Assembly (NCBI GenBank): GCA_028283855.1
Contig: JAPWJX010000003.1
Location: forward strand, 682,001-746,000
Direction: 5' to 3'
DNA length: 64,000 nucleotides
DNA from: Verrucomicrobium sp.
GTDB lineage: Bacteria; Verrucomicrobiota; Verrucomicrobiia; Methylacidiphilales; GAS474
The position numbers and the translations under genes were made by a program. Positions 1 to 64,000 of this stretch are shown here, piece after piece; within the stretch, counting starts at the first letter, position 1, and each line of letters starts with the position of its first letter. A model generated the notes under the pieces. That model searched no databases, had not been told where the DNA came from, and was given only the letters and a program-made list of their open reading frames with translations.

Positions 1-521
1 GTCAGGGCGCGGAAGGGATAATTGCGGATGACCTCGTTGATCTTGTCCAGGCCTTCCTTGGGGTGGCCCGTTTGGGCGAGGCGGACGCCGTCCTGGAGGG
101 TGTCCAGCCGGGTGTCCAGGATGACGCGAAGCTGGCCCAGGCGCTCCTGCTGGCGGGGGTTGTCGAGGGTCAGCTGCTGGATCTCCAAGAGATCCTCGTG
201 GAGGGCGTCGGCGGGGGAGGCGGGGGGTTTCTCCGCGCCTTGAAGGCCCACGATCCGGGTGCGCAGGATGCTTTCCGTGTCCCGCATGTCGAAGAGGAGC
301 CGGTAGCACCGCGCCTCCACCAGGTAGGTGTGGGAGACCCAGCGGGCGGCGTCGTAGGCGGCGCGTGTCGCCGTGTCGTAAAGCAGGGCGGGCAGGACGA
401 CGACGACGAGGCCGAGGATGACGAGGATCGCCCGCTTCAGCCCGGAGGGCAGCTCCGAAAACCACTCCGCCACCTGGGCGTAGCCGGTCCGGCGGGCAGC
501 GGAGGCGGAGGAGAAAGGCAT
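1..521 (-). CDS. CHASE3-domain membrane sensor protein, N-terminal part (cut by window edge)
   Basis: An open frame starts at ATG 521 and runs leftwards off the window without a stop; 173 codons are visible. After a polar N-terminus there is one membrane segment at about residues 30-48. Residues 60-173 follow the CHASE3 pattern: a helix with W-V-x-H-T-Y, a D-x-E-S-I-L-R-T-R stretch where CHASE3 has its D-x-E-x-x-x-R motif, and a later Q-x-R-L-x-x-L helix. CHASE3 is an extracytoplasmic sensor domain usually joined to a histidine kinase or diguanylate cyclase, but the output domain lies outside the window. It follows the aldo/keto reductase gene on the same strand after 37 bases. No clear ribosome site was seen. 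Confidence 0.7.
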   Translation of the reverse strand, partial: MPFSSASAARRTGYAQVAEWFSELPSGLKRAILVILGLVVVVLPALLYDTATRAAYDAARWVSHTYLVEARCYRLLFDMRDTESILRTRIVGLQGAEKPPASPADALHEDLLEIQQLTLDNPRQQERLGQLRVILDTRLDTLQDGVRLAQTGHPKEGLDKINEVIRNYPFRAL

Positions 522-558
522 GCGCGTCAGCTTAGCACCGGACCGGGGGCGCGCCAAA

Positions 559-1596
559 TCAGGCGGCGGCCCCGGCCAGGGGCGGCGTCATGGTTCCCTT
601 GAAGCGGGGCTCTTCCGGCGGCAGGCCGAAGTTGGCCGCGACGAGGGTGTCGATGCGGGCCAGTTCCTCCGCCGTGAGGGCGGGGGTCTCCGGCGCGGCG
701 GCGAATTCTTCCAGCTGTTCGGCGTTGTAGATGTTCGGCAGGCAGCAGCCGGTGCGCGGGTCGGCCAGGAGCCATTGGAGGGCGGCCTGGCCCAGGGTGC
801 GGCCGGGGCCTTCCAGGAAGCGGAGCTGGTCGACTTTCTGGATGCCGCTCAGCAGCCAGGAGCGGGGGCGGTGGCTGCGGTGGTCGGTGGGGGGGAAGGT
901 CGTCTCGGCGGTGTATTTCCCCTCCAGCATGCCGCTGGAGTGGGGGACGCGGACCAGGAAGCGGGTGTCGGGGCTCTCGCCGTCGTCCATCATCTGCCGG
1001 CCGGGGTGGGGCTCCAGCAGGTTGTAGATGTGCTGCAGGATGTGGGGGCGGCGCTGGCGGAGGGTTTCGATCCCTTCGTAGAGCCAGCCGATGGCGGGCC
1101 CCAGGGCGGCGCCGTAGGAGCGGATCTTCCCCTCTTTCTGCAGGGCGGCCAGCAGTTCCCAGAGGCCGTCGTCCTGGACTTGTTCCATGCGGATGTTGTG
1201 GAGCTGGAGGATGTCGATCCGGTCGGTCTTCAGGCGCTGGAGGGCCAGGTCGGTGGCCTGGCGGATGAAGGGCAGGGAGAAGTCGTGCGGGATTTCCCGC
1301 TGGCCCCGGCGCTCCTCGCCATGGTCGTAAAAGTTATAACCAACCTTGGTGGCGATGACGACTTTGTCCCGGTCGGCCGGGGTGGGGAAGGCCTTGGCCA
1401 GCAGTTCCTCGCTGCGGCCGTTGCCGTAGGTGTCGGCGGCGTCAAAGAGGGTGATCCCCAGGTCGAGGGCCTTGTGCATGAGGGCGACGGCTTCCTCGTC
1501 GGTGAACTGGCCCCACCATCCGGTCGAAACGGTCCAGAGACCGAAGCCGATTTCGGAAAGCAGGAGGTCGGTGCGGGGAAGGGGGCGGTACTTCAT
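559..1596 (-). CDS. Aldo/keto reductase
   Basis: The 345-residue protein has the (beta/alpha)8 aldo/keto reductase pattern, NADPH-dependent reduction of a carbonyl substrate. Visible family motifs are LFDAADTYGNG, carrying the catalytic Asp and Tyr, IATKVGYN with the catalytic Lys, and ILQLHN with the active-site His. I chose the ATG at 1596 because MKYRPLPRTDL matches the usual family start; the open frame extends upstream to 1839 but that part overlaps nuoJ on the other strand. The substrate cannot be told. It is divergent from the nuo cluster and co-directional with the sensor gene after it. Confidence 0.88.
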   Translation of the reverse strand: MKYRPLPRTDLLLSEIGFGLWTVSTGWWGQFTDEEAVALMHKALDLGITLFDAADTYGNGRSEELLAKAFPTPADRDKVVIATKVGYNFYDHGEERRGQREIPHDFSLPFIRQATDLALQRLKTDRIDILQLHNIRMEQVQDDGLWELLAALQKEGKIRSYGAALGPAIGWLYEGIETLRQRRPHILQHIYNLLEPHPGRQMMDDGESPDTRFLVRVPHSSGMLEGKYTAETTFPPTDHRSHRPRSWLLSGIQKVDQLRFLEGPGRTLGQAALQWLLADPRTGCCLPNIYNAEQLEEFAAAPETPALTAEELARIDTLVAANFGLPPEEPRFKGTMTPPLAGAAA

Positions 1597-1634
1597 GGGG
1601 AGAGGGCTTTGAGTCTCGCGTACCGGACCGGGGC

Positions 1635-1658
1635 GGGGCAACGATGAAAAGTTGCCCC
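1635..1658. promoter_or_regulatory. Perfect 8-bp inverted repeat in divergent intergenic region
   Basis: GGGGCAAC and GTTGCCCC flank an 8-base loop, GATGAAAA. It lies between the divergently oriented aldo/keto reductase and nuoJ genes. It could be an operator or an RNA hairpin in the nuoJ leader; no T-run follows, so it is not an obvious terminator. Confidence 0.35.
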
Positions 1659-1695
1659 GTGGGGGGAGACCGGGTAGCTTCCCCACCGCCCCGCT

Positions 1696-2157
1696 ATGGA
1701 CGCCTTTATCTTTTGCGTCAGCCTGCTGCCCCTCGGGGCGGGGGGGCTGGCGGTTGTCCTGGGGCGGCGCCCCGTGACGAACGCCGCCGGTTTGGCGGCG
1801 GTCCTGGCCGGGTTGGCCGGGCTTTTCCTTTCCCTGCATGCTTCCGGGCCGGCCTCCGTGGCGGCCGTTCTGGCGGGGGCGGCCTGGGGCGGCCTGATTC
1901 CCTATGCCCGCGGCGCCGGGCTGGAGCCGGAGGAGGGAATGCGGCTGCGCCCCTTCGGCCTGCTCTGCGGCCTGGCGGCGGCTCTCTTTTTCGCCACGGT
2001 CTTTTTCCGCGCGGCCCGGTCGCTAAGCGGCTCTCTGCCGGGGGATGTCTCCGCCGCCGTCGACGGCAGTTATTTTTTGCCCGCTCAGGCGCTGGTCATT
2101 CTGGTCCTGGTAGCGGTGGTGGCCGGGGCTTGGCTGGGGCGGAAGGGGGCGGCGTGA
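1696..2157 (+). CDS. nuoJ: NADH-quinone oxidoreductase subunit J-like membrane protein
   Basis: A 153-residue hydrophobic protein with about five membrane segments, placed directly before a clear NuoK. Position, size and hydropathy identify it as NuoJ, a small subunit of the complex I membrane arm. The usual conserved third helix (VY-x-GA-x-x-VL-x-x-F pattern, containing the E. coli Tyr59 region) is poorly kept: the aligned stretch reads VLAGAAWGGLIPYA. This subunit is therefore divergent, like the rest of the cluster. Its TGA overlaps the GTG start of nuoK. Without the neighbouring genes the assignment would be weak. Confidence 0.65.
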   Translation: MDAFIFCVSLLPLGAGGLAVVLGRRPVTNAAGLAAVLAGLAGLFLSLHASGPASVAAVLAGAAWGGLIPYARGAGLEPEEGMRLRPFGLLCGLAAALFFATVFFRAARSLSGSLPGDVSAAVDGSYFLPAQALVILVLVAVVAGAWLGRKGAA

Positions 2158-2450
2158 CTTTCCACGCCTACGCGGCGGCGGCCGCCTTCCTCTTTTTCCT
2201 GGGAATTTTTGGGATGGTCGCCCGGCGCAATCTCTTTGCCCAGCTGCTTTCCCTTCAGCTTCTCTTTGCCGGGGCAGCCCTGCTTCTGGCCGCCTTCAGC
2301 CGCTTCCGGGACCGGGACGGGGCGGTGTTGGCCGTTTTTGTCCTGATGGTGGCGGCTGTCTGGACGGCGGCGGCCGCGGCGCTCCTCGGCTTTCTGCAGC
2401 GCCGCCGGCGGACGATCCGGAGCGAGGATTTCACGACCCTCAAGTTTTAG
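2154..2450 (+). CDS. nuoK: NADH-quinone oxidoreductase subunit K-like, both conserved Glu lost
   Basis: Ninety-eight residues with three membrane helices and the NuoK landmarks: LGIFGMVARRNL near residue 20 and a basic tail with QRRRR. It starts at GTG 2154, overlapping the nuoJ stop. Aligned by eye to E. coli NuoK, the two membrane glutamates needed for coupling are replaced: Glu36 corresponds to Gln35 (LLSLQLL) and Glu72 to Trp70 (MVAAVWTAA). A six-base gap separates it from the next gene. The fold seems intact but the proton-pathway charges are missing. Confidence 0.8.
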   Translation: MTFHAYAAAAAFLFFLGIFGMVARRNLFAQLLSLQLLFAGAALLLAAFSRFRDRDGAVLAVFVLMVAAVWTAAAAALLGFLQRRRRTIRSEDFTTLKF

Positions 2451-2455
2451 TTCCA

Positions 2456-2728
2456 ATGGCCCTTCCCCGCTTTCTCTATTTGGCGCCGTTCCTGGCCCCC
2501 CTTGCCCTGGGGCTGGCCTGGCTCTTGCGCGGTTTGCCTTCCCTTGGCCTGGCGGCGTTTGTTTCCGCCGTCGACCGCTGGGGCGTCGCCTTTCTCTTGG
2601 TGCGCGGCGCCGGGCTGGCGGCCAGTCTGGCGGGGGAGTGCGGGCGGCTTCTCCAGGTCGGCAATGTGCGGGGCGGCCTTTTCTTCCTGATCCTGGGCGG
2701 CGCGGGGCTCGTCGCCCTTTTCCTCTGA
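2456..2728 (+). CDS. Short membrane protein resembling only the C-terminus of NuoL
   Basis: Ninety residues sit exactly where nuoL (about 600 residues) is expected between nuoK and nuoM. An N-terminal membrane helix (about residues 7-24) is followed by a stretch that matches the extreme C-terminus of NuoL: a VDRWG segment where NuoL has its VDxxxID region, then GRLLQVGNVRGG resembling the family's RxLQTGxVRxY, then a last membrane helix. The antiporter-like core of NuoL is absent. Its TGA overlaps the nuoM ATG. It may be a reduced NuoL retaining only the anchor, or a new subunit built from it. Confidence 0.65.
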   Translation: MALPRFLYLAPFLAPLALGLAWLLRGLPSLGLAAFVSAVDRWGVAFLLVRGAGLAASLAGECGRLLQVGNVRGGLFFLILGGAGLVALFL

Positions 2729-4203
2729 TGTTGGCCCTTCTCCTCCTCCTGCCCCTGGCGGCGCTGGCGGCGATCCTCCTGGGCGCTCCGGCGAAGCTTG
2801 CGGCCTTCCTGGCCGCCCTGGGCAATTTCCTCCTGAGCGCGGCCCTTGCGGTCCGCTTCGTCCCGGGAACGCCCGGCTTCCAGTTCGAGCAGCGGGCGGT
2901 CTGGGCCGCTTTCGACGGGACCGGGAGCCTTTCCCCGACGCTGCCGCCGATTGTCTGCCACCTGGGCATCGACGGCCTGAGCTTGCCCCTTCTTCTGGCG
3001 GCGACGCTGGTGACGCTGGCCGCGGTCCTTCTTACTCCCAAGCGGCTGGCGCAGGGCACGGCGACGTTTTATGGGCTCCTCCTGGTCCTGGCGGAGGGGC
3101 TGGTGGGGGTTTTTGTCTCGCTCGATCTTTTTTTCCTCTCCCTCTTCGCCACGTTGACGATCCTGCCTCTTTTCCTTCTGACGGGCCGTTGGGGCGGGCG
3201 CAATCGGCGCTTTGCCTCCCTTCAGGCGGCGCTCTGCCTGGCGCTGGGGAGCCTGGCCCTGCTCCTGGCCTTGGTCGCCCTCGTCTCCGCGCTGCCGCCC
3301 TCGGCCCGGACGTTTGACGTGACGGTCCTGGCGGGCGCGCGGGGGCTCGTCGGCCCGCAGGTGGCGCCGCTCCTCTTCGGCCTCCTGCTTTTGGGCGCGG
3401 GGCTGTTGGTCCCGCTTTTTCCCTTTCATAGCTGGTTCCCTGCCGCGCAGGCGGCGGAGCCGCCCCCGGTGGCGATGCTCCACGGCGCGCTTTTCAAGAA
3501 TGCCGGACTCTATCTTCTCCTGCGTGTGGCGTGGCCGCTTTTCCCGGAAACGGCGCGGCACGGGGAGGCGTGGCTCCTGGGTCTGGCGCTGGCGCAGGCC
3601 TTCGGCCTCGGCTTGGTGGCGCTGGCGCAGCGGGAGCTGCCGCTTTTGGCCGCTTCCTGGAGCGCGATGCGGACGGGCGGCCTCCTGCTGGGGCTGGCGG
3701 CCTGGAATCGGGTGGCCCTTTCCGGCGCGGTTCTTTGGATGGCGGCGGATGCCGTCGCCTTCGCCCTCCTCTTCGGCGCGGCGGGGGAGATTGTCCGCCG
3801 GACGGGGGAGGCGCGGATCGCCCACCTGGCGGGCCTGGCCCGCCGCGCGCCCTGGCTGGCGGGGATGTTCGGCCTGGGGGCGCTGGCCCTCCTGGGCTTC
3901 CCCGGCCTGCCCAACCTGGGCGGCCAGGAGGCGCTCTTCCTCGGCGCGTGGGCGGTTCACCCCCGCGCGACGCTCTGGATGGCGGGCGGCTTTTTCGCCG
4001 CCGCGGTTTTTCTGGCGAAGGCGCTGGCCCCCCTTTATCTGGGCGCGCCCGCCGGGCCGCCGGGGGCCGACTTGGCCCCGGGCCCGGAACGGCGGCCGTT
4101 CTATCTTTTGGCGGGCGGCCTTCTGCTTCTGGCCCTCCTGGCCGGGTCGGTCCTGCGCGCGGCTTCCGTGGCGGCGGGGCCGTTCTTCGGGGGGGCGCGA
4201 TGA
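2728..4203 (+). CDS. nuoM: NADH-quinone oxidoreductase subunit M-like, key charges altered
   Basis: A 491-residue antiporter-like membrane subunit with about 14 hydrophobic helices. NuoM landmarks remain: LDLFFLSLF, LFLLTGRWGG, PFHSWFP and ALFKNAGLYLLLR. Against E. coli NuoM, Glu144 in helix 5 aligns with Thr142 (FATLTILP), and Lys234 in helix 7 with Leu227 (GLLVPLFPFH). The helix-8 Lys265 is kept as Lys257, and a Glu like Glu407 is kept at 401 (GGQEALF). The Asp of the usual WLPDAH motif is Ala. ATG 2728 overlaps the preceding stop, and the gene overlaps nuoN by four bases. Confidence 0.85.
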   Translation: MLALLLLLPLAALAAILLGAPAKLAAFLAALGNFLLSAALAVRFVPGTPGFQFEQRAVWAAFDGTGSLSPTLPPIVCHLGIDGLSLPLLLAATLVTLAAVLLTPKRLAQGTATFYGLLLVLAEGLVGVFVSLDLFFLSLFATLTILPLFLLTGRWGGRNRRFASLQAALCLALGSLALLLALVALVSALPPSARTFDVTVLAGARGLVGPQVAPLLFGLLLLGAGLLVPLFPFHSWFPAAQAAEPPPVAMLHGALFKNAGLYLLLRVAWPLFPETARHGEAWLLGLALAQAFGLGLVALAQRELPLLAASWSAMRTGGLLLGLAAWNRVALSGAVLWMAADAVAFALLFGAAGEIVRRTGEARIAHLAGLARRAPWLAGMFGLGALALLGFPGLPNLGGQEALFLGAWAVHPRATLWMAGGFFAAAVFLAKALAPLYLGAPAGPPGADLAPGPERRPFYLLAGGLLLLALLAGSVLRAASVAAGPFFGGAR

Positions 4204-5603
4204 ACGGGCTCCTGTTGCCGTTGCCGGAGACGATCCTCGTCGTCCTGGGTCTTTTCCTTTTGGGCCGCCGCTGGCGCGCGGCGCGGCGGGGGGGCGGGCT
4301 GGTGGTGGCGGGAACGCTGGCGGCGCTCCTCCTGGAGTTTGTCCTGCCCCGGCAGTCGGGCTTTTACGGCTTCGGCCTTTATCTTTGGGACGGGACGGCG
4401 CTTTTCTTCCAGGTCTTTGTCCTGGCGGCGACGGCCTGTTGCGCCCTCCTGGGCCTTTTGACCGGGGCGCGGCCGCGCTGGCCGTTCCTTCTTTTTTCCG
4501 CGGCGGGCCTGGTTCTGCAGGCGGCGGTGAACGATTTTCTCCTCCTTTTCCTCGCCTGGACGGCTTCCTTCCTTCCCGCCGCGCTGGCCTTGGCGGGCGG
4601 GCGGGAGGCTTCCGCCGCGGAGGAGGAGGCCTCGGTGAAGACTCTCTTCCTGGCGATGGTGGGCGGGGTGCTCCTGGCCTTGGGGATCGCCTTGATTTTC
4701 GGCGTCGCGGGGAGCACGCGGTTCGACGTCGTTGCGGGGGTGCTGGAGACCCATGATCTGACGCCCGCGCTGGCGGCCGGGCTTCTTCTGGTCTTGGCGG
4801 GCCTGGGCTTCACCATCGGGGCGGTGCCGTTCCATTTTTGGGCGCCCGACGCGCAGCAAGGGGCCTCCATTCCCCTTTCTGCCTTTCTGGCGGTCGCGTT
4901 CAAGGGGGCGGGCTGCGCGGCGCTCTTGCGCGTGCTCGACCTGCCCTTCGGCGGGGTGGCGGTGGAAGGGGTGGCTCTGGCCGCCCTGGCGCTGACGGCG
5001 GTCCTTTCCCTGGCGCTGGGGAGCCTGGCCGGCCTGCCGCAGCGCAACGGCAAGCGCCTTTTGGGCTATGCGGGCATTGCCCACGCGGGATTTTTCCTGG
5101 CCGCCCTGGCGGCCAATAGCCGGGCGGGCTCCCACGCGCTTTGTTTTCTTTTGGTTTCCTATTTCCTGGCCGTTTTCCCCGTCCTGGCGGCGATCGCCCT
5201 TTCCGCCTCGCCGACCGGCGGCCGTCCCCAGCCGGGGACCCTGGCCGCCTTCGCGGGGCTGGGCCGCCGCGCGCCGCTCCTGGCCTGGGCCGCCGCGCTG
5301 GGGCTTGCCTCCCTGGCCGGGATTCCTCCCCTGCCCGGCTTTTTCGCCCGTTTTCTTATCGTGGCGGCCGCGTGGCAGGGGGGACAATACGGCGTGGCGG
5401 CCGCGGCCGTCCTGTTTTCCGTGCCGCTCCTCTATGGGGCGCTGGCGCTCATCCGGGCGATCTTCGTCGAGGAGCCGGCGGAGGAGGCCCCTCTCCGGCT
5501 GGAGCCGGGGATGCGCGCCTTCCTGGCGGGCGGGGTGGGGGTGACCCTCTTTTGCGGCCTCTGGCCGGGGCCGCTGCTGGCTTGGCTGGGCCGTCTCTTT
5601 TAG
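4200..5603 (+). CDS. nuoN: NADH-quinone oxidoreductase subunit N-like, key charges altered
   Basis: A 467-residue antiporter-like membrane subunit, recognisable as NuoN from GAVPFHFWAPDAQQG, AVAFKGAG, KRLLGYAGIAHAG and LAGIPPLPGFFARF. E. coli Glu133 aligns with Thr121 (LFLAWTASFLP). Lys217 aligns with Thr205: the normally FK-x-x-AVPFH motif reads FTIGAVPFH. Lys247 is kept as Lys235 and Lys395 is Arg384. The Thr replacement of the helix-5 Glu parallels that in nuoM. ATG 4200 overlaps the nuoM stop. It is the last gene of the cluster and converges, with a 4-base overlap, on the Fe-S carrier gene. Confidence 0.87.
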   Translation: MNGLLLPLPETILVVLGLFLLGRRWRAARRGGGLVVAGTLAALLLEFVLPRQSGFYGFGLYLWDGTALFFQVFVLAATACCALLGLLTGARPRWPFLLFSAAGLVLQAAVNDFLLLFLAWTASFLPAALALAGGREASAAEEEASVKTLFLAMVGGVLLALGIALIFGVAGSTRFDVVAGVLETHDLTPALAAGLLLVLAGLGFTIGAVPFHFWAPDAQQGASIPLSAFLAVAFKGAGCAALLRVLDLPFGGVAVEGVALAALALTAVLSLALGSLAGLPQRNGKRLLGYAGIAHAGFFLAALAANSRAGSHALCFLLVSYFLAVFPVLAAIALSASPTGGRPQPGTLAAFAGLGRRAPLLAWAAALGLASLAGIPPLPGFFARFLIVAAAWQGGQYGVAAAAVLFSVPLLYGALALIRAIFVEEPAEEAPLRLEPGMRAFLAGGVGVTLFCGLWPGPLLAWLGRLF

Positions 5604-5962
5604 ACGGTGAAGCTCTTCCCGCAGGAGCAGTGGGCGCTGGCGTTCGGGTTGGTGACGGTGAAGCCGGTGCTTTGGAGGTCCTCGCTGTAGTCGAGGGTCG
5701 AGCCGCTGACGTAGAGGGCGCTTTTCGGGTCGATGAAGAGGCGGACGTTGCGCGCTTCGATGACGATGTCCTTCGCCCGGGGTTCTTCCACCAGGTCCAT
5801 TTGATACTGCAGGCCGGAGCATCCCCCGCCGACGACGGCGATGCGGAGGGCCCCCCGGGGCTTGGCGCTCTGGGCCAGGAGGGACTCCAGTTTGCGGGCG
5901 GCGGCGTCGGTCAGGCGGCAAAGGTTTTCGTTGCCGGAGGTGGTGGGGGTGGAAATACCCAT
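5600..5962 (-). CDS. A-type iron-sulfur cluster carrier (IscA/ErpA/HesB family)
   Basis: A 120-residue HesB-like protein that accepts and delivers Fe-S clusters in the cytoplasm. The three conserved cysteines are visible: Cys48 in GGGCSGLQYQM, and Cys112 and Cys114 in the C-terminal HCSCGKSF. The first ~12 residues are a variable extension. It is convergent with nuoN. Complex I needs many Fe-S clusters, so the neighbourhood is sensible, though the facing orientation means it is not co-transcribed. Motifs do not separate ErpA from IscA or SufA. Confidence 0.92.
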   Translation of the reverse strand: MGISTPTTSGNENLCRLTDAAARKLESLLAQSAKPRGALRIAVVGGGCSGLQYQMDLVEEPRAKDIVIEARNVRLFIDPKSALYVSGSTLDYSEDLQSTGFTVTNPNASAHCSCGKSFTV

Positions 5963-6067
5963 AGAATCGGGGCCAAAGTGGGCTAGGATCAGGCTAAAAG
6001 AGGTGTACAGAAGGTCAAGGGGATGATAGACCCCTTTTCATTCGAAACGTTGCGGAGAAAAAAGCGC

Positions 6068-6095
6068 TAAAGTCCCTTTTCCGTCGGGTCGATAA
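6068..6095 (+). promoter_or_regulatory. Sigma-28-type flagellar promoter of fliD
   Basis: TAAA at 6068-6071, 16 bases, then GTCGATAA at 6088-6095, seven of eight matching the FliA -10 consensus GCCGATAA. It lies 48 bases before the fliD ATG. The spacing is one longer than the enteric 15, but the flagellin promoters in this window have the same 16. Confidence 0.7.
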
Positions 6096-6143
6096 ACGTA
6101 TCAGGGAAGTCCTTCTACCCTAAACTCATTCAGGTCCCAGGCC

Positions 6144-8141
6144 ATGGCGAGCACCTCCTTAACAGGCTCTATCGGCGGAGTTCAGATCTCCGACCTCATC
6201 TCGTCCCAGGACGCGGTGAATCGCCAGGGCGCCACCCGTCTCCAGGCCCAGGAGACGACGATCAACAATCAGACCCTGGCGCTGCAGGCCATCCAAAGCA
6301 GCATCAACGACGCCTACACCGCGCTCCAGGCCCTCGGCAAGTCGGCCCTCTACAAGACCAAGCTGGCGACGATGGCCAACACCGCCCTGGGCACCGCCAC
6401 GGCCGACGGCACCGCCGCCGCCGGCGCGTATGACATCAACGTTCTGCAGGTGGCCACCTCCTCCGTCCTCGTGGGGGCGAAGGCCAGCGCCGTCGTCACC
6501 GACACCTCCACGGCGGTCGACACGGTCCTGGGCACTTCCGTCGACGGCACTTTCACCCTGGGCACCGCCGGGGGCACGACCAAGAAGATCACCATCACCG
6601 CCGGGGAAACGATCCAGCAGCTGCTGGACGATATCAACACCGGCGCGGGCGCGGGCTCCGGCGTGACCGCCAGCTACGACACGACGACCGGCAAGTTCAC
6701 CTTCGCCGCCTCCGACTCCCTGGTTTTGAGCAACGGCACCAGCGACTTCCTCCAGCAGGCCCAGCTCTACAGCAACTACTCGGTCCGCTCCTCCGCCTCC
6801 ACCACCATCACGGCCAGCCAGACGGTCGGCTCCGCCTATTCCAACTTCGTCGACGGCACCTTCTCCCTCAACGGCGTCTCCATCAACGTCACCGGCACGG
6901 AGACTTTCCAGCAGCTCGTCGACCAGATCAACGCCCAGATCCCCGACGTCCAGGCATCGATCGTCGGCGGGCGGCTCACCTTTGAGTCGACCTCCACCAT
7001 GAGCGTCGCCAACGGGACGGGCAGCTTCTTCAAGCAGGCCGGCCTGGCGCTCAGCTCCTCCACCTCGACGACGTCCACCAACGCCCTCGGCACGCTCGAC
7101 ACCTCCGCCAATTTCACCGACGGCGGCTCCCTGGTCATCAACGGGACGACGATCTCTTACACCACTTCCGACACTCTCAGCTCCCTGCTGACCAGCATCA
7201 CCAACAGCGCGGCGGGGGTCGTGGCGGTCTACAACTCCTTCACGGACCAGGTCGAGCTGATCTCCAATAACCCGGGGCCCAGCGAGATCGAGGTGAGCGA
7301 CGTCACCGGCCCCCTGGCCGATTACGGCCTGACGGCTAACTCCAACGGCAGCCCCCAGTCGGTCATTGGCCAGTCGGCCATGGTGCAGGTCAACGGCGGC
7401 TCGATCGTCACTTCCGACAGCAACACCTTCACCGGCGACATGCTCGGCATCGCGGGGGTGACCTTCAACGCCACCGGCGTCGGCGAGACGACCCTGAGCA
7501 TCACCCCGGACGTCGCCACCATCCAGTCCGCCATCGACGCCTTCGTCGCCGCCTACGACGCGGCCCAGACCACGCTGGCCACCTATACGACGCTGACGAC
7601 CAGCACCGGCTCCGACAGCCTGGAAGGCGTCCTCTACAACGATCCCACGGTCAGCACCATGTCCCAGCAGCTGCGCGCCATCCTGGGCACCCAGTTCTAC
7701 GCCAGCGGCAAATACCAGACGCTGGAAGACCTGGGCATCGGGGGAAATTCCTCCAACAACCTGGCCACCGCCAGCAACACCACGCTGCTCACCGACGCGC
7801 TTACCAACCACCTGACGGACATCATGAACATCTTCGCCAATCCGGCCAGCGGCCTCTACGCGAAGATGGGCAAGTTGATGACCTCCCAGGCGGCGGGCGG
7901 CGCCAGCACGCTGGGGTTGAAGATCACGGCCAACAACCAGCAGGTCAAGGACCTGGACAACCGCATCGACCAGATCAACGCCAACGCGGACCTGAAGCTC
8001 ACCCAGCTGCAGGCGGCCTACGCGCGCTACGAGTCGGCCTACCAGACCGCGCAGACGACGACCTCCTATCTCAACAGCCTGACCAGCTCCAGCTCCAGCT
8101 CGAGCAGCAGCAGCAGTTCTTCCGGCAGCGTCCTGGGCTAG
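6144..8141 (+). CDS. fliD: Flagellar hook-associated protein 2 (filament cap) FliD
   Basis: A 665-residue FliD, the cap that folds flagellin at the growing filament tip. The N-terminus has the family start (SIGGVQISDLISS) followed by a helical stretch with AQETTINNQ. The C-terminal region has the coiled coil with KDLDNRIDQINA and LTQLQAAYARYESAY. The middle is Thr/Ser/Gly-rich and repetitive, and the protein is longer than the usual 450-500 residues. It ends in a run of about 17 serines. An open sigma-28-type promoter precedes it. It is followed by an unknown gene and fliS. No strong ribosome site is seen before ATG 6144. Confidence 0.9.
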   Translation: MASTSLTGSIGGVQISDLISSQDAVNRQGATRLQAQETTINNQTLALQAIQSSINDAYTALQALGKSALYKTKLATMANTALGTATADGTAAAGAYDINVLQVATSSVLVGAKASAVVTDTSTAVDTVLGTSVDGTFTLGTAGGTTKKITITAGETIQQLLDDINTGAGAGSGVTASYDTTTGKFTFAASDSLVLSNGTSDFLQQAQLYSNYSVRSSASTTITASQTVGSAYSNFVDGTFSLNGVSINVTGTETFQQLVDQINAQIPDVQASIVGGRLTFESTSTMSVANGTGSFFKQAGLALSSSTSTTSTNALGTLDTSANFTDGGSLVINGTTISYTTSDTLSSLLTSITNSAAGVVAVYNSFTDQVELISNNPGPSEIEVSDVTGPLADYGLTANSNGSPQSVIGQSAMVQVNGGSIVTSDSNTFTGDMLGIAGVTFNATGVGETTLSITPDVATIQSAIDAFVAAYDAAQTTLATYTTLTTSTGSDSLEGVLYNDPTVSTMSQQLRAILGTQFYASGKYQTLEDLGIGGNSSNNLATASNTTLLTDALTNHLTDIMNIFANPASGLYAKMGKLMTSQAAGGASTLGLKITANNQQVKDLDNRIDQINANADLKLTQLQAAYARYESAYQTAQTTTSYLNSLTSSSSSSSSSSSSSGSVLG

Positions 8142-8215
8142 CCCATGAGCCCTTGACGGGCGGCGGCTGATCCGCGCTTGCGCTTCGCGCCCTTTCCTTC
8201 CAGACTTCCCGGCGG

Positions 8216-8824
8216 ATGATTCTTACGATTGACTCGAAAACGGTCGATCTTCCCCGTCAGCCGGACGAGGCCCTCACGGCCTACCTGGACCGCGTGGCCG
8301 ATCTGCTTATCAAAGAACACAGAAGCATCGGCACCTGCCTCATCGACGGCCAGGCTGTCACCCTCGATGCCCAGGGGCAGCGCCTCTTTGCCGGGGGGAA
8401 GGAGATGCAGGTGGAGTCGGTCCCCCTGCTGGTCGCCCTGCAGGCCAACATCGCCTTCCAATGCAACGCCCTCCGCCGCATGGAGGGGGAGTGCGAGACT
8501 CTCATCACCGACAGCCTCCTGGTGGAGCCCGTCAAGGTGGCCGCCGCCTGGAACGTCCTGTGCGAGGCGATCAAGGGCGGCGTCGAGTTCCTGCGCGTCC
8601 TGGAAGGCCTCCTCACGAAGGAGGAGGTCGACCTGATCGTCGACGACAAGCTGGCCAAGCTGGGCCAGGTCATGAAGGAGATCGCCGCCATCATGGCCAA
8701 GGGCGATGTGGTGGGCTTCTCCGACCAGCTGGAAATGCAGCTCCTTCCCTGGCTGGCCGACTTCCGGAAATTCCTGGAAGGGCAGGTGGAACGGGTGGAC
8801 GCCCTTATCGCCAAACAGCCTTAG
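8216..8824 (+). CDS. Uncharacterised protein between fliD and fliS
   Basis: A 202-residue, acidic, probably soluble helical protein without signal peptide or membrane segment. I do not recognise the family. The N-terminus (LTIDSKTVDLPRQPDEAL) looks like a short beta unit followed by helices; the C-terminal half is amphipathic helix with KEEVDLIVDDKLAKLGQVM. It starts at ATG 8216, 74 bases after fliD, and is followed by fliS after 18 bases. The location is that of a flagellar chaperone such as FliT, but no sequence motif confirms that. Confidence 0.6.
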   Translation: MILTIDSKTVDLPRQPDEALTAYLDRVADLLIKEHRSIGTCLIDGQAVTLDAQGQRLFAGGKEMQVESVPLLVALQANIAFQCNALRRMEGECETLITDSLLVEPVKVAAAWNVLCEAIKGGVEFLRVLEGLLTKEEVDLIVDDKLAKLGQVMKEIAAIMAKGDVVGFSDQLEMQLLPWLADFRKFLEGQVERVDALIAKQP

Positions 8825-8842
8825 AGCCAGCCTCCTCCCGCC

Positions 8843-9253
8843 ATGAACCCCGGCCGCGCCTACGTTTCCAACACCGTCAATTCCGCCACGCCGGGCCAGC
8901 TGATCGTCATGCTTTACGACGGCCTCATGCGCTTTGCGGGGGACGCCCGGGACGAGCTGGTGGCGGGCCGGACCGGCGCGGAACCGATCAGCCGCGCCAT
9001 CCGCATCCTGACCGAGCTGAGCCGCTGCCTGCGGCCGGATGCCTCCCCGGAGCTCTGCCGGAACCTGGCCAACCTCTACCAGTTCTACACCGTCGAGCTG
9101 TCCAAGGCGATGCACGAGCAGAAGCCGGAGCGGATCGACAAGATTATTCCCCTCATCCAGGAGTTGCGGGACGCCTGGCAGGTCGCCGAGGACAAGAACA
9201 GCGGCAACGAGACGGGCGACGCCCCGCCTCCTTCCGCGCCGCCCGCCGCATAG
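8843..9253 (+). CDS. fliS: Flagellin export chaperone FliS
   Basis: A 136-residue FliS, which binds the C-terminus of flagellin in the cytoplasm before export. Family features are the N-terminal AYVSNTVNSATPGQLIVMLYDG, shown here in part as TPGQLIVMLYDGLMRF, and the later LANLYQFY helix. The C-terminal tail is Pro/Ala-rich. It is the last gene of the fliD group and is followed by a probable terminator that overlaps its stop codon; argS converges on it. Confidence 0.92.
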   Translation: MNPGRAYVSNTVNSATPGQLIVMLYDGLMRFAGDARDELVAGRTGAEPISRAIRILTELSRCLRPDASPELCRNLANLYQFYTVELSKAMHEQKPERIDKIIPLIQELRDAWQVAEDKNSGNETGDAPPPSAPPAA

Positions 9254-9268
9254 CCGGCGCGGGCTTTT
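9241..9268 (+). terminator. Possible intrinsic terminator after fliS
   Basis: GCCCGC (9241-9246) and GCGGGC (9259-9264) can pair around a 12-base loop containing the fliS stop codon, followed by TTTT. The stem is short, so the call is tentative. Confidence 0.45.
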
Positions 9269-9271
9269 CCC

Positions 9272-11017
9272 TTACATTTCTTCCAGCACGCCGATGCCCA
9301 GGAGCTCCAGCCCCAGGGCCAGGGCCTGCGCCGTCAGGTCGCAGAGGGCCAGGCGGCTGGTCCGCGCGGGTTCCTCCGCCTTGAGGACGGGGCAGGCCTC
9401 GTAGAAGGCGTGGAAAGCCGTCGCCAGCTCGTAAAGGTAGATGCAGAGGAAGTGCGGGCGGTTCTCCGCCGCCGCCAGGCGCAGCGTCTCCCCCAGGGCC
9501 AGGAGCTTCTTGGCCAGCGCCCGCTCGGCGGGTTCCGCCAGGGTGACGGGCGTCTCCGGGGCGGGGGGGCGGACCTCCCCCTTGCGGAAGATGGAGCGGA
9601 TGCGGACGTAGGCGTTCTGCAGGTAAGGGGCGGTGTGGCCGTCGAAGGAGAGGAGCTTCGACCAGTTGAAGACGTAGTCGAGGTTCCGGTTCTGGCCCAG
9701 ATCGGCGTATTTGAGCGCGCCCAGGCCGACGACGCGGGCGATCTCCCGCCGCCGCGCCTCCGGCAGCTCCGGCCGCTTTTCCGTGATGAGGGCCAGGGCG
9801 CGGGACTCCGCCTCGTCCAGCAGCTCGCGCAGCTTGATGGGGCGCCCCTCCCGGGTCTTCAGCGGCTTCTTGTCCTCCCCCAGGATGGCGCCGAACCAGG
9901 CGTGCTCCAGGGCGCACTCCGGCAGGATGCCCCAGCGGCGGACGGTGGCGAAGACCTGCTGGAAGTGGAGCTGCTGGCGCCCGTCGGTGACGTAGATCAT
10001 GGCGTCGACGCCCCGCTCCGCGCGGAACTGGGCGGTGGCCAGGTCGGTGGTGCTGTAGAGGAAGGCCCCGTCCGACTTGCGGATGAGGAAGGGCTTGTCC
10101 TCCAGCTGCGCGTCGCCGTCGAAGAAGACGACCGTCGCCCCCTCGCTCTCGCGGGCGATGCCCTTGGACAAAAGCTCGGCGACCATCGGCTCCAGCCGCT
10201 CGTTGTAGGCGCTTTCCCCCAGCGTCTCGTCGAAGGAGATGTCCAGGCGGGCGTAAATCTTGTCCAGCTCCGCGCGCGTGGCGGCGACGAACTGGCGCCA
10301 GAGGGCCAGGTTCTCCGCGTCGCCCCGCTGGAGGGCGGCCAGCTCGCGGCGGGCCGCCTCGTCCAGGGCGGGATCGGTCTTCGCCTGCTCCGTGAAGGCC
10401 TGGTAGAGCTCCTCCAAAAAGCCGATGGGGTGCTCCGCCATGGCGGCGGCGGTCCCGGCGGGGTCCTTGGCCAGGGCCTCTTTGTAGCCGGAAAGGATCT
10501 TGCCGAACTGGGTGCCCCAGTCGCCCAGGTGGTTGTCCGTGACGACGTGGTGGCCCAGGAAGCGGTGGATGCGGGCCAGGGCCGCGCCCAGGACGTGGGT
10601 GCGGAGGTGGCCGACGTGCATCTCCTTGGCGATGTTCGGGCCGCCGTAGTCGATGACGACGCGGCGCGCGGCGGCGGCCGGGACGGGGTCGAGGCCGAGC
10701 CGCCCTTCGGCGCGGGCCTGGGCCACCGCCCGGTCCAGGTAGCTTTCCTTCAGGGTAAAGTTGAGGAAGCCGGGCCCGGCGATCTGCGGCGCGGCGGCCA
10801 CCGCGTCTTCTCCCAGGGCGGCGGCCAGCTCCGCGGCGACGTCCCGCGGCGGGCGGCCCAGGGCCTTTCCGGCGATCATCGCCACGTTGGCCTGAAAATC
10901 GCCGTGGCGGGGATCGGCGCACGGCTTGACCGTGGCGGCGGCGAAGGCTTCGGGGGGGAGGAGGGCCCCGGCGGCGGCCAGGACGCGCTCTTCCAAATGC
11001 TGTTGCGGCGATTTCAC
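9272..11017 (-). CDS. argS: Arginyl-tRNA synthetase
   Basis: A 581-residue class I aminoacyl-tRNA synthetase that charges tRNA-Arg. The N-terminal Add1-type domain is followed by the HIGH-type motif GGPNIAKEMHVGHLRTH near residue 130 and by the C-terminal anticodon-binding helices (RLALCDLTAQALALGLELLG). No canonical KMSKS is seen, which is normal for many ArgRS. Its start overlaps the stop of the upstream membrane gene by four bases, so the two are translationally coupled. Confidence 0.96.
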   Translation of the reverse strand: MKSPQQHLEERVLAAAGALLPPEAFAAATVKPCADPRHGDFQANVAMIAGKALGRPPRDVAAELAAALGEDAVAAAPQIAGPGFLNFTLKESYLDRAVAQARAEGRLGLDPVPAAAARRVVIDYGGPNIAKEMHVGHLRTHVLGAALARIHRFLGHHVVTDNHLGDWGTQFGKILSGYKEALAKDPAGTAAAMAEHPIGFLEELYQAFTEQAKTDPALDEAARRELAALQRGDAENLALWRQFVAATRAELDKIYARLDISFDETLGESAYNERLEPMVAELLSKGIARESEGATVVFFDGDAQLEDKPFLIRKSDGAFLYSTTDLATAQFRAERGVDAMIYVTDGRQQLHFQQVFATVRRWGILPECALEHAWFGAILGEDKKPLKTREGRPIKLRELLDEAESRALALITEKRPELPEARRREIARVVGLGALKYADLGQNRNLDYVFNWSKLLSFDGHTAPYLQNAYVRIRSIFRKGEVRPPAPETPVTLAEPAERALAKKLLALGETLRLAAAENRPHFLCIYLYELATAFHAFYEACPVLKAEEPARTSRLALCDLTAQALALGLELLGIGVLEEM

Positions 11018-11760
11018 CGCGCAGGTTTAGCGTGCGGATCGGCCAGGAGGCCAGAGAGAAACGAGGCGGTCCATCGCGCGCCGTGCCAAAGAGTCCGGCC
11101 CGTGGCGGCGTAGGCGTCCCACGCGTGGCCGCCCAGCTGGCGGAAGAAGTGGCCCCAGGAAACCCCGTGCAGGACGGAGAGGAGGCTGATCTCCACCGCC
11201 AGGAGATTGAGCAGGACGATGACGACCAGGGAAAAGAAAACCCCCTGGCCAGTCAGGTCGCTCTGCCCCGCGCCGATCATGCTCACCGTGAAGGTCAGGT
11301 GAAACCCCCACGTCAGCCCGATGCCGGCGTAGAACCACGGCGTGTAGGCCGCCAGCGGATGGTAGAAATCCGCCGTCCACCAGAGGCCGATGAGGAGGAG
11401 GGTGTAGACGGGGATGAAGTAGGGGGCCAGGGCGATGATCCAATTGCTCCGGTCGCTCACCACCATGCCGCCCCGGCTGGAGACCTGGAAGCGGTGGACG
11501 CGCCCCGCGTGGAGGTAGACGGCCAGGGCGTGCGTCAGCTCGTGGCCGAAGACGTAAATCCAGAGCGGCCGGGGCAGCGCCGCGTAGAGGAGGAGCCAGG
11601 CCGCCAGCCCGCCGCCGACCGACCAGCACCACGCCAGCTTCCACTCCCCCGAGTTCCAGAGCGCCTGGAAAAGCTCGACGAGGCTCCATCCCGCCGCCGC
11701 CGTCAGGGGCAAAAGGAGCAGGGCGATGCCCCAGCGGAGGAGGCGAAGAGAAAGGGGCAT
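11014..11760 (-). CDS. Membrane protein with HExxH zinc-protease motif (M50-like)
   Basis: A 248-residue protein with five to six hydrophobic segments. The motif HELTH at residues 73-77 lies at the end of a membrane helix, as in site-2-type intramembrane metalloproteases, and is followed by a beta-strand region (VHRFQVSSRGGMV). A second ligand motif of the NPxxD type is not obvious, so catalytic activity is uncertain. It is divergent from rpsT and overlaps argS by four bases. I read it as M50-like on the HExxH motif and topology only. Confidence 0.6.
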   Translation of the reverse strand: MPLSLRLLRWGIALLLLPLTAAAGWSLVELFQALWNSGEWKLAWCWSVGGGLAAWLLLYAALPRPLWIYVFGHELTHALAVYLHAGRVHRFQVSSRGGMVVSDRSNWIIALAPYFIPVYTLLLIGLWWTADFYHPLAAYTPWFYAGIGLTWGFHLTFTVSMIGAGQSDLTGQGVFFSLVVIVLLNLLAVEISLLSVLHGVSWGHFFRQLGGHAWDAYAATGRTLWHGARWTASFLSGLLADPHAKPAR

Positions 11761-11779
11761 GGGGGGAGGGAGCGAAGGC

Positions 11780-11807
11780 TTGACTTGATCTATGGCGGAC
11801 CTAGCGT
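11780..11807 (+). promoter_or_regulatory. Possible housekeeping promoter of rpsT
   Basis: TTGACT (11780-11785) and TAGCGT (11802-11807) are separated by 16 bases and end 10 bases before the rpsT ATG. The -35 is good; the -10 is poor. Confidence 0.35.
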
Positions 11808-11816
11808 TAGCGCCCT

Positions 11817-12167
11817 ATGGCTAATATCCGTTCGGCGGCAAAACAAGCTCGAAAAGCGACCCGTCGCCGCTCCCTTAACCGGCAGGCCCATGACCTCATT
11901 CGTCAGGCCGCCAAGAAGATCAAGAACCTCGTCAAAGAGGGCAAGCAAGACGAGGCCAAGGGCCTCCTCTCCGATTACCAGTCCCAGGTCGACCGCGCCG
12001 CCAAGGTGGGCCGCCTGAAGGGCAACACCGCTTCCCGCCGCAAGAGCCGTCTGGCCCGCCTCTTCTCCCCGAAGAAGGAAGCCGCCGCTCCCGCTCCCGC
12101 CGCGCCGAAAAAGGCCGCCGCGAAGAAGCCCGCTGCCAAGAAGAAGCTGGCTCCCAAAAAGAAGTAA
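11817..12167 (+). CDS. rpsT: 30S ribosomal protein S20
   Basis: A 116-residue S20, a primary 16S rRNA-binding protein. The S20 core occupies about residues 1-86 (MANIRSAAKQARKATRRR, then VGRLKGNTASRRKSRLARL). It is followed by a 30-residue Lys/Ala/Pro-rich tail (KKAAAKKPAAKKK) that enteric S20 lacks and that is common in some high-GC and PVC bacteria. A small gene follows after four bases and shares a terminator. Confidence 0.96.
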   Translation: MANIRSAAKQARKATRRRSLNRQAHDLIRQAAKKIKNLVKEGKQDEAKGLLSDYQSQVDRAAKVGRLKGNTASRRKSRLARLFSPKKEAAAPAPAAPKKAAAKKPAAKKKLAPKKK

Positions 12168-12171
12168 GGCC

Positions 12172-12357
12172 ATGCACGGCACCTTTTTCACTTTCTGGGA
12201 CCAGCAGCGTCAGGCTCGGGAAGCTCGGGAAGCCGGTGCCAGCGAGGCCGCGGCGAAGAAAGACTTCAAGGGCATCCTGGCCGACGCCAAGCGCGTCCGG
12301 GAAGTCTTTGCCCATCGTCCCGCCTCTCCCGCTCCCTCCCAGGAACGGGTTTCCTAA
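12172..12357 (+). CDS. Small hypothetical protein downstream of rpsT
   Basis: Sixty-one residues, charged and Ala-rich, starting MHGTFFTFWDQQRQ and continuing with a helical stretch (AKKDFKGILADAKRVREVF). No family is recognised. It begins four bases after the rpsT stop and ends just before a good intrinsic terminator, so it is most likely expressed with rpsT. Confidence 0.5.
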   Translation: MHGTFFTFWDQQRQAREAREAGASEAAAKKDFKGILADAKRVREVFAHRPASPAPSQERVS

Positions 12358-12364
12358 AGTTTTT

Positions 12365-12394
12365 GCCGTTTTTCTCAAAAAACGGCTTTTCTTT
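12365..12394 (+). terminator. Intrinsic terminator of the rpsT unit
   Basis: GCCGTTTTT and AAAAAACGGC form a stem around CTC, followed immediately by TTTTCTTT. It lies eight bases after the stop of the small gene behind rpsT. Confidence 0.85.
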
Positions 12395-12424
12395 GGAGAA
12401 ATAGTCTACTAAATCTATCGAACT

Positions 12425-12604
12425 ATGGAAACCCCTTCGGCTTATCCTCAACCGCAGCGTGAAGTGCCCTCCACCCCGGAGGCGGCGCGGGCCGCCCTGG
12501 CCAAGCGGGACAGCCTGCGCGGATTTCCTTCCCGGCGCGCCCAACGGCGGGCGGAGTGGGAGTCCCGGTCTTACGACCGGCGCGGCATCTCGATCACCGA
12601 TTGA
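12425..12604 (+). CDS. Small hypothetical protein before lgt
   Basis: Fifty-nine residues starting METPSAYPQPQREVP, rich in Arg, Ala and Pro and ending YDRRGISITD. The frame is clean, uses the same GC-rich third positions as its neighbours, and ends 25 bases before lgt. It follows the rpsT terminator, so it needs its own promoter. No family or ribosome site is recognised. Confidence 0.4.
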   Translation: METPSAYPQPQREVPSTPEAARAALAKRDSLRGFPSRRAQRRAEWESRSYDRRGISITD

Positions 12605-12629
12605 TTTTTAAGTCGGCGGCGGGCGGGGA

Positions 12630-13463
12630 ATGTGGTCCCTTGGAGGGGACGTGCCCTTCCTCGCCTATTACGTCGATACCTTAAGCCCCTTCCTGGTCGA
12701 ATTCGGCCATGGCCTGGGGCTTCGTTACTACAGCCTGGCCTACCTGCTGGGCTTTCTTTTTCTCTACGCCGGGCTCCACTTCCAGGCCCGGCGCGGTTAC
12801 CTGCCGCTGAAGGCGGCGGAGGTGGACGACCTGGTGGTCTGGCTGGCCCTGGCCGGGGTGATCGGGGGCGGGCGGCTGGGCTATTGCCTCTTCTACGACT
12901 TTGGGACCACGTGGCGGGAGCCGTGGACGATCTTCGAGCTCTGGCGCGGCGGCATGGCCAGCCACGGCGGGGTGATCGGGGTGATCCTCGTCATGCTCGT
13001 TTTCGCCCGGAAGCACCACATCCGCTTCTACACGCTGGCCGACGCGGCGGCGCTCTGCACGCCGGTCGGCCTGGGGCTGGGGCGGATCGCCAATTTCTTC
13101 AACGGGGAACTGTGGGGCCGTCCGGCGACCGTGCCGTGGGCCGTCATTTTTCCGAAGGCCCCGTGGGTCGGCGGCGTGCCGGTGCCGCGCCACCCCTCGC
13201 AGATCTACGAGGCGCTGCTGGAGGGCGTCGTCCTGTTCACCGTGCTCTTCCTCGTCCGCCGCGCGACGCGGCGGGAGGGCGCCGTCGCGCTGGCCTTCAT
13301 GGCGATTTACGGCATCGTCCGCATCGTCGGGGAGTGCTTCCGCGAGCCTGACGCGCCGATCGGGTACTACTTCGGCTTTATCACCCAGGGCCAGCTGCTG
13401 TCGGTCGGCATGATCGCCGCGGCGGGAATTCTCGCGCTGCTCGAATTCAAGCGGCGCCGCTAG
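12630..13463 (+). CDS. lgt: Prolipoprotein diacylglyceryl transferase
   Basis: A 277-residue inner-membrane enzyme that transfers diacylglycerol from phosphatidylglycerol to the lipobox cysteine of prolipoproteins. Seven hydrophobic segments are visible. The Lgt signature GRIANFFNGELWGR lies near residue 150, with MASHGGVIG before it and RHPSQIYEALLEG after it. At least two lipobox proteins are encoded in the window (22903-23646 and 31914-32375). It is followed by the large palindrome. Confidence 0.96.
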   Translation: MWSLGGDVPFLAYYVDTLSPFLVEFGHGLGLRYYSLAYLLGFLFLYAGLHFQARRGYLPLKAAEVDDLVVWLALAGVIGGGRLGYCLFYDFGTTWREPWTIFELWRGGMASHGGVIGVILVMLVFARKHHIRFYTLADAAALCTPVGLGLGRIANFFNGELWGRPATVPWAVIFPKAPWVGGVPVPRHPSQIYEALLEGVVLFTVLFLVRRATRREGAVALAFMAIYGIVRIVGECFREPDAPIGYYFGFITQGQLLSVGMIAAAGILALLEFKRRR

Positions 13464-13465
13464 AG

Positions 13466-13982
13466 CCGGACGGACTGGCCATCGCGCAAGGGCCGGGCCG
13501 ACGAGGCGGGGAGGTCCAGGAGGGGGCGCCCGCCCCCTCATGCGTCTGTAAACATCCCGCTTCCGGTGGGCAACGCGTTGGCGCTGGCGCGGGAAATGGG
13601 AGTCCCTTCGGTGGCTTCCTGTCGTAGGACAGGACTTATGGCCGCCGCGTTCCGTTCCGGCTCAGTTGAGTGCGTCGGCTCTTTCCCCTGGAATAGGTGT
13701 CGTCCTTCCGGCTTCTTTTTCGCCCGGCGGGCCGCTGCCGGGGCGGACTCACCTCCTACGGACCGGCGTGCCCCGACCCGCAGACCGGAGACGGTGTCCC
13801 AAGGCCCAGGCCACCCAAGGAGTCAGGAAGCGAACTAGGGACCCAAATTTACCGCGCCAGCGCCAGCGCGCCGCCTGCAGGACGGAGGTTTCACAGACGC
13901 AAGGGGGGCGCAGCCCCCCTTGGATCCCCGCTCCTTCCGGGACGACGTTGAGTCGCCCCGGAAGGATGGCCAATCGGTCCGG
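13466..13982. repeat. Imperfect ~517-bp palindrome between convergent genes
   Basis: This gap has no convincing gene. Its two halves are divergent copies of one element in opposite orientation, centred near 13723. Matching landmarks, each read inward: CCGGACNGANTGGCCATC at 13466 and, on the other strand, at 13982; a G/C hairpin at 13520-13539 and at 13901-13921; TGCGTCTGTNAAAC at 13541 and on the other strand at 13901; GCGCTGGCGCTGGCGCGG then AAAT; GTCCCT; GCTTCCTG. Each half lies just past the 3' end of its neighbouring gene (lgt on +, ABC exporter on -), so both genes see it in the same orientation. It may be a nested terminator region, a mobile palindrome, or two convergent RNAs. Confidence 0.7.
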
Positions 13983-13998
13983 GTGCGCCCGGAGGGTT

Positions 13999-15740
13999 CT
14001 AAGCGAACGCCGCGTCTTCCAGCAGGTCGGCGCGCTGGGCGGTGGCCAGGCGCGCGTAGAGGCCGCCTTGCGCCAGGAGTTCGGCGTGGGTCCCCTTTTC
14101 CAGGATGCGCCCTTCCTTGAGGACGACGATGAGGTCGGCCCGGCGGACGGTCGAAAGGCGGTGGGCGATGATGAAGGAGGTCCGCCCCTGGAGCAGGTGC
14201 TCCAAGGCGTCCTGGATCAGCTTCTCCGTCACGGTGTCGACGCTCGCCGTCGCCTCGTCGAGGATGAGGATCGGCGGGTCCTTGAGCAGCGCGCGGGCGA
14301 TGGCCAGGCGCTGCTTTTCCCCCACGCTCAGTTTCACGCCGCGCTCGCCCACCTCGGTGTCGTAGCCCTGGGGCAGCTTGTCGATGAAGAGGTCGGCGTG
14401 GGCGGCCTGCGCGGCGGCGCGCAGGGAGGTGTCGTCCGCCTCGGCGCGGCCGATTTGCAGGTTGTGCCGGACGGTGGTGTTGAAGAGGAAGCTCTCCTGC
14501 GTGACCAGGCCGATCTGCGCGCGCAGCGCGGCCAGGGAGTAGGAGTGGGCGTCCTTCCCGTCGATCTCGACCGTCCCTTCCGTCGCCTCGTAGAAGCGGG
14601 GCAAGAGGCTGACCAGGGTCGTCTTCCCCGCGCCGGTGGGACCGACGAGGGCGACAGTCATGCCGGGCTCCACTTCCAGGTCGATGCCGTGCAGGACCGG
14701 CCGCCCGGTTTGGTAGGAGAAGCCGACGTTCTTGAAAACGATGCGGCCTTTCAGGCGCGGCGCGGGTTCCAGCCGCGCGGCGTAGGGCTCCTCCGGCGTG
14801 TCGATGATCTGGAAGACGCGCTCGGCGGCGGGCCGGGCCGACTGCCACATGTCTGGTTGAGCTGATGGAGCTTCCCCACCGGGTCGTAGAACATGCCGAC
14901 GTAGAGGAGGAACTCGACGAGCTGGCCGGCGGTGAACTGCCCGGCCAGGACGTCCCGCCCGCCGACGGCCAGGACGATGAGGGTGCCCAGCGCGCCCAGG
15001 AAATTCATCGCCGGGTTGTAGAGCGCCCAGACGTGCATGACCCAGAGCTGCGTGGTGCGGACTTCCTCCGCGGCGGCGGCGAAGCGGCGGCCCTCCTCGT
15101 CCTCGCGGGCGTAGGACTTGATCTGGCGGATGCCCTGGAGGTTGTCCAGGAGGAGGGAGTTCATCGCGCTGGCCGCGCGGCGCTGCGCCCGGTAGCGGTC
15201 CGGGGTGGAGGAGTAGAGCCACGCGCCCAGGCCGATGAGGGGGAGCGGCAGGAGCATCCAGGCGGCCAGGGCCGGGTTCTGGCGGAAGAGAAGGAAGCCG
15301 ATGCCGCCGATTTGGAGCAGGGAGATGGCCCCCTGCTCGATGCCGTCGATGAGGACCCGCTCCACGCTGATGACGTCCTCGCTCACGCGGGTGACCAGGT
15401 CGCCGGTGGCGCGCTGCTCGAACCACGGGAGGGGGAGGCGCTGGAGGGCGTCGTAGAGCTGGCAGCGCAGGTCGCGGACGACGTTCTGCTCGTAGGAATT
15501 GTTCAGCCGGATGCGCAGGCTGTTGAAGGCGTCGCGGGCGAAGAAGGCGGCGGCGATGGCCAGGACGTAGGGCCAGAGCTTCCCTGGGTGGTGGGCGACC
15601 AGGACGCGGTCGACGATGAGGCCCGTCGCCTTCGGAAAGACGAAGGCGGCCAGGGTGGTGAGGACGGCGCAGAGGAAGGTCGCCGCGGCCAGGCCCGGAT
15701 AACGGCGGAGGTAGCGGAAGACCCGCAGGACGGAGGACAT
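13999..15740 (-). CDS. ABC exporter (membrane domain plus ATPase), interrupted by a frameshift
   Basis: This is an MsbA-like half-transporter of about 580 residues split by a frameshift near 14850. The N-terminal frame (from ATG 15740) gives the six-helix membrane domain up to GKLHQLNQ. The other frame continues MWQSARPAAERVFQIID and the ATPase: Walker A GPTGAGKTT, signature LSVGEKQR (variant of LSGGQ), Walker B ILILDEATASVD, and the H-loop IIAHRLSTV. The join reads CAGACATGTGG; removing AC, or adding one base, restores a continuous protein. Either the gene is newly broken or the base call is wrong. Substrate unknown; lipid or drug export is typical of the family. Confidence 0.85.
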
Positions 15741-15772
15741 TCCGCCTAATCTACGGGAACGCGCGGGGGCCG

Positions 15773-16204
15773 CTACTTTTTCTTGGCGGGCGCGCTCTTC
15801 TTGGCCGGGGACTCGTTGAGGAGCTTGAGGGCTTTGGCCACGTTGGAGGGGCGGAGGACCAGGAGGCCGTTCTTGGAGGAGGGCGGGGTGGCGCAGTAGA
15901 CGTATTCGATGTTCACGCCGCCCTTGGCCAGGGTGTTGGCGATCTGGGAGAGGCTGCCGGGGCGGTTCTGCCCTTCGAAGAGGATGACCTCGTTCTCCAC
16001 GACCAGGGTGCCGTGGGCTTCCAGCGCGCGGAGGGCGGCCTGCGGCTTGTCGACGATCAGGCGGATGACGACGTGGTCGACGGTGTCGGAGGTGGTGAGG
16101 GCGTGGATGTTGATTCCGGCCTTGGCCAAAAGGTCGCAGACGTCGCAGAGCGCGCCGGGGCGGTTGGCCAGGAAGATCGCCAGCTGGGTGCCGATGTGGG
16201 TCAT
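15773..16204 (-). CDS. Tandem ACT-domain protein
   Basis: A 143-residue protein with two ACT domains: the first starts TQLAIFLANRPGALCDVCDLL and the second EVILFEGQNRPGSLSQIANTL, each in the beta-alpha-beta-beta-alpha-beta pattern that binds amino acids. The C-terminus has a Lys/Ala tail (PAKKSAPAKKK). The ATG at 16204 overlaps the stop of the preceding gene. Tandem ACT proteins of this size are often amino-acid-responsive regulators; downstream of gltB this suggests sensing of an amino acid, which is inference. Confidence 0.8.
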   Translation of the reverse strand: MTHIGTQLAIFLANRPGALCDVCDLLAKAGINIHALTTSDTVDHVVIRLIVDKPQAALRALEAHGTLVVENEVILFEGQNRPGSLSQIANTLAKGGVNIEYVYCATPPSSKNGLLVLRPSNVAKALKLLNESPAKKSAPAKKK

Positions 16205-16947
16205 TTGATTTTTTCGGGTTGGGGGGAGAGGGGGGTGGCGGAGCCGCGCCGGTCGGGGAAGGGGGCCTCGTTCCAGGGGACCTTCGGCTGCGACGGCGGG
16301 GCGGCGTGGCGGTTGTCGGAGACGCGCTCGCCGCGGATGACGCGGGGGAGGTCGACGACCGCGCCGCTGTCGGCGCGCGAGTTGAGGAACCGGGCGCGGC
16401 CCGCGATGCGGGCGCCGTCGGTGACGACGGACTGGTGGACCTCGGTCAGGTATTCGCTGTCCGTGTCGCCGATGACTTCGGCGGCGTGGTCGAGGGCCGA
16501 CTTGGAGATCCGCATCAGGCCGCGGACGCGGACGCCCTCGCCCAGGGTGGACTGCCAGATGTGGCCCCGGGCGGTCACGTCGGCCTCGCGCAGTTTGGCC
16601 CGTTCCAGGCCGAGGCTCTCCGTGGTGCCGACGGCCCCGTAAAGGTGCTTGGCGGGCAGGACGGAGACGTGGGAGGAGGCGATGACGGTGCCCTGCCGGG
16701 CGATGACGCCGGGCCCGACGAAGGAGGGGCCTTCGACGCGGGCGTCCTCGGAAAGGTAGGTTTCCTCGCCGCAGATGATCGCCTCGGCGTCGGCGTGGAC
16801 GCCGGGGCCGACGGAGGCCGACTGGTGGACCCACGCGCCGGGGCTTTGGTCCGGGTTCACGTGACGCCGCCACTCGGCGGGGGCGAAGTGGACGTCCGGC
16901 CCGGCGAGCTGCCGGAGGCGCTGGTGGAGGACGTCGATCTCGCTCAC
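16201..16947 (-). CDS. Hexapeptide/beta-helix-like protein of unknown function (paralogue A)
   Basis: A 248-residue protein with Val/Gly/Ala-rich imperfect six-residue periodicity (SASVGPGVHADAEAIICG, YLSEDARVEGPSFVGPGV) that suggests a left-handed beta-helix, as in acyltransferases and adaptor proteins. No catalytic residues are evident. The motif WRRHVNPDQSPGAWV and the later LSEDARVEGP recur, altered, in the protein at 24845-25579, so the two are paralogues. It lies six bases after gltB and overlaps the ACT gene, forming an operon gltB - this gene - ACT. Confidence 0.6.
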   Translation of the reverse strand: MSEIDVLHQRLRQLAGPDVHFAPAEWRRHVNPDQSPGAWVHQSASVGPGVHADAEAIICGEETYLSEDARVEGPSFVGPGVIARQGTVIASSHVSVLPAKHLYGAVGTTESLGLERAKLREADVTARGHIWQSTLGEGVRVRGLMRISKSALDHAAEVIGDTDSEYLTEVHQSVVTDGARIAGRARFLNSRADSGAVVDLPRVIRGERVSDNRHAAPPSQPKVPWNEAPFPDRRGSATPLSPQPEKIK

Positions 16948-16953
16948 GATGGG

Positions 16954-19900
16954 TTAGGGCGTGGCGGCGGGTTCGGCGGGCTTGCCCTCGGAGAGGGCGG
17001 CCTTGGCGGGGACGGGCGCGGCGGTGCTGACGGTGGGATGGGGGACGACCTTCCAGAAGGCGGCGCGGGCGGCCTCCCATTCCGCCAGGAGCCCGGCGGC
17101 GTGGGTGCTGCCGGTGGCCTTCTGATGGCGCTCGACGAGGGCGCGCAGGGCGTCGGCTTCCCCGCCCTTTTCCAGGCGCTCGATGCCGACGATGGCGGGG
17201 TTGTAGAGGGTTTCGAACGCGCCGGCGGGGTCCCAGACGTAGGCGACGCCGCCGGACATGCCCGCGCCGAAGTTTTTCCCCGTGGGGCCGAGGACGACGA
17301 CGGTGCCGCGCGTCATGTATTCGCAGCCGTGGTCGCCGATGCCCTCGACGACGGCGGTGGCGCCGCTGTTGCGGACGGCGAAGCGCTCGCCCGCCCGCCC
17401 GTTGGCGAAGAGGAGGCCGCCGGTGGCGCCGTAGAGGACGGTGTTGCCGCAGATCGAGTTCTCGTGCGGGGCGAAGCCGTGGCGGCTGTGGGGCTTGAGG
17501 GCGATTTCCCCGCCGGACATGCCCTTGCCCACGTAGTCGTTGGCCTCCCCGGAGAGGAGGAGGCGGATGCCGGGGACCAGGAAGGCGCCCAGGCTCTGCC
17601 CGGCGCTGCCGGAGAGGGCGATCTCGATGGTCCCTTCCGGCAGGTGGTGCATGCCGGTGGCGTAGGCGATGGCGCCGGAGAGCTGGGTGCCCACGCTGCG
17701 GTTCACGTTGGTGACTTTGTAGCGGAGCTTGAGCGGGCGGCGGTTCTGCAGGGCGCTGCGCGCGGCCTGCAGGATGTCGTTGTCCAGGGGGCGGTCTTCC
17801 AGCTTGGTGTTGGTGTCCCAGGTGTGGTGGCGCGGGACGGTCTCGTGGACGGGCGGGACGGCGATGAGGGACTTGAGGTCGAGGGTGTTGGCCTTCGGGT
17901 GGCCGGGGATGTTCCGCTGTTCCAGCCATTCGGCGTGGCCGATCAGCTCGTTCATGGTGCGGACGCCCATGCCGGCCATGATTTCCCGGACTTCCTGGGC
18001 GACGGCGTCGAAGAAGCGGATGACGTTCTCCGGCGAGCCCTTGAACTTGGCCCGCAGCTTCTCGTCCTGGGTGGCGACGCCCACGGGGCAGTTGTTGAGG
18101 TGGCACTGGCGGACGTAGACGCAGCCCGCCGCGATGAGGGCGACGGTGCCGAAGTTGTATTCCTCCGCGCCGAGGAGGGCGGCGACGACGATGTCGAAGC
18201 CGGTGCGCATGCCGCCGTCCGTCCGCAGGGTGACGCGGTTGCGCAGGCCGTTCCAGAGGAGGACCTGCTGGGCTTCCGAGACGCCCATCTCCCACGGCGC
18301 GCCGCAGTTTTTGATGGAGGAAAGGGGGCTGGCGCCGGTGCCGCCGTCGTGGCCGCTGATGAGGATGACGTCGGCGTGGGCCTTGGCCACGCCCGCGGCG
18401 ATGGTGCCGACGCCCGCTTCCGCGACGAGCTTGACGCAGATCTTGGCGCGCGGGTTGACCTGCTTGAGGTCGTAGATGAGCTGGGCCAGGTCCTCGATGC
18501 TGTAGATGTCGTGGTGGGGCGGCGGGGAGATGAGCATCACTCCGGGGGTGGAGTGGCGCAGCCGCGCGATGAGGGCGGAGACTTTGTGGCCGGGGATCTG
18601 GCCGCCCTCGCCGGGCTTGGAGCCCTGGGCCATCTTGATCTCGATCTCCGCCGCGCTGGCCAGGTATTCCGCCGTGACGCCGAAGCGGCCGGAGGCGATC
18701 TGCTTGATGGCGCTGTTCTTCGAGTCGCCGTTGTCGAGGGGGATGAAGCGCTCGCGGTCCTCGCCGCCCTCGCCGGAGTTGGACTTGCCGCCGATGCGGT
18801 TCATCGCCACGGCGAGCGTCTCGTGCGCCTCCGGGGAGAGGGCGCCCAGGGACATGCCGGCGGTGGTGAAGCGCTTGCGGATTTCCTCCACGGGCTCGAC
18901 CTCTTCCAGGGGGATGGGGGTGCCGGGCTTGATGGAGAGGCAGTGGCGGAGGTCGAGGGGCTGGGTTTCCAGGACGGCCTCGACGTATTTGCGGTAGTCC
19001 TCGAGCTTGCCGGCCTTGTCGGCGCCCTTGATGCCGCTGAAGGTGTGGAGGTTCTGGATGACCTGCGGGGTGACGGCGTGGGCTTCCCCGTCCCGGCGGA
19101 AGCGGTAGTAGCCCGCGTCGGCCAGCTTGGGGTTTTCCTCCGCGAAGCCGGCGTGGTGGCGGGCCAGGGTTTCCTGGGCGATTTCCTTGAGGCCGATGCC
19201 GGAAAGGGGGGTGGAGACGCCGGAGAAGTATTCGGCGGCGACGGCGCGGTCGATGCCGATGGCCTGGAAGACCTGGGCCCCGTGGTAGCTCTCCAGGGTG
19301 GAGATGCCCATCTTGGACATGATCTTGAGGAGGCCCTTCTCGATGGCGGCGCGGTAGTTTTTCCAGGCCGCGGCGGCGTCGACGTTGAGCTGCCCCTGGG
19401 CGAGGAGGTCGCGGTAGGTGGCGGCGGCCAGGTAGGGATGGACGGCGGAGGCGCCGAAGCCGATGAGGCAGGCGAACTGGTGGACGTCCCGGCACTCGCC
19501 CGTCTCCGCGACGAGGGAGAGCTGCATGCGCTTGCCCTTGCGGATGAGGTGGTGGTGGATGGCGGAGACGCAGAGGAGCATCGGCAGGGCGGCCTGGCCG
19601 GCGGAGACGCCCCGGTCGCTGAGGATCAGGAGGGCGACGTCGGCGTCGGCGGCTTTTTCCGCCTCCTCGCGCAGTTCCTGGAGCCGGTGGGCGAAGGCGC
19701 GGACGTTCTGCTCCGCGTCGGCCCCCACGGGGAAGAGGCAGGAGAGGGTCTTGGCGCGCAGGCTGGGCTCCGGGCGGCTGCGCAGTTCCTCCAGCTCGGC
19801 GCCGGAGAGGACGGGGCTTTGCAGGCGCAGGCAGTCGGCGTGGCCGGGGGCCTGGTCCAGGAGGTTGCCGCTGCGGCCGCAGTGGATTTCCAGGGACATG

Positions 19901-21525
19901 ACCAGCTTCTCGCGGATCGGGTCGATCGGCGGGTTGGTGACCTGGGCGAAGAGCTGCTTGAAATAGGTGTAGAGGAGCCGGGGCTTGAGGGAGAGGACGG
20001 CCAGGGGGGTGTCGTCGCCCATGGAGCCGATGGCTTCCTCGCCGGTTTCCGCCATCGGCTTGAGGATGACTTTGATCTCTTCCTCGTTGTAGCCGAAGGC
20101 GAGCTGCCGCGGGGGGAGGGGTTCGGCCTCGGCCTCGCCCAGGGCGGGCTCCGTCCGGAGTTCCTTGAGGCTTTCCTTCAGCCACTGCCCGTAGGGCTGG
20201 CGGGAGGCGTAGTGGGCCTTGATCTCGTCGTTGTGCCAGAGCTTCTTGGCCACGGTGTCGACGGCCAGGATCTCGCCGGGGGCCAGGCGGCCTTTCTCGA
20301 CCACGTCCTTGTCGTCGAAGGCGGCGACGCCGACTTCCGAGCCGAGGAAGACGAGGCCCCCGCGCGTGACCACGTAGCGGGCGGGGCGCAGGCCGTTGCG
20401 GTCCAGGCAGGCGGCGACGGTCCGCCCGTCGGAGAGGACGAGGGCGGCGGGGCCGTCCCACGGCTCGGTGACGCAGGCGTGGTATTCGTAGAAGGCTTTC
20501 TTTTCCGGGGTGATCTTGGCGTCGGCGCGCCAGGCGGCGGGCACCAGCATCATGATGCTGTGCAGCAGGTCGCGGCCGGACATGCAGAGCAGCTCCAGGG
20601 TGTTGTCCAGGGAGGCGGAATCGCTCCCGCCCGGCTGGATGACGGGGCGGAGGAACTCGACGTCCTTCCCCCAGAACGGCCACTCCATGCGGGCCTCCCG
20701 GGCGCGCATCCAGATGCGGTTGCCCTGGACGGTGTTGATCTCCCCGTTGTGCCCCAGGAAGCGGAAGGGCTGGGCCAGGGGCCAGGTGGGGAAGGTGTTG
20801 GTGCTGTAGCGCTGGTGGTAGACGGCCAGGGCGGTCTTGTAGTCCGGGTTGCGCAGGTCCAGGTAGAATTTGTCCAGCTGGGGGGAGACGAGGAGGCCCT
20901 TGTAGACGATGGTCCGGCTGGAGAAGGAGGGGACGTAGAAGTTTTTGATCCCGCCCTGGGCGACCCGGTATTCGATCTCCGAGCGGCAGAGGTAGAGGAG
21001 CTGCTCGTATTCTTCCGCGCCCATGCGGGAGTCGGCGGGCTTGCCGATGAGGGCCTGCTCCATGTGGGGGCAGGTGGCCAGGGCCTTGTCCCCCAGGACC
21101 TCCATGCGGACGGGCACCTTCCGCCAGCCGAAGAGGCAGAGCTTGCGCTTGAGGAGGGTCTCCTCCACCACCTTCCGGCAGAAGGCCTGCTCGTAGGCGT
21201 TGTCCTTCGGCAGGAAGAGGAAGCCGACGGCCAGGTCGTCGTCGGAAAAGAGGCGCTGGCCCATCTTTTCGATCTCTCCCCGGAAGAGGTCGTAGGGGAG
21301 CTGGGTCTGGACCCCGGCGCCGTCGCCCGTCTTGGCGTCGGCGTCCATGGCGCCGCGGTGGGAAAGGGCGCGGACGCAGCGGAGGGCCGCCTGGAGGATC
21401 TGGTGGGAGCGCTCCCCGTCGATCCCGGCGACGAAGCCGACGCCGCAGGCGTCGTGTTCCTGGGAGGGGTCGTAGAGCCCCTGGAAGGAGCCGACACGGT
21501 CGAGGATCGCTTGGTTGAGAGCCAT
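16954..21525 (-). CDS. gltB: Glutamate synthase, large (alpha) subunit
   Basis: A 1523-residue GOGAT large subunit: it hydrolyses glutamine and transfers ammonia to 2-oxoglutarate. Domains in order: class II amidotransferase starting at Cys27 (EHDACGVGF, so a 26-residue propeptide is expected to be removed), a central domain, the FMN-binding synthase domain with GGKSNSGEGGED and PGEGGQIPGHKV, the Cys cluster CVYVRQCHLNNC near residue 1140 for the [3Fe-4S] centre, and the GXGXG beta-helix (GAGMSGGVAYVWD). Full length. No gltD is in the window. Confidence 0.97.
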   Translation of the reverse strand: MALNQAILDRVGSFQGLYDPSQEHDACGVGFVAGIDGERSHQILQAALRCVRALSHRGAMDADAKTGDGAGVQTQLPYDLFRGEIEKMGQRLFSDDDLAVGFLFLPKDNAYEQAFCRKVVEETLLKRKLCLFGWRKVPVRMEVLGDKALATCPHMEQALIGKPADSRMGAEEYEQLLYLCRSEIEYRVAQGGIKNFYVPSFSSRTIVYKGLLVSPQLDKFYLDLRNPDYKTALAVYHQRYSTNTFPTWPLAQPFRFLGHNGEINTVQGNRIWMRAREARMEWPFWGKDVEFLRPVIQPGGSDSASLDNTLELLCMSGRDLLHSIMMLVPAAWRADAKITPEKKAFYEYHACVTEPWDGPAALVLSDGRTVAACLDRNGLRPARYVVTRGGLVFLGSEVGVAAFDDKDVVEKGRLAPGEILAVDTVAKKLWHNDEIKAHYASRQPYGQWLKESLKELRTEPALGEAEAEPLPPRQLAFGYNEEEIKVILKPMAETGEEAIGSMGDDTPLAVLSLKPRLLYTYFKQLFAQVTNPPIDPIREKLVMSLEIHCGRSGNLLDQAPGHADCLRLQSPVLSGAELEELRSRPEPSLRAKTLSCLFPVGADAEQNVRAFAHRLQELREEAEKAADADVALLILSDRGVSAGQAALPMLLCVSAIHHHLIRKGKRMQLSLVAETGECRDVHQFACLIGFGASAVHPYLAAATYRDLLAQGQLNVDAAAAWKNYRAAIEKGLLKIMSKMGISTLESYHGAQVFQAIGIDRAVAAEYFSGVSTPLSGIGLKEIAQETLARHHAGFAEENPKLADAGYYRFRRDGEAHAVTPQVIQNLHTFSGIKGADKAGKLEDYRKYVEAVLETQPLDLRHCLSIKPGTPIPLEEVEPVEEIRKRFTTAGMSLGALSPEAHETLAVAMNRIGGKSNSGEGGEDRERFIPLDNGDSKNSAIKQIASGRFGVTAEYLASAAEIEIKMAQGSKPGEGGQIPGHKVSALIARLRHSTPGVMLISPPPHHDIYSIEDLAQLIYDLKQVNPRAKICVKLVAEAGVGTIAAGVAKAHADVILISGHDGGTGASPLSSIKNCGAPWEMGVSEAQQVLLWNGLRNRVTLRTDGGMRTGFDIVVAALLGAEEYNFGTVALIAAGCVYVRQCHLNNCPVGVATQDEKLRAKFKGSPENVIRFFDAVAQEVREIMAGMGVRTMNELIGHAEWLEQRNIPGHPKANTLDLKSLIAVPPVHETVPRHHTWDTNTKLEDRPLDNDILQAARSALQNRRPLKLRYKVTNVNRSVGTQLSGAIAYATGMHHLPEGTIEIALSGSAGQSLGAFLVPGIRLLLSGEANDYVGKGMSGGEIALKPHSRHGFAPHENSICGNTVLYGATGGLLFANGRAGERFAVRNSGATAVVEGIGDHGCEYMTRGTVVVLGPTGKNFGAGMSGGVAYVWDPAGAFETLYNPAIVGIERLEKGGEADALRALVERHQKATGSTHAAGLLAEWEAARAAFWKVVPHPTVSTAAPVPAKAALSEGKPAEPAATP

Positions 21526-21562
21526 TTCCGCCCTTAAGGCTAGGCGAACTCCTTATAATAAC

Positions 21563-21584
21563 AAGGCGTCATTCCCAGCGCCTT
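21563..21584. promoter_or_regulatory. Inverted repeat upstream of gltB
   Basis: AAGGCG and CGCCTT form a perfect 6-bp inverted repeat with a 10-base spacer, 38-59 bases before the gltB ATG and just upstream of an A/T-rich TTATAATAA stretch that could hold the -10. A possible operator for nitrogen control of gltB; it also lies upstream of the divergent response-regulator gene. Confidence 0.3.
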
Positions 21585-21635
21585 GCCTTAATCGGCGATT
21601 GGTCCTAGCCTTACCCCCAGCCGCCGCTTTTTACT

Positions 21636-22937
21636 GTGTTTTCGGAACCTTTCACTCCTCCTCCCGCCGCGCGCGGCGAAGACGCGTTCCGCCCGCAGGT
21701 CCTCGTCATCGAGGACGATCCGGCCATCCTCAAGCTGATCGAGACGCTGCTGACCTCCAAGGGCATCGGCTCCGTCGTGGCGACGAACCTGGCCCAGGCC
21801 CACGAGATCCTCGCGAAACTGCCGGATTTCTCCGTCGTCCTGTGCGACCATCTTTTGCCGGACGGCCTGGGCGTCGAGTTCCTGCGCGACCTGCGCACCC
21901 ACCACCCGCTCATCGTCCGCGTGCTGATGACCGGCGCCTATGACAAGGCGCTGGCGATGGACGCCATCAACTCCGGCGAGATATACCGCTTCCTCCTTAA
22001 GCCCTTCACGGTCGACGACCTCCTTTCCACCCTTTCCCAAAGCTTCGACCGCCACGACCTCCAGGCGGAGAACACCCGCCTCCAGTCCCGCCTGGCCCTT
22101 CAGAACGAGGAGCTGCGCCGGGTCAACGCCCAGCTGGCCCAGCGCGTGGCGGAGGAGGAGGCCCGCTCCCGCGGGCTGACGGTGGAGAGCAGCAACTGGC
22201 GGGGCGCCTCCCACGGCATGATCGACCTCTGCCTGGAGATCCTCCAGCGGATCGACCCCCTCCTCTTCAAGCACAGCCAGCGCGTCGCCGTCCTGGCCTG
22301 CGCCATCGCCCGCGAGCTGCAGTGCGACGAGGACGTCGTCAACCGGATCGAGATCGCCGCCCAGCTGCACGACATCGCCCTGCTGGGCTGCAACGTCACC
22401 CTGCGCTCCAATCAACGGTCTCTCAACCAGATCAACAACCCCCAGGAGCGGGAACAGATAGAGAACCACCCCCGGCTGGCCGCCCAGCTGGTGAAATTCC
22501 TCCCCCTGCCGGACGTCCTGGAGGCCGTCGAGCAGCACCATGAATACCTGGACGGCAGCGGCTATCCGGACGGCCTGGCGGGCAACCGCATCTCCTTCCT
22601 GGCCCAGGTCCTGGCGGTGGCCGATTCCTACGACGAGCTGGCCTCCAGCAGCGACCACGTCCTGACCCGGATCATGAACCACTCCGGCCGGCTCTACGCC
22701 CCGGAGATCGTCCACGCCCTGGAACGGGCCGTTTCCAAAGGTTTGGAGCTGCCGCGGGAACGGCAAGTGCTCCTCCATGAGCTGATCCCCGGCATGAAGC
22801 TTTCCAGTTCCATTTACACCGCGACAGGGATGTTGCTCATCAAGCAGGGCCAGGTTCTGAACAAGGCCATGATCGACCGCCTGCTGCAACATTCCGAATC
22901 CAATGCCATCACCCAAAAAATCCTCGTCGAAGTTTAA
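21636..22937 (+). CDS. Response regulator with HD-GYP phosphodiesterase domain
   Basis: A 433-residue protein starting at GTG 21636. Residues ~20-140 are a receiver domain (VLVIEDD, phospho-acceptor Asp in VVLCDHLLPDG, LMTGAYD, FLLKPF). A coiled coil follows (~145-180), then an HD-GYP domain: LHD at 244-246, and HHEYLDGSGYPDGL with the GYP at 309-311. HD-GYP domains hydrolyse cyclic di-GMP, the signal that switches cells between swimming and surface life, which fits the flagellar context. A lipoprotein gene overlaps its 3' end by 35 bases. Confidence 0.92.
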   Translation: MFSEPFTPPPAARGEDAFRPQVLVIEDDPAILKLIETLLTSKGIGSVVATNLAQAHEILAKLPDFSVVLCDHLLPDGLGVEFLRDLRTHHPLIVRVLMTGAYDKALAMDAINSGEIYRFLLKPFTVDDLLSTLSQSFDRHDLQAENTRLQSRLALQNEELRRVNAQLAQRVAEEEARSRGLTVESSNWRGASHGMIDLCLEILQRIDPLLFKHSQRVAVLACAIARELQCDEDVVNRIEIAAQLHDIALLGCNVTLRSNQRSLNQINNPQEREQIENHPRLAAQLVKFLPLPDVLEAVEQHHEYLDGSGYPDGLAGNRISFLAQVLAVADSYDELASSSDHVLTRIMNHSGRLYAPEIVHALERAVSKGLELPRERQVLLHELIPGMKLSSSIYTATGMLLIKQGQVLNKAMIDRLLQHSESNAITQKILVEV

Positions 22938-23646
22938 GCCGGCCCTTCTGGCCGCCTCCCTCCTGTTGGCCGGATGCATCGCGGCCGACGAATCGAGCAT
23001 GTATTTCGATCGGCCCCTAGGGCCCGATTACGCCCCCACCGTGGCCCGCCAGCCGGATGTGTGGCCCACCCGGGTCCTGGTCCTGCCCATCTCCGGCCAG
23101 GTGGAGGACGAGGCGCGCAACCAGTTCGAGCTCAAGTTCTTGGCGGAACTGCGGCAGGCTCTCCCGTGGGTCCTTTTCACCTATGACGACGCCAACTCGA
23201 CCTCCGCGGACATGGCCGTTACGGAGGACCAGGCCCTCGACCGGGCGCGCGCCCTGGGGGCCGATTCGATCCTTCAGGTCGACTTAAGCCAGCAGGCGAT
23301 CTACGCCCCGCTGCGGATCGTCGCCGACGCGCGGATGGAGAGCGTCGAATCCCGGACCATCTTTTATAAGATGACCGCCGACCTCGACGCCCGGGACGAA
23401 AAGGTGGCCACCACGGCCCGCCGTTATTATCAGAGCCAGCTCCAGTCCCGCCACCTGCCGGAACGCAGCCTGACGATCCTGACCAGCTATCAGGAATTCC
23501 TCCGTTTCAGCGGCTATGAAACGGCCAAACTGATCGCCGACTCCTTCGTAAAGCAGTCCAACCGCGTCAGCAAAGCCCAACCGGCACCTTCTTCCGGCGG
23601 AACTTATTTTCAGTCGCCTCCGGCAAAAAGTGCCGATACGAAGTGA
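22903..23646 (+). CDS. Lipoprotein of unknown function
   Basis: A 247-residue protein with a lipoprotein signal: basic start, hydrophobic LLAASLLLAGC, lipobox LAGC with the Cys at about residue 25. The mature part has mixed alpha/beta character (TRVLVLPISGQVEDEARNQF, LGADSILQVDLS), reminiscent of periplasmic nucleotide-free CsgG/LpoB-like folds, but I cannot assign it. It overlaps the 3' end of the HD-GYP gene by 35 bases in another frame, so the two are probably co-expressed. Confidence 0.75.
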   Translation: MPSPKKSSSKFKPALLAASLLLAGCIAADESSMYFDRPLGPDYAPTVARQPDVWPTRVLVLPISGQVEDEARNQFELKFLAELRQALPWVLFTYDDANSTSADMAVTEDQALDRARALGADSILQVDLSQQAIYAPLRIVADARMESVESRTIFYKMTADLDARDEKVATTARRYYQSQLQSRHLPERSLTILTSYQEFLRFSGYETAKLIADSFVKQSNRVSKAQPAPSSGGTYFQSPPAKSADTK

Positions 23647-23716
23647 TTTTCGCTTAACAAGGATTAATATTTTTTTAGGGGTTTTAAAAAACTTTTAAGA
23701 AATCGGCAAAAAATTC

Positions 23717-23743
23717 TAAACTCCGGCGCGGGAAAGCCGAATC
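23717..23743 (+). promoter_or_regulatory. Sigma-28-type promoter of the FlgM-like gene
   Basis: TAAA at 23717-23720, exactly 15 bases, then GCCGAATC at 23736-23743, sharing GCCGA with the FliA -10. The box ends seven bases before ATG 23751, so the transcript would be leaderless or translation would start at the second ATG, 23757. Confidence 0.6.
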
Positions 23744-23750
23744 CTATATC

Positions 23751-24110
23751 ATGAGCATGGATGCAATTAATTCCACCAACGCAGCGGTGTCGCTGCAGGG
23801 GGTGAAGACCGCCAGCTCTACGTCCGCCGCTTCCTCGGCCGCCACGACCTCCCAGACGACGACTTCCGAGACGGCCTCCGTCTCCCTGCCGAGCGACAAG
23901 GTCAGCATCTCTTCCGATGGCGAGCGCGCGGCCCGGTTCATTCAGGAAGCGCGGTCCACCTTCTCCCAAAGCAACAGCGCCGGCTTCACTGCCGACCAAA
24001 TCCAGCAATGGCGCGCCGCCATCGCCAAGGGGGAATACCCTCCGCAGGCGCTGACCGCCGGGCTCCTGAGCCTGATCGGCACCAGCCTGGTGGCGCAGCA
24101 GGATTCCTAA
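23751..24110 (+). CDS. FlgM-like anti-sigma-28 factor (candidate)
   Basis: A 119-residue protein. The first 45 residues are Ser/Thr/Ala-rich and look disordered. Residues 48-110 resemble the FlgM domain: SDKVSISSDGERA, then FTADQIQQWRAAIAKGEYPP, matching the family pattern of an I-x-x-x-R-x-x-I-x-x-G-x-Y helix, then AGLLSLIG. FlgM binds and inhibits sigma-28 until it is exported through the finished hook. A sigma-28-type promoter directly upstream matches the feedback known for flgM in enteric bacteria. It could instead be another small flagellar protein. Confidence 0.5.
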   Translation: MSMDAINSTNAAVSLQGVKTASSTSAASSAATTSQTTTSETASVSLPSDKVSISSDGERAARFIQEARSTFSQSNSAGFTADQIQQWRAAIAKGEYPPQALTAGLLSLIGTSLVAQQDS

Positions 24111-24763
24111 GGCCGTTTTTCGATCCGCTGCTTGATCCTTTGCAAAAGGCCCCCCGCCAGATCCTGGCGCGTCGGGGCCTTTTCCATTTCTCCCGCGGGA
24201 GTGAGCAGGCCGTAGCCGTCGCCGAAGCCGGGGCCGTTGAGGACGCAGAGATCGGTGCGGGCCTCTTCCAGCTGGCGGCGGCCCTGCGCGGCCATCTTTT
24301 CCTCCCCCCCCTCGGTGCCGTATTTCCAGCCCGCCAGAAACGCCTGGGGAAAGAGGCGGCGCAGGGAGACGATGACCTTCGGCAGGGGCAGCAGCGTCAG
24401 CAGGTAGCCGGGGGCGCGGCTGGGGATCTTGCCGGAGAGGACGGCGTTGCCCTCCAGGTCGCGAATGACGCCCGCGCCGAAGTCGCAGAGGGCGGCGGCG
24501 TGCAGGACGGCGTCCACGGGTTCCCGCGCCGCCTCCGCCAGGAGGGCGGCCAGGTCCTCGTTCGTGCCGAATTCCCGCACCTCCACTCCGGGCGCGGCCT
24601 GCCGTTCCGTGGCCCCGCTGCCGCGCAGGCAGAGGACGCGGTGGCCTGCCGCCGCGAAGTGGGCGCAGAGAAAGGCGCCCAGGCCGCCGGTGGAGTGGTT
24701 GGTCAGGCGCCGGGTGCCGTCGATCGGCGCGTAAGCCGGGCCGCAGGTGACGATCAGGTTCAT
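24107..24763 (-). CDS. coaB: Phosphopantothenate-cysteine ligase, stand-alone CoaB domain
   Basis: A 218-residue protein matching the C-terminal (CoaB) half of the usual CoaBC: VTCGPAYAPIDGTRRLTNHSTG, shown as GPAYAPIDGTRRLTN, corresponds to the family's GxTxExIDxVRxxTNxSSG nucleotide site, followed by LGAFLCAHFAAAGHRV and the AALCDF region. It joins cysteine to 4'-phosphopantothenate in coenzyme A synthesis. The flavin-containing CoaC half is not in this protein or nearby. It converges on the FlgM-like gene with a 4-base overlap. Another CoA gene part, coaX, lies at 43649. Confidence 0.8.
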   Translation of the reverse strand: MNLIVTCGPAYAPIDGTRRLTNHSTGGLGAFLCAHFAAAGHRVLCLRGSGATERQAAPGVEVREFGTNEDLAALLAEAAREPVDAVLHAAALCDFGAGVIRDLEGNAVLSGKIPSRAPGYLLTLLPLPKVIVSLRRLFPQAFLAGWKYGTEGGEEKMAAQGRRQLEEARTDLCVLNGPGFGDGYGLLTPAGEMEKAPTRQDLAGGLLQRIKQRIEKRP

Positions 24764-24844
24764 CGTTCCCCGGTCTTACTCTCCGCCCGGGGGGAAGGCG
24801 AGATATTGCATTTGCCGCCGAATGGGGGGAGCCTAGGCGTCCTT

Positions 24845-25579
24845 ATGAGCGCGACGGCGGAGCGGCTGAAGGCGGAGAACGACGCGGTGCGGGCGCGGCT
24901 GGCCGACGCGGCCTACGCGGAGCGGGAAGGCTGGCGCCGCCGCACGAACCTGGACGGCACCCCCAGCGCCTGGGTGCAGGGCTCCCTGGAGGGTATCGCC
25001 CCGGAGGCCCAAATCGGGCCCGACGTGGTGATCTACAACCGCGCGGGGGAGCTGCTCATCTCCGCCACGAACACCCTTTCCGGCAACACCCGCGTGGAGG
25101 GGCCGGTCCTTATCGACCAGTCCGCCCTGCGCGACGCCGCCATCACCGGCGACCGGCGCGTGCAGCCGAATCCGGGCGTGCAGCGCATGGTCGGCATCGT
25201 CACGCTGGCGGAGAGCCGGGTGGAGGACGCCACCGTGCGGGCTTCCCACCTTTTCCGCACGGCGGTGACGGGCGACGCCGCCATCGCCTGGACGGTGGCG
25301 GACGAGGCCGCCGTTTCCGGCCCGGAGACGCGGGCGGCCTACGCCGCCCTCGACCCGGGCTCTTTCCTGGGCGGCGGCGCGCGGCTGCTCGACGGCGTGC
25401 TGGCCGCCGGCGTCCGGGCCGACCGGGCGGTGGAGATCCGGCACCAGGTCGTCCGGGACAACCGCTACGCCGCAGGGCCGCTGCGGCTTTCCGCCATTTC
25501 GGAGGCCGCCTCCGACATGAACCGCCCCCGCCCCGGGAAGGAAAAGTCCGACGACGGGGATCGCGGGCGGACGATTTAG
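24845..25579 (+). CDS. Hexapeptide/beta-helix-like protein of unknown function (paralogue B)
   Basis: A 244-residue protein starting at ATG 24845. A helical N-terminus (RLKAENDAVRARLADAAYA) is followed by GWRRRTNLDGTPSAWV and then a Val/Ala/Gly-rich repetitive region (LSGNTRVEGPVLIDQSAL) consistent with a left-handed beta-helix. These two segments align with EWRRHVNPDQSPGAWV and LSEDARVEGPSFVG of the protein encoded at 16201-16947. No catalytic motif is seen. It lies 23 bases upstream of mfd, on the same strand. Confidence 0.6.
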   Translation: MSATAERLKAENDAVRARLADAAYAEREGWRRRTNLDGTPSAWVQGSLEGIAPEAQIGPDVVIYNRAGELLISATNTLSGNTRVEGPVLIDQSALRDAAITGDRRVQPNPGVQRMVGIVTLAESRVEDATVRASHLFRTAVTGDAAIAWTVADEAAVSGPETRAAYAALDPGSFLGGGARLLDGVLAAGVRADRAVEIRHQVVRDNRYAAGPLRLSAISEAASDMNRPRPGKEKSDDGDRGRTI

Positions 25580-25601
25580 CGGTTAGAGTGGGGCGTTTGC
25601 G

Positions 25602-28600
25602 ATGAGCGCCCTTTCCTGGTTCGACGATCCCGCCTGGCGGAAACCCCGCGCCGCGCTCACTCCGAAGCGCCCCTGCGGCCTGGCCGCGCTGCCCGCCGCC
25701 GCGCAGGCCTTCGCCGTCGCCGGGCTCCTGCACGGCGGGAAGGCCCCGGCTCTCGTCGTCGCGCCCGGGGTGAAGGCGCAGGAGGAGTTCGCCAGTGAGT
25801 TGGAGGCCTGGGCGCCCGGCCTTTCCTTCCTCTTTTTCCCGGAGGCGGAGCCGCCCGTCGGCGACGCCCTGCCCGATCCCGCCTTGGCCGCCGAGCGGCT
25901 CGCCGTCGTCCGGCGGCTGCAGGGGGCGGCGGGCGCGGGCGCGGCCCCCGTGATCGTCACGACGCAGGCGGCGCTCGACCAGCCGCTGCCGAATCCCGAG
26001 GCCCTGGGCCGCGTGGCCCACCTGGAAGCGGGGAAGGCGCAGGGCCGGGACGCTTTCCTGGCGCTCTTGGCGGAGGCGGGCTACCAGCGGGAGCTGGAGG
26101 TGAGCGGGCCGGGCCAGTTCAGCGTGCGCGGCGGCATCGTCGACGTCTTTTCCTGGGCGTCCGCCCAGCCGGTCCGCAGTGAGTGGGACGGGGACGAGGT
26201 CGTCTCCCTGCGCCTTTTCGATCCCGCGCTCCAGCGCTCCCTGGAAAACGTGCCCCGCGCGGAGGTGAGCCTGCTGAAGGCCGCCGCGGAGGGGGAGGGA
26301 GAGGCCGCCCTGGCCGATTATCTGCCGCCCGGCACCGTCGCCTTTTCCCTGGGGGACGACGCGGAGGCGGAGCCGGTGTCGCTCGAGTTCTTCGGCCACG
26401 AGTTCCTCCACGGCCGCGCGGGGGACTGGATCGCCCAGGAGCGGCGGCGGGACCTTTTCCTCTCCCACCTGCGCGACTGGATGGATGACGAGTGGGAGAT
26501 CGTCCTGGCCGCCAATAACGAAGGGGAGGAGCGCCGCCTGCGGGAGATTTTGGGCGAGCAGGGGATCGACCTGGAGAAGGTCTCCTTTGCCCAGCGGCGG
26601 CTCCTGCGCGGCTTTTCCTGGCCCGCGGCGCGGCGCGTCATCCTGGCGGACGCGGAGATCTTTGGCCGCTACCAGACGCTGCGCGCCCTGCGGCGGCGGG
26701 AGCGGGCGCTCCACGCGCCGCTTTCCCGCGCCGCCTCCATCAGCGCCGCCGCCCTTTCCGACTGGGCGGAGGGGGACTACGTCGTCCACCTCCATCACGG
26801 CATCGCCCGCTACCGGGGGATGCAGAAGCTGCCCGGGGAAAAGGGGGAGACCGACGTGCTGGTCCTCCAGTTCGCCGAGCAGGCGCGGCTCTACGTCCCG
26901 CTGGAGGAGTCCTACCTCATCTCCCGCTACCTGGGGGCGACGAAGAAGGCCCCGGCCCTGGACCAGCTGGGCGGGCCGCGCTGGGAAAAGGCGCGGGCCC
27001 AGGCGCAGAAGGCGGTGCGGGATTACGCGCTGAAGCTGGTGCGCGTCCAGGCGGAGCGGGAGACCCTGCAGGGCTTCGCCTTCCCGCCGGACAACGCCTG
27101 GCAGGCGGAGTTCGAGGAGGCCTTCGTCTATGAGGAGACGCCCGACCAGCTCAAGGCGATCGCCGAGGCGAAGCGGGACATGGAATCCCCCAAGCCGATG
27201 GACCGCCTCGTCTGCGGCGACGTCGGCTTCGGCAAGACGGAGGTGGCCATCCGCGCGATTTTCAAGGCGGTCATGGGGGGCAAGCAGGCCTCCTTCCTGG
27301 TCCCCACCACCGTCCTGGCCCAGCAGCATTTCCAGAACCTGCGGGAGCGCTACGCCGACTATCCCGTGCGGGTGGAGATCCTCTCCCGCTACCGCACCCC
27401 GGCGGAGCAAAAGAAGGTCCTGGAGGGGCTGGCGGACGGCAGCGTCGACGTCGTCGTCGGCACGCACCGGCTTTTGTCGAAGGACGTCGTCTTCAAGGAC
27501 CTCGGCCTCGTCGTCATCGACGAGGAGCAGCGCTTCGGCGTCGTGCAGAAGGAGAAGTTCAAGCAGCTCTTCCGCCTGGTCGACGTATTGACCCTCTCCG
27601 CCACGCCGATTCCCCGCACCCTCTACCTGGCCATGACCGGCGCGCGGGACCTTTCCACGATCGAGACGCCGCCGCCCAGCCGCCAGACGGTGGAGACGAT
27701 CATCAGCCCCTACGACGAGCGGGTCATCCGCGGCGCGATCGAGCGGGAACTGGCCCGCGACGGCCAGGTCTATTTCCTGCACAACCGGGTCCAGTCGATC
27801 GAGCGGATGGCGGAGCGGCTGCGGGAGCTGGTCCCCGGCCTGCGCGTCGACATCGGCCACGGGCAGATGGACAAGGGGGACCTGGAGGACGTCATGCGCC
27901 GCTTCGTGGAAGGGCGGACGCAGGTCCTTTTGGCCACCTCGATCATCGAGAACGGCCTGGATATTCCCAACGCCAACACGATCCTCATCGACCGCGCCGA
28001 CCGCTTCGGCCTGGCCGACCTTTACCAGCTGCGCGGCCGGGTGGGCCGCTCCCATTCCAAGGCGCACGCCTACCTCCTCCTGCCCCGGGAGATGCTGGGC
28101 AGCGGCGGCGACGCGCGGAAGCGCCTGGGGGCCATGCGGCAGTACGCCGCCCTGGGCTCCGGCTTCAAGCTGGCGATGCGGGATCTGGAGATCCGCGGCG
28201 CGGGCAGCATGCTGGGCACGGCGCAGAGCGGCCACATCACCTCCATCGGCTTCGACCTCTACTGCCACCTCCTCCAGGGGGCGGTCTCCCAGCTCAAGGC
28301 GCAGGCCGGGCCGGACGGGCAGATCCCGCCCCTGCCGGAAACCGATTGCCGCGTCGCGCTCGACTTCCTGGCCCTGCACCAGCGGGAGGCCGGGGACGCG
28401 CGGCCCCCGGCGCTGCTCCCCTCTTCCTACCTGGCGGAGAGCCGCTGGCGGGTGGAGGGTTACCGCCGCCTGAACGAGGCGGCGCGGACGGAGGAGCTGG
28501 AGGCGCTGCGCCAGGACTGGCGGGACCGCCACGGCCCGTGGCCCGCGCCGGTGGAGCGGCTTCTCCTCCTGCATGAGATCCGCATCCTGGGCCGCCAGCG

Positions 28601-28754
28601 CCGGATCGAGCGGATCGAAACCCAGGGGGAGAAGCTGGTTCTCAAGCGCCGGGGGGACTACATCATGATCGGCGGGAAGTTTCCCCGCTTGACGGCTTCG
28701 GGCGCTGAAAATAAGTTGACCGAAATCCGTTCATGGCTCCTTTCCATCGCCTAG
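25602..28754 (+). CDS. mfd: Transcription-repair coupling factor Mfd
   Basis: A 1050-residue Mfd, a DNA translocase that removes stalled RNA polymerase and recruits UvrA. Order of parts: UvrB-like region ([13 protein letters not shown]), the RNA polymerase-interaction domain near residue 390 ([15 protein letters not shown]), the RecG-like motor with Walker [12 protein letters not shown] near 540 and the DEEQ box [11 protein letters not shown] near 640, helicase motifs [10 protein letters not shown] and [10 protein letters not shown], and the C-terminal TRCF domain. Slightly shorter than the 1148 residues of E. coli. It overlaps the surA-like gene by 22 bases. Confidence 0.97.
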
Positions 28755-29719
28755 CCAGCGGCCTCCTCCTATTTTTGGTCGCGGCCGGGACGGTCCGCGC
28801 CGCCCACATCGCCGACGGCATCGCGGCGGTGGTCAACGACAAGGTCATCCCCTATTCCGAGGTGACCAAGCGCGTGGAGGATACCGAGCGCATCCTGCGC
28901 GAGACCTACAACGGCCCCGAGCTGGTCAGCCGCATCAAGGAGGCCCGCCTCAACGCCCTGCGCGCGCTCATCGAGCGGGAGCTCATCATCCAGGACTTCA
29001 AGAAGCAGGGCTACTTCATCCCGGACACCATCATCGAGGACCGCCTCCACAACACGATCCAGACCCAGTACGAGGGGGACCGCACCGCCTTCATCCGCAC
29101 CATCCAGGCCCAGGGCCTTTCCCTGGACCAGTTCAAGGACGAGCTGCGCAACTCGGTCATCGTCCAGGCGATGCGGTCGAAGAACGTCTCGGAAAACGTC
29201 GTCATCTCCCCCTACAAGGTGGAGCAGTATTACCAGGACAACGCGGCCCAGTTCACCCAGGAGGGCCAGGTCCGCCTGGGCATCATCTACCTGCGGAAGT
29301 CGCTTTTCCCGAAGAAGGACGCCTCCGGCCAGGAGGTCGACCCCACGGCGGAGATCGCCAAGGAGCTCCTCTTCAAGCTCGACACCGGCGCCAACTTCGC
29401 CGACCTGGCCCGCTCCTATTCGGAGGGGCCCAAGCGGCAGGAAGGCGGCGACATCGGCTGGGTGAAGCGGGGCGATCTGCGGGCGGAGATCTCCGACGTC
29501 GCCTTCGACCTCCAGCCCGGCCAGACCAGCCGCGTCATCACCTCTTCCGACGGCTACTACATCGTCCGCGTCGAGGACCGGAAACGGCCCCAGGTCCAGC
29601 CGATGAGCGAGGTGCGCGCCCAGATCGAGCAGGCCCTCGTCGAGGAGGACCGCCAGCGGCTCCAGCTGGAATGGCTCGACCGCCTGCGGGCCAAGGCCTT
29701 CATCAAGACGGCGTTTTAG
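28733..29719 (+). CDS. SurA-like periplasmic peptidyl-prolyl isomerase/chaperone
   Basis: A 328-residue secreted protein. The signal peptide is about residues 1-23 (LLLFLVAAGTVRA). A SurA N-terminal chaperone domain follows (DGIAAVVNDKVIPYSEV, typical of SurA/PrsA), then one parvulin domain at about 180-280 (FADLARSYSEGPKRQEGGDIGW, IGWVKRGDL, YYIVRVEDR). E. coli SurA has two parvulin domains; this has one. It assists outer-membrane protein folding. It overlaps mfd and is followed at once by pdxA, as surA and pdxA are in many proteobacteria. Confidence 0.9.
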   Translation: MAPFHRLASGLLLFLVAAGTVRAAHIADGIAAVVNDKVIPYSEVTKRVEDTERILRETYNGPELVSRIKEARLNALRALIERELIIQDFKKQGYFIPDTIIEDRLHNTIQTQYEGDRTAFIRTIQAQGLSLDQFKDELRNSVIVQAMRSKNVSENVVISPYKVEQYYQDNAAQFTQEGQVRLGIIYLRKSLFPKKDASGQEVDPTAEIAKELLFKLDTGANFADLARSYSEGPKRQEGGDIGWVKRGDLRAEISDVAFDLQPGQTSRVITSSDGYYIVRVEDRKRPQVQPMSEVRAQIEQALVEEDRQRLQLEWLDRLRAKAFIKTAF

Positions 29720-29720
29720 G

Positions 29721-30620
29721 GTGAAAGCCCCCGTCATCGCCGTCACCCTGGGCGATCCCGCCGGCGTCGGGCCGGAAGTCGCCGCCGCCGCCTTGCGCGG
29801 CCCGCTGCCCAAAGGGTTCCGCTACGAGGTCGTCGGCAAGGCGGGCGCGGCAAAGCCGGGCCGTTCCACCCGCCGTTCCGCCCGGGCGGCCTGGGACGCC
29901 CTGGAGCGCGCGGCGGAGGGCTGCCGCGCGGGGCGCTACGCCGCCGTCGTCACCGGCCCGGTGCGGAAGGAAACCCTGGCGGAGATCGGCTTCCCCTATC
30001 CGGGCCAGACGGAGTTCCTCGCCGCCGCCTGCGGCCTGCCGGAAGAGCGCGCGGTGATGGCCTTCTGGTCCCCCCGGCTCCGCGTCTCCCTCCTGTCCGC
30101 CCATTGCAGCCTGAAGGAATCGATCGCCCGGGCCACCGCCGCCCGCCTCCGCCACGTGGCGGGGGAGACCGCGCGCTTCCTGCGGGAGCTGGGGATCGTC
30201 CGGCCCCGGCTGGCCGTGGCGGGGATCAATCCCCACGCGGGGGAAAACGGCCTCTTCGGCCGGGAAGAGGCCCGCTTCGCCCCGGTTTTCCGGGCGGGCA
30301 TTCCGGGCGCGGAGCTCTCCGGGCCCTATCCCGCCGACACGGTCTTTTGGCGCGCCGCGCACGGGGAGTTCGACGGGGTCGTCGCCGCCAACCACGACCA
30401 GGGCCTGGCCCCCTTCAAGATGGCCGCCTTCCACGACGGGGTGAACGTGACCCTGGGCCTTCCCCTGGTCCGCACCAGCCCGGATCACGGCACCGCCCTG
30501 GCCCTGGCGGGGACCGGCCGGGCCGACCCGCGCAGCATGGTTGCCGCCCTCCGGCTGGCCGCAAAAATCGTTGCCGGGCGGGCCCGCGCCGCCCAACGTG
30601 AAGGCTCTCCGAAGCCATGA
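29721..30620 (+). CDS. pdxA: 4-hydroxythreonine-4-phosphate dehydrogenase
   Basis: A 299-residue PdxA, starting at GTG 29721, two bases after the surA-like stop. It oxidises 4-phosphohydroxy-threonine in pyridoxal phosphate synthesis. Family motifs: TLGDPAGVGPE at the start, TGPVRKE, GQTEFLAAACG, AGINPHAGENGLFG, and DTVFWRAAHGEFDGVV followed by HDQGLAPFK; the metal-binding histidines lie in these. It is about 30 residues shorter than E. coli PdxA. A second vitamin B6 gene, pdxH, is at 56006. It overlaps argA by four bases. Confidence 0.94.
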   Translation: MKAPVIAVTLGDPAGVGPEVAAAALRGPLPKGFRYEVVGKAGAAKPGRSTRRSARAAWDALERAAEGCRAGRYAAVVTGPVRKETLAEIGFPYPGQTEFLAAACGLPEERAVMAFWSPRLRVSLLSAHCSLKESIARATAARLRHVAGETARFLRELGIVRPRLAVAGINPHAGENGLFGREEARFAPVFRAGIPGAELSGPYPADTVFWRAAHGEFDGVVAANHDQGLAPFKMAAFHDGVNVTLGLPLVRTSPDHGTALALAGTGRADPRSMVAALRLAAKIVAGRARAAQREGSPKP

Positions 30621-31894
30621 ACGTTTCCGACCTGCGCGGCATCCTCACCTACGTCCCCCAATTCCGGGACAAGCTCTTCGTCGTCTCCATCGACGGGGCG
30701 ATCGTCTCCCAGGACAACTTCTCCAACATCCTCCTGGACCTGGCGGTCCTCCACAGCCTGCGCATCCGCCTCATCGTGGTGCACGGCATCGGCCACCAGC
30801 TGCAGGAGATGTCCCGCATGGGCGCGCCCATTTCCGACCTGCACGGCACCGGCGTGACCGACGCGCCGACCCTGGCCGCCGCGCTGACCGCCGCCAACCG
30901 GACGACGCACGAGATCATGGAGGGCCTCTCCTCCAGCGACCTGCGCGCCGTCTACGCCAACGCGGTCATCGCCCACCCCTTCGGCATCGTCGGCGGGGTT
31001 GACCGGCAGCTCACCGGCCGGGTGGAGCGGGTCGACACCGCCTTCCTGAACGAGCTCTTGGAGCGGGAGATCATCCCGGTGCTCCCCCCCCTCGGCTTCG
31101 ACGGGGAGGGGCGGACCTACCGCGTCAACTCGGACGGCGTGGCCCAGGCGGTGGCGGAGTCCATGCGCGCGGCCAAGCTGATCTACCTCACCCCGGAGCC
31201 GGGCCTCTTCCGCGGCAGCTCCCTCATCAGCCAGATGGCGGTGGCGGAGGCGGAGGACTACCTCAAGAAATCCCACGCGGAGGTCCCGCAAACCCTCATC
31301 TCCAAGGTCGAGCACGCCGTGCGCGCCTGCAAGAGCGGCGCGGTCAGCCGCGCCCACCTGATCGACGGCCGCCTGGACGAGGCGATCCTGGGCGAGGTTT
31401 TCTCCAAGGTCGGCGTGGGCACCATGATCTACGCCAACGAATACACCGCCATCCGCCCCGCGTTGAAGAAGGACGTGCGGCACATCCTCTCCCTCATCAA
31501 GGAGTCGGTGGAGGCGGAGGAGCTGGTGAAACGGACGCGGGCCTCCATCCTCCAGCAGCTGGGGGACTACTACGTCTTCGAGATCGACGGGAACATCGTC
31601 GCCTGCGTCGCCCTGCACGTCTTCGCGGAGGGGAAGGCGGAGCTGGCCTGCCTCCACGTCAGCCGCAACCATGAGAATCAGGGCATCGGCCGGAAGCTCA
31701 TCCACTTCGTCCACGAGCGGGCGAAGGAAAAGGGGGTGCGGGAGCTCTTCGCCCTCTCCACGCGGACGTTCAATTTCTTCCAGCAAAAGGGCGGTTTCCG
31801 GGAGGTCGGCCCTGACTTCCTGCCCGCCGCGCGGCGCGAGCGCTACGAGCAGAGCGGCCGCAATTCCAAGGTTCTCATCAAGGCCTTGGCGTAG
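30617..31894 (+). CDS. argA: Amino-acid N-acetyltransferase (N-acetylglutamate synthase), ArgA type
   Basis: A 425-residue protein with an N-terminal amino-acid-kinase fold (about 20-270; FVVSIDGAIV, IRLIVVHGIGHQL, NSDGVAQAVA) and a C-terminal GNAT acetyltransferase domain (about 285-425; ELACLHVSRNHENQGIGRKL, the acetyl-CoA loop). This is the architecture and size of ArgA, which makes N-acetylglutamate as the first step of arginine synthesis. The GHQLQEM and APISDLHG segments resemble ArgA rather than ArgB. Its ATG overlaps the pdxA stop. Confidence 0.9.
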   Translation: MNVSDLRGILTYVPQFRDKLFVVSIDGAIVSQDNFSNILLDLAVLHSLRIRLIVVHGIGHQLQEMSRMGAPISDLHGTGVTDAPTLAAALTAANRTTHEIMEGLSSSDLRAVYANAVIAHPFGIVGGVDRQLTGRVERVDTAFLNELLEREIIPVLPPLGFDGEGRTYRVNSDGVAQAVAESMRAAKLIYLTPEPGLFRGSSLISQMAVAEAEDYLKKSHAEVPQTLISKVEHAVRACKSGAVSRAHLIDGRLDEAILGEVFSKVGVGTMIYANEYTAIRPALKKDVRHILSLIKESVEAEELVKRTRASILQQLGDYYVFEIDGNIVACVALHVFAEGKAELACLHVSRNHENQGIGRKLIHFVHERAKEKGVRELFALSTRTFNFFQQKGGFREVGPDFLPAARRERYEQSGRNSKVLIKALA

Positions 31895-31913
31895 TGGGCG
31901 GGCGCGGAGCGCC

Positions 31914-32375
31914 CTAAGGCGCGTCGTCGCCGATCGCGGAGATGACCCAGCCGTCCCCTTCCTTGCGCCAGGTGACGTAGCTCACGCCGTCCCGGGCCGG
32001 GATGCGGTAGGTCAGGTCGCCCGGGTCATGGTCCCAGTAGCGGACGGTCGGATGGGCGGCGATGCGGTCGGTGTAGTGGTAGTCGTCGGTGCCGCTGAAG
32101 AGGGCCGTCCAGAGGCCGCCCCGCCTGTCGAACTGGGTCTGCGTCTCCTGGTAGGTGAAGAAGGGGGCGCTGACGATTTTGGAATTCCCTTTCCGATAGG
32201 AGATGAAATGCCATTTGTCCGTGCGCGGCATGTAGCGCAGGGTCAGGCCGGGGTTCAGGTCGTGGATGGAGTCGAGGTAGCCCTGCATCGCCTCGTCCAG
32301 GCCGGTGGTGTCGACCGGCTGGCAGGCGCAGAGAAGGCAGCCGAGGAGGGCGGCCAAAAGGGAAAGCCGGCTCAC
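31914..32375 (-). CDS. Small lipoprotein of unknown function
   Basis: A 153-residue protein starting at GTG 32375, which overlaps the stop of the SUI1 gene. The start MSRLSLLAALLGCLLCAC is a lipoprotein signal with lipobox LCAC. The mature part has many Tyr/Trp/His residues (WHFISYRKGNSKIVSAPFF, DDYHYTDRIAAHP) and ends in a beta-rich VTWRKEGDGWVISAIG segment, resembling NTF2-like or lumazine-type small domains. No family assigned. Conserved overlap suggests co-expression with the SUI1-family gene. Confidence 0.7.
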   Translation of the reverse strand: MSRLSLLAALLGCLLCACQPVDTTGLDEAMQGYLDSIHDLNPGLTLRYMPRTDKWHFISYRKGNSKIVSAPFFTYQETQTQFDRRGGLWTALFSGTDDYHYTDRIAAHPTVRYWDHDPGDLTYRIPARDGVSYVTWRKEGDGWVISAIGDDAP

Positions 32376-32830
32376 GCGCCCACTCCCCGGACGTGGTGGC
32401 CCAGTTTGCGCAGCGCGGCGGCGACCGCCTCGGGCCGGTCCCCCTGGAGGACGATTTCCTCCCCCTCCACCGTGCCGCCGCAGCCCAGCGTCCGCCGCAG
32501 GGCGCGGGCCGTTTCCTCCCGGGCTTCCGGCGCGCCGGAGAACCCGGCGACGACGACGACTGTCTTCCCTCCCCGCTCCTTCGTCTCCCGGCGCAGGACG
32601 AGCCGTTCGGCCTTGGCCTTGCCTGGGGCGGCGGGGGGTTCCGGGGAGGCGGGGGCCTCGTAGGCGCGGCCCTCCACGGAGGAGAGGCTTTGCAGGAGGG
32701 AGTCGGAAAGGCCGCCGAGGGGCGCGGCGGGCGTGTCGCTGGGGGCGACGTCCAGTTTGCGTTTCGGCTTCACGAAAGGTTTGAGGGATGCCTCGATAGC
32801 GCCTACGGTTACTGTATTGCGATGGCGCAT
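32372..32830 (-). CDS. SUI1/YciH-family translation factor
   Basis: A 152-residue protein whose last ~75 residues form a SUI1 domain (KTVVVVAGFSGAPEARE, LRRTLGCGGTVEGEEIVLQGD), the fold of eIF1 and YciH, which affects start-codon selection. The N-terminal half is Pro/Ala-rich and probably disordered. If it starts at ATG 32830 it would overlap the start of the divergent TPR gene by nine bases, which is unusual; GTG 32773 is an alternative start that would leave room for a promoter. Confidence 0.82.
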   Translation of the reverse strand: MRHRNTVTVGAIEASLKPFVKPKRKLDVAPSDTPAAPLGGLSDSLLQSLSSVEGRAYEAPASPEPPAAPGKAKAERLVLRRETKERGGKTVVVVAGFSGAPEAREETARALRRTLGCGGTVEGEEIVLQGDRPEAVAAALRKLGHHVRGVGA

Positions 32831-34396
32831 GCAATCTTAGAGAAGGCAAGCCGCCTGTATCACCAGCGGCGCTGGGACGAAGCCGCCGCCCTCCTGCAGG
32901 AGTGCCGCCGCCGGATGCCGGGGGAATTGCAGGTCTACAACCTTCTGGGTCTCGTCGCCCTGGAGAAGCGGGACTGGCCCGCCGCGATCGGCGCGTTTGA
33001 GGCGGGCCTCCGCCTCGACCCCCAGAATCCGGAGCTGTGGAACAACTTCGGCCTGGTCATGGCCCACCAGCGCCGCTGGGCCGATTCCGAAACCTGCCTG
33101 CGCAACGCCCTGCGCTTCGCGCCGGACCTGCCCATCGCCAAGTTTTCCCTGGTCCGCGCCCTTCTGCACCAGCTTAAGTTCGAGGAGGTCCTCCCCCTCC
33201 TCGACGAGGTGGCCCCCCACTACGCGGAGCACGCCGTTCCGCATCTCCGGGGGGACTACTCCTTTCTGCGCGGCACTGCGCTGCTGCGCCTGAACCGGCT
33301 GGAGGAGGCGGAGCCCCACTTTCGCCGCACGCTGGAGATCGAGCCGAAGCTGCTGGAGGTGCTGAATAATCTGGGCGTCACCGTCCGCCTGCTGGGGCGG
33401 ATCGACGAGGCGGTGGAGCTCTTCGACCGCGCCTTGGCCATCGACCCCAACCACGCGGAGAGCCACATCAACCGCGCCACCGTCCGCCTCCTGCAGGGCG
33501 ACTACGCGGAGGGATGGAAGGAGTTCGACTGGCGTTTCGTCACCTACCACCTCCTCTACGGGCACAAGGAGCTGACCATGCCCCGGTGGGAGGGGCAGCC
33601 GCTGGGGGAGGGAAGCGCCCTCCTTCTCCTGGCGGAGCAGGGGCTGGGAGACACCATCCAGTTCATCCGCCTGGCCCGCCAGGCCAAGGAACGGCTGGGC
33701 GGGGGGCGGATCATCGTGGAAACGCAGGCTGTCCTGGCCCGGCTGCTGCGGGGCGTGGAGGGGATCGACCAGGTCATCATCCGCGGCACGCCCCGGCCTC
33801 CCTTCCAGGCTTGGTCGCCGCTCATGAGTCTGGCCCGCTTCTTTTGCCCCGCCCCGGAGGCGGTCCCCGCGTCCGTTCCTTACCTGGGGGCCTCCCTTTC
33901 CGGCTCCCCGCGCACCGGGCCGCTGCGCGTCGGCATCGTCTGGGCCGGAAGCGGCGACCACGCGGAAAACCGCGCCCGCTCCTGTCCGCCGGAGGCGCTT
34001 CTGCCCTTGCGGGACGTGCCGGGCGTCGAGATCGTCAGCCTGCAAAAGCTGGAGCCTTCCGCCCCGCCGCCTCCTTTCCCGGACGCCGTGGGGGCCTGCC
34101 GCGATTTCCTCGACACGGCGCGCGTCGTCGCCGGGCTCGACTTGGTGCTGGCGGTCGACACCGCCGTCGGCCACCTGGCGGGGGCGATGGGCAAGCCGCT
34201 CTGGCTCCTCCTGCCCCGCCACGCGGAATGGCGCTGGCTCATCGACCGGGAGACGACGCCCTGGTACCCCACGGCCCGCCTGATGCGCCAACCGGCGCGG
34301 GGCGACTGGGTGGGGCTCATTGCCCGCGTCGCGCGGGAGCTGGAGGAGGCCGCGCGAACCGGCGCGGGGCTTCTGCCGCCCGCCTCGCCGTCATGA
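32822..34396 (+). CDS. TPR protein with GT9-like glycosyltransferase domain (1 of 3)
   Basis: A 524-residue protein. About residues 1-250 are tetratricopeptide repeats (helical 34-mers such as PELWNNFGLVMAHQRRWAD and LLEVLNNLGVTVRLLGRID). The rest resembles family 9 glycosyltransferases: AEQGLGDTIQFIRLA, LRVGIVWAGSGDHAENRARS, and the nucleotide-sugar region DTAVGHLAGAMGKPLWLLLP, ending WYPTARLMRQ. It is the first of four genes on + that overlap by four bases and converge on the flagellins. This architecture is common near flagellins and is thought to sugar-modify protein, but the substrate is inferred only. Confidence 0.8.
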   Translation: MAHAILEKASRLYHQRRWDEAAALLQECRRRMPGELQVYNLLGLVALEKRDWPAAIGAFEAGLRLDPQNPELWNNFGLVMAHQRRWADSETCLRNALRFAPDLPIAKFSLVRALLHQLKFEEVLPLLDEVAPHYAEHAVPHLRGDYSFLRGTALLRLNRLEEAEPHFRRTLEIEPKLLEVLNNLGVTVRLLGRIDEAVELFDRALAIDPNHAESHINRATVRLLQGDYAEGWKEFDWRFVTYHLLYGHKELTMPRWEGQPLGEGSALLLLAEQGLGDTIQFIRLARQAKERLGGGRIIVETQAVLARLLRGVEGIDQVIIRGTPRPPFQAWSPLMSLARFFCPAPEAVPASVPYLGASLSGSPRTGPLRVGIVWAGSGDHAENRARSCPPEALLPLRDVPGVEIVSLQKLEPSAPPPPFPDAVGACRDFLDTARVVAGLDLVLAVDTAVGHLAGAMGKPLWLLLPRHAEWRWLIDRETTPWYPTARLMRQPARGDWVGLIARVARELEEAARTGAGLLPPASPS

Positions 34397-35874
34397 GCGG
34401 CCCGGCCTTTTCCTTTGCGGAAGCCGCCGTCCTGGCCGAGCGGGGGCTGGAGGCCCAGGCCTCCGGCGACGCCGCCGCGGCCCTGGCCCTTTACCGGCAG
34501 GCCGCCCCCGCCTTGGACGCCGTCCCGGAATTGCACAACAACCTGGCCCTGTGCGAGCTGGCCCTGGACCGTCCCGAGGCGGCGGAGGCGGCGTTGCGCC
34601 GCGCGCTGGAGCTGCGCCCTCTTTACGCGGAAGCGCGCAACAACCTGGGCCTGGTCCTGCAGAAGCGGGGCTTGGCGGAAGAGGCGGCGGCGGCGTTTCG
34701 CGCCGCCTTGGAAATCGACCCGCTCTACGCCCACGCCGCCTTCAACCTGGGCAACGTGGAGCTGGAGGCGGGCCGCGCGGCGGCCGCCGCCGCTTTGTTT
34801 GAGCGGGCGCTGGCCCTTTCCGGCGGCACGTTTCCCAAGGCGGCGATGAACCTTGGCATTGCCCTTCTGGAGGCGGGGGATCCGCCCGCCGCCGTGCGCG
34901 CGCACGAGCGGGCCCGCTCGCTGGCCCCGGACGATGCGGAAAGCGCGGCCAACCTGGCCCTGGCCCGCCTCATGACGGGGGATTGGGAAAGGGGCTGGGC
35001 GGAGTACGAGGCCCGCTGGCTGCTGCCGGGGTATGCCCCGCCGGCTTTTCCCATGCCCGCGTGGCATGGGGAAGATTTGGCGGGAAAGCGGCTGCTCCTT
35101 TGGACGGAGCAGGGGGCGGGCACCTCGATCCAGTTCCTGCGTTACGCGGCGGTGCTGGCCGGGCGCGGGGCGCGCGTCACCGTGGCGTGCGAGGAGCCGC
35201 TGCGCCGCCTGGCCGCCGCGGCGGAGGGCGTCGCCGCCGTCGTGCCGCGCGGGGAGGCCGTCCCGCCCGGCGCGTTCGACTTTCATTTGCCGCTGGTCTC
35301 CGCGGCGCGGCTTTGCGGCACCCGGCTGGAAAGCGTCCCGCCGCCCGCGCGGTTCCGGGGGGTTGCCCGGTCCGCCCCGGGACGCCCGCCTTTCCGCGTG
35401 GCGCTGGCCTGGACGGGCAATCCCGCCTTTTCCCAGAACGCCCGCCGGGGCGTGCCGCTGGAAAAATTCGCCGCGCTGGCCCGCGCGGCGGGGGAACGCT
35501 TTTCCTGGCGCGCCTTCCAGCAGGGCGGCGCCTCCCTGGAGGCCTGGCCCGCCGGGGCGCCGCCGCTGGAGCCGCCGCCGCATTTCGCCGATTTTTACGA
35601 GACGGCCCAGGCGCTGGCGGAGGCCGACTTGGTGGTGACGAGCGACACCGCGCTGGCCCATCTGGCCGGGAGCCTTGGCGTTCCCACGGCCCTCCTCCTC
35701 ATGGCGGCGCCCGATTGGCGCTGGCAGCAGGGCGGGGAGGGTGATCCCTACGACGAGCGCACGCCCTGGTATCCCTCCGTGCGGCTTTTCCGCCAGCGCC
35801 TCCCCGGGGCCTGGGACGCGCCGCTGGCCGCCCTGGCCGCCCGGCTGCGGGAGTGGAGCGGGGGCCCGCTGTGA
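34393..35874 (+). CDS. TPR protein with GT9-like glycosyltransferase domain (2 of 3)
   Basis: A 493-residue paralogue of the previous protein. TPRs occupy about 1-200 (AEARNNLGLVLQKRGLAEE, AHAAFNLGNVELEAGR). The catalytic-type domain keeps TEQGAGTSIQFLRYA, VALAWTGNPAFSQNARRG and SDTALAHLAGSLGVPTALLL, ending WYPSVRLFRQ. In the first paralogue the corresponding motif is GLGDTIQF, so here the Gly-Asp is altered to Gly-Thr-Ser. Start ATG 34393 overlaps the previous stop; its TGA overlaps the GTG start of the next gene. Confidence 0.78.
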   Translation: MSGPAFSFAEAAVLAERGLEAQASGDAAAALALYRQAAPALDAVPELHNNLALCELALDRPEAAEAALRRALELRPLYAEARNNLGLVLQKRGLAEEAAAAFRAALEIDPLYAHAAFNLGNVELEAGRAAAAAALFERALALSGGTFPKAAMNLGIALLEAGDPPAAVRAHERARSLAPDDAESAANLALARLMTGDWERGWAEYEARWLLPGYAPPAFPMPAWHGEDLAGKRLLLWTEQGAGTSIQFLRYAAVLAGRGARVTVACEEPLRRLAAAAEGVAAVVPRGEAVPPGAFDFHLPLVSAARLCGTRLESVPPPARFRGVARSAPGRPPFRVALAWTGNPAFSQNARRGVPLEKFAALARAAGERFSWRAFQQGGASLEAWPAGAPPLEPPPHFADFYETAQALAEADLVVTSDTALAHLAGSLGVPTALLLMAAPDWRWQQGGEGDPYDERTPWYPSVRLFRQRLPGAWDAPLAALAARLREWSGGPL

Positions 35875-37589
35875 AGAACGGCCTGCTCATCGTCGCCGAC
35901 CGGCGGCTCCCCGCCTCATGGGAGAAGGCGCTGGCCTTGGAGGAGGCGGCCCGCCGGGAAGGCCGCAGCGCCGTCCTGCGCGACGCGGCGGAGCTGGAAA
36001 TCCCCCTCGATTTCATCGGCCACGTCGGCGAGGCCCCCTTCCGTGAGGCCTATCTCCATATCTTGCGCTCGATCTACGCGGTGCTGGGCCGCTTCTACGA
36101 GATGGCGGAGATCGTCGCCGTTCCGCCGCTGCCCGATCCGGTCCGGCACGCCCTGAGCGACGTGGAGGGCCTCCGCTTCCGCGTGGAGGAGGCCGCGCCC
36201 GCCGCTCCTGCGGCCGAGGCGGCGGAGCCGCCTGCGGCCTTCTCCTCCGCCCTGGTCGTGGCGCAGGACGTGATGCCGCACAGCACGAAGACCTCGGAGG
36301 CGATCCTGCGGGCCTGCCGCGCCCTGGGCCTGCCCGCCGTGGCGCGGGACGGCTCGATCCTGCGGCTGATGGCCGACATCGAGTCCCAGTTCGTCGCCGA
36401 CCCGGAGGCGGCGTGGGCGGAGGCGCGGGAGCGGGTGCGGGGCCTGTACGGCGCCACGGTGCGCGAGCACGCCCGCCCGGGCGGTCCTGGCGCGGCGGTC
36501 CTGGCGCTCGACCTTAACTGGTTCTTCGACGAGGCCCTCTTCCTCGACGATCCAGCCGTCTCCCGCATCTACTCCTTCTGGTTCGACGACCCGAAGGCCT
36601 GGTGCGCCTATCCGAACACGTGTTTTCCGGGCGCGCTCGACCGTTTCCAGGCCGCCCTCCGCCATCCCAAGGTTCTGCACTGCTGTTACGGTCAGGGGCA
36701 GCGGGAGGAGCTGCACGCGTTGGGCATCACGGGCACGCGCCTGAGCTACCTGGCGGCCGCCCCGGAGTATCTCCGTCACCGGGCCGCGCCGGAGGTGACG
36801 GCCCGCGCCTCCTTCATCGGCAATCCGGGGCTGCGCATCCCGCCCACCCCGCAGATCCTGGCCCTGCTGGAAAGGGGGGCGGAGCTGCCGGAGATCCGGG
36901 AGGAGGCCCGCCGCGCCGCCATGGCTCACGCCATGGTTTATCTGCACAAGCCCTTGGCGAAGGAGCCGGCCGTGCGGGCCCTCCTCGCGCAGGCCCTGGT
37001 CATGCGGGCGGCGGAGCCCTATGTCTCCGCCACCGCCCTGCTGGTCCGCGCCGGGCGGGACTACCCCGGCGCGTTGGAGGCGATCAATGAGGCGGGGGAA
37101 ATTCTCAACGCCGCGATGTTCGTGAAGATGACCAACCAGTTCGACCGCCCCGCCCTGGTCCACCGCCTTTGGAAGGCGGGACTCCTGGACGTTTACAGCG
37201 CGCAGGGGGAGTGGGAAAAATACGGCGTGAAGTCGGCCCCCGATATTCCTTTCCCGCAGCTGCCCGCCGCCTACCAGCGCCACGCCTGCCATCTGAACGG
37301 CTACAACTCCTTGCGGGACGCCACGGCCAACGAGAAGCTTTTCGAGATCGCCGCCTGCGGCCGCGTGTCCGTCAACCTCCTTTCCCCCGACGTCCGCCAC
37401 TGCTATGCCGACGGGGAGGTGGCCTGCGCCCGTTCCCTGGAGGAAGCGGAGGCGCAAGTCCGCCGCTTTCTCTCCGATCCCGGCGAGGCGCTGGAGTGGG
37501 GCGATCGGGCCCGCCGCCGCACGGCCCGGCAGCATCTGTGGACCCACCGGCTGCGCGACTTGTTCGCCCAGGAGGCGGGCGGGCGATGA
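35871..37589 (+). CDS. CgeB-like glycosyltransferase
   Basis: A 572-residue protein with GTG start at 35871, overlapping the preceding stop. An N-terminal region with unknown role precedes a glycosyltransferase part similar to CgeB/DUF3880 proteins: IYSFWFDDPKAWC, then RASFIGNPGLRIPP, and near the C-terminus NEKLFEIAACGRVSVNLL with HCYADGEV, the typical acceptor loop of GT1-like enzymes. The gene at 42169-43443 is a shorter paralogue (TAAFWFDDPYRP; RVFQTTACARPLL). Probably a protein or polysaccharide glycosyltransferase of the flagellin island. Confidence 0.72.
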   Translation: MKNGLLIVADRRLPASWEKALALEEAARREGRSAVLRDAAELEIPLDFIGHVGEAPFREAYLHILRSIYAVLGRFYEMAEIVAVPPLPDPVRHALSDVEGLRFRVEEAAPAAPAAEAAEPPAAFSSALVVAQDVMPHSTKTSEAILRACRALGLPAVARDGSILRLMADIESQFVADPEAAWAEARERVRGLYGATVREHARPGGPGAAVLALDLNWFFDEALFLDDPAVSRIYSFWFDDPKAWCAYPNTCFPGALDRFQAALRHPKVLHCCYGQGQREELHALGITGTRLSYLAAAPEYLRHRAAPEVTARASFIGNPGLRIPPTPQILALLERGAELPEIREEARRAAMAHAMVYLHKPLAKEPAVRALLAQALVMRAAEPYVSATALLVRAGRDYPGALEAINEAGEILNAAMFVKMTNQFDRPALVHRLWKAGLLDVYSAQGEWEKYGVKSAPDIPFPQLPAAYQRHACHLNGYNSLRDATANEKLFEIAACGRVSVNLLSPDVRHCYADGEVACARSLEEAEAQVRRFLSDPGEALEWGDRARRRTARQHLWTHRLRDLFAQEAGGR

Positions 37590-39355
37590 GCGCCGTCGCC
37601 CCGCTCATGGCGGCCCTCCAGCAGGGCCGGATCGACGAGGCCGCCGTCCTGCGCGGCCTGGAGCCGGTCCTGGCCCAGGACCCGACGCAGCCGGAGGCGC
37701 TGAGCGCGGCCGGCTTCTGCCTGCTGCGGCTGGGGAAGGCGGCGGAGGCGGTCCAGCTCCTCGACCTGGCGCTCCAACGGCAGCCGGACCACTGGATGGC
37801 CCGCGTGAATCGGGCGGAGGCGCTCCGTGCCGCCGGGCGCCCCGCGGAGGCGGCCGCCGATTACGAGCGGGCGCTGGCCCAGCGCGCCCACCCGGAGCTT
37901 TGGGTCAATCTGGCCGCCGCGCTCCAGGCCGCGGGCGGCCCGGCGGCGGCCCGCGCGATCCCCGCGTTGGAGGAGGCCCTCCGCCTCGACCCCGATTCCT
38001 TCGCCGCGTGGAATAACCTGGGCCTCCACCGGGAGGACGCCGGGCAGATGGAGGAGGCGCTGGCCTGCTTCGAGAAGGCGGCCTCCCTGGTGCCTCCCGG
38101 CACGGAGGAGGAGAAGGAGGTGGCGGAAAATCTTCAGCGCCTCTTCTTCGAAAAGGGGGAGGCTCACCGGAAGGACGAGACACCCGGGGCGGCGGACCGC
38201 GCCCGCGCGTTTTACGAGGGGGCGATTGCCCGTTATCCCCATTTGGCCGGGCTTTATTTGAGCCAGGGCAACTTCTGGCTCGACCAGTGCGAGATGGAGC
38301 GCGCCCGCGCCACCTTCGCCAAGCTCCTGGAATTGGAGCCGGAAAACCCTGTCGGGCTGGTCAATTACGGGGTGGCGCTCAATTTCCTGGGGCGGCCCCA
38401 GGAGGCTCTGGACTGCTATGCCCGGGCGGAAAAGCGGAACCCGGATGAGGAGGTTTCCGCCCGCCTCCGCTGGAACCGGTCCTTTTCCCTTCTGGCCCTG
38501 GGGCGGCTGCGGGAGGGGTTCCGGGACTACGAGGAACGCTTCGGCCAGGGGCACGTGCCCCGGCTTTCCGGCCTGCGCTGGGAGGGGGGTGCTTTTTCGG
38601 GAAAAACCCTTCTCCTCCAGACGGAGCAGGGTTTCGGTGACGCCATCCAGTTTGTCCGCTACGCGGTGCGGGCCAAGGCGCTCTCTCCGGACGGGCGGGT
38701 GGTGGCGGCCTGCGGCCCGGCGCTCACGCGCCTTTTTCAAAGGGCCCGGGGGATCGACGCCGTCGTCCCCCTGGATAATCCGGGGCCTTACGATTTTCAG
38801 ATCCCTCTCATGTCCCTGCCGCTGGTTTTCGGCACGGAGGCGGCGACGATCCCGGGGGAGGTTCCCTACTTCGACCTGCCCGCGGGGCCCCGCGCGCCGG
38901 GCCCGCTCCGGATCGGCCTGGTCTGGTCGGGCAATCCGAAGTTCCAGAACGACCGGCGGCGTTCCTGCCCGCTTTCCCTTCTGGCGCCGCTGGGCGCCCT
39001 GCCCGGCACGGAGTGGCACAGCCTGCAATACGGCCCGGCGGCCGGGGAGGCCGCCGCCCATCCCTGGCTGCGCGGCGCCCCGGCGGACCTGGCCGATTTT
39101 TACGAGACGGCCCTGCGGATGCAGGAGCTGGACCTGATCCTCTCCGTCGACACGGCGGCGGGCCATCTGGCGGGGGCGCTGGGGCGGCCTCTTTGGTTTC
39201 TGTTGCCCCACGCTTCCGAGTGGCGCTGGCTGCGGGATAGGGACGATTCTCCCTGGTATCCCACGGCGCGCCTCTTCCGCCAGCCGGCGGAGGGGGATTG
39301 GGCCGGGCTGGTCCGGGCGCTGGAGGCGGCGCTGCGCGAAAAGGCCCGGAAATAG
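37586..39355 (+). CDS. TPR protein with GT9-like glycosyltransferase domain (3 of 3)
   Basis: A 589-residue protein, the longest of the three. Many TPRs cover about 1-320 (AAWNNLGLHREDAGQMEEAL, LVNYGVALNFLGRPQEALD). The glycosyltransferase part has TEQGFGDAIQFVRYAV, RIGLVWSGNPKFQNDRRRSC, DTAAGHLAGALGRPLWFLLP and WYPTARLFRQP. ATG 37586 overlaps the stop of the CgeB-like gene. It is the last gene of the operon and is followed by a hairpin shared with the convergent flagellin gene. Confidence 0.8.
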   Translation: MSAVAPLMAALQQGRIDEAAVLRGLEPVLAQDPTQPEALSAAGFCLLRLGKAAEAVQLLDLALQRQPDHWMARVNRAEALRAAGRPAEAAADYERALAQRAHPELWVNLAAALQAAGGPAAARAIPALEEALRLDPDSFAAWNNLGLHREDAGQMEEALACFEKAASLVPPGTEEEKEVAENLQRLFFEKGEAHRKDETPGAADRARAFYEGAIARYPHLAGLYLSQGNFWLDQCEMERARATFAKLLELEPENPVGLVNYGVALNFLGRPQEALDCYARAEKRNPDEEVSARLRWNRSFSLLALGRLREGFRDYEERFGQGHVPRLSGLRWEGGAFSGKTLLLQTEQGFGDAIQFVRYAVRAKALSPDGRVVAACGPALTRLFQRARGIDAVVPLDNPGPYDFQIPLMSLPLVFGTEAATIPGEVPYFDLPAGPRAPGPLRIGLVWSGNPKFQNDRRRSCPLSLLAPLGALPGTEWHSLQYGPAAGEAAAHPWLRGAPADLADFYETALRMQELDLILSVDTAAGHLAGALGRPLWFLLPHASEWRWLRDRDDSPWYPTARLFRQPAEGDWAGLVRALEAALREKARK

Positions 39356-39363
39356 ACGCCAAA

Positions 39364-39393
39364 AAGCCGGCCCCCCTTGCGAGGGGCCGGCTT
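39364..39393 (-). terminator. Intrinsic terminator of flagellin gene 1 (bidirectional hairpin)
   Basis: AAGCCGGCCCC (39364-39374) pairs with GGGGCCGGCTT (39383-39393). Read on the minus strand the stem is followed by a T-run (TTTTT), a good terminator for the flagellin gene; the hairpin also lies nine bases past the + strand glycosyltransferase stop. Confidence 0.8.
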
Positions 39394-39417
39394 GCGATTC
39401 AAGCCGCTAAGCGAGGC

Positions 39418-40233
39418 TTAGAGGTTCTGGATCAGGCTCAACACGTTCTTCTGAACGGAGTTCGCCTGGGACAGAGCTGCCGTGGCGGACTGGACCAGGA
39501 TGTTGTACTTGGACACCTCGGTCGAGGCCTGGGCGACATCGAGATCGGCGATGGCGCTGTTGGCGGCGGTCAGGTTGGTCGATTCCGTCTGCATGTTCTG
39601 GCTGTAGAAGTTGAACTTGGAGATGTCCGCGTTCACCTTCGCGCGCCGGGTCGTGATGCAGGTCAGGGCCGCGTTGACGGCGGTGAGGGCGGCGGTGGCC
39701 AGGGACGTGGTGCTCACCGAGTAGGTGCCCAAGCCCAGGCTGGTCGCATTGCCCACCGTGGTCAGCGAGAGGCTGTCCGCATGCCCCTGGGAGTCGATGG
39801 AAACGCTGATGCTCCCGGAGGTGAACAGCGTGGTACCGTCGAAGCCCGCATTGGAAGCGATCGTGCTGATCTGGCTCTGCAGGTTCTGGAACTCAACGTC
39901 GTAGTTGGCGAGGTCGCTCGTGCCGAAGGCACCGTTAGTCGCCTCTTGGGCCAGTTCCGACATGCGGGTCAACTCGGTCTGGATAGTCGAGAGGAAGCCG
40001 TCGAGGGTCTGGGCCGCGGAAACGACCGCGTTCACGCCATTAACGCCCGCATTCAGGCGGGTGATCTGGGCGGAGAGATTTCCGCTCACTGCCAGACCCG
40101 CTGCGTCCGCGCTGGCAACCGACAGTCGAGAGCCCGAAGAGAGCTGCGAAAGGGATTGCGTCAGCGCGTTGTTGTTCTTGTTGAGGTAATACGTGGCCTG
40201 CGTGGCCGCGATATTCGTGGAGATAACTGCCAT
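39418..40233 (-). CDS. Flagellin 1
   Basis: A 271-residue filament subunit, short because it has only the D0/D1 core. The N-terminus MAVISTNIAATQATYYLNKN and SQLSSGSRL, with NAGVNGVNAVVSAAQTLDG, and the C-terminus ILVQSATAALSQANSVQKN are flagellin-like. The conserved C-terminal R-A-x-x-G-A-x-x-N-R box is replaced by RRAKVNADISKFNF, and there is an unusual Cys in ALTCITTRRA. A good ribosome site (AAAAGGAG) sits before the ATG. It is about 90% identical to flagellin 2 by eye. It needs FliS (8843) for export. Confidence 0.93.
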   Translation of the reverse strand: MAVISTNIAATQATYYLNKNNNALTQSLSQLSSGSRLSVASADAAGLAVSGNLSAQITRLNAGVNGVNAVVSAAQTLDGFLSTIQTELTRMSELAQEATNGAFGTSDLANYDVEFQNLQSQISTIASNAGFDGTTLFTSGSISVSIDSQGHADSLSLTTVGNATSLGLGTYSVSTTSLATAALTAVNAALTCITTRRAKVNADISKFNFYSQNMQTESTNLTAANSAIADLDVAQASTEVSKYNILVQSATAALSQANSVQKNVLSLIQNL

Positions 40234-40317
40234 AGAACTCCTTTTCCGTATTCCCAGGGAGGGCCCCGGGCGCTGGAATCATTCCAGACTCGCCGAATTC
40301 CGGGCTTCGGCAGCCCC

Positions 40318-40336
40318 GACCGACTTCCTGTCAGTC
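40318..40336 (-). promoter_or_regulatory. AGGA-loop hairpin in flagellin 1 leader (CsrA-site-like)
   Basis: On the minus strand GACTGAC-AGGAA-GTCGGTC forms a 7-bp stem with one G-T pair and the loop AGGAA. CsrA sites are hairpins with GGA in the loop (consensus ACANGGANGU). It lies between the promoter and the ribosome site. The same position in the two other flagellin leaders also has an AGGA-loop hairpin with different stem bases. Confidence 0.55.
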
Positions 40337-40346
40337 CGTATTACGT

Positions 40347-40374
40347 TTTTCGGAAGGAGATGGCAGCGACTTGA
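40347..40374 (-). promoter_or_regulatory. Sigma-28-type promoter of flagellin 1
   Basis: Minus strand: TCAAGTCG (TCAA at 40374-40371), 16 bases from the end of TCAA to TCCGAAAA (40354-40347). Six of eight -10 positions match GCCGATAA. About 113 bases separate it from the ATG at 40233, giving a long leader. Confidence 0.6.
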
Positions 40375-40417
40375 GGTTTTTTTTCAAAAATTCAACGCCA
40401 CGCGAAACCCCGCCGCA

Positions 40418-40442
40418 CCCCTCCCCCCGTCAGGGGGAGGGG
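40418..40442 (-). terminator. Terminator-like hairpin after flagellin 2
   Basis: A strong G/C stem, CCCCTCCCCC paired with GGGGGAGGGG around a short loop, lies 27 bases past the flagellin 2 stop. No T-run follows directly; an A/T-rich stretch comes about 30 bases later. It may act with Rho or as a 3' stabiliser. Confidence 0.5.
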
Positions 40443-40468
40443 CGGCCGGCGAGGGGAACTGCCCGGGA

Positions 40469-41284
40469 TTAGAGGTTCTGGATCAGGGTTAACACATTCT
40501 TCTGCACACTGTTAGCCTGGGACAGAGCCGCCGTGGCGGACTGGACCATGATGTTGTACTTGGACACCTGCGTGGAGGCGGCCGCCACGTCAAGGTCGGC
40601 GATGGCGCTGTTGGCCGCGGTCAGGTTGGTCGCTTCCGTCTGCATGTTCTGGCTGTAGAAGTTGAACTTGGAGATGTCCGCGTTCACCTTCGCGCGCCGG
40701 GTCGTGATGCAGGTCAGGGCCGCGTTGACGGCGGTGAGGGCGGCGGTGGCCAGGGACGTGGTGCTCACCGAGTAGGTGCCCAAGCCCAGGCTGGTCGCGT
40801 TACCCACCGTGGTCAGCGCCATGCTGTCCATGTGGCCTTGGGAGTCGATGGAGACCCCGATGCTGCCCGTGGTGAACAGCGCGGTGCCGTCGAAGCCCGC
40901 GTTGGAGGCGATGGCGCTGATCTGGCTCTGCAGGTTCTGGAACTCCACGTCGTAGTTGGCCAGGTCGGTCGTGCCGAAGGCGCCGTTGGTCGCCTCCTGG
41001 GCCAGTTCCGACATGCGGGTCAACTCCGTCTGGATGGTCGACAGGAAGCCGTCCAGGGTCTGCGCGGCGCCCACCAAGGCGTTCACCCCGTTCACACCCG
41101 CGTTGAGGCGGCTGATGGAAGCGGTGAGATTGCCGCTGACCGCCAGGCCCGCCGCGTCGTTGCTAGGGATCGCCAGGCGGGAGCCCGAGGAAAGCTCGGA
41201 CAGCGACTGGGTCAACGCGGTGTTGTTCTTGTTGAGGTAATACGTGGCCTGGGTGGCCGCGATGTTCGTCGTAATGACTGCCAT
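40469..41284 (-). CDS. Flagellin 2
   Basis: A 271-residue flagellin nearly identical to flagellin 1, starting MAVITTNIAATQATYYLNKN and ending VQKNVLTLIQNL. Differences concentrate near residues 37-52 and the end of the D1 loop. It has the same unusual Cys (ALTCITTRRA). The ribosome site is AGGAG nine bases before the ATG. It has its own promoter and hairpin leader; flagellin 1 follows after 235 bases, so each gene seems to be its own transcript. The two likely arose by tandem duplication together with their leaders. Confidence 0.93.
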   Translation of the reverse strand: MAVITTNIAATQATYYLNKNNTALTQSLSELSSGSRLAIPSNDAAGLAVSGNLTASISRLNAGVNGVNALVGAAQTLDGFLSTIQTELTRMSELAQEATNGAFGTTDLANYDVEFQNLQSQISAIASNAGFDGTALFTTGSIGVSIDSQGHMDSMALTTVGNATSLGLGTYSVSTTSLATAALTAVNAALTCITTRRAKVNADISKFNFYSQNMQTEATNLTAANSAIADLDVAAASTQVSKYNIMVQSATAALSQANSVQKNVLTLIQNL

Positions 41285-41376
41285 ATACTATTACTCCTAA
41301 GTTCCGTCCGATTCATTCGGGCGGCACCGGGAATTTCTTCCCGGCCTTTCGCCGGATTCGAGGCTCCGGCCGCCTT

Positions 41377-41397
41377 CAGCCGACATCCTATCGACTG
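41377..41397 (-). promoter_or_regulatory. AGGA-loop hairpin in flagellin 2 leader (CsrA-site-like)
   Basis: Minus strand: CAGTCGA-TAGGATG-TCGGCTG. The stem pairs with compensatory changes relative to the flagellin 1 hairpin, while the loop keeps AGGA; ATAGGATG is close to the CsrA consensus core. It is downstream of the promoter and about 93 bases before the ATG. Confidence 0.55.
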
Positions 41398-41407
41398 CTT
41401 ACTCCTT

Positions 41408-41435
41408 ACATCGGCGGCCGGGGGGGGAGACTTTA
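41408..41435 (-). promoter_or_regulatory. Sigma-28-type promoter of flagellin 2
   Basis: Minus strand: TAAAGTCT (TAAA at 41435-41432), 16 bases after TAAA, then GCCGATGT (41415-41408). The best promoter match of the set; the ATG is 123 bases downstream. Confidence 0.72.
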
Positions 41436-41959
41436 GAAAAAAATGAAAAAAGGCACGACGGGGCCTTCGGCGTCCGGATTTTAAGCCGAAGCCGCTGGGC
41501 CGGAGCGTCTGCCACGTTCCTGCTGCGGAACCGGTCCGTTCCCCGTTTTTATGCGGGAAGAACCGGTTTCGATCCCCTGCGGGATCGAGGTGCGGTGGGA
41601 TTTCCGCCGCCGGACCGGGAGTCGGTGCGGGGGGTGCCATCCATGGCGCAAGGCGGCTTTGGGGCGCGGGCGTTCTTAGAGCGCGGCCAGGTCCTGCGAG
41701 GGCGCGGCCCAGGCCTGCGGCGGGTGCGCCGCCGGCGGGGATCGCGGATCGAAGGTCCTGGAGCGTGGAGGACGCCTGGCCTTTTAAGGGGGGCTTGCGT
41801 CAACCGCTTCCTGCGGAACCGTCCTTTTCCTGGCGGAACAAGGAGGTTTCGGCCGGGGAGGCCGAGGTGGGGGGCTTAGGCATGGGGCAGCGCGGCAGAG
41901 CCGGGCTGGGCCATGACAGGATTAGAGGGATGCCATCGGGGAGGCAGGGGCCACGCGTT
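41436..41959. other. Decayed region between flagellin 2 promoter and a flagellin remnant
   Basis: About 520 bases with no convincing gene. It begins with an A-rich stretch and includes two similar segments, near 41505-41545 and 41796-41835, each reading GCGTC, then TTCCTG, CGGAACCG, TCC, suggestive of a short direct repeat. No flagellin coding sequence beyond the first codons of the remnant could be recognised, so the body of a third flagellin gene has been deleted or mutated away. Confidence 0.5.
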
Positions 41960-42010
41960 TCAGGTGGCGGGCGGTTTTGGGAAACCGCGCTTCGTGGCAA
42001 GAACTGCCGT
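41960..42010 (-). pseudogene. 5' remnant of a third flagellin gene
   Basis: On the minus strand AAAAGGAGGTCTT-ACG-GCAGTTCTTGCCACGAA closely matches the flagellin 1 start region AAAAGGAGTTCT-ATG-GCAGTTATCTCCACGAA. The start codon ATG is ACG (42010-42008). Only about seven codons align; the frame then reaches TGA at 41962-41960, with a perfect hairpin (GCGGTTT/AAACCGC) at 41971-41988. Promoter and leader upstream remain recognisable. Confidence 0.75.
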
Positions 42011-42095
42011 AAGACCTCCTTTTCTTTCTGTCCGAATCTTTCGGCCAGGCTGGAATCATTCCAGGCTTTGCCGGATTCCGGGCTCCGGCGGCCTC

Positions 42096-42112
42096 ACCGA
42101 CTTCCTGTCGGT
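42096..42112 (-). promoter_or_regulatory. AGGA-loop hairpin in the remnant flagellin leader
   Basis: Minus strand: ACCGAC-AGGAA-GTCGGT, a perfect 6-bp stem with AGGAA loop, at the same place relative to the promoter as in the two intact flagellin leaders. Flanking segments (GGAATGATTCC, CCGGAATCCGGC) also match. Confidence 0.55.
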
Positions 42113-42122
42113 TCTACATTTT

Positions 42123-42150
42123 GCTTCGGCCCCCGGGAGGGCCGACTTGA
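42123..42150 (-). promoter_or_regulatory. Sigma-28-type promoter of the flagellin remnant
   Basis: Minus strand: TCAAGTCG (TCAA at 42150-42147), 16 bases, GCCGAAGC (42130-42123). It still looks usable and would transcribe the decayed region toward flagellin 2. Confidence 0.5.
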
Positions 42151-42168
42151 GTAGAATTTCGCAGAGGC

Positions 42169-43443
42169 TCAAAAAATCCCGAGCGCCGGTAGAACCTGTT
42201 CGACCCGGTGATTCCAGGTGTGGGCGGCCCGGAAGCGGGCGTGCCCCGCCCGGGCCAGGGTCTCCCGCTCCCGGGGCGCGGCCAGCAGGCGGGCCAGGCG
42301 TGCCTGGAATTCTTCCGGGGAGCGGTAGCAGGCGATCTCTGTTCCCTCCGCGAAGCATTCGAGGAGTTCCGGCTTCACGTCGGTCAAAAGGGGGCGGGCG
42401 CAGGCCGTCGTCTGAAAGACGCGGAAGGGGATGCCGCCGTCGACCGATTGGGGATCGGTGGCCTGGAGGTGGACGGCGCCCCGGGCGTAAAGGGGGGCCA
42501 GGCCCCGGCCGTTCCAGGCGGCGGTGTCTTCCACGTGGAGGGGGTGGGGGCCGCCGGGCAAAAGGGAGCGGAGGGCGGCCTCGTCCGCCTGGGTGTTCTC
42601 CACGTTGCCGCAGAGCAGGAGGACGGGGGCGACCTGCCGGGCCGCCCGGAGCATGCGGAGGCGGACCTCGTTCTTCCCCAGCATCCAGGCCAGACCCCGC
42701 AGGCGCAGGACGGCGTCGGGATCGCGGGCCTCCAGGCCGGCGGCCTCGGCGCGGAGGCGCTCCGGCAGGGCGGCGGCGAGCTGTTCCAGGAGGGAGAAAG
42801 GGTTGCCGCCGCCCAGGCCGGGGGCTTCCGCCAGGGCGGCGCGGAGCTGGCGGGCCAGCTTGGAGAGGACCGGGGGAAGCCGCCGTTCCAGGCCCGCCAG
42901 GTGGAGCGGATCGGCCAGGGTGCCGATGAAGACGGCCAGGTTTTCCTCTCCCGGATGGGGCGGCAGGGGGTGGAACTCCTCCGGATCGGCGGCCAGGTGG
43001 ACCGGCAGGGAGGGGACGCCGTGCCGGTCCGCCAGCCAGGCGCGCCAATAGCCGTCCCAGACGAAGTGGCGGACCTGCGGAAGCCGCAGCGCGTCGAGGA
43101 AGCCGGGGGAGCCCGCCCAGCGCTGGACGGGGCGGTAGGGGTCGTCGAACCAGAAGGCGGCGGTCGGCACCTCCCGGATCTCCGGGCGGGAGAAAAAGCC
43201 GGGCCGGGTGAAGGAAAGGGCGCTGGCGGTGAAGAGGGCCGCCGGGCGGTGGCGGGCGATCCAGGCGGCCAGGGCGGCCTCCGTTTCCTCCGGCGGGACG
43301 TTGGGGTGGCGCAGGGCCCGTTCCTCCACCTCGTGCCCGGCCTTGCGCAGGGCGGTGTTCCACTGCTCCAAAGCCAGGTGGCGGAGCCCCTCCAGCGGCT
43401 GCAGGGAGAGAAAGCGCAGCTTTTCGGGCTTTTGAGCCGTCAC
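42169..43443 (-). CDS. CgeB-like glycosyltransferase (flagellin island)
   Basis: A 424-residue protein starting at GTG 43443, paralogous to the one at 35871-37589: TAAFWFDDPYRPVQRW, VFIGTLADPLHLAG, LYARGAVHLQATDPQS and FRVFQTTACARPLLTDVKP with CFAEGTEIACYRSPEEF, the nucleotide-sugar loop of GT1-like enzymes. TATATA lies about eight bases upstream, so the transcript leader may be very short. It is divergent from the CPXCG gene. It sits beside the flagellins and probably takes part in their modification; the sugar is unknown. Confidence 0.72.
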   Translation of the reverse strand: MTAQKPEKLRFLSLQPLEGLRHLALEQWNTALRKAGHEVEERALRHPNVPPEETEAALAAWIARHRPAALFTASALSFTRPGFFSRPEIREVPTAAFWFDDPYRPVQRWAGSPGFLDALRLPQVRHFVWDGYWRAWLADRHGVPSLPVHLAADPEEFHPLPPHPGEENLAVFIGTLADPLHLAGLERRLPPVLSKLARQLRAALAEAPGLGGGNPFSLLEQLAAALPERLRAEAAGLEARDPDAVLRLRGLAWMLGKNEVRLRMLRAARQVAPVLLLCGNVENTQADEAALRSLLPGGPHPLHVEDTAAWNGRGLAPLYARGAVHLQATDPQSVDGGIPFRVFQTTACARPLLTDVKPELLECFAEGTEIACYRSPEEFQARLARLLAAPRERETLARAGHARFRAAHTWNHRVEQVLPALGIF

Positions 43444-43469
43444 GCGTTTATATATAGGATCAAAGCCCC

Positions 43470-43652
43470 ATGTTGGTCGAAGTCCAAATCGAGTGCCCCC
43501 ATTGCGGCGCCGTCTTCACGACGGTGGCCGACACGTCCGAGGGCGATTACACGACGGTGGAGGACTGCGCCGTCTGCTGCCGCCCGATGGAGCTGTCCTT
43601 TTCCTGCGCGGAGCCGGGCCGCCTGGACGGGACGGAGGTCCGCCCGCTATGA
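43470..43652 (+). CDS. CPXCG motif-containing cysteine-rich protein
   Basis: A 60-residue protein with CPHCG near the N-terminus and EDCAVCCRPMEL in the middle, the two-Cys-pair pattern of the CPXCG family (small zinc-ribbon-like proteins of unknown role, common in proteobacteria and PVC bacteria). Its TGA overlaps the ATG of coaX-trpA, so it heads the coaX-trpA-ruvX-truA-trmL operon. Confidence 0.88.
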   Translation: MLVEVQIECPHCGAVFTTVADTSEGDYTTVEDCAVCCRPMELSFSCAEPGRLDGTEVRPL

Positions 43653-45196
43653 AGTTCCTGGTCGTCGACGTCAGCAACTCCTTTACGAAATACGCCCTCT
43701 CCACCCCGGAAAAGGTGGGGGCTGTCCGCAGCCATCCCACGCCGCGCCTGACCCTGGCCTGGGCCCGCGCCCTGGCCCGCCGCCATCCGGGGGTGCCGCT
43801 CCTCCTCAGCAGCGTCGTCCCGGCGAAGACGGCCCATTTCGCCCGCGCCTTCGGCAAGCGGCTCCGCGTCCTGAGCGGCCGGGCCGAGCTGGGCATCCCC
43901 ATCCGCTATCGGCGGCGGGACCAGGTGGGGGCCGACCGCTTGGCCAACGCGATCGCCGCGCGGAAGCTCTGGGGCGCGCCCGCCGTCGTCATCGACTTCG
44001 GCACCGCCGTCACCTTCGACGTGGTCGACGCGGACGGGGCCTACGCGGGCGGCGTCATCGCCCCCGGCCTCAACGTCATGACCGATTACCTGCATGAGCG
44101 GACCGCCCTTCTGCCCCGCGTCTCCGTGCGGGAGCCGCGCCGCATCGTCGCCCAGAGCACGGCGGAGGCGATCCGCGTCGGCGCCGTCGTCGGCTACCGG
44201 GGCCTCATCCGGGAGATTCTGGCCGCGCTGAAAAAGGAGCTGGGCGCGCGCCGCCTCCGCGTCCTGGCCACCGGCGGCCAGGCCGCCGTCGTCGCGCGCG
44301 GCCTGCCGGAGATCGAGGCCGTCGTCCCCGGCCTGACCCTGGACGGCCTCCGCCTTTGGGGCCCAAACCATTCTATGAACCGCATCGACTCCGTCTTCGC
44401 CAACCTCCGCGTCGCGGGCCGCAAGGCCTTCGTCGCCTACCTGGGCGCGGGCGATCCCGACCTGGCCGCCACGCCGGAGCTGGTCCTGGCCCTGGAACGG
44501 GCGGGGGCCGACGTCGTGGAGCTGGGGCTCCCTTTTTCCGATCCCCTGGCCGACGGGCTGGTCAACCAGCTCTCCGCCCAGCGCGCGCTGGAGGCGGGGG
44601 CGACCTTCCCGAAGGTCCTGGAAATGATCCGCGCCCTGCGCCGTCGCAGCCAGATCCCCGTCGTCCTCTACGCCTACGTCAATCCGCTCCTGCGCGGGGA
44701 GGGCGGGGCCGCCGCCTCCCTGCGCGCGGGGCTGGAGGAGCTGGCGGAGGCGGGCGTCGACGGCGCGCTCGTCCTCGACCTGCCGCCGGAGGAAAGCCTG
44801 GGCGCCCCGCCGGAAGAGCTTTTCCCGGAGGCGCTGCGGCGGATCACCCTCATTTCCCCCACCACGCCGCCGGAGCGGCTGGCCGCGCTCTCCCGCGCGG
44901 CGGGCGGCTTCGTCTACTACGTCTCGCGGGAGGGCGTCACCGGCGCCCGGAGCGACGTGGCCGCGGGCATCCCGGAGCGGGTCGCCGCCGTTCGCGCCGC
45001 CACGGAGACGCCGGTCTGCGTCGGCTTCGGCATCTCCACGCCGGAACAGGCCCGGGCCGTCGCCGCGCAGGCGGACGGCGCGGTCGTCGGCAGCGTCCTG
45101 GTCAGCCAGGTGGCCCAGCACGGGAAAGCCGCCGACCTCCCGGCGCGGCTGGAGGCCTTTGCCCGCCCCTTCGCGGAGGCGATCCACGGGGCATGA
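43649..45196 (+). CDS. Fused type III pantothenate kinase - tryptophan synthase alpha chain
   Basis: One open frame of 515 residues from ATG 43649 with no stop between two complete enzymes. Residues 1-~238 are CoaX: KFLVVDVSNSFTKYAL (usual DxGNT is DVSNS), GADRLANAIAA, VVIDFGTAVTFDVVD and LATGGQA. From Met243 (ATG 44375) it is TrpA: MNRIDSVFANL, FVAYLGAGDPDL, ELGLPFSDPLADG with the catalytic Glu and Asp, VYYVSREGVTG and VGFGIST. The linker is about GPNHS. CoaX phosphorylates pantothenate; TrpA releases indole from indole-3-glycerol phosphate. TrpB is not nearby. A lost stop codon or internal restart at 44375 is possible. Confidence 0.85.
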   Translation: MKFLVVDVSNSFTKYALSTPEKVGAVRSHPTPRLTLAWARALARRHPGVPLLLSSVVPAKTAHFARAFGKRLRVLSGRAELGIPIRYRRRDQVGADRLANAIAARKLWGAPAVVIDFGTAVTFDVVDADGAYAGGVIAPGLNVMTDYLHERTALLPRVSVREPRRIVAQSTAEAIRVGAVVGYRGLIREILAALKKELGARRLRVLATGGQAAVVARGLPEIEAVVPGLTLDGLRLWGPNHSMNRIDSVFANLRVAGRKAFVAYLGAGDPDLAATPELVLALERAGADVVELGLPFSDPLADGLVNQLSAQRALEAGATFPKVLEMIRALRRRSQIPVVLYAYVNPLLRGEGGAAASLRAGLEELAEAGVDGALVLDLPPEESLGAPPEELFPEALRRITLISPTTPPERLAALSRAAGGFVYYVSREGVTGARSDVAAGIPERVAAVRAATETPVCVGFGISTPEQARAVAAQADGAVVGSVLVSQVAQHGKAADLPARLEAFARPFAEAIHGA

Positions 45197-45615
45197 TCCT
45201 GGCCCTCGATCCCGGTTCCAAGCGGGTCGGCGTCGCCCTGAGCGACGGGACCCTCTCCCTGGCCCGGCCCCTGCCGTTCCTGGAGGCGGAGCCGTTCCGC
45301 CGCCTGGCCGCCCAGGTCCGCGACCTGGCGGCGAAGGAGGGCGTCACCCTCATCGTCCTGGGCCTGCCCCGGAACATGGACGGCAGCTACGGGGAGGCGG
45401 CGGAGAAGGCCCGCGCCTTCGCCGCCAAGCTCGGCCCCGTCGCCGCCGTGCCGATCGAGCTGGTCGACGAGCGGCTCACCACCGTCGAGGCCAGCCGCCG
45501 CCTCCACGAGGCGGGCCACAACGCCAAGACGCAGCGGGAGAAGATCGACAGCGCCGCCGCCGCCGTCCTCCTCCAGGCCTACCTGGACCGCCGCGCCCTG
45601 CGGGGGGAAGGATGA
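45193..45615 (+). CDS. ruvX: Holliday junction resolvase-like / pre-16S rRNA nuclease
   Basis: A 140-residue YqgF/RuvX with the RNase H-like fold: MILALDPGSKRVGVALSD with Asp6 in the active site, LIVLGLPRNMDGS, VDERLTTVEA and KIDSAAAAVLLQAYL. The family matures the 5' end of 16S rRNA in E. coli. ATG 45193 overlaps the stop of coaX-trpA; its TGA overlaps truA. Confidence 0.93.
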   Translation: MILALDPGSKRVGVALSDGTLSLARPLPFLEAEPFRRLAAQVRDLAAKEGVTLIVLGLPRNMDGSYGEAAEKARAFAAKLGPVAAVPIELVDERLTTVEASRRLHEAGHNAKTQREKIDSAAAAVLLQAYLDRRALRGEG

Positions 45616-46436
45616 GGCCGGAGCCGCCTCTGGCCGGGCACCGGCTCCTCATCGCCTACGTCGGCACCGGCTTCCACGGCTGGCAGCGGCAGGCGGGCCA
45701 CTCCAGCATCCAGGAGGAGGTGGAGAAAGTCCTGGCCCAAATCTGGAAGCGCCCCATCTCCCTGGAAGGTTCCGGCCGGACCGACACCGGCGTCCACGCC
45801 CTGGCCCAGCCCGCCAGCTTCACCGCGCCGCGCAAGCTGGCCGCCCCCGTCCTCCTGCGCGCGCTCAACGACCACCTGCCCGCGGGCATTCGCGTCCGCC
45901 GGGTCGATTTTTTGGAGCCGACCTTCCACGCCCGTTTCGACGTCGCCTGGAAGACCTACGAATACCGAGTCTGGAACGCCCCCTTCACCGACCCCTTCCA
46001 GCAGGACCGCGTCTGGCACGTCCCCGTGCCGCTCGACCTGGAGGCGATGCGCGCCGCCGCGGCCAAGCTCCAGGGGCGGCACGACTTCACCTCCTTCGCC
46101 TCCAACCCCGGCTACGCGCGGCCCAGCATGACGCGCCACCTCAAGGAATTGGAGGTGCGCCGCAGCGGCTCTCTGGTCACCGTCCGCGCGACGGCGGACG
46201 GCTTCCTTTACCACATGGTGCGGAACCTGACCGGCGCGCTTGTCGCCGTCGGCAAGGGGCGGCTCTCTCCCGCCGAGCTGGGCCGGATCCTGTCCGCGCG
46301 CCAGCGGACCGCCGCCCCGGCCAGCGCGCCCGCGCACGGGCTCTACCTCAAGAAAGTCGTCTACTTCCCGAAGGCGGCCCGCCTGGAGCGCGCCAAGAAC
46401 CGGAAGGGCCGCCTGCCCGCCGCCGAGGTCGAATGA
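45612..46436 (+). CDS. truA: tRNA pseudouridine38-40 synthase
   Basis: A 274-residue TruA that converts U38, U39 and U40 in tRNA anticodon stems. The catalytic Asp is residue 58 in GSGRTDTGVHALAQ. FHGWQRQ near the start, FHARFDVAWKTYEYR and the late FLYHMVRNLTGALVAVG also fit. ATG 45612 overlaps the ruvX stop; it overlaps trmL by four bases. The C-terminus carries a short Lys/Arg-rich tail. Confidence 0.95.
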   Translation: MRPEPPLAGHRLLIAYVGTGFHGWQRQAGHSSIQEEVEKVLAQIWKRPISLEGSGRTDTGVHALAQPASFTAPRKLAAPVLLRALNDHLPAGIRVRRVDFLEPTFHARFDVAWKTYEYRVWNAPFTDPFQQDRVWHVPVPLDLEAMRAAAAKLQGRHDFTSFASNPGYARPSMTRHLKELEVRRSGSLVTVRATADGFLYHMVRNLTGALVAVGKGRLSPAELGRILSARQRTAAPASAPAHGLYLKKVVYFPKAARLERAKNRKGRLPAAEVE

Positions 46437-46915
46437 CGGAGCCGCTCCTCCACGTTGTCCTGGTCGAGCCGGAGATCCCGCCCAACGCCGGGAACATCGC
46501 CCGGCTCTGCGCGGCGACGCGCTGCCGCCTGCACCTCGTCGGCCCGCTCGGCTTCGAGGTGAGCGACCGATATTTGAAGCGCGCGGGCCTCGACTACTGG
46601 GAATTCCTGGACTGGAAGGTGTGGGAAAATTGGGAGGCCTTCCGCGCGGAGAACGGTTTCCCGGAGCGGTGGCACCTCTTCACGACGAAGGGGGAGCGCC
46701 GCCACGTCGACGCGTCGTTCCGCGCGGGGGACTACCTCCTTTTTGGAAGGGAGTCGAAGGGGTTGCCGGAGGCGCTCCTCAACGCGCATCCGGACCGCCG
46801 GGTCCGCATCCCGAAGCTCCACCCCCAGGTGCGGAGCCTCAACCTCTCCACGGCGGCGGGCATCGGCGTCTACGAGGCCCTGCGGCAGCTGGAGTTTGGC
46901 ACACCCGGTGCTTAA
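46433..46915 (+). CDS. trmL: tRNA (cytidine/uridine-34 2'-O)-methyltransferase
   Basis: A 160-residue SPOUT-fold methyltransferase that modifies the wobble base. Motifs: VVLVEPEIPPNAGNIARLCA at the start, LFGRESKGLPEALL (the SAM knot) and IPKLHPQVRSLNLSTAAGI at the C-terminus. It is the last gene of the operon with coaX-trpA, ruvX and truA. Confidence 0.95.
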   Translation: MTEPLLHVVLVEPEIPPNAGNIARLCAATRCRLHLVGPLGFEVSDRYLKRAGLDYWEFLDWKVWENWEAFRAENGFPERWHLFTTKGERRHVDASFRAGDYLLFGRESKGLPEALLNAHPDRRVRIPKLHPQVRSLNLSTAAGIGVYEALRQLEFGTPGA

Positions 46916-46927
46916 CGCCCATGTACT

Positions 46928-48073
46928 ATGGGCGATCTTGCCCCGGAATTGGCGGGCCAGCTGGCGGCCGCCGCGCACGAGCCGACGCGGCGGGAAGTCG
47001 ATCCCGCCCAGTTGAACGAGCGGTTGCGGGCGCGGGCGGCGCGGAGCCCCCATGCGTGGGAGGTCGTTACCCTCGACCAGCCGGGGGGCTACGACCGCCT
47101 GATTTTCCACAAACCGGCCCCGAAGCCGAATTCCCCCTCCCTCCTCATCACCACCGGCATCCACGGCAACGAGCCGTCGGGGCCGCTGGCCTGCCTCGAT
47201 CTTCTTTCCTCGCCCTCCCTCAAGGATTGCGAGGTGGTGCTGATCCCGATGGTCAACCCGGTGGGCCTTAGCCAAGGGAAGCGCGGGAACGGGCGGAATG
47301 TCGACCTGAACCGGGATTTCCTCCTCACCTCCAGCGACGAGGCGCGGAATCTGGCCGCGTTCTACCGGGCGATCGGCAAGTTCACCGCCGCGATCAGCCC
47401 GCACGAGGACTGGGAACGCTACGAGGGGGAGGGCGGCCAGGGCGCCTACATCTACGAGATGAACCGGGACGGCGGCCCCGTGGCGATCGACGAGATCCGG
47501 GGCGCCCTGGAAAAATCGGGCATGCCCCGCAACCGGCTGGCCGAGATCGACGGCCTGGCCGCGGAAGACGGCGTCATTCGCCGCGGCGGTCTCCAGTCGG
47601 AAGTTCCGGGAGCCGACGGCTTGGTCGGCTACCTCCACAACAAGCAGGCGGAAACCTCCCTTCTCCGCGAGGTGGGCGTCACCGATCTGGCCTACATCGT
47701 CGAGACGCCCTCTTACATGGAGTTGGGCAGGCGGGTGAAGGCGCACACGGCCGTCGTGGAGGCGCTGGCGGAGAGGATTTCCGATCCTTCCTTCCGCCCG
47801 GCCCGGGAGGCGCGGAACTTCGACCTGCAGGCCGCCGCCGGGCCGGGCCGCCTCAGCACGGTCGGCTTGCCGCGACCGCTGTGCGGGGAACATAACGCCG
47901 GGATCTACACTCTGCCGCTCGACATCGACCGCTCCCCGGTGAAGGACATCCTCGGCCCGGAGCAAGTCGCCGACGGCCGAAAGGCGTTCGAGGCCTTCAA
48001 AGCCTTGGCGCGCCGCGCTTCCGGGGACGGCGGGGGAATCAGTGCAGCCGGTGGAAGAGAAGCATGTAGATGA
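46928..48073 (+). CDS. M14-family zinc carboxypeptidase/deacylase-like protein
   Basis: A 381-residue protein with M14 landmarks: ITTGIHGNEPSG giving zinc ligands His79 and Glu82, GRNVDLNRDF (residues 122-131) for substrate carboxylate binding, SPHEDWE with the third ligand His159, and VETPS with a likely catalytic Glu259. Proteins of this kind include succinylglutamate desuccinylase-like and murein peptide carboxypeptidases; the substrate cannot be told. No signal peptide, so cytoplasmic. It stands 12 bases after trmL. Confidence 0.75.
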   Translation: MGDLAPELAGQLAAAAHEPTRREVDPAQLNERLRARAARSPHAWEVVTLDQPGGYDRLIFHKPAPKPNSPSLLITTGIHGNEPSGPLACLDLLSSPSLKDCEVVLIPMVNPVGLSQGKRGNGRNVDLNRDFLLTSSDEARNLAAFYRAIGKFTAAISPHEDWERYEGEGGQGAYIYEMNRDGGPVAIDEIRGALEKSGMPRNRLAEIDGLAAEDGVIRRGGLQSEVPGADGLVGYLHNKQAETSLLREVGVTDLAYIVETPSYMELGRRVKAHTAVVEALAERISDPSFRPAREARNFDLQAAAGPGRLSTVGLPRPLCGEHNAGIYTLPLDIDRSPVKDILGPEQVADGRKAFEAFKALARRASGDGGGISAAGGREACR

Positions 48074-48119
48074 TGGCGAATACCCCGGAGATCGCCAGAA
48101 CCACCAAAAACGTATGCAT
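48039..48119 (-). CDS. Possible 26-residue membrane miniprotein
   Basis: MHTFLVVLAISGVFAIIYML and then a short basic-aromatic tail (LFHRLH) form a single membrane helix of 26 residues. An AAGGAGGA sequence lies upstream, but about 15 bases from the ATG, too far for a typical site. It overlaps the 3' end of the M14 gene by 35 bases on the opposite strand. Could be a small subunit of a respiratory or transport complex, or chance. Confidence 0.3.
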   Translation of the reverse strand: MHTFLVVLAISGVFAIIYMLLFHRLH

Positions 48120-48206
48120 CGTTAGGGGGGATTTTCCTCCTTCGGGGCCGGAGCCGCAATCTCTTTGTTGCCAGGCGGGCGGCGGCGGGGTGAAAATCGC
48201 CCCCCT

Positions 48207-48977
48207 ATGCTCGCCAAACGGATCATTCCCTGCCTCGACGTCCACGCCGGGCAGGTGACGCGCGGCCTTCAGTTCGGCCGCGCCGAGGAGGGCGGGCTCC
48301 ACTCCGTCGGCGACCCCGTGGAGCTGGCCCTGCGCTACAACGCCGCCGGGGCCGACGAGCTGGTCTTCTTCGACATCACCGCCACGTCCGAGGGGCGGGC
48401 CGGGATCCTCTCCGTCATCGAGCGGACGGCCGACCAGTGCTTCATGCCGCTGACCGTCGGCGGCGGCGTCCGCGCGCCGGAGGACATGCGGGTCCTCCTC
48501 CAGGCGGGGGCGGACAAGATCAGCGTCAATTCGGCCGCCCTGGCCAACCCCGACCTGATCCGCGCGGGGGCCGAGCGCTTCGGCCGCCAGTGCGTCGTCC
48601 TCTCCATCGACGCCAAGCGGACCGCCCCCGGCGTCTGGAAGGTCTTCAGCCACGGCGGCCGCAAGGAGACGGAGTGGGAGGCGGAAGCCTGGGCGGAGAA
48701 GGGGACCGCCCTCGGCGCGGGGGAGATCGTCCTCAACAGCATCGACGGCGACGGGACGAAGCAGGGCTACGATTTGGAGATCACCCGCCGGGTGAGCCGC
48801 GCGGTCGACGTGCCGGTCGTCGCCTCCGGCGGCGCGGGGCGGCTGGAAGACTTCGCCGCCGCGCTGCGGGAGGGGGAGGCCGACGCGGTCCTCGCCGCGG
48901 GCGTCTTCCACCGGAACGAGCTGACCGTCGCCCAGGTGCGGGACTACCTGCGCGGGCAGGGCTTGCCTGTCCGTTAG
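48207..48977 (+). CDS. hisF: Imidazole glycerol phosphate synthase, cyclase subunit
   Basis: A 256-residue (beta/alpha)8 enzyme of histidine synthesis that uses ammonia from His[14 protein letters not shown] contains catalytic Asp11; other motifs are [35 protein letters not shown] with the second catalytic Asp, [16 protein letters not shown] and VVASGGAG. Full length. hisH and other his genes are not adjacent. It converges on the symporter gene with a 4-base overlap. Confidence 0.96.
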
Positions 48978-50503
48978 TTTCTTTTCGTTTTAAAGCAGGC
49001 CCCAACCGCCGCCGTCACGGCGGTGCCGAAGAAGACCCGCCAGGGGAAGGCCAGCATCGGCAGCCCCGCCGGGTGCGGCAGGGGGAAGAGGCCGCTGAGG
49101 TAGCTGACGGCCAGGAAGCCCGCCGCCATCGCCCACAGGTTGCCCCGGTCGCTCCCCCGGTTCTTCGTGAAGAGGGCCAGGAGAAAAACGCCCAGGAGCG
49201 AGCCGTAGGTGTAGCCGAAGACGCCGAGGACGATCGGCAGGATGCGCGCGCCGGGGGAATTCACCACCACGTAGGCCGTCGCCGCGCCGATGAGGGAGAG
49301 GAGGGCGGCGAAGCCGACCGTGGCCCGGCGGGCGGCGCGCAGGGCGGCCTCCCCGTCTTTCATGGGGCGGAAGTCGCGGCAGAAGCTCGTCGCCAGCGCG
49401 TTGAGGGCGGTGGAGAGGGATCCCATCGCGGTGGCCAAAAGCGCGGCGACGAGGAGGCCGCGCAGCCCGGCGGGCAGCTGCGTCAGGATGAAGTAGGCGA
49501 AGACCTGGACGTTCTCCCGCGGCAGGCGCGGGTCCGGGTGGGCCTGGTAGAAGACCCAAAGGAGGATGCCGATGGTGAGGAAGGCGAAGACGATCGGCGC
49601 GTCGGCCAGGCCGGAGAGGATGACCGCCCGCGCGCCCGCCTTGGCGTCCTTGCCGGTCAGCATCCGCTGCACCATGTCCTGGTCGGTGCCGTGCGTCGCC
49701 AGGGTGATGAAGGTGGCGGCGATGAAGGCGGAGAAGAGGGTGTAGTCGCTCTCCAGGATGTTCCGGAGGCTCGCCGCCCAGCCGCCGTGCGGGATGAGGC
49801 CGGTGACGGCCAGCCGCAGGTCGTCCGGTCCCAGGAGGAAGGCGCGCGCCCCCGCCCAGCCGTGCGGGATGCGGCCCAGGAGGAGGGCCAGCGTGGCGGC
49901 CAGGGAGACGGCGAGGATGGCGGCCTGGATCAGGTCGGTCCAGACGACGGCCTTGATGCCGCCCGCCGCCGTGTAGAGCGCGGTGAGGAGGGTGAGGACG
50001 ACGACGGTGCCCAGGTAGATGGCGACTTCCTCCCCCGCGCCGGGCGCCGCGCCGCGGGCGATCTCGATGGCCAGGACCAGCGGGATGGCGGCGACGTAGA
50101 GCCGCGTGCCGCTGGCCAGGGCGCGGGTGGCCAGGAAGACGAGGGAGGCCGCCTTCCGGCTGGCGGGGCCGAAGCGCTGCTCCAGGAACTCGTAGATGGA
50201 GACGACGCCGTGCGCGTAGTAGGCGCCGATGAAGAAGCGGCCCACCAGGAGCCGGGCCAGGATCGTCCCGGCGGCCAGCTGCAGGTAGGTGTAGTTCCGC
50301 AGCGCGTAGCCCTCCCCCGGCGCGCCCAGGAAGGTGGCGGCGCTGATTTCCGAGGCGAGGATGGAGGCGAGGATCGCCCACCAGGGGATCGAGCGGTCGC
50401 CCAGGGCGTAGCCCCGCAGGCTCTTTTCCCCGCGCCCCATCCAGAGGCCGATGGCGGCGATGGCGGCGAAGTAGAGGGCGACGACCGCCAGGTCCCAGGC
50501 CAT
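48974..50503 (-). CDS. Sodium:solute symporter family transporter
   Basis: A 509-residue membrane protein with about 13 helices and SSS motifs: [45 protein letters not shown] and [15 protein letters not shown]. It uses the Na+ gradient to import a solute (sugar, amino acid or similar), which cannot be specified. It starts one base after the stop of the small protein gene, at the end of a six-gene minus-strand operon. It overlaps hisF by four bases at its 3' end. Confidence 0.92.
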
Positions 50504-50504
50504 T

Positions 50505-50735
50505 TTAATTCCGGGCTTGGTCCGCCTCTTTCACCGCGCGGGCGGCGGCCCAGCCCAGGAAGCCCAGGGCCAGGGCGACGGCCCCGACCAGGAGGACGAC
50601 GCTCCAGGAGAAGCCGGCCAGGACCCGCGTCGTCGCCGCCGCGTCGCCGCTGCGGACGCCGGTGTTGCAGCCGGGGCAGGCCCGCGCCAGGGAGGGCAGG
50701 GCCAGGAGGGCGAGGAAGAGGAGGCGTCTCCTCAT
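50505..50735 (-). CDS. Small secreted/membrane protein with CPGC motif
   Basis: A 76-residue protein with a signal-like N-terminus (MRRRLLFLALLALPSLARA), then CPGCNTGVRSG and one membrane helix. The CPxC pair just after the predicted cleavage site could bind metal or undergo redox change. The ATG at 50735 overlaps the stop of the DUF420 gene; a further ATG 12 bases upstream is less likely. Its place after SCO and DUF420 suggests a role in oxidase assembly, which is inference. Confidence 0.65.
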   Translation of the reverse strand: MRRRLLFLALLALPSLARACPGCNTGVRSGDAAATTRVLAGFSWSVVLLVGAVALALGFLGWAAARAVKEADQARN

Positions 50736-51166
50736 GCGGTGAACCACTTGTAGAGCATGAAGTAGACGAGGACGCCGGTGACCGAGACGTACATCCAGCT
50801 GGGCCAGAGCCAGCGGGTGATGGCGACGTGGCGGGCGAAGTCGCCGCGCACGGCGTGGCGGACGGCCAGGAAGATGAGGGGCAGGTTCACCACGGCCAGG
50901 ACGGTGTGCGTGCCCAGGACGAGGAAGTAGAGGGGCCGCGACCAGTCGTGCCGGGGGAAGAGGGTGGCGCCGTGGAAGAAGTGGTAGAGGAGGTAGCAGG
51001 CCAGGAAGAGGGCGGAGACGGAGAGCGCGGTGAGCATGACGCGCATGTGGCCGCCGGTGTCGCCGCGCTTGATCCGCCAGAGGCCCACGGCCAGGAGGAC
51101 GGCGGTCAGGGCGTTGAGGCTGGCGTTGACGGGGGGGAGGTGGCTGGCGAATTCGTGGACGGTCAT
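50732..51166 (-). CDS. DUF420 membrane protein (CtaM/YozB-like)
   Basis: A 144-residue protein with four membrane helices and conserved histidines in and next to them (LLYHFFHGATLF, LGTHTVLAVVNLPLI). The size and His pattern match DUF420, whose Gram-positive members (CtaM/YozB) are needed for haem-copper oxidase assembly. The ATG at 51166 overlaps the stop of the SCO gene, which supports the same role. Confidence 0.82.
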   Translation of the reverse strand: MTVHEFASHLPPVNASLNALTAVLLAVGLWRIKRGDTGGHMRVMLTALSVSALFLACYLLYHFFHGATLFPRHDWSRPLYFLVLGTHTVLAVVNLPLIFLAVRHAVRGDFARHVAITRWLWPSWMYVSVTGVLVYFMLYKWFTA

Positions 51167-51789
51167 GGGGCGGGTTGTTCTCTCAGCAGGCGGCCGATGT
51201 CGGAAAGGATGCGCTGCGGCGCCTCCATGTCGAGGCCTTCATAGTAGCCGCGGACGACGCCCTGCGGGTCGACGAGGGCCACCTTCGTGCTGTGAAGGTA
51301 GCGGCCCTGGGAGGGGTCGGGGTTTTTTTGGAAGCCGATCATGAAGTCCTGGCGCACCAGCTGGGCCAGCCCCTCCGGGGTGCCGGTGAGGAAGATCCAG
51401 CGCCCGGGCTGCGCGCCCATGCGGGCGGCGTATTCGCGCAGGGCCGCCGGGGTGTCGTTCTCCGGGTCGATGGCGATGGAGACGAGGCGGAATTCCGGCA
51501 CGCCGGAGAGCATGTCCTGGAGCTGGGAGATCTGGTGGCTCACCGCCGGGCAGGGGCCGGGGCAGCTGGTGAAGAAGAACTGGGCGACCCAGACTTTCCC
51601 CAGCAGGTCCTTTTCCGTGAAGGGCCGCCCGTCCTGGTCGACGAAGGAGAAGGGATGGATCTGCGCGTAGCGGGGGAGGGGCTCCTCCTCCTTGTGCATT
51701 CCGCCCAGGTGGCGCAGGACGAAGACGGTCAGCACCGCCCCCAAGAGGAGGATCGGCAGGCCGGTGAGGACCCATTCCCAGCGTCTCAT
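51163..51789 (-). CDS. SCO1/SenC-family copper chaperone
   Basis: A 208-residue thioredoxin-fold protein anchored by an N-terminal membrane helix (LTGLPILLLGAVLTVFVL). The copper site is Cys76 and Cys80 in FTSCPGPCP plus His166 in YLHSTKVALVD; these form the family's CxxxC...H set. SCO proteins deliver copper to the CuA centre of cytochrome oxidase. ATG 51789 overlaps the permease stop. Confidence 0.93.
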   Translation of the reverse strand: MRRWEWVLTGLPILLLGAVLTVFVLRHLGGMHKEEEPLPRYAQIHPFSFVDQDGRPFTEKDLLGKVWVAQFFFTSCPGPCPAVSHQISQLQDMLSGVPEFRLVSIAIDPENDTPAALREYAARMGAQPGRWIFLTGTPEGLAQLVRQDFMIGFQKNPDPSQGRYLHSTKVALVDPQGVVRGYYEGLDMEAPQRILSDIGRLLREQPAP

Positions 51790-52559
51790 GGGTGACGGGC
51801 CCCCCGTTTTTCCGTCATGGCGGCGCAGGCCCAGCCCAGCGCCAGGGCGAAGAGGGCGGTGACGGCCAGGGCCGCCGGCAGGGAGACGGCGGCGGGCGCA
51901 TGGGGGTTGAGGGAGGCGCGGAGCAGTTCCAGGCCGTAGGAGAGGGGGTTGACCGCCATGAGGGCGCGCAGCCAGCCCGCCGCGCCGCCGGGGGGGAAGA
52001 GCGCGCCGGAGAGGAACCAGAGCGGCATGAGGACCAGGTTCATGAGGGCGTGGAAGCCCTGCGTCGAGTCGAGCGGCCAGGCGATGAGGTAGCCCAGCGC
52101 GGTGAGCCCCAGCCCCAGGAGGACGACGGCCGCCAGGAAGAGGAGGAAGCCGCCCGGGGTGGCGGGCAGGCCCATGGCCGCCGCCAGGCCGTAGAGGAGG
52201 ACGCACTGGAGGAGGGAGAGGAGGGTGCCGCCCAGGAGCTTGGCCAGGACGAAGGCGGAGCGGGGGATGGGGGAGACCAGGACGCCCTGCAGGAACCCTT
52301 CCCGCCGGTCCTCGATGATCGAGATGGTGGAGAAGATGGCGGTGAAGAGGATGATGAGGAGGAGGGTGCCCGGGAAGAAATACTGGAGGTAGGAGGCGCT
52401 CCCGCCCGCGCCGGAGAAGGAGCGGCCGACGCCGGAGCCGATGAGGAACCAGAAGACGAGCGGCGTGGCCAGCGCGCCGACGACGCGGTTGCGCTGCCGC
52501 AGGAAGCGGACGACCTCGCGGCGGGTCAGGGCCAGGACGGCGGGGGTGAAGGAATTCAT
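51786..52559 (-). CDS. ABC-2 type transporter permease
   Basis: A 257-residue membrane protein with six helices in the ABC-2 pattern: LTRREVVRFLRQRN at the start, FFPGTLLLIILFTAIFSTI, REGFLQGVLVSPIPRSAF and MPLWFLSGALFPP. It pairs with the ATPase encoded just upstream; ATG 52559 overlaps that gene's stop. Substrate unknown. Its neighbours SCO and DUF420 suggest a link to oxidase or metal-centre assembly, as with NosFY-like systems. Confidence 0.88.
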   Translation of the reverse strand: MNSFTPAVLALTRREVVRFLRQRNRVVGALATPLVFWFLIGSGVGRSFSGAGGSASYLQYFFPGTLLLIILFTAIFSTISIIEDRREGFLQGVLVSPIPRSAFVLAKLLGGTLLSLLQCVLLYGLAAAMGLPATPGGFLLFLAAVVLLGLGLTALGYLIAWPLDSTQGFHALMNLVLMPLWFLSGALFPPGGAAGWLRALMAVNPLSYGLELLRASLNPHAPAAVSLPAALAVTALFALALGWACAAMTEKRGARHP

Positions 52560-53516
52560 GAGGTGAAGGAGCGGCCCGTCAGGCGGGTGAAGACCGTTTC
52601 CAGGGAGGGCGCGGAGAGGGTCAGCCCCGCGATCTGCCGGCGGTGGGCGGCCAGGAGCGCCTCCACCAGGCGGCGCTCCGCCTCCGCGTGGGCGGGGGCC
52701 TCCACGTCCAGGAACGCGCCGCGCTCCGTGGCGGCGAAGCCGAGGCCCCGCAGCGTCTCCCGCAGCGCGGCGGCCGCGCCGGGCAGGGGCTGGACGGAGA
52801 GGAGAGCGCCGCCCCCGCCCACCTTGCGCTTGAGCGCGTCGGGCGCGTCGAGGGCCACCACGCGGCCCTGGTCGAGGACCAGCAGCCGGTCGCACCACTC
52901 CGCCTCGTCCAGGAAATGGGTCGTCATCATCAGGGTCAGCCCGTCGCTCTCCCGCAGGGCGCGCAGGTAGTCCCACAGTTCCCGCCGGGCGGAGGGGTCC
53001 AGGCCGGTGCTTGGCTCGTCCAGGAGGAGGAGGGTGGGGCGGGGGATGAGGCTCTTGGCGATTTCCACCCGGCGCTGCAGGCCGCCGGAGAGGGCCTCCA
53101 CGCTGTCCCGGCGGCGGTCGGCCAGGGCGAAGCGCTCCAAAAGTTCCGCCACGCGGCTTTCCAGCGCCGCGCCGCGCAGGCCGTAAAGCGCGCCGTGGGT
53201 TTGCATGTTCTCCGCCACGGTCAGCTTCTTGTCCAGGCTGGGGGACTGGAAGACGACGCCCAGGCCGCGCCGCGCGGCGGCGGCCTCCGCCGGGTAGGGG
53301 TGGCCGTTGAGAGAGAGGGCGCCCCGGGCGGGGTCGTGCGGGACCAGGGTGGAGAGGAGGCGGGAAGAGGGTCGACTTGCCGCTGCCGTTCGGCCCCAGG
53401 ACGCCGAAGATTTCCCCGGGGCGGACTTCGAAGGAAACCTGGTCCAGGGCCAGGCGGGCGCCGTAGGCGTAGGAAAGCCCGTCGCAACGGAGCGCGGCGG
53501 GAGCGGAGGCGGTCAT
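52556..53516 (-). CDS. ABC transporter ATP-binding protein with a +1 frameshift
   Basis: The start (ATG 53516) encodes the N-terminus through Walker A (VLGPNGSGKSTLF), then the frame shifts near 53363; the other frame gives the rest: LSGGLQRRVEIAKSL signature, LLLLDEPSTGLDP Walker B and TTHFLDEAE with the H-loop. The join reads TTCCCGCC; one C fewer would give TTCCGCC and a continuous FRLLSTLV. About 320 residues in all. The partner permease and the rest of the operon are intact, so a single-base sequencing error is as likely as a recent mutation. Confidence 0.82.
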
Positions 53517-53555
53517 GGGCCGGCGATCTTCGGGGATCGCGGGCGGGTTGTCAAA

Positions 53556-53864
53556 CTAGGCCAGGAACTGGACCGCCGCGCCGGAGGCGGCGCGGCCCGT
53601 CTGGACATTGCCCCGGGCGTCGTACGTGGTGAGGCTGGAGGGGTCGACGTCCGCCAGGGGATCTTCCGGAGCGGAATCGCCCTCGGAACCGGACTGGGCG
53701 GCCGATTCCTCCTGCCCGGCCGCCGCTTCGGCGGCGGGAACGGGGAAAGAGGGCGATTGGCTCTGGTCCGGGTCGAGGGAGCCGGCCCCTTCCTTTTTGG
53801 AAGGGGGTGTCGTGGGCAGGGGCACCTGGAGAGGCACCGCCGCGCCGATCGAATTCAGCGGCAT
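53556..53864 (-). CDS. Hypothetical acidic protein
   Basis: A 102-residue protein, Pro/Ser/Glu-rich and probably disordered, starting MPLNSIGAAVPLQVPLP and ending TTYDARGNVQTGRA. No family recognised. A promoter-like TTGACA-17-AAAATC ends just upstream of the ATG, so it may be a leaderless transcript. Confidence 0.5.
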   Translation of the reverse strand: MPLNSIGAAVPLQVPLPTTPPSKKEGAGSLDPDQSQSPSFPVPAAEAAAGQEESAAQSGSEGDSAPEDPLADVDPSSLTTYDARGNVQTGRAASGAAVQFLA

Positions 53865-53870
53865 AACCGC

Positions 53871-53899
53871 GATTTTGATCGCCTCCTCTTGTTTGTCAA
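53871..53899 (-). promoter_or_regulatory. Possible sigma-70-type promoter of the 102-residue protein
   Basis: Minus strand: TTGACA (53899-53894), 17 bases, AAAATC (53876-53871). The -35 is consensus. The predicted transcript start would be at or within a base or two of the ATG at 53864. Confidence 0.4.
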
Positions 53900-53960
53900 G
53901 GAAGGGGCGGGTAAGTTAAAATGCCTAGGCCAAAGTCTCACCTGCAACGCTCCGGTTTCC

Positions 53961-54299
53961 GTGAAACTCTTTTCCATGCTCTTCAAGGCGTTTCTCTACG
54001 TCACCCTTTTCTTCGCGCTCTGCACCCTGGCGCTGAAGGTCTGGGACTTCTACGGCGACGACACGACGCCGAAGCTGGCCCAAATCCGGCGGCTGGCCAC
54101 CGAGTCCCACACCAACTCGGAGGCCGCCACGTATCTCCAGCAGAACGATTCGTCCGCGGCCCAGCCGGACCAGGCGCCGCCCGCCGTCTCCACCAACGTC
54201 ATGGAAAACGCCGCGACCTACCGGGAGACCGTGGAGAGCGCCGCCGGCATGCTCCCCACCGGACAGGACGGCGCGCCTCCTCCTCCACCCGCCCGCTGA
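53961..54299 (+). CDS. Hypothetical single-pass membrane protein
   Basis: A 112-residue protein starting at GTG 53961 (ATG 53976 is the alternative). One membrane helix at about residues 7-27 (FKAFLYVTLFFALCTLALKVW) is followed by a polar, Pro/Ala/Ser-rich tail ending in PPPPPAR. Its TGA overlaps the ATG of the srkA-like gene. No family recognised. Confidence 0.5.
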   Translation: MKLFSMLFKAFLYVTLFFALCTLALKVWDFYGDDTTPKLAQIRRLATESHTNSEAATYLQQNDSSAAQPDQAPPAVSTNVMENAATYRETVESAAGMLPTGQDGAPPPPPAR

Positions 54300-55333
54300 T
54301 GGCCGCGCCCGACCACGCCGCCTCCGCCTGGGGCGACCGGGAGACCGAGTTCTTCTACGAGCTGACGCCGGACCGCATCCTGCAGGCGGCGGAGGGCCTC
54401 GGGGTCCGCTGCACGGGCCGGACCCTGCAGCTCAACAGCCTGGAGAACCGCGTCTACGAGGTGGAGGTCGAGGTGGCCGACCCCTCCCGCCTCCGCAGCC
54501 CCAGCGAGAAGGCGCGCGTCATCAAATTCTACCGTCCGGGCCGCTGGAGCCGGGAGCAGATTCAGGAGGAGCACCGTTTCCTGCTGGACCTGGCGGAGGC
54601 CGACGTGCCCGTCGTCGCCCCGCTCCGCTTCCCGGACGGCGCGACCCTGCGCCGCGCGGAGGAGGCGGGCGTCCACTACGCCCTCTTCCCGAAGATGGGC
54701 GGCCGCCATCCGGACGAGATGGACGCCGACCAGCTCCGGCGCGTCGGGCGGCTCCTGGGCCGCCTGCACAACGTCGGCGCGGCGGGGGAGGCGCCGCACC
54801 GCCTCCGCCTTGACCCGGAGAGCTACGGCCTGCGCAACCTCGACTTCCTTTTGGAGGCGGAGGCGATTCCCGAACGGCTGGAGCAGGACTACATCGACGT
54901 GGTGGAGGAGATCTGCGAGCGGTCGTTCCCCCTTTTCGAGCGGGCCGCCGTCCACCGCCTCCACGGGGACTGCCACCTGGGGAACCTGATCTGGAACGAG
55001 GAGAGCGGCCCCTCCTGGGTCGACTTTGACGACATGGTCGTCGGCCCCGCCATGCAGGACCTCTGGCTCGTCGTCCCGGGCCGGGACGAGGAGGCCGTGG
55101 AGCGGCGGCGCCTCCTTTTCGAGGGGTACGAGGAGATGCGGGAGCTGGACCGCGCCACCGCCGCCCTCATCGAGCCGCTGCGGGCGCTGCGCTACATCCA
55201 CTTCTCCGCCTGGATCGCCAAGCGGTGGGACGACCCGGCCTTTCCCCGCCGTTTCGAGCATTTCGGGACGGAAGCCTATTGGCGCGAGCAGCTGGGCGAT
55301 TTGCGGGAGCAACTTTCCCTGATTCCGGCTTGA
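54299..55333 (+). CDS. srkA: Stress response kinase A (SrkA/YihE-like)
   Basis: A 344-residue protein of the APH-like kinase fold. The C-terminal catalytic region has LHGDCHLGNLIW and SWVDFDDMVVGPAMQDLW, the conserved HGDxHxxN loop and metal-binding DxD of the family; NRVYEVEVEV and RVIKFYRPGRWSREQI lie upstream. SrkA is a cytoplasmic Ser/Thr protein kinase that counters stress-induced cell death in E. coli. ATG 54299 overlaps the preceding stop. Confidence 0.92.
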   Translation: MAAPDHAASAWGDRETEFFYELTPDRILQAAEGLGVRCTGRTLQLNSLENRVYEVEVEVADPSRLRSPSEKARVIKFYRPGRWSREQIQEEHRFLLDLAEADVPVVAPLRFPDGATLRRAEEAGVHYALFPKMGGRHPDEMDADQLRRVGRLLGRLHNVGAAGEAPHRLRLDPESYGLRNLDFLLEAEAIPERLEQDYIDVVEEICERSFPLFERAAVHRLHGDCHLGNLIWNEESGPSWVDFDDMVVGPAMQDLWLVVPGRDEEAVERRRLLFEGYEEMRELDRATAALIEPLRALRYIHFSAWIAKRWDDPAFPRRFEHFGTEAYWREQLGDLREQLSLIPA

Positions 55334-55367
55334 TTTCCGGGCGCCGCCCCGGCAGTTTTTGCCTTCT

Positions 55368-55754
55368 ATGGCAGGAGGAAATTCCCAAGGTTCTTCCGGG
55401 GCAAGCGCGGGCGCCGGTTCCGGCGCTTCCGCAGGCCTCAGCGCGGCCGTCGCCGTGGGCACCGCCGCCTTGGCGGGCGTCCTGATCGGCGCTCCCGCCG
55501 CCAGCCGGGCCGATTCCCTTCCGCAGCATCCCGCCGTTCCCTACCAGCAGGTCGCCGCGCTGCCGGAAACCGCCGACCGCATTTTCCGCCGCCTCCGCGC
55601 CGCCGGTTCCACGGAGGCCTCCCCCGTGGAAGCGGACCAGAACAAGCGTGCCCGCCAGGCCGACTTCGACCTGCCCGAAGGGCGCCGCAGCGCCACCCTG
55701 CGGAACTACAACACCTTGGTCGCCGGCCGCCAGGCCGCGCAGTCCCGCTCCTAG
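55368..55754 (+). CDS. Small hypothetical protein with glycine/alanine-rich N-terminus
   Basis: A 128-residue protein starting at ATG 55368 (a TTG at 55359 is the alternative). The first 50 residues are Gly/Ser/Ala-rich and include AAVAVGTAALAGVLIGAPAA, a possible membrane or signal segment; the rest is polar with LPETADRIFRRLRAAGSTEA. No family recognised. A 76-residue gene follows after 12 bases. Confidence 0.45.
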   Translation: MAGGNSQGSSGASAGAGSGASAGLSAAVAVGTAALAGVLIGAPAASRADSLPQHPAVPYQQVAALPETADRIFRRLRAAGSTEASPVEADQNKRARQADFDLPEGRRSATLRNYNTLVAGRQAAQSRS

Positions 55755-55766
55755 GAGCCAAGCCCC

Positions 55767-55997
55767 ATGAGAATGCCCGCCGCCGGCGTCGAGTTCCCCT
55801 CGCAGGAGGCCGCGCCCCGTCCCGGCGCGCTGCCGGGCAAGTGGGAGTTCCTGGCCCTCCAGAATTTCGAGATGAAGCACGACGGCATCGGCGCCGTCGC
55901 CTCCGGATTCCGCCGCAGCCGCGAGGTGGAGGGCGTCCAGGCCCGCGTTTCCGCCCTGCACCACTACCAGGGCGCGGGCCGCTTCCAGGTTCGCTAG
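55767..55997 (+). CDS. Small hypothetical protein
   Basis: A 76-residue protein, MRMPAAGVEFPSQEAAPRP to the end GAGRFQVR. No recognised domain. It follows the 128-residue gene after 12 bases and converges on pdxH. Coding use is like its neighbours, but nothing else supports a function. Confidence 0.45.
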   Translation: MRMPAAGVEFPSQEAAPRPGALPGKWEFLALQNFEMKHDGIGAVASGFRRSREVEGVQARVSALHHYQGAGRFQVR

Positions 55998-56005
55998 GCT
56001 TCCCC

Positions 56006-56668
56006 TTACGGGGCCAGCCGCTCGATCTTCCACTCGTCCCCCGTCTTCCGGTAGCGGAGGCGGTCGTGCAGCCGGTTCGTCCGGCCCTGCCAGAATTCGA
56101 TCGCGTGGGGCACCACGCGATAGCCTCCCCAGGCGTGCGGCGCGGGGATCTGCGCCCCTTCCGGGAAGGCCGCTTCCGCCTCCGCCAGGAGGCGTTCCAG
56201 CGCGGCGCGGTCGGGCAGGACGCGGCTCTGCTCGGAAGCCCAGGCTCCCAGGCGGCTGCCGCGCGGCCGCTTGGCGAAGTAGGCTTCCACCGCCTCGCGG
56301 GGCAGCGGCTCGGCCCGGCCTTCGATGCAGATCTGCCGCTCCACCTCCAGCCAGCCGAAGGTAAGCGCCGTCTGCGGGTTGAGGGAAAGGGCCCGGCCCT
56401 TGTCGCTCCGCGTGTTGGTGAAGAAATGGAAGCCGTCCCGCCCGTAGCCCTTGAGAAGGACGAAGCGCCCGCGCGGCGAGCCGCCGGGGGTGGCGGTGGA
56501 GAGGACCATGGCGTTCGGCTCCCGCACGCCGCTCGCCAGCGCCTCGGAAAACCACGCGGCGAACTGGCGGAATGGATCGGGGTCGAGGTCGGCCTCGCTC
56601 AGGCCTCGGGCCATATAGTCCTGGCGGAGGGAGGCCAGCGGCAGCTCGGGCAGAGGATCGCGGTGCAT
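56006..56668 (-). CDS. pdxH: Pyridoxamine 5'-phosphate oxidase
   Basis: A 220-residue FMN enzyme that oxidises pyridoxine/pyridoxamine phosphate to pyridoxal phosphate. I use ATG 56668 because MHRDPLPELPLASLRQDY matches the family start. Motifs: NAMVLSTATPGGSPRGRFVLLKGYG, FFTNTRSDKGRAL, FGWLEVERQICIEG and the C-terminal FWQGRTNRLHDRLRYRK with the RxxRLHDR signature. Complements pdxA at 29721. Confidence 0.95.
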   Translation of the reverse strand: MHRDPLPELPLASLRQDYMARGLSEADLDPDPFRQFAAWFSEALASGVREPNAMVLSTATPGGSPRGRFVLLKGYGRDGFHFFTNTRSDKGRALSLNPQTALTFGWLEVERQICIEGRAEPLPREAVEAYFAKRPRGSRLGAWASEQSRVLPDRAALERLLAEAEAAFPEGAQIPAPHAWGGYRVVPHAIEFWQGRTNRLHDRLRYRKTGDEWKIERLAP

Positions 56669-56759
56669 GACGAGGCCGCATCGTTCCACAGCGCGGCGGC
56701 GGGGCCCATCCCAAAAAACGGCTTCCCCCGCGCGGGGGCGGCCTCCACCCTCTTCCCCC

Positions 56760-58031
56760 ATGAAACGGCACCGGCGGGTTCTCGTGGCGGCGCTCCTTTT
56801 CCCCATCCTGGCCCGGGCCGACCTGGCCCCCCTGCCCGCCGACGGACGGGCGGACGCCACGGCGGCCATCCAGCAGCGGCTCGACGCGGCCGGGGCCGCC
56901 GGGGGCGAGGTGCTCCTGCCGCCGGGCCAATACCTCCTTGCCGGGCATCTGACCGTGCCGCCGGGCGTGGCTCTGCGCGGCAGCTGGACGGCTCCCCACC
57001 ATGGCCAGGAGTGGCGGAAGGGGACCACCCTCCTCCTCACCGGCGGGCGCGGCCAGGAGGACGGCCCGGCCGCGATCGAGCTTTCCCGCGACGCGGCGCT
57101 GCAGGGCGTCACCCTCCTTTGGCCGGAGGAGAGTTGGAACGATATCCAGCCCTACCCGTGGGCGGTGCGTTCCCGGAGCATGCACGCCACGGTGGAGAAC
57201 GTCACCCTGGTCAACGCCTACCAGGGCATCTCCATCGGGCAGGGCGGGGACGGCTCCCTGCACCTCATCCGCAACGTCTACGGCTTCGCCCTGCGGCGCG
57301 GCGTCTTCGTCGACAACTGCACGGACATCGGCCGGATCGAGAACGTCCACCTCAATCCCCACTACTGGTCCCGCAGCGGCCATCCCTCCTTCACGGAGAG
57401 GAACGGCATCCAGCCGCCGGGCCCCGGAAGCCCCAGCGAGGAAAAGATCCGCGACTTCGTCTCGAAAAACCTGGAGGCCTTCGTCTTCGCCCGCTCGGAC
57501 TGGGAATACGTCGTCGACACCTTCGTCTGGGGCGCGGCGTACGGCTACCGTTTCGTGAAGGGGGAGCGCGGCGGGTGCAACGGGCAGTTCCTCGGCATCG
57601 GGGCCGACTTTTGCCGCGTCTGCGTCGGCATCGACATGATCCAGCCGATCGGCCTCCAGGTCACCAACGGGGAGTTCACCGCCTTCGCCGGGGAGCCCAA
57701 TTCCGCCATCGTCACCGCGCCGGAGGCGGCGGGGGCGGCCCAGTTCGTGAACTGCAATTTCTGGGGCGTTCTTTCCCACGCCGCGTGGCTGCGGGGGAAG
57801 ACCCAGGTGACCCTTTCCGCCTGCCACATCTGCCAGGGGGGCGGCGACGTCCAGGCGGACGCCGGGCGGCTCATCGTCCAGGGGTGCAACTTCGAGATCC
57901 AGGGCCCCGCCGTCCACCTGGGGCACGGCGTGGAGAAGGCCCTCCTGACGGGGAACCTGGAGCCCGGCGGCTTCCGCGTCGATAATGGCATTGGCAGCCG
58001 CGCCCAGATCGGGCTCAACGAGATGCCGTAG
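56760..58031 (+). CDS. Secreted right-handed beta-helix protein (pectate lyase-like fold)
   Basis: A 423-residue protein with an N-terminal signal (RRVLVAALLFPILARA). Residues ~25-420 follow the pectate_lyase_3 pattern: ADGRADATAAIQQRLDAAGA, VLLPPGQYLLAGHLTVPPGV, and repeated short beta-turns (ENVTLVNAYQGISIG, LIRNVYGFALRRGVFVDN). No lyase-specific catalytic residues can be assigned, so the activity is open; binding or cleavage of an extracellular glycan is plausible. Confidence 0.75.
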   Translation: MKRHRRVLVAALLFPILARADLAPLPADGRADATAAIQQRLDAAGAAGGEVLLPPGQYLLAGHLTVPPGVALRGSWTAPHHGQEWRKGTTLLLTGGRGQEDGPAAIELSRDAALQGVTLLWPEESWNDIQPYPWAVRSRSMHATVENVTLVNAYQGISIGQGGDGSLHLIRNVYGFALRRGVFVDNCTDIGRIENVHLNPHYWSRSGHPSFTERNGIQPPGPGSPSEEKIRDFVSKNLEAFVFARSDWEYVVDTFVWGAAYGYRFVKGERGGCNGQFLGIGADFCRVCVGIDMIQPIGLQVTNGEFTAFAGEPNSAIVTAPEAAGAAQFVNCNFWGVLSHAAWLRGKTQVTLSACHICQGGGDVQADAGRLIVQGCNFEIQGPAVHLGHGVEKALLTGNLEPGGFRVDNGIGSRAQIGLNEMP

Positions 58032-58080
58032 GGTGGGGGCATTGCCCCGCGCCCGTTTTTCGGGCATATTATAGGTCCCG

Positions 58081-59574
58081 ATGCCGCGCGAAATCCTTTC
58101 GACCCACCAGAAGGCCCTCCAGATCAACCTCGACCCGAAGAAATACGGGACGTTTGCCGAGATCGGCGCGGGGCAGGAGGTGGCCCGCTGGTTTTTCCGC
58201 GTCGGCGCGGCCGCCGGCACGGTGGCCAAGAGCATGTCGGCCTACGACATGATCTTTTCCGACGCGATCTACGGGCCGTGCGAGCGCTACGTCAGCCGCC
58301 AGCGGCTGGAGCAGATGCTCCACCACGAGTTCGACCTCCTCATCGAGCGGCTCAACGAGAAGCGGGGGAACGACACCCATTTCTTCACCTTCGCCGACAC
58401 GGTCCGCGCCCGCAGCTACCAGGGGAAGGACGAGTGCCACGGCTGGCTGGGCATCCGCTACCAGCTCCACACCCACAGCCGGGCCAACGAGATCATCCTC
58501 CACGTCCGCATGCTCGATAAGGAGAACCTCCTCCAGCAGGAGGCCCTGGGCATCCTGGGGGTCAACCTCCTCCACGGCGCGTTCTACAACTCTCAGGGGC
58601 CCTACACCCTCGTCGAGTCCCTGCTGGACGGCCTGACGGCGGAGCGGATCGAGATCGACATGATCCACTTCTCCGGCCCCGACTTCGCGGGCCTGGACAA
58701 CCGGCTCCTCTCCCTCCACCTGGTCCGGCTGGGCCTGGCGGAGGTGGCCATGTTCAGCCCGGAGGGGGAGACTCTCCAGCCCTCCGAGGCGCTCTACAAG
58801 AAGGCGATCCTCATCGAGCGCGGCAACTTCCGCCCCATCACCCGCATCAACCTGGACATGCTGGCCCAGGCCCGCGCGCAGTTCCTCCAGGACCCCCGCA
58901 ACGCCGACAAGCCGGTCCTGGAAATCGCGGAGATGACGATGAACAACCTGCTCAACCAGGGGCAGGTCGACCCGAAGGACTTCCTGGAGCGCGTCGACGT
59001 CCTGGCCGCCCTGGGAAAGACGGTGATGATTTCCAACTACGCGGAGTTCTACAAGTTGAGCGCCTTCCTCTCCCGTTACACGCGGGAGATGGTGGGCATC
59101 GTCATGGGCATCCCGCTCATGCGGGAGCTTTTCCGGGACGACTATTACGGCGACTTGGAGGGCGGGACGCTGGAGGCCTTCGGGCGTCTCTTCAAGAACG
59201 CCGTCCGCATCTACGTCTACCCCGGCGTCGACCCCAAGGGGGAGCGGATCAGCATCCGCAACATTCAGATGCCGGACGAGGTGCGGCACCTCTACCTCCA
59301 CCTGATCCACCAGAGTTCCATCCAGGACGTGCAGGCGGACGACAACGCCATCGGCGACCTTCAGTTCTCCTCCCAGATCGTGGCGCAGAAGATCAAGGCG
59401 GGCGATCCGTCGTGGGAACGTTTCGTCGTGCCGAAGGTGGCGGAGCTGATCAAGCAGCACGGCTACTTCGGCTGGAACAACGGGCAGGTCGGCCAGCAGA
59501 TCAGCGAGAATCTGATCGGCGCCAACGGCCTCCCCATGGCCACGGGCTTGGAGGCGAAGGTTCCCCTGAGCTGA
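58081..59574 (+). CDS. Conserved protein of unknown function
   Basis: A 497-residue cytoplasmic protein with family-like conservation at the N-terminus: THQKALQINLDPKKYGTFAE followed by IGAGQEVARWFF and GAAAGTVAKSMSAYDM. I recognise it as a conserved family for which database names such as nicotinate-nucleotide adenylyltransferase occur, but no HxGH nucleotide motif is present, so I do not use that name. No membrane segment or signal. A hairpin GCCCG-TTTTT-CGGGC precedes the ATG. Confidence 0.6.
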   Translation: MPREILSTHQKALQINLDPKKYGTFAEIGAGQEVARWFFRVGAAAGTVAKSMSAYDMIFSDAIYGPCERYVSRQRLEQMLHHEFDLLIERLNEKRGNDTHFFTFADTVRARSYQGKDECHGWLGIRYQLHTHSRANEIILHVRMLDKENLLQQEALGILGVNLLHGAFYNSQGPYTLVESLLDGLTAERIEIDMIHFSGPDFAGLDNRLLSLHLVRLGLAEVAMFSPEGETLQPSEALYKKAILIERGNFRPITRINLDMLAQARAQFLQDPRNADKPVLEIAEMTMNNLLNQGQVDPKDFLERVDVLAALGKTVMISNYAEFYKLSAFLSRYTREMVGIVMGIPLMRELFRDDYYGDLEGGTLEAFGRLFKNAVRIYVYPGVDPKGERISIRNIQMPDEVRHLYLHLIHQSSIQDVQADDNAIGDLQFSSQIVAQKIKAGDPSWERFVVPKVAELIKQHGYFGWNNGQVGQQISENLIGANGLPMATGLEAKVPLS

Positions 59575-59575
59575 T

Positions 59576-60295
59576 TTACATCAGCTCGTACTTGAGCGCG
59601 CCCAGCGTGTAGAGGGCGGCCGTCTCCGAGCGGAGGACCAGGTCCCCCAGGGAGACGGGGAGAAAGCCGTGGGCGCGGGCCTCGCCGACCTCGGCGGGGG
59701 TGAAGTCCCCCTCCGGCCCGATCATGACCACCGCGCTGGCGGGCTTGGCGGGGGCCTCCCGCAGCGTCTCCTTGAGCGGGCGGGCTTCCGGCTGGAGGGA
59801 GCCGATCACCTTCAGGGGCGCGCGGGCCACCTCCGGGAAAAAGTCGCGCGGGCGGCGCGGCGGGTGGATGAGGGGGAGCCAGTTCTGGCCGCTCTGCTTG
59901 GCCGCCTCGATGACGGTCTCCCGCCATTTCTCCGCCTTCGCCTCGCCGTCGTCCTCCCCGGCCTTGAAGACGACGCGGTCGGAGAGAAGGGGGGCGATCT
60001 CGGCGACGCCCAGCTCGGTCGCCTTTTGCAGGATGAGGTCCATGGCGCGGTTCTTCGGCACGGCCTGGGCCAGGATGAGGCGGACGGCGGGGGCCGGGCT
60101 GACCGTCTCGGTCAGTTTTTCGAAGTGCCAGCGTTTGGCTTCCTCCCGGGTCAGGCGGACCTTCCATTCCCGGCCCTGGCCGTCGAAGGCGTGGACCAGG
60201 TCTCCCTGGCCGTGCCGCATGACGCGGCCGCAGTGGCGGGATTCGGCCTCGTCGAAGCGGCCGGAGAGAAGATCGGGGCAGTAGTAGCGTTCCAC
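59576..60295 (-). CDS. rsmE: 16S rRNA (uracil1498-N3)-methyltransferase
   Basis: A 239-residue SPOUT-fold protein. The N-terminal PUA-like part (HCGRVMRHGQGDLVHAFDGQ) precedes the methyltransferase with QKATELGVAEIAPL, AAKQSGQNWLP and MIGPEGDFTPAEV, ending LGDLVLRSETAAL, the knot motif that binds SAM. It converges on the 497-residue gene with a single base between them. Confidence 0.95.
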   Translation of the reverse strand: MERYYCPDLLSGRFDEAESRHCGRVMRHGQGDLVHAFDGQGREWKVRLTREEAKRWHFEKLTETVSPAPAVRLILAQAVPKNRAMDLILQKATELGVAEIAPLLSDRVVFKAGEDDGEAKAEKWRETVIEAAKQSGQNWLPLIHPPRRPRDFFPEVARAPLKVIGSLQPEARPLKETLREAPAKPASAVVMIGPEGDFTPAEVGEARAHGFLPVSLGDLVLRSETAALYTLGALKYELM

Positions 60296-60343
60296 GGGCC
60301 CGTCTTTTTGCCAAAAGAGGGCGGGGGCGGCAAGCGGGGAAGC

Positions 60344-60517
60344 CTAGCGGCCCTTGTCCGCGTCGGGAGCCAGCTTCAGGATGGCGGTCCGGGTCTCGTC
60401 CGGCAGGGTCTTGAAGCCGAGGAGGAACCGGGCGAACGGGGTGTTTTCGGTGATGATCCGCTTCACGTCCGGGGTGCGGGCGCGGGAAGGGGCATGCGGG
60501 GCCGGTTTCGGGTCCAT
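60344..60517 (-). CDS. Small hypothetical protein
   Basis: Fifty-seven residues from ATG 60517 (MDPKPAPHAPSRARTPD), with a helical part (KRIITENTPFARFLLGFKTL) and a charged tail. Longer in-frame starts exist upstream but run into the promoter region of the next gene. No family recognised. Confidence 0.4.
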   Translation of the reverse strand: MDPKPAPHAPSRARTPDVKRIITENTPFARFLLGFKTLPDETRTAILKLAPDADKGR

Positions 60518-60590
60518 AAAAGGAGAGAAGCAGTACCCATGCCGGTTGGCTTTACTTTTTACGCGTGAAGCGTACGATCTCGGTCCTCCT

Positions 60591-61652
60591 ATGAAAGTCT
60601 TGGTCACCGGCATGATCGCAGGGATGGACGACGCGGCCTACATCGAGAAGGTGGTCGCCCTCGGAAAGCAAAACGGCCGGGACTTCCGGGTCTTCGACGC
60701 GGTGAACGAGTTCACCCGGGGCGGGAAGAAGCCCCTGGAGCGCCTCCTGGGCACCACCGACTACGTCTTCGAGCTGACGCGCGAGCGGGAATACGAGAAG
60801 ATCGGCTTCGAGATCGAGCGCCAGAAGCTCAAGGACGTCATCATCCGCGCCCCCGCCACGGTGGAGTGGAACCGGATCAACCGGAAGTTCAAGGACCAGC
60901 GGATCATCCGCGAGTTCATCAAGCCCGACGTCATCGTCACCCTCATCGAGGCGGAGTGGGTCATCAAGCAGAAGCTGGAAACCCTCGACCAGGCCGATCC
61001 CTTCCTCAAGGCGCTCAAGGACCGCAACCACACCCTCTACGAGATCCTTTCCTGGATGAACGAGGAAGTCTCCCTGGCGGAGGACTGGGCGCGCTTCATG
61101 GGCGTGCCCCACTACGTGATCGCCGTCGGCGAGCCGCCCGACTGTCTCTACAAGCTCGTCGCCCACCCGCGCCCGTGGGTGGTCTACGCCAGCTACTCGA
61201 TGACCTACGCCACGCCGGAAAAGCGCGTGCAGGTCAACGAGGTGATCCGCGGCCTGCGGGACTACGCCGTCGTCATCGACCCGCAGACGGTGGAAATCGC
61301 CGGGCACGACTCCGACCCCATCGCGCGGGAGGTCATCTACGCCTACACCGTCCACCGGGACCTGCACTGGTACGTGGGGAAGGTCGACGCCGTCGTCGCC
61401 ATCCACCCCTATCCGGAGCGGCCGCCCCTCTCCGCCGGCATGATGGACGAGCTGGGCCACGCCCGGGACTACATGAAGGCCCGCTACATGATCTTCCCCA
61501 AGGGCTTCTCCCCCTTCACGACCGACAGCTATATCGAGAAGGGCCACCTCTTCGAGCAGCCGGAGGAATTCTTCCGCTACCTTTCCGACGTGGAGAAGCG
61601 CCCCCGGTATACCGACAACCTTCACCTTCAGGGCGACCTGCGCCTGGCCTAA
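60591..61652 (+). CDS. Uncharacterised protein with Rossmann-like N-terminus, upstream of deoC
   Basis: A 353-residue protein from ATG 60591. It starts MKVLVTGMIAGMDDAAYIEK, where a P-loop NTPase would have GxxGxGK[ST]; the lysine and Ser/Thr are absent, so nucleotide binding is doubtful. Later segments include DVIVTLIEAEWVIKQKLETL, HYVIAVGEPPDCLYKL, VVIDPQTVEIAGHDSDPIA and VVAIHPYPERPPLSAGM. No signal or membrane segment. Five bases separate it from deoC, so a link to nucleoside metabolism is possible. Confidence 0.55.
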   Translation: MKVLVTGMIAGMDDAAYIEKVVALGKQNGRDFRVFDAVNEFTRGGKKPLERLLGTTDYVFELTREREYEKIGFEIERQKLKDVIIRAPATVEWNRINRKFKDQRIIREFIKPDVIVTLIEAEWVIKQKLETLDQADPFLKALKDRNHTLYEILSWMNEEVSLAEDWARFMGVPHYVIAVGEPPDCLYKLVAHPRPWVVYASYSMTYATPEKRVQVNEVIRGLRDYAVVIDPQTVEIAGHDSDPIAREVIYAYTVHRDLHWYVGKVDAVVAIHPYPERPPLSAGMMDELGHARDYMKARYMIFPKGFSPFTTDSYIEKGHLFEQPEEFFRYLSDVEKRPRYTDNLHLQGDLRLA

Positions 61653-61656
61653 CATC

Positions 61657-62307
61657 ATGTCCACCACCGCCAACATCAACGAACTGATCGAGCACACCCT
61701 CCTCAAGCCGGAGGCGACCTCCGCCGACATCGCCAAGCTCTGCGCCGAGGCGCGGGAGCACAAGTTCCACGGCGTCTGCGTCCACTCCCACTGGATCCCC
61801 GACGCGAAGAAGAACCTCCAGGGTTCCGATGTGAAGGTCGTCACCGTCGTCGGCTTCCCCCACGGGGCCAGCTCCAGCCTCGCCAAGGCGGCGGAGACGC
61901 GCATCGCCGTCGAGGCCGGCGCGGACGAGGTCGACATGGTCATCAACCTCGGCGCGGTGAAGGAAGGCCACTGGGACTTCATCGAGCACGAGATCCACGA
62001 GCTGGTTTCCGCCGCCCAGGGCCGTCCTTTGAAGGTCATCATCGAGATCGCCGCCCTCACCCCGGAAGAGATCTCCGAGGCCTCCCGCCGCGCCGTGAAG
62101 GCCGGGGCCGCCTTCGTGAAGACCGCCACCGGCTACGGCCCCGGCGGGGCCACCCCGGAGGCCGTCGCCCGCATCCGGGAGGCCGCCGGCTGCAAGGCCG
62201 GCATCAAGGCTTCCGGCGGCGTGAAAGACCGCGCGGGCGCCGAGGCGCTCATCGCCGCGGGCGCCACCCGCCTGGGCACCTCCAACGGCGTCGCCCTCCT
62301 CAAGTAG
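61657..62307 (+). CDS. deoC: Deoxyribose-phosphate aldolase
   Basis: A 216-residue class I aldolase that splits 2-deoxyribose 5-phosphate into acetaldehyde and glyceraldehyde 3-phosphate. The Schiff-base lysine is residue 155 in FVKTATGYGPGGAT. Other motifs: HTLLKPEATSADI, VVTVVGFPHGASS, ADEVDMVINLGAVK and IKASGGVKDRAGAEAL. A membrane protease gene follows after seven bases. Confidence 0.96.
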   Translation: MSTTANINELIEHTLLKPEATSADIAKLCAEAREHKFHGVCVHSHWIPDAKKNLQGSDVKVVTVVGFPHGASSSLAKAAETRIAVEAGADEVDMVINLGAVKEGHWDFIEHEIHELVSAAQGRPLKVIIEIAALTPEEISEASRRAVKAGAAFVKTATGYGPGGATPEAVARIREAAGCKAGIKASGGVKDRAGAEALIAAGATRLGTSNGVALLK

Positions 62308-62314
62308 GCCCGGC

Positions 62315-64000
62315 ATGTATCGCCGTCCCGCGTTCTGGGTCGCCGCGGTCCTCCTTTTCCTGGGCTGCGCGCTCTACGCGGTCCGGGACTTTCCGCGCGC
62401 CTTTCCCGTCCTCACCGTCGACCTGAAGATGGACCGCGCCGCCGCCCTGCGGCAGGCCCGGGACGTCGCCGCCCGCACCCTCTGCGGCCCGCAGGGCTAC
62501 CGGGAAACCGCCGTCTTCAACGGGGACGACGACGTGCAGAACTACGTCGAGCTGGAGGGGGGCGGCAAGGAAGCCTTCCGCCGCCTCATCGCGGGGAACC
62601 TCTACGCGCCCTTCCAGTGGATCGTCCGCCACTACCGCCCCGGGGAGAAGAACGAGGCGACCTTCTACTTCACGCCGGAGGGGAACCCCTACGGCTTCGA
62701 GGAAACCCTGGCCGAGTCGGCCCCCGGCGCCGCCCTTCCCGTCCCCGCCGCGCGGGCGCTGGCGGAAAGCGCCGCCGCCGGGCCGTGGGGCGTGCCTCTT
62801 TCCCTCTACAAGTTCCTGGGCGCCTCCAAGGAGGTCCGCCCCTCCGGCCGCGTCGACCACACCTTCGTCTACGAGCGGGCGGAGCGCGCCGGGGAAGCCC
62901 GCTTCCGGCTGACCCTCACCGTTTCCGGCGGGCGGCTCACCGCCCTCGTCCATTCGGTCAAGGTGCCGCAGGCCTTCGCCCGGCGCTACCAGCAGATGCG
63001 CTCGGCCAACGCCACCATCGCCACCGCGGACCAGATCGCCGTCGTCCTCCTCTACGGCCTCGGCGGCTGCCTGGGCGGCCTCTTCTACCTCCTGCGCCGC
63101 CGCGCCGCCCTCGTCCGCGGGCCGCTCCTGGCGGGCCTGGGCGTCGCCTTCCTCGTCTTCCTGGCCTCCCTCAACGAGCTGCCGCTTCAGTGGATCGGCT
63201 ACGACACCGCCCTCTCCCCGCGCCTCTTCCTCTTCAAGGACGTGCTGGCCCCGCTCCTGCGCCAGTTCCTCATCGATTCGATCCTCTTCTCCCTCTCCTT
63301 CATGGCGGCGGAGGGGCTGACCCGCCGCGCCTTCCCGCAGCACCTCCAAATCGGCAGGCTGTGGAGCCGGGACGCCGCCGGATCGCCCGAGGTGCTGGGG
63401 CGGACGGTGGGCGGCTACCTCGTCGTCGCGCTGAACACCGCCTTCGTCGTCGCCTTCTACCTCTTCACCGCGCGCCGTTTCGGCTGGTGGAGCCCGTCGG
63501 AGATGCTGATCGACCCGAATCTTCCCTCCACCTACGTCCCGTGGTTCGGCCCCGTGGCCAAGGCCTTCCAGGCCGGGAGCTGGGAGGAGTCGATGTTCCG
63601 GGCCATCCCGCTGGCGGGCGCGGCGCTCATCGGGAGCCGCTTCGGCTGCCGCCGCCTGGCCATCGCGCTCGCCTTCGTCGTCCAGGTCGTCCTCTTCGGC
63701 GCGGGCCACGCCAGTTACGCCGTCCAGCCCGCTTATGGTCGCATTGTGGAATTGGTCGTCCCGGCCACCCTCTTCGGCCTGCTCTACCTGCGCTTCGGCC
63801 TTTTGCCCGCCGTCCTCTGCCACTTTGGCTATGACGCGGTGATGATGTCCCTCTCCCTCCTCGTCTCCAGGCTTCCCGGCATCTGGATCGACCGGGCGTG
63901 GCTCTTCCTTCTCGTCTTCCTGCCGCTCTGGGTCGTCCTCTGGGCGCGCTTCCGCCGCCCTCTGGCTTCCGCCGCGGCCTCCGCCTGGAACGGCGCGTGG
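62315..64000 (+). CDS. CPBP-family intramembrane metalloprotease with extra N-terminal domain (cut by window edge)
   Basis: An open frame from ATG 62315 continues to the end without a stop; 562 residues are visible. A membrane anchor (FWVAAVLLFLGCALYAV) is followed by a ~200-residue extracytoplasmic domain and then at least six membrane helices. The CPBP/Abi motifs are clear: EESMFR at about 424-429, FGAGHASY near 465 and HFGYDAVM near 505, giving the Glu-Glu, His and His zinc-type residues. Relatives cleave prenylated or other membrane proteins, or act in bacteriocin immunity; the substrate is unknown. Confidence 0.8.
   Translation, partial: MYRRPAFWVAAVLLFLGCALYAVRDFPRAFPVLTVDLKMDRAAALRQARDVAARTLCGPQGYRETAVFNGDDDVQNYVELEGGGKEAFRRLIAGNLYAPFQWIVRHYRPGEKNEATFYFTPEGNPYGFEETLAESAPGAALPVPAARALAESAAAGPWGVPLSLYKFLGASKEVRPSGRVDHTFVYERAERAGEARFRLTLTVSGGRLTALVHSVKVPQAFARRYQQMRSANATIATADQIAVVLLYGLGGCLGGLFYLLRRRAALVRGPLLAGLGVAFLVFLASLNELPLQWIGYDTALSPRLFLFKDVLAPLLRQFLIDSILFSLSFMAAEGLTRRAFPQHLQIGRLWSRDAAGSPEVLGRTVGGYLVVALNTAFVVAFYLFTARRFGWWSPSEMLIDPNLPSTYVPWFGPVAKAFQAGSWEESMFRAIPLAGAALIGSRFGCRRLAIALAFVVQVVLFGAGHASYAVQPAYGRIVELVVPATLFGLLYLRFGLLPAVLCHFGYDAVMMSLSLLVSRLPGIWIDRAWLFLLVFLPLWVVLWARFRRPLASAAASAWNGAW

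Follow-up and report, generated by a model that had tools for sequence, protein, structure and literature searches.

The five genes nuoJ-K-L'-M-N found in the window, the whole 64,000-nucleotide stretch of DNA analyzed here, are, judged from gene content and gene neighborhood, an inherited orphan, the membrane arm of complex I, and not a working variant of that enzyme. The cluster is probably, although by no means securely, a non-pumping, remodeled membrane remnant derived from complex I and retained by weak selection on its structure or its compatibility with the membrane. In the proposed course of events, nuoJKLMN would be one half of a complex I operon split in two, a half that was passed on vertically and left an orphan when the genus lost nuoA-I; no redox energy would then reach the arm, whose buried charged axis is broken in three subunits (K, M and N) and absent from L. 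The five proteins may still be made and take their place in the membrane, as a sub-assembly or just a set of proteins, but without pumping, and their likeliest use would be structural, for example stabilizing or organizing other membrane proteins, by analogy with the 'deranged' subunits of the Acetobacteraceae, whereas NADH oxidation would presumably be left to NDH-2-type enzymes together with terminal oxidases. A stronger version, in which the arm outlived its enzyme, had the NuoL core removed in frame and its buried proton-path residues replaced, and was then rebuilt as a membrane complex that does not pump but has taken on a novel role in structure or transport, can be proposed only tentatively.

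Gene content of the cluster and of the genome

All five genes abut or overlap on the same strand (Table 1), and their junctions, as read from the sequence, are GTGA between J and K, a 5 bp gap between K and L', TGATG between L' and M, and ATGA between M and N. The preliminary description had located J, K, M and N correctly on the + strand, although its list of four genes overlooked the fifth one, nuoL'. Pfam and NCBIfam searches assign K, M and N to Nuo families with scores under the curated NCBIfam cut-offs, return only a sub-threshold match for nuoJ, and give no match for the L' protein; the family matches and the synteny with canonical loci identify J, K, M and N as Nuo orthologues. The last 60 residues of L' correspond to the C-terminal end of NuoL in 16/16 canonical orthologues of the order (best E 1e-13). 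For its first ~25 residues a resemblance to the N-terminus of NuoL was seen, a visual/MAFFT match that is weaker than the C-terminal assignment. About 500 codons of nuoL, including the entire antiporter core, are gone in frame, and full-length NuoL is absent from the genome, whose only PF00361 matches are the NuoM and NuoN of the cluster. A promoter scan detected none in the cluster region. AlphaFold models of NuoM and NuoN, built on shallow alignments (the window protein and Nitrospirota loci), reached a pLDDT of 38-48, and no conclusion rests on them.

Table 1. Genes of the orphan nuo cluster and its two flanking genes, in window coordinates.
Feature	Coordinates	Strand	Description	Evidence or remark
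nuoJ	1696..2157	+	153 aa, degenerate; helix-3 core YAGAVMVLFLFIIMLLDL replaced	PF00499 E=0.0015, below cut-off; invariant columns kept 12/30
nuoK	2154..2450	+	98 aa, GTG start; E36Q, E72W	PF00420 E=9.5e-15; alignments
nuoL'	2456..2728	+	90 aa; C-terminal 60 aa of NuoL and probable ~25-aa NuoL N-terminus, joined in frame	
nuoM	2728..4203	+	491 aa; E144T, K265N, H322R, H348D, E407Q	PF00361 E=6.9e-28, TIGR01972 E=2.4e-64
nuoN	4200..5603	+	467 aa; E133T, K217T, K395R; K247, E154, K158 kept	PF00361 E=2.1e-47, TIGR01770 E=6.2e-67
akr (flank)	559..1596	-	Aldo/keto reductase; divergent from nuoJ	Also nuo neighbor in f8 (Methylacidiphilaceae-like) loci
erpA/iscA-type (flank)	5600..5962	-	Fe-S protein; convergent with nuoN	73% identical orthologue in congener G002

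The genome (2.56 Mb, 95.6% complete, 9 contigs, with the window on contig 3) was searched family by family for NuoB, NuoD, NuoF, NuoH, PF00361 and Nqr/Rnf. Neither NuoB, NuoD and NuoH, nor a PF01512 match for NuoF, nor Nqr/Rnf membrane subunits were found in it, although the targets were recovered in control genomes. The preliminary description had proposed looking for a second, canonical nuo cluster and for accompanying A-I genes; no such cluster was found in the genome search, and none of B, D, F and H, the A-I genes searched, is present. The cluster can accordingly be compared with three known enzymes: NDH-1, from which it differs in the absence of the quinone module (B, D, H), the NADH module (NuoF) and full NuoL; the Fpo-like or 11-subunit enzyme (A-D and H-N, without E, F and G), of which B, D, H and full L are absent; and the Mrp antiporter (MrpA-type plus MrpD-type), for which a third PF00361 protein is lacking and the NuoM/N models score highest. 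Lacking any quinone or NADH module as a driver, the cluster cannot work as complex I, and since B, D, F, H and full L were not found in the genome, the earlier suggestion of a complex that pumps weakly or is coupled differently is not supported. Two COX1 matches and two NDH-2-like matches, 25-27% identical to E. coli Ndh, make an aerobic chain based on NDH-2 likely.

Proton-path residues and the extent of change

Residues were compared in alignments with E. coli MG1655 (locus L072, whose numbering is used) and, for each subunit, with 15-20 orthologues belonging to the same order and class. Most of the substitutions first described were borne out: E36Q and E72W in NuoK, where all 20 other orthologues have Glu at both positions; E144T in NuoM, where all the others have Glu; and E133T together with K217T in NuoN, where all the others have Glu and Lys. 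The Leu reported for Lys234 of NuoM is present too, but it was not lost in this copy, since 20/20 orthologues have Leu and the change is therefore ancestral in the clade. The helix-8 Lys, described as kept in both subunits, is kept in NuoN (K235, equivalent to K247) but not in NuoM, where Asn258 sits at the K265 column within a gap-free block of 15 residues; the Lys that is kept in NuoM (K257) neighbors that column and is the first member of a KK pair specific to the clade, and pairwise alignment to E. coli NuoM by phmmer alternatively opens a gap that aligns K257 to K265. Losses not described before are E407Q, H322R and H348D in NuoM, K395R and E104P in NuoN, and the helix-3 core of NuoJ, whereas NuoN retains E154, K158, K247, H224 and a basic residue at 395. 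Most of the membrane-buried proton-path residues conserved in NDH-1 are gone, and no parallel charge loss was seen in relatives, the changes in the window being lineage-specific with the exception of K234L.

Work on E. coli NuoN found E133A to be silent and K217A to have a mild effect, with K247 and K395 as the critical positions (PMC13073174), and the E. coli NuoM mutant E407K continues pumping at ~1.5 H+/e- (PMC9271201). Some of the changes would be tolerable alone, because E. coli mutants tolerate them (NuoN E133 and K217, NuoM E407), and of the NuoN positions critical in E. coli the window has K247 kept and K395 changed to Arg; single changes are thus partly tolerable, but their sum, with NuoL gone as well, makes pumping untenable. 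The description of the arm as non-pumping is supported in this sense, a pumping function being most unlikely.

The loss extends well past the proton path and its pattern is far beyond chance: the window keeps 137/223 invariant columns (61%), against 94-100% for the 20 other orthologues when each is left out in turn, and in a tree of K, M and N combined its branch measures 1.87 substitutions/site, about three times longer than those of the other Verrucomicrobiota tips (<=0.64). A stripping of charges as a class, which the preliminary description had read into the substitutions, is rejected, since charged invariants were lost at the same rate as other residues (Fisher p=1); it holds for buried positions alone, the lost charged invariants lying in more hydrophobic surroundings than the kept ones (1.70 vs 0.95, Mann-Whitney p=0.0013). 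Membrane-buried charges go and peripheral ones stay; Gly and Pro are the best kept among the invariants (41/49).

A separate observation concerns NuoM in the clade at large, where Leu replaces the 'essential' helix-7 Lys234 in 20/20 Verrucomicrobiota (L033-L052), together with an extra helix-8 Lys (KK) and a His that precedes Glu144; in Nitrospirota-type NuoM, the consensus (L059-L067; ASIAP) appears to be without Lys234 as well.

Origin of the cluster and known counterparts

NuoM and NuoD are absent from both congeners, G001 and G002, which indicates that the cluster is dispensable within the genus. In G002, fliS, the gene matching the window's 8216, fliD, erpA and akr follow in the order of the window without any nuo genes; its akr, a 73% identical orthologue, adjoins erpA, and only 10 bp separate the erpA stop from the akr start (L069:12196-12207), vs 4 kb of nuo genes in the window. 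These 10 bp might suggest that a foreign nuo fragment was inserted between erpA and akr, a possibility rejected because akr and erpA flank nuoJ and nuoN elsewhere in the order: akr orthologues (57-65% identical) lie divergently upstream of nuoJKLMN in five loci (L033-L037), and erpA orthologues directly follow nuoN in five others (L039, L041, L043, L048 and L049), relative to which erpA is inverted in the window. Since these loci come from other families within the order, the arrangement in the window is ancestral, and the cluster was inherited rather than inserted.

The nuo genes are split in this order, with NuoD on another contig or at least 100 kb from nuoJKLMN in ten genomes (G003, G004, G006, G009, G010, G014, G016, G024, G031 and G038; in G038, for instance, at 209 kb vs 2,058 kb), whereas in other orders of the class NuoD lies ~9-11 kb from nuoM (e.g. 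G066, G069 and G100). Because the operon is split into two loci, one half can be lost without the other. The canonical nuoJKLMN loci of the order (e.g. L033, L035, L039 and L049) share with the window the J-K-L-M-N order, Leu at position 234 of NuoM, akr upstream or erpA downstream and, in many of them, start/stop overlaps; they differ in a full-length NuoL, intact proton-path residues and a NuoD elsewhere in the genome, none having been found in G007. This last genome (locus L049), which belongs to the same order and is 95% complete, combines canonical J-N residues with no NuoD match, which reflects either a gap in the assembly or the same loss at a less advanced stage.

Genomes commonly carry incomplete complex I sets, and retained non-functional respiratory subunits are known as well. 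The Acetobacteraceae retain a 'deranged' bc1 and a COX1-like protein without cofactor ligands, for which a structural role was proposed by the authors (PMC10715153); as in the window, respiratory membrane proteins are kept there after the loss of catalytic residues, although in the window the whole membrane arm is orphaned and no complex I is left to stabilize. A survey lists 2,171 prokaryote species with subsets of Nuo subunits only (PMC12361115), a partial nuo set in one genome being what the window presents too; the parts of that survey drawn on here count subunits and do not report residue loss, gutting of NuoL or selection on remnants. The Mrp Na+/H+ antiporters are membrane-only relatives of NuoJ, K, L, M and N, but the cluster lacks the MrpA core, fits the NuoM/NuoN models far better than the Mrp models and, judged from its synteny, descends from nuo. 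A small literature search turned up no report of an orphan J-K-L'-M-N arm in which NuoL is gutted and buried charges are lost. If the proteins are made, the cluster would offer a natural experiment on a membrane arm freed from selection for pumping, in which structural residues are kept and those serving proton transfer only are lost; it would also contribute to a stepwise series for the dismantling of complex I in a lineage with terminal oxidases, from the split operon through the loss of nuoA-I and the remodeled arm to the clean deletion.

Selection on the remnant and competing explanations

The five reading frames are open, with no stop or frameshift of the kind that marks a pseudogene, and at least 14 lineage-specific length changes are every one in frame; reading the two other frames of NuoJ helix 3 by eye revealed no compensated frameshift. 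Neutral simulation at comparable divergence predicts ~4-8 stops, a count that is weak evidence by itself in DNA of 69% G+C, and ~45 indels, a number that depends on the assumed indel rate (5% of substitutions), so the case rests on indels and hydropathy. The GRAVY of NuoM (1.02) falls within the canonical range of 0.82-1.08, whereas neutral drift would yield 0.6 to -0.3 and more charges, and the substituted invariant hydrophobic sites are membrane-tolerant in 32/39 cases vs 22.5 expected by neutral mutation (p=0.001); this invariant-column test counts most, because exchanges of one hydrophobic residue for another may in part be older than the loss. The frames, the gene overlaps and the hydrophobicity, intact past neutral expectation, point to selection for open, membrane-compatible proteins after their release from proton transfer. 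The open frames, the kept start/stop overlaps and the hydrophobic sites that stay hydrophobic more often than under neutrality also support the earlier statement that the cluster is not in simple decay. No close relative bearing the cluster was found, a GTDB scan with NuoM giving ten loci only (nine from Nitrospirota and one from Planctomycetota), all 27-30% identical.

A relic under loss is the serious rival to a remnant under weak selection and, although the less probable of the two, deserves real weight. Constraint would be gone and the arm drifting, with frames left open by the high G+C, at which few neutral stops are expected, and by a fairly recent loss, the deletion being already complete in G002. 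The two congeners without NuoM, one with a clean deletion scar, are in line with this explanation, as are the breadth of the loss across residue classes, the deleted NuoL core, and a NuoJ that falls under the Pfam cut-off. Two further points, a NuoJ that looks near-degenerate and the lack of a visible partner gene, speak against the remnant under weak selection. A branch of 1.87 substitutions/site, however, implies much change and yet zero frameshifts, the hydropathy and the start/stop overlaps have been preserved, and a division of the charges into buried ones lost and peripheral ones kept would not arise by random drift.

A redirected function, in which J-K-L'-M-N, or M and N alone, would transport ions or solutes or anchor another protein in the membrane through the K247/Arg395 axis of NuoN and the new Arg315 and Asp341 of NuoM, is improbable. 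In its favor, NuoN retains E154, K158, K247, H224 and a basic 395, and mutants of E. coli show K247 and K395 to be the most important positions (PMC13073174); NuoM gained charges at two His sites, and homologous subunits do function in Mrp antiporters (PMC7419157); nevertheless, NuoM is without every canonical path residue tested, bar one displaced Lys, the E133/K217 pair of NuoN is lost in both members, the genome has no third PF00361 protein such as MrpA, and the operon has acquired no new gene. The earlier suggestion of an anchor for another enzyme may likewise still apply, but no partner gene accompanies the cluster, and its neighbors are unchanged in G002, which is without it. An incomplete assembly, with nuoA-I in the missing few per cent of a 95.6% complete genome in 9 contigs and a reduced complex I still built, is very improbable: a single gap could hide all of nuoA-I because they form one separate locus in the order, but the apparently complete G002 is also without NuoD and NuoM, and NuoK, NuoM and NuoL' have lost residues or domains kept by every complex-I-bearing relative compared.

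The other congener, G001, provides an observation of its own: a PF01512 (NuoF/RnfC-type) match in an open frame of 706 aa (L071, G001:C267:3255-3770), in a genome from which NuoD and the Nqr/Rnf membrane subunits are absent; this protein may be a subunit of a hydrogenase or a formate dehydrogenase.

Follow-up and report, generated by a model that had tools for sequence, protein, structure and literature searches.

The window, which is the whole 64,000-nucleotide stretch of Verrucomicrobium sp. DNA analyzed here, contains a cluster of genes resembling nuoJ, nuoK, nuoM and nuoN of complex I (NDH-1, Nuo), and the place of nuoL, between nuoK and nuoM, is taken by a gene of 90 codons that is here called L' (Table 1). 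The locus therefore raises the question of what such a cluster is: a deliberately reduced arm of complex I, as originally predicted, which might still belong to a working enzyme, a decaying pseudogene cluster, an ion transporter, or a remnant retained in some other capacity. The next subsections lead to the last of these, namely that J-K-L'-M-N are the remains of the membrane arm after complex I was lost, still constrained as membrane protein, a reading that we favor over its rivals while holding it with reserve.

Table 1. Genes of the nuo cluster and its flanks (positions in the window)
Feature	Positions	Strand	Evidence and remarks
Aldo/keto reductase (AKR)	559..1596	-	PF00248, 164.5 bits; ancestral left neighbor of the nuo cluster
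NuoJ-like, highly diverged	1696..2157	+	PF00499, 18.7 bits, under the cut-off of 33.2
NuoK-like	2154..2450	+	PF00420, 54.6 bits
L' (short gene in the nuoL slot)	2456..2728	+	90 aa, ATG to TGA; NuoL C-terminal profile
NuoM-like, whole length	2728..4203	+	PF00361, 98.1 bits
NuoN-like, whole length	4200..5603	+	PF00361, 162.2 bits
ErpA-like Fe-S insertion protein	5600..5962	-	TIGR00049, 125 bits

The short gene in the nuoL slot

The original prediction described a 90-residue gene whose second half matches the C-terminus of NuoL, and both the frame and the assignment proved correct. A profile made from the C-terminal 65 residues of NuoL in 25 orthologues matched residues 31-90 of L' with 52.6 bits, and none of 1000 shuffles scored as well. 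When L' was used as the query against the genomes of the order, matches were obtained in 35 of 60, itself included (E <= 0.001), the best non-self match having an E value of 3.5e-10 and 50% identity across residues 33-88; these matches fall at the ends of frames that are mostly about 600 residues long. Searches with the single sequence gave no significant match in Pfam, NCBIfam or the PDB, so the likeness to NuoL is visible only with the help of relatives or a dedicated profile. L' is a real gene whose residues 31-90, with 9 of 13 conserved sites kept, are the C-terminal end of NuoL, that is, the end of the lateral helix and the last transmembrane helix (TM16). Its TGA (2726-2728) overlaps the ATG of nuoM (2728-2730), and the expectation that the gene is translated, which was drawn from this stop/start overlap, stands.

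The helix that was expected to precede the NuoL tail is predicted at residues 6-26 of the first 30, and an AF2 model of L', which is of low confidence (pLDDT 73, pTM 0.39), places helices at 6-26, 32-67 and 71-89. A derivation of the N-terminal helix from NuoL TM1 (MALPRFLYLAPFLAPL), proposed by eye, is unsupported, with 557 of 1000 shuffles scoring equally and 710 of 5000 doing so in an anchored test.

About 500 residues of NuoL are lost in L', which has no PF00361 antiporter core. The NuoL core is absent from the genome as well, where the NuoM-like and NuoN-like proteins of this cluster are the only two PF00361 proteins, in line with the proposal of a NuoL devoid of its antiporter core; complex I requires three antiporter-like subunits, L, M and N, and M and N alone are present. 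What L' holds is the proximal anchor of NuoL, located near the subunits that remain, and the protein could still dock there. The short form is private to this genome, since the same slot holds a full-length nuoL (591-658 aa) in 26 of the 26 examined relatives that have the cluster, an outcome that the original prediction had itself named as one that would refute it.

Position and ancestry of the cluster

Synteny was compared at the loci of these 26 relatives; in G022 and G011 the contig ends within N. nuoI precedes nuoJ in 22 of them and is unmatched in G012, G006, G004 and G017, while erpA follows nuoN in at least 11 and AKR precedes nuoI in at least 6, others being hidden by the ends of contigs and of the compared loci. 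In the window, AKR still flanks the cluster next to J and ErpA next to N, and because both flanks are kept, the cluster most simply sits at its ancestral place. nuoI is missing from its ancestral slot, where 99 bp separate AKR and nuoJ. The nuoN and ErpA-like genes are convergent, with stops overlapping by 4 bp; the ErpA-like gene is thus inverted with respect to nuoN, the two being co-directional in the 11 relatives where erpA follows nuoN. Relative G020 (C10:52001-66000) has a different, diverged cluster of four antiporter-like genes, two of them NuoM-like, which we take to resemble tandem-NuoM complexes.

In the congener G002, AKR and ErpA abut, about a dozen bases apart, and the flanking FliD, 8216 gene and FliS are ordered as in the window, which most simply suggests a clean deletion of the cluster at the same site. 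On the shared order of AKR, ErpA, FliD and FliS, a chimeric assembly was rejected. A horizontal origin was rejected on two grounds, namely that the full-length NuoM proteins of the order reach up to 45% identity, and that the N and ArgRS trees put this genome (G000) beside the same family. A pattern-based scan of contigs returned mainly Nitrospirota (9 of the 10 loci listed), with 27-30% identity. The M tree, which places G000 beside G024, is read as a long-branch effect.

Divergence and tests of neutral drift

Among sites conserved in at least 90% of the orthologues, J keeps 16/39, K 22/42, M 85/133 and N 66/97, a retention of 0.41-0.68 compared with 0.76-1.00 in relatives (leave-one-out). 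The NuoJ-like protein has lost the YAGAVMVLFLF segment in the alignment. Mean tree distances relative to the others are 2.14 for J, 2.31 for K, 1.57 for M and 1.42 for N, and 0.94 for ArgRS (18 shared genomes); the four cluster proteins evolve at 1.4-2.3 times the pace of their relatives, and ArgRS shows no such acceleration. The GC3 difference of M minus ArgRS is -0.077, a value equal to the lowest among 17 relatives. An AF2 model of the NuoM-like protein built with 20 orthologues has the NuoM fold (pLDDT 91, pTM 0.92; best PDB match 8qby_M, TM 0.91), although a fold driven by the alignment shows compatibility only. The cluster has no stops and no frameshift, and the overlapping gene junctions are intact. 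A promoter search with the sigma-70 consensus only found no match, a point against the reading favored here.

Fast evolution and the loss of conserved sites are what plain pseudogene decay would produce, in which case the genes would have no function, the open frames would be a chance effect of the high GC content, and a deletion like that in G002 would soon follow. This explanation was confronted with a neutral simulation, in which consensus proteins written in the codon usage of this genome were mutated without selection until the observed loss of conserved sites was reached (200 replicates in each of 4 settings that differed in base composition and transition bias; with a local intergenic GC of 0.60 over 605 bp, the setting with GC 0.75 is lenient). 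Stops expected in J+K+M+N had means of 7.9-11.8 against 0 observed, and stop-free replicates were 0/200 in every setting. The TM-core hydropathy of M (2.15) and N (1.98) exceeds the neutral maxima of 1.84 and 1.76 (60 replicates), and the codons TTA, CTA and TCA occur once in J+K+M+N against a neutral mean of 16.2 and a minimum of 6 (200 replicates), so that rare codons are still avoided.

Other observations agree with decay. J and K, which have the largest loss of conserved sites, are inside the neutral range when taken alone (stop-free replicate share of 0.10-0.26 and 0.38-0.51, respectively), and so is their TM-core hydropathy. The GC3 of J, K, M and N fits the neutral prediction. Furthermore, K, L', M and N each have one antisense frame that is also stop-free, as can occur in GC-rich DNA, the cluster is absent from G002, and the authors who described an orphan nuoJKLMN in Gilliamella prefer to regard it as remnants in their report (PMC11325843). 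Elsewhere in the window, at 15773-21537, the GC-rich DNA carries overlapping frames of 1636 aa and 1523 aa (- strand) and 1772 aa (+ strand).

On balance, pseudogene decay is an unlikely account, yet the strongest of the rivals, as neither broken frames nor neutral drift describes the cluster as a whole. By these statistics, the frames as a set are not the product of neutral drift lasting long enough to lose this many conserved residues, and M and N are still maintained as hydrophobic proteins with multiple membrane passes. Between G000 and G002, the flanking genes have a four-fold site divergence of 0.33-0.40, which approaches saturation for the composition (0.48-0.59); if the loss of the redox genes predates the split of these genomes, as their shared absence suggests, pure drift would probably have altered M and N more than is observed.

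Loss of the channel residues

Nine channel residues, picked from known complex I biochemistry and numbered as in PMC9271201, are kept by all the aligned orthologues, except M E144 (23/24). Seven of them are replaced in the window: E36>Q and E72>W in the NuoK-like protein, E144>T and E407>Q in the NuoM-like protein, and E133>T, K217>T and K395>R in the NuoN-like protein. The two central lysines stay (M K265, N K247). H322>R in the NuoM-like protein was noticed afterwards and is outside the nine counted. The relatives G006, G009 and G028 keep all nine, save one E>D in G028, even though the NuoN of G006 is itself fast (76/100 conserved sites kept). Channel losses are over-represented (7/9 against 122/311 overall, binomial P 0.022), in one modest test with the nine residues themselves among the 311. 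The charged conserved sites kept (M 10/19, N 13/19, K 4/7, J 0/2) are near the overall retention, which excludes a general de-charging; the original prediction of de-charged K, M and N is right for the channel. At the site of the NuoM TM7 lysine (K234 in E. coli), all 24 aligned orthologues and the window have Leu. The nuo genes of these relatives are full-length all the same, and the order seems to run complex I without this lysine.

The proteins might alternatively have been exapted as an ion transporter, with J, K, M, N and L' acting like an Mrp antiporter that needs no redox partner. Mrp (CPA3) antiporters do have homologous K/M/N-type subunits without a redox module; K, M and N resemble Mrp C/D subunits, the M model matches the Mrp D subunits 9a6h_B, 6z16_D and 7qru_D with TM-scores of 0.82-0.85 (query length), and the central TM8 lysines are kept in M and N. 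Against these likenesses, replacements have removed the TM5/TM12 glutamates from M, E133/K217 from N and the two glutamates from NuoK, and a large MrpA-type subunit is missing from a genome with two PF00361 proteins only, which makes a transporter improbable.

What the genome and its congeners lack

Genome G000 has 2.56 Mb on 9 contigs and is 95.6% complete. The search of the redox and Q modules covered NuoB (PF01058), NuoD (PF00346), NuoF (PF01512) and NuoH (PF00146), and none of the four, all of which complex I requires, had a match in G000; in the relative G031, the best hits of these models reach 121-384 bits. The gene content is that of an orphan nuoJKLMN, J-K-L-M-N without NuoB, D, F and H, with L as a C-terminus only. 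Congeners G001 (82% complete) and G002 (one contig, 99%) have no PF00361, NuoD or NuoH, and G002 lacks NuoB and NuoF too. NuoF- and NuoB-like genes lie on one contig of G001 within 2.4 kb, and because G001 has no NuoD, the pair is taken for a candidate hydrogenase. NuoM, sought in 62 genomes of the order, was matched in 55, and among the 28 good ones G002 is the only one without it.

A reduced complex I that works, with soluble and Q-module genes unassembled or too diverged to detect, could appeal to the 95.6% completeness and to a J that is itself below its Pfam cut-off, but it is highly improbable given the scores in G031, the absence of B, D, F and H from the 99% complete G002, the loss of nuoI in place and the loss of channel residues. 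The deliberately reduced arm of the original prediction consequently finds no support as a working enzyme, with both congeners also devoid of antiporter-like subunits.

No NQR/RNF (PF03116) was found in G000-G002, which speaks against a replacement of complex I by such an enzyme. COX1 is present twice in G000, which for this reason appears to respire; with two COX1 genes yet no NQR/RNF, NADH must presumably enter respiration by another route, perhaps NDH-2.

Comparison with known systems

Partial nuo clusters are already known, and a survey counted incomplete nuo sets in 2,171 species, according to its report (PMC12361115). The cluster is like complex I in its gene order, homology, M fold, the identity of L' with the NuoL C-terminus and vertical inheritance within the order; it differs in that searches turned up none of NuoB, D, F and H, nuoI is gone from its slot, the NuoL core is deleted and seven of nine channel residues are replaced. 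A close parallel by gene content, as described in PMC11325843, is the orphan nuoJKLMN of Gilliamella and other Orbaceae, where the same five subunits are kept without the other nine. Orbaceae are an unrelated lineage, however, and that study found the cluster in all of its 95 Gilliamella genomes, calling the genes probable remnants. The nuo2 cluster of Streptomyces, described as lacking NuoCDEFG and L and as unclear in function (PMC9239103), is likewise a partial cluster without nuoL, but its genome carries a canonical nuo cluster beside it. In E. coli, a deletion of NuoL residues 6-375 that leaves the C-terminus cut the amount of enzyme to about a quarter and all but abolished quinone reductase activity, as reported in PMC3274701; unlike L', that truncation is engineered, leaves a larger remnant and stands within a full complex I. 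Searches of the open-licence PMC literature yielded no report of the present cluster, nor of a NuoL cut back to its tail alongside a stripped channel, of a sister genome without the cluster at the same site or of evidence against free drift of the frames.

A probable leftover of the membrane arm

The favored reading, remains of the membrane arm that are still under constraint, is as follows. From the ancestral order AKR-nuoI-J-K-L-M-N-erpA, nuoI and about 500 residues of NuoL have been lost here, and the membrane-arm cluster would be what is left in a lineage that lost the complex I enzyme. The products would be made and would form a membrane assembly that neither oxidizes NADH nor pumps protons, since the relay through K E36/E72, M E144/H322/E407 and N E133/K217 is cut; with these residues gone and no Q-module electron source found, pumping is unlikely. 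Because the NuoL portion present in L' is the anchor at the arm's proximal end, beside the retained subunits, L' could serve as a structural clip. Our best guess is that relaxed selection acts on an assembly whose role is structural or passive; whatever this role is, it is dispensable, as the congeners do without the cluster.

A bolder version, which we put forward tentatively and consider unlikely to be right, is that after the loss of the redox module the orphan arm was first disarmed, by removal of the relay and of the distal NuoL core, and afterwards took on a new role, structural or regulatory, as a membrane assembly that does not pump; the nuoJKLMN of Orbaceae would be a second, independent case. 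The motive for disarming would perhaps be that a masterless arm leaks protons.

The cluster is an intermediate between the full complex I of its relatives and the complete absence at the same site in G002, and it provides evidence that leftovers of complex I can remain under coding constraint. If unrelated lineages keep orphan arms, calling them 'remnants' may obscure a testable function.

Follow-up and report, generated by a model that had tools for sequence, protein, structure and literature searches.

In one order of Verrucomicrobiota, the leaders of flagellin mRNAs carry a short hairpin with the loop AYGA at the place where flagellin leaders elsewhere in the phylum carry a hairpin with the loop ANGGA. 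The leader sequences suggest that the loop moved from ANGGA to AYGA in this order, whereas its place remained unchanged. CsrA holds leader hairpins and thereby prevents premature flagellin synthesis; to our knowledge, it has been studied in few phyla, and its GGA has been treated as fixed. From the sequences of leaders, genes and proteins we infer that flagellin mRNAs of this order are probably repressed post-transcriptionally through binding of CsrA and released by FliW. The CsrA-FliW control of flagellin would thereby likely extend to the phylum Verrucomicrobiota, for which a search of the open-licence literature found no published account of it; Verrucomicrobia are not named in the list of phyla that may use FliW, as far as the extract of PMC4682653 gives that list. 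The order comprises Methylacidiphilales-like Verrucomicrobiota, a placement based on the names attached to its loci. It retains CsrA and FliW as well as the design of the leader but alters the loop in a conserved slot, whereas sister groups keep ANGGA. This raises the question of whether the CsrA code is able to drift or a second factor takes part in the flagellin checkpoint.

Flagellin leaders of the window

The window, the whole stretch of 64,000 nucleotides analysed here, contains two flagellin genes and three leaders, called leaders 40233, 41284 and 42010 after the position that each precedes. Their features are the following.

39418..40233, minus strand: flagellin of 271 aa (Flagellin_N, Flagellin_C), with the ribosome-site GGA at 40241-40239
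40234..40346, minus strand: predicted leader of flagellin 39418-40233, transcription start inferred
40374-40347, minus strand: sigma-28-like promoter TCAAGTCG-N12-TCCGAAAA, serving flagellin 39418-40233
40318..40336, minus strand: 5'-terminal hairpin GACUGAC[AGGAA]GUCGGUC with an N-less CsrA-type loop
40291..40312, minus strand: second hairpin UGCCGAA[GCCCGGAA]UUCGGCG with GGA in the loop
40273..40287, minus strand: AYGA hairpin CUGGAA[UGA]UUCCAG with the loop A-U-G-A, the ribosome-site GGA being 38 nt away
40469..41284, minus strand: flagellin of 271 aa (Flagellin_N, Flagellin_C), 91% identical to 39418-40233
41285..41407, minus strand: predicted leader of flagellin 40469-41284, start inferred
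41435-41408, minus strand: sigma-28-like promoter TAAAGTCT-N12-GCCGATGT, serving flagellin 40469-41284
41377..41397, minus strand: 5'-terminal hairpin CAGUCGAUA[GGA]UGUCGGCUG with an AGGA loop, A-GGA-U around the loop
41351..41370, minus strand: second hairpin GCCGGA[GCCUCGAA]UCCGGC, without the GGA of the other two copies
41309..41321, minus strand: AYGA hairpin CCGA[AUGAA]UCGG, which occupies the order-wide slot; the ribosome-site GGA (41297-41295) is 18 nt away
42011..42122, minus strand: orphan leader with hairpins, ribosome-site GGA and the start ACG at 42010, TGA after 16 codons
42150-42123, minus strand: sigma-28-like promoter TCAAGTCG-N12-GCCGAAGC of the orphan leader
42096..42112, minus strand: orphan-leader hairpin ACCGAC[AGGAA]GUCGGU
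42070..42089, minus strand: orphan-leader second hairpin GCCGGA[GCCCGGAA]UCCGGC
42050..42064, minus strand: orphan-leader AYGA hairpin CUGGAA[UGA]UUCCAG

The initial annotation had reported a hairpin with a constant AGGA loop in all three flagellin leaders and had read it as a target of CsrA under release by FliW. The three hairpins exist on the minus strand (40318-40336, 41377-41397 and 42096-42112) with an unvarying AGGA loop. Their stems differ yet pair, through one two-sided change from A-U to G-C and three one-sided changes via G-U in an alignment with the pairs assigned by eye. Only two of them, however, precede intact flagellins, because the third stands before the defective start at 42010. 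The leaders, described as longer than 110 bases, measure about 105-120 nt when counted from the predicted transcription start. A GGA in the ribosome site, also reported, is present in all three leaders, but this discriminates poorly since the same would hold for every gene whose ribosome site is strong. In each of the three leaders, the AGGA hairpin follows the end of the -10 box of the sigma-28-like promoter at a distance of about 10 nt and therefore lies near the predicted 5' end of the mRNA. Both intact leaders thus described have a GGA-loop hairpin upstream, and the distance from the AGGA loop to the ribosome-site GGA is 87-91 nt in these two working leaders. The 5'-terminal hairpins of the window have the canonical A(N)GGA loop in its N-less form. 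According to the extract of PMC4005645, loops without the looped-out N bind RsmE with a 10- to 1000-fold lower affinity, so the AGGA loops of the window would be weak CsrA loops.

The share of 200 shuffles reaching the observed number of GGA-loop hairpins was 0.165 for leader 41284, 0.010 for leader 40233 and 0 for leader 42010. Over 23 leaders of the order, there were 14 such hairpins compared with 2.0 +/- 1.3 after shuffling (maximum 7, 200 shuffles), a contrast which, like the other shuffle-based contrasts below, is inflated by related leaders. Of 2839 randomly drawn 112-nt segments from the part of the window that lies outside the cluster, 7.5% carried an AGGA- or ANGGA-loop hairpin and 8.1% one with an AYGA loop; both kinds occurred together in 0.35%. 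A single AGGA or ANGGA hairpin is accordingly not striking in this GC-rich window.

The initial annotation had held that its reading would fail if relatives lost the AGGA loop while keeping their flagellins. This is partly the case: G004, G010 and G020 have flagellin together with CsrA and FliW but no AGGA- or ANGGA-loop hairpin in the scanned leaders, and G017 keeps flagellin without a GGA loop and without a detected csrA, whereas several other leaders of the order, including those of the window, have additional AGGA or ANGGA hairpins further upstream. GGA-loop hairpins are missing in some or all flagellin leaders of three genera of the order despite the presence of CsrA. We ruled out the AGGA loop as an order-wide element, as leaders f3 and f9-g9 are without AGGA loops; the order-wide element is a different hairpin, with the loop AYGA, which the annotation had not listed. 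The earlier observation was therefore real but mis-scoped, and its interpretation was likely right in kind. The co-occurrence of csrA, fliW and flagellin and the excess of GGA loops over shuffles speak for that interpretation, and the restricted distribution of AGGA, the orphan state of one leader and the N-less loops speak against it.

Over 65 nt, leader 42010 shares 86% identity with leader 40233. At its end, ATG is replaced by ACG, followed by a short likeness to the first flagellin codons and then by TGA after 16 codons, and tblastn detected no flagellin across the following ~590 bases (41420-42010). This orphan leader (42010-42150, minus strand, with at least three hairpins) may represent either a remnant or an RNA sponge for CsrA that derives from a dead flagellin gene. 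The ~590 bases at 41420-42010 are gene-free and harbour a number of inverted repeats, GC-rich and related to one another, around GGTTCCGC/GCGGAACC. The flagellin genes within 39418-41284 are identical over long parts of their 3' halves, as gene conversion might leave them. They are flanked on one side by a glycosyl transferase-like gene (PF13524; 42169-43443, minus strand) and on the other by a TPR gene that weakly matches Glyco_transf_9 (37568-39352, plus strand). The DNA flanking the flagellin clusters of G001 and G002 resembles by eye that of the window. The fourth flagellin-like gene of the genome (L027, G000:C4:122145-122882) has 44% identity and is without a clear start.

The proximal hairpin inside and outside the order

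A genome scan with one flagellin protein gave no match, and a scan with a flagellin alignment gave 17 loci. The order set consisted of 31 flagellin leaders, including the orphan leader. Elsewhere in the phylum, 74 leaders with an alignable start were taken from about 130 listed flagellin matches, comprising 61 leaders and 13 others from flagellins behind csrA. G000d, for which no start was found, was left out of the hairpin counts and the slot test, and G004_C50 was left out of the proximal count. Partial flagellins without the N-terminus (L016, L020, L025 and L028) and G304:54798 with its internal start were left out throughout, and L190 and L191 were left out of the leader set.

Proximal ANGGA-loop hairpins were found in 48 of the 61 leaders outside the order, with a null expectation of 0.32 (maximum 3, 200 shuffles), and in 6/25 leaders inside it. 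Proximal AYGA-loop hairpins, in which the loop is one base shorter than ANGGA, showed the opposite distribution, with 15/25 inside the order (null 0.32, maximum 3) and 0/61 outside. The expected proximal hairpin was missing in 13/61 leaders outside and 10/25 inside. The 31 leaders of the order contain 69 short hairpins compared with 25 in shuffles, and their loops are far from random: A-N-G-A occurs 34 times versus 2.0 (maximum 6, 300 shuffles), including 13 AGGA versus 0.55 and 20 AYGA versus 0.82. Neither an ANGGA nor an AYGA hairpin was found anywhere in the scanned stretches of G004_C99, G004_C96, G017_C227 and G063. Likewise, a proximal ANGGA or AYGA hairpin is absent from all 13 flagellins located immediately behind csrA and from all five sigma-54-type leaders of the order. 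The former are further flagellins outside the order (L110, L111, L117, L120, L123, L125 and others) without a leader hairpin. A second flagellin type with the sigma-54-like promoter TGGCAYG-N5-GGTGCT and without a CsrA-type hairpin (L022, L030 and L029) occurs in all three genomes of its genus.

The two loops occupy the same slot. The GGA in the ANGGA loop and the ribosome-site GGA are separated by a median of 21 nt (range 17-42) in 46 leaders outside the order, and the corresponding distance, measured from the G of AYGA, has a median of 21 nt (range 18-39) in 15 leaders of the order. We evaluated the pairing of the flanks with the motif picked by position alone, at 17-26 nt from the ribosome-site GGA, using shuffled 3' arms as the control. 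AYGA stands in the slot in 14 of 26 leaders of the order, with 93% of flanking cells paired compared with 59% after shuffling (maximum 74%). Outside the order, ANGGA stands there in 44/61 leaders, with 69% against 44% (maximum 55%). In the reverse combinations, no flank pairing beyond shuffles was observed, either for ANGGA in the slot inside the order (3/26 leaders, 48% vs 44%) or for AYGA in the slot outside it (13/61 leaders, 37% vs 41%). The position-only test was preferred to our earlier covariation counts, which were stronger but biased upward because the hairpins had been picked partly by stem energy. The proximal hairpin loop 21 nt before the ribosome site thus carries no GGA as the rule in the order.

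Some leaders combine both kinds of loop. ANGGA hairpins lie just upstream of AYGA hairpins in G002, G001 and G062, and two G062 leaders carry UGA and GGA in the same hairpin, CGGCCACA[UGA]UGUGGCCG and CGGCCACA[GGA]UGUGGCUG. The leaders of G010 and G020 have AYGA hairpins with the GGA loop absent. Two further structures were considered and dropped. Pairing of the AYGA loop with the first codons was abandoned by eye since the partner letters are missing in G010 and G039. A hairpin around the ribosome-site GGA, which by eye seemed conserved in nine leaders, was rejected as chance by flank shuffles and control genes: stems of at least three pairs enclose this GGA in 18/30 leaders compared with 19.7 expected, and in 14/19 control genes of the window.

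A model of the AYGA hairpin with ribosome site and start was run over 13 whole genomes. Each of its 16 matches with E < 0.1 fell on a flagellin leader, namely the 13 leaders used to build it, one identical paralogue, a leader of G028 and the orphan leader of the window (E 0.045). Seven weaker matches had E values from 0.14 to 0.53. Leader 40233 was missed because its AYGA hairpin sits 38 nt from the ribosome site. No Rfam family reached its gathering score in the window, and at 14 loci of relatives, with E up to 1, Rfam yielded only three weak ncS011 matches far below the cut-off.

CsrA, FliW and the reading of the AYGA loop

The search for csrA and fliW that the initial annotation had recommended found both genes adjoining in the genome of the window, so that its reading did not fail for want of csrA. 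There is one csrA (C5:108044-108187, E 2.5e-20, above the Pfam cut-off) with one fliW directly upstream (C5:107663-108019, E 4.4e-28), in the gene order flgL-fliW-csrA. Among 60 genomes of the order, csrA was found in 10, fliW in the same 10 and flagellin in 10, nine genomes being common to all. The two exceptions, G012 with csrA and fliW but no flagellin match and G017 with flagellin but neither csrA nor fliW, are both assemblies in many contigs. Over the 40 flagellin-bearing genomes of the phylum (38 from a phylum sample of 387 and two MAGs), csrA was present in 39 and fliW in 38. Because csrA and fliW stand side by side and occur in the same 10/60 genomes, nine of them with flagellin, the CsrA-FliW control can be inferred with good support.

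The CsrA encoded in the genome of the window retains R6 and R44 and extends ~40 residues past residue 50. R6 and R44 are conserved in all 49 CsrAs compared, 12 from the order and 37 others. The 12 differ from the 37 at R29 (12/12 vs 0/37), R31 (12/12 vs 2/37), S/T/A45 (12/12 vs 0/37) and D/A/E48 (12/12 vs 0/37), and they have L4 in eight cases and I in four. According to PMC4005645, Gln29 and Arg31 of RsmE contact the RNA stem and Arg44 contacts the loop A. Strongly shifted positions number 11 of 50 in the order and 5, 5 and 8 in three other clades, which gives weak support to the substitutions in the order's CsrA being special; positions 29 and 31 are variable in all clades compared, and the changes may be mere descent because all come from one clade.

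In the proposed mechanism, a CsrA dimer would hold a leader hairpin with one face and the ribosome-site GGA with the other, and this bridging would keep ribosomes off the flagellin mRNA until the export of flagellin frees FliW, which would then remove CsrA. Outside the order, the leaders fit the anatomy of C. jejuni flaA directly. The likely upstream CsrA sites in the window would be the 5'-terminal AGGA hairpins together with, in two copies, the GGA of the second hairpin, and upstream AGGA loops within the order are plausibly CsrA sites, if weak ones. CsrA bridges sites 10-63 nt apart according to the extract of PMC7652899, a range that includes the 21-nt median of the proximal slot; the 87-91 nt between the AGGA loop and the ribosome-site GGA would exceed its upper limit unless folding shortens the distance.

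The AYGA hairpin occupies the bridging slot but has no GGA. Changing GGA to UGA in SL1 of C. jejuni raised FlaA, and leaders with mutated GGA bound CsrA 4- to 10-fold less, according to the extract of PMC4894983; RsmE reads A(N)GGAX through its protein backbone, and the motif "cannot be substituted", according to that of PMC4005645. Therefore, either the order's CsrA has changed, or the site is weakened, or another factor reads AYGA. In the window, the AYGA hairpin would probably be a derived form of the proximal CsrA site. It is conceivable, and we propose it tentatively, that the RNA code of CsrA has drifted in this order, so that a CsrA with order-wide substitutions reads A-Y-G-A as its proximal site in the same slot. 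If this is true, the core GGA, which is held to be irreplaceable, would be replaceable.

Rather unlikely, in our view, is that an RNA-binding factor other than CsrA has replaced it in the proximal slot and reads the AYGA hairpin, and that CsrA acts only via the upstream AGGA/ANGGA hairpins where these are present. The C. jejuni mutants and the backbone recognition by RsmE speak for such a factor, as do the coexistence of ANGGA and AYGA hairpins in G002, G001 and G062 and the leaders of G010 and G020 with AYGA and no GGA loop. However, AYGA shares the slot and the 21-nt median spacing with the ANGGA outside the order, a single hairpin has UGA in one G062 leader and GGA in another, and no candidate factor is known. 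It is improbable that the 5'-terminal hairpins merely shield the mRNA from decay, with incidental loop letters: the AGGA hairpins lie near the RNA 5' end, ~10 nt past the -10 box, in all three window leaders, which favours this reading, but a hairpin serving stability alone would not fix its loop, and the loops are far from random both in the 31 leaders of the order (A-N-G-A 34 vs 2.0) and outside it (ANGGA in 48/61). Chance hairpins in GC-rich DNA combined with a recent duplication of leaders, to which the 86% identity of leaders 40233 and 42010 and the 7.5% of random window pieces would point as the source of the likeness among the three copies, are largely refuted and very improbable because the enrichment extends to numerous diverged leaders and genomes and because covariation of the stems is seen in a slot selected without reference to pairing.

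Comparison with known systems

The reading that we prefer, the control of flagellin by CsrA and FliW, has its closest model in C. jejuni flaA. As far as the extract of PMC4894983 describes it, an ANGGA in a loop and an ANGGA at the ribosome site, 21 nt apart, bind CsrA there, mutating either site raises FlaA, and FliW antagonises CsrA. The leaders of the phylum share with flaA a two-site design, in which an ANGGA-loop hairpin precedes by ~21 nt another GGA that overlies the ribosome site. Compensatory changes that preserve the stems, a sigma-28-type promoter and the presence of both csrA and fliW are further common features (PMC4894983). Unlike flaA as the same extract presents it, the leaders described here are ~110 nt long instead of 45 nt and have extra upstream AGGA hairpins, no significant hairpin corresponding to SL2 is present around the ribosome site, and the proximal loop in this order is AYGA instead of ANGGA.

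In B. subtilis, FliW binds the extended C-terminus of CsrA (extract of PMC7652899). Similar to the hag system in that extract, csrA and fliW adjoin near flgL, CsrA has a C-terminal extension, and one CsrA site is predicted upstream and one over the ribosome site. The phylum, the leader length and the AYGA loop differ from hag. The AGGAA loops of the window also recall SL3 and SL4 of RsmZ bound by RsmE, which have five-base A-GGA-X loops without the looped-out N (extract of PMC4005645). Those, however, are hairpins of an sRNA that sequester RsmE, and AYGA loops are absent from the set that this extract covers.
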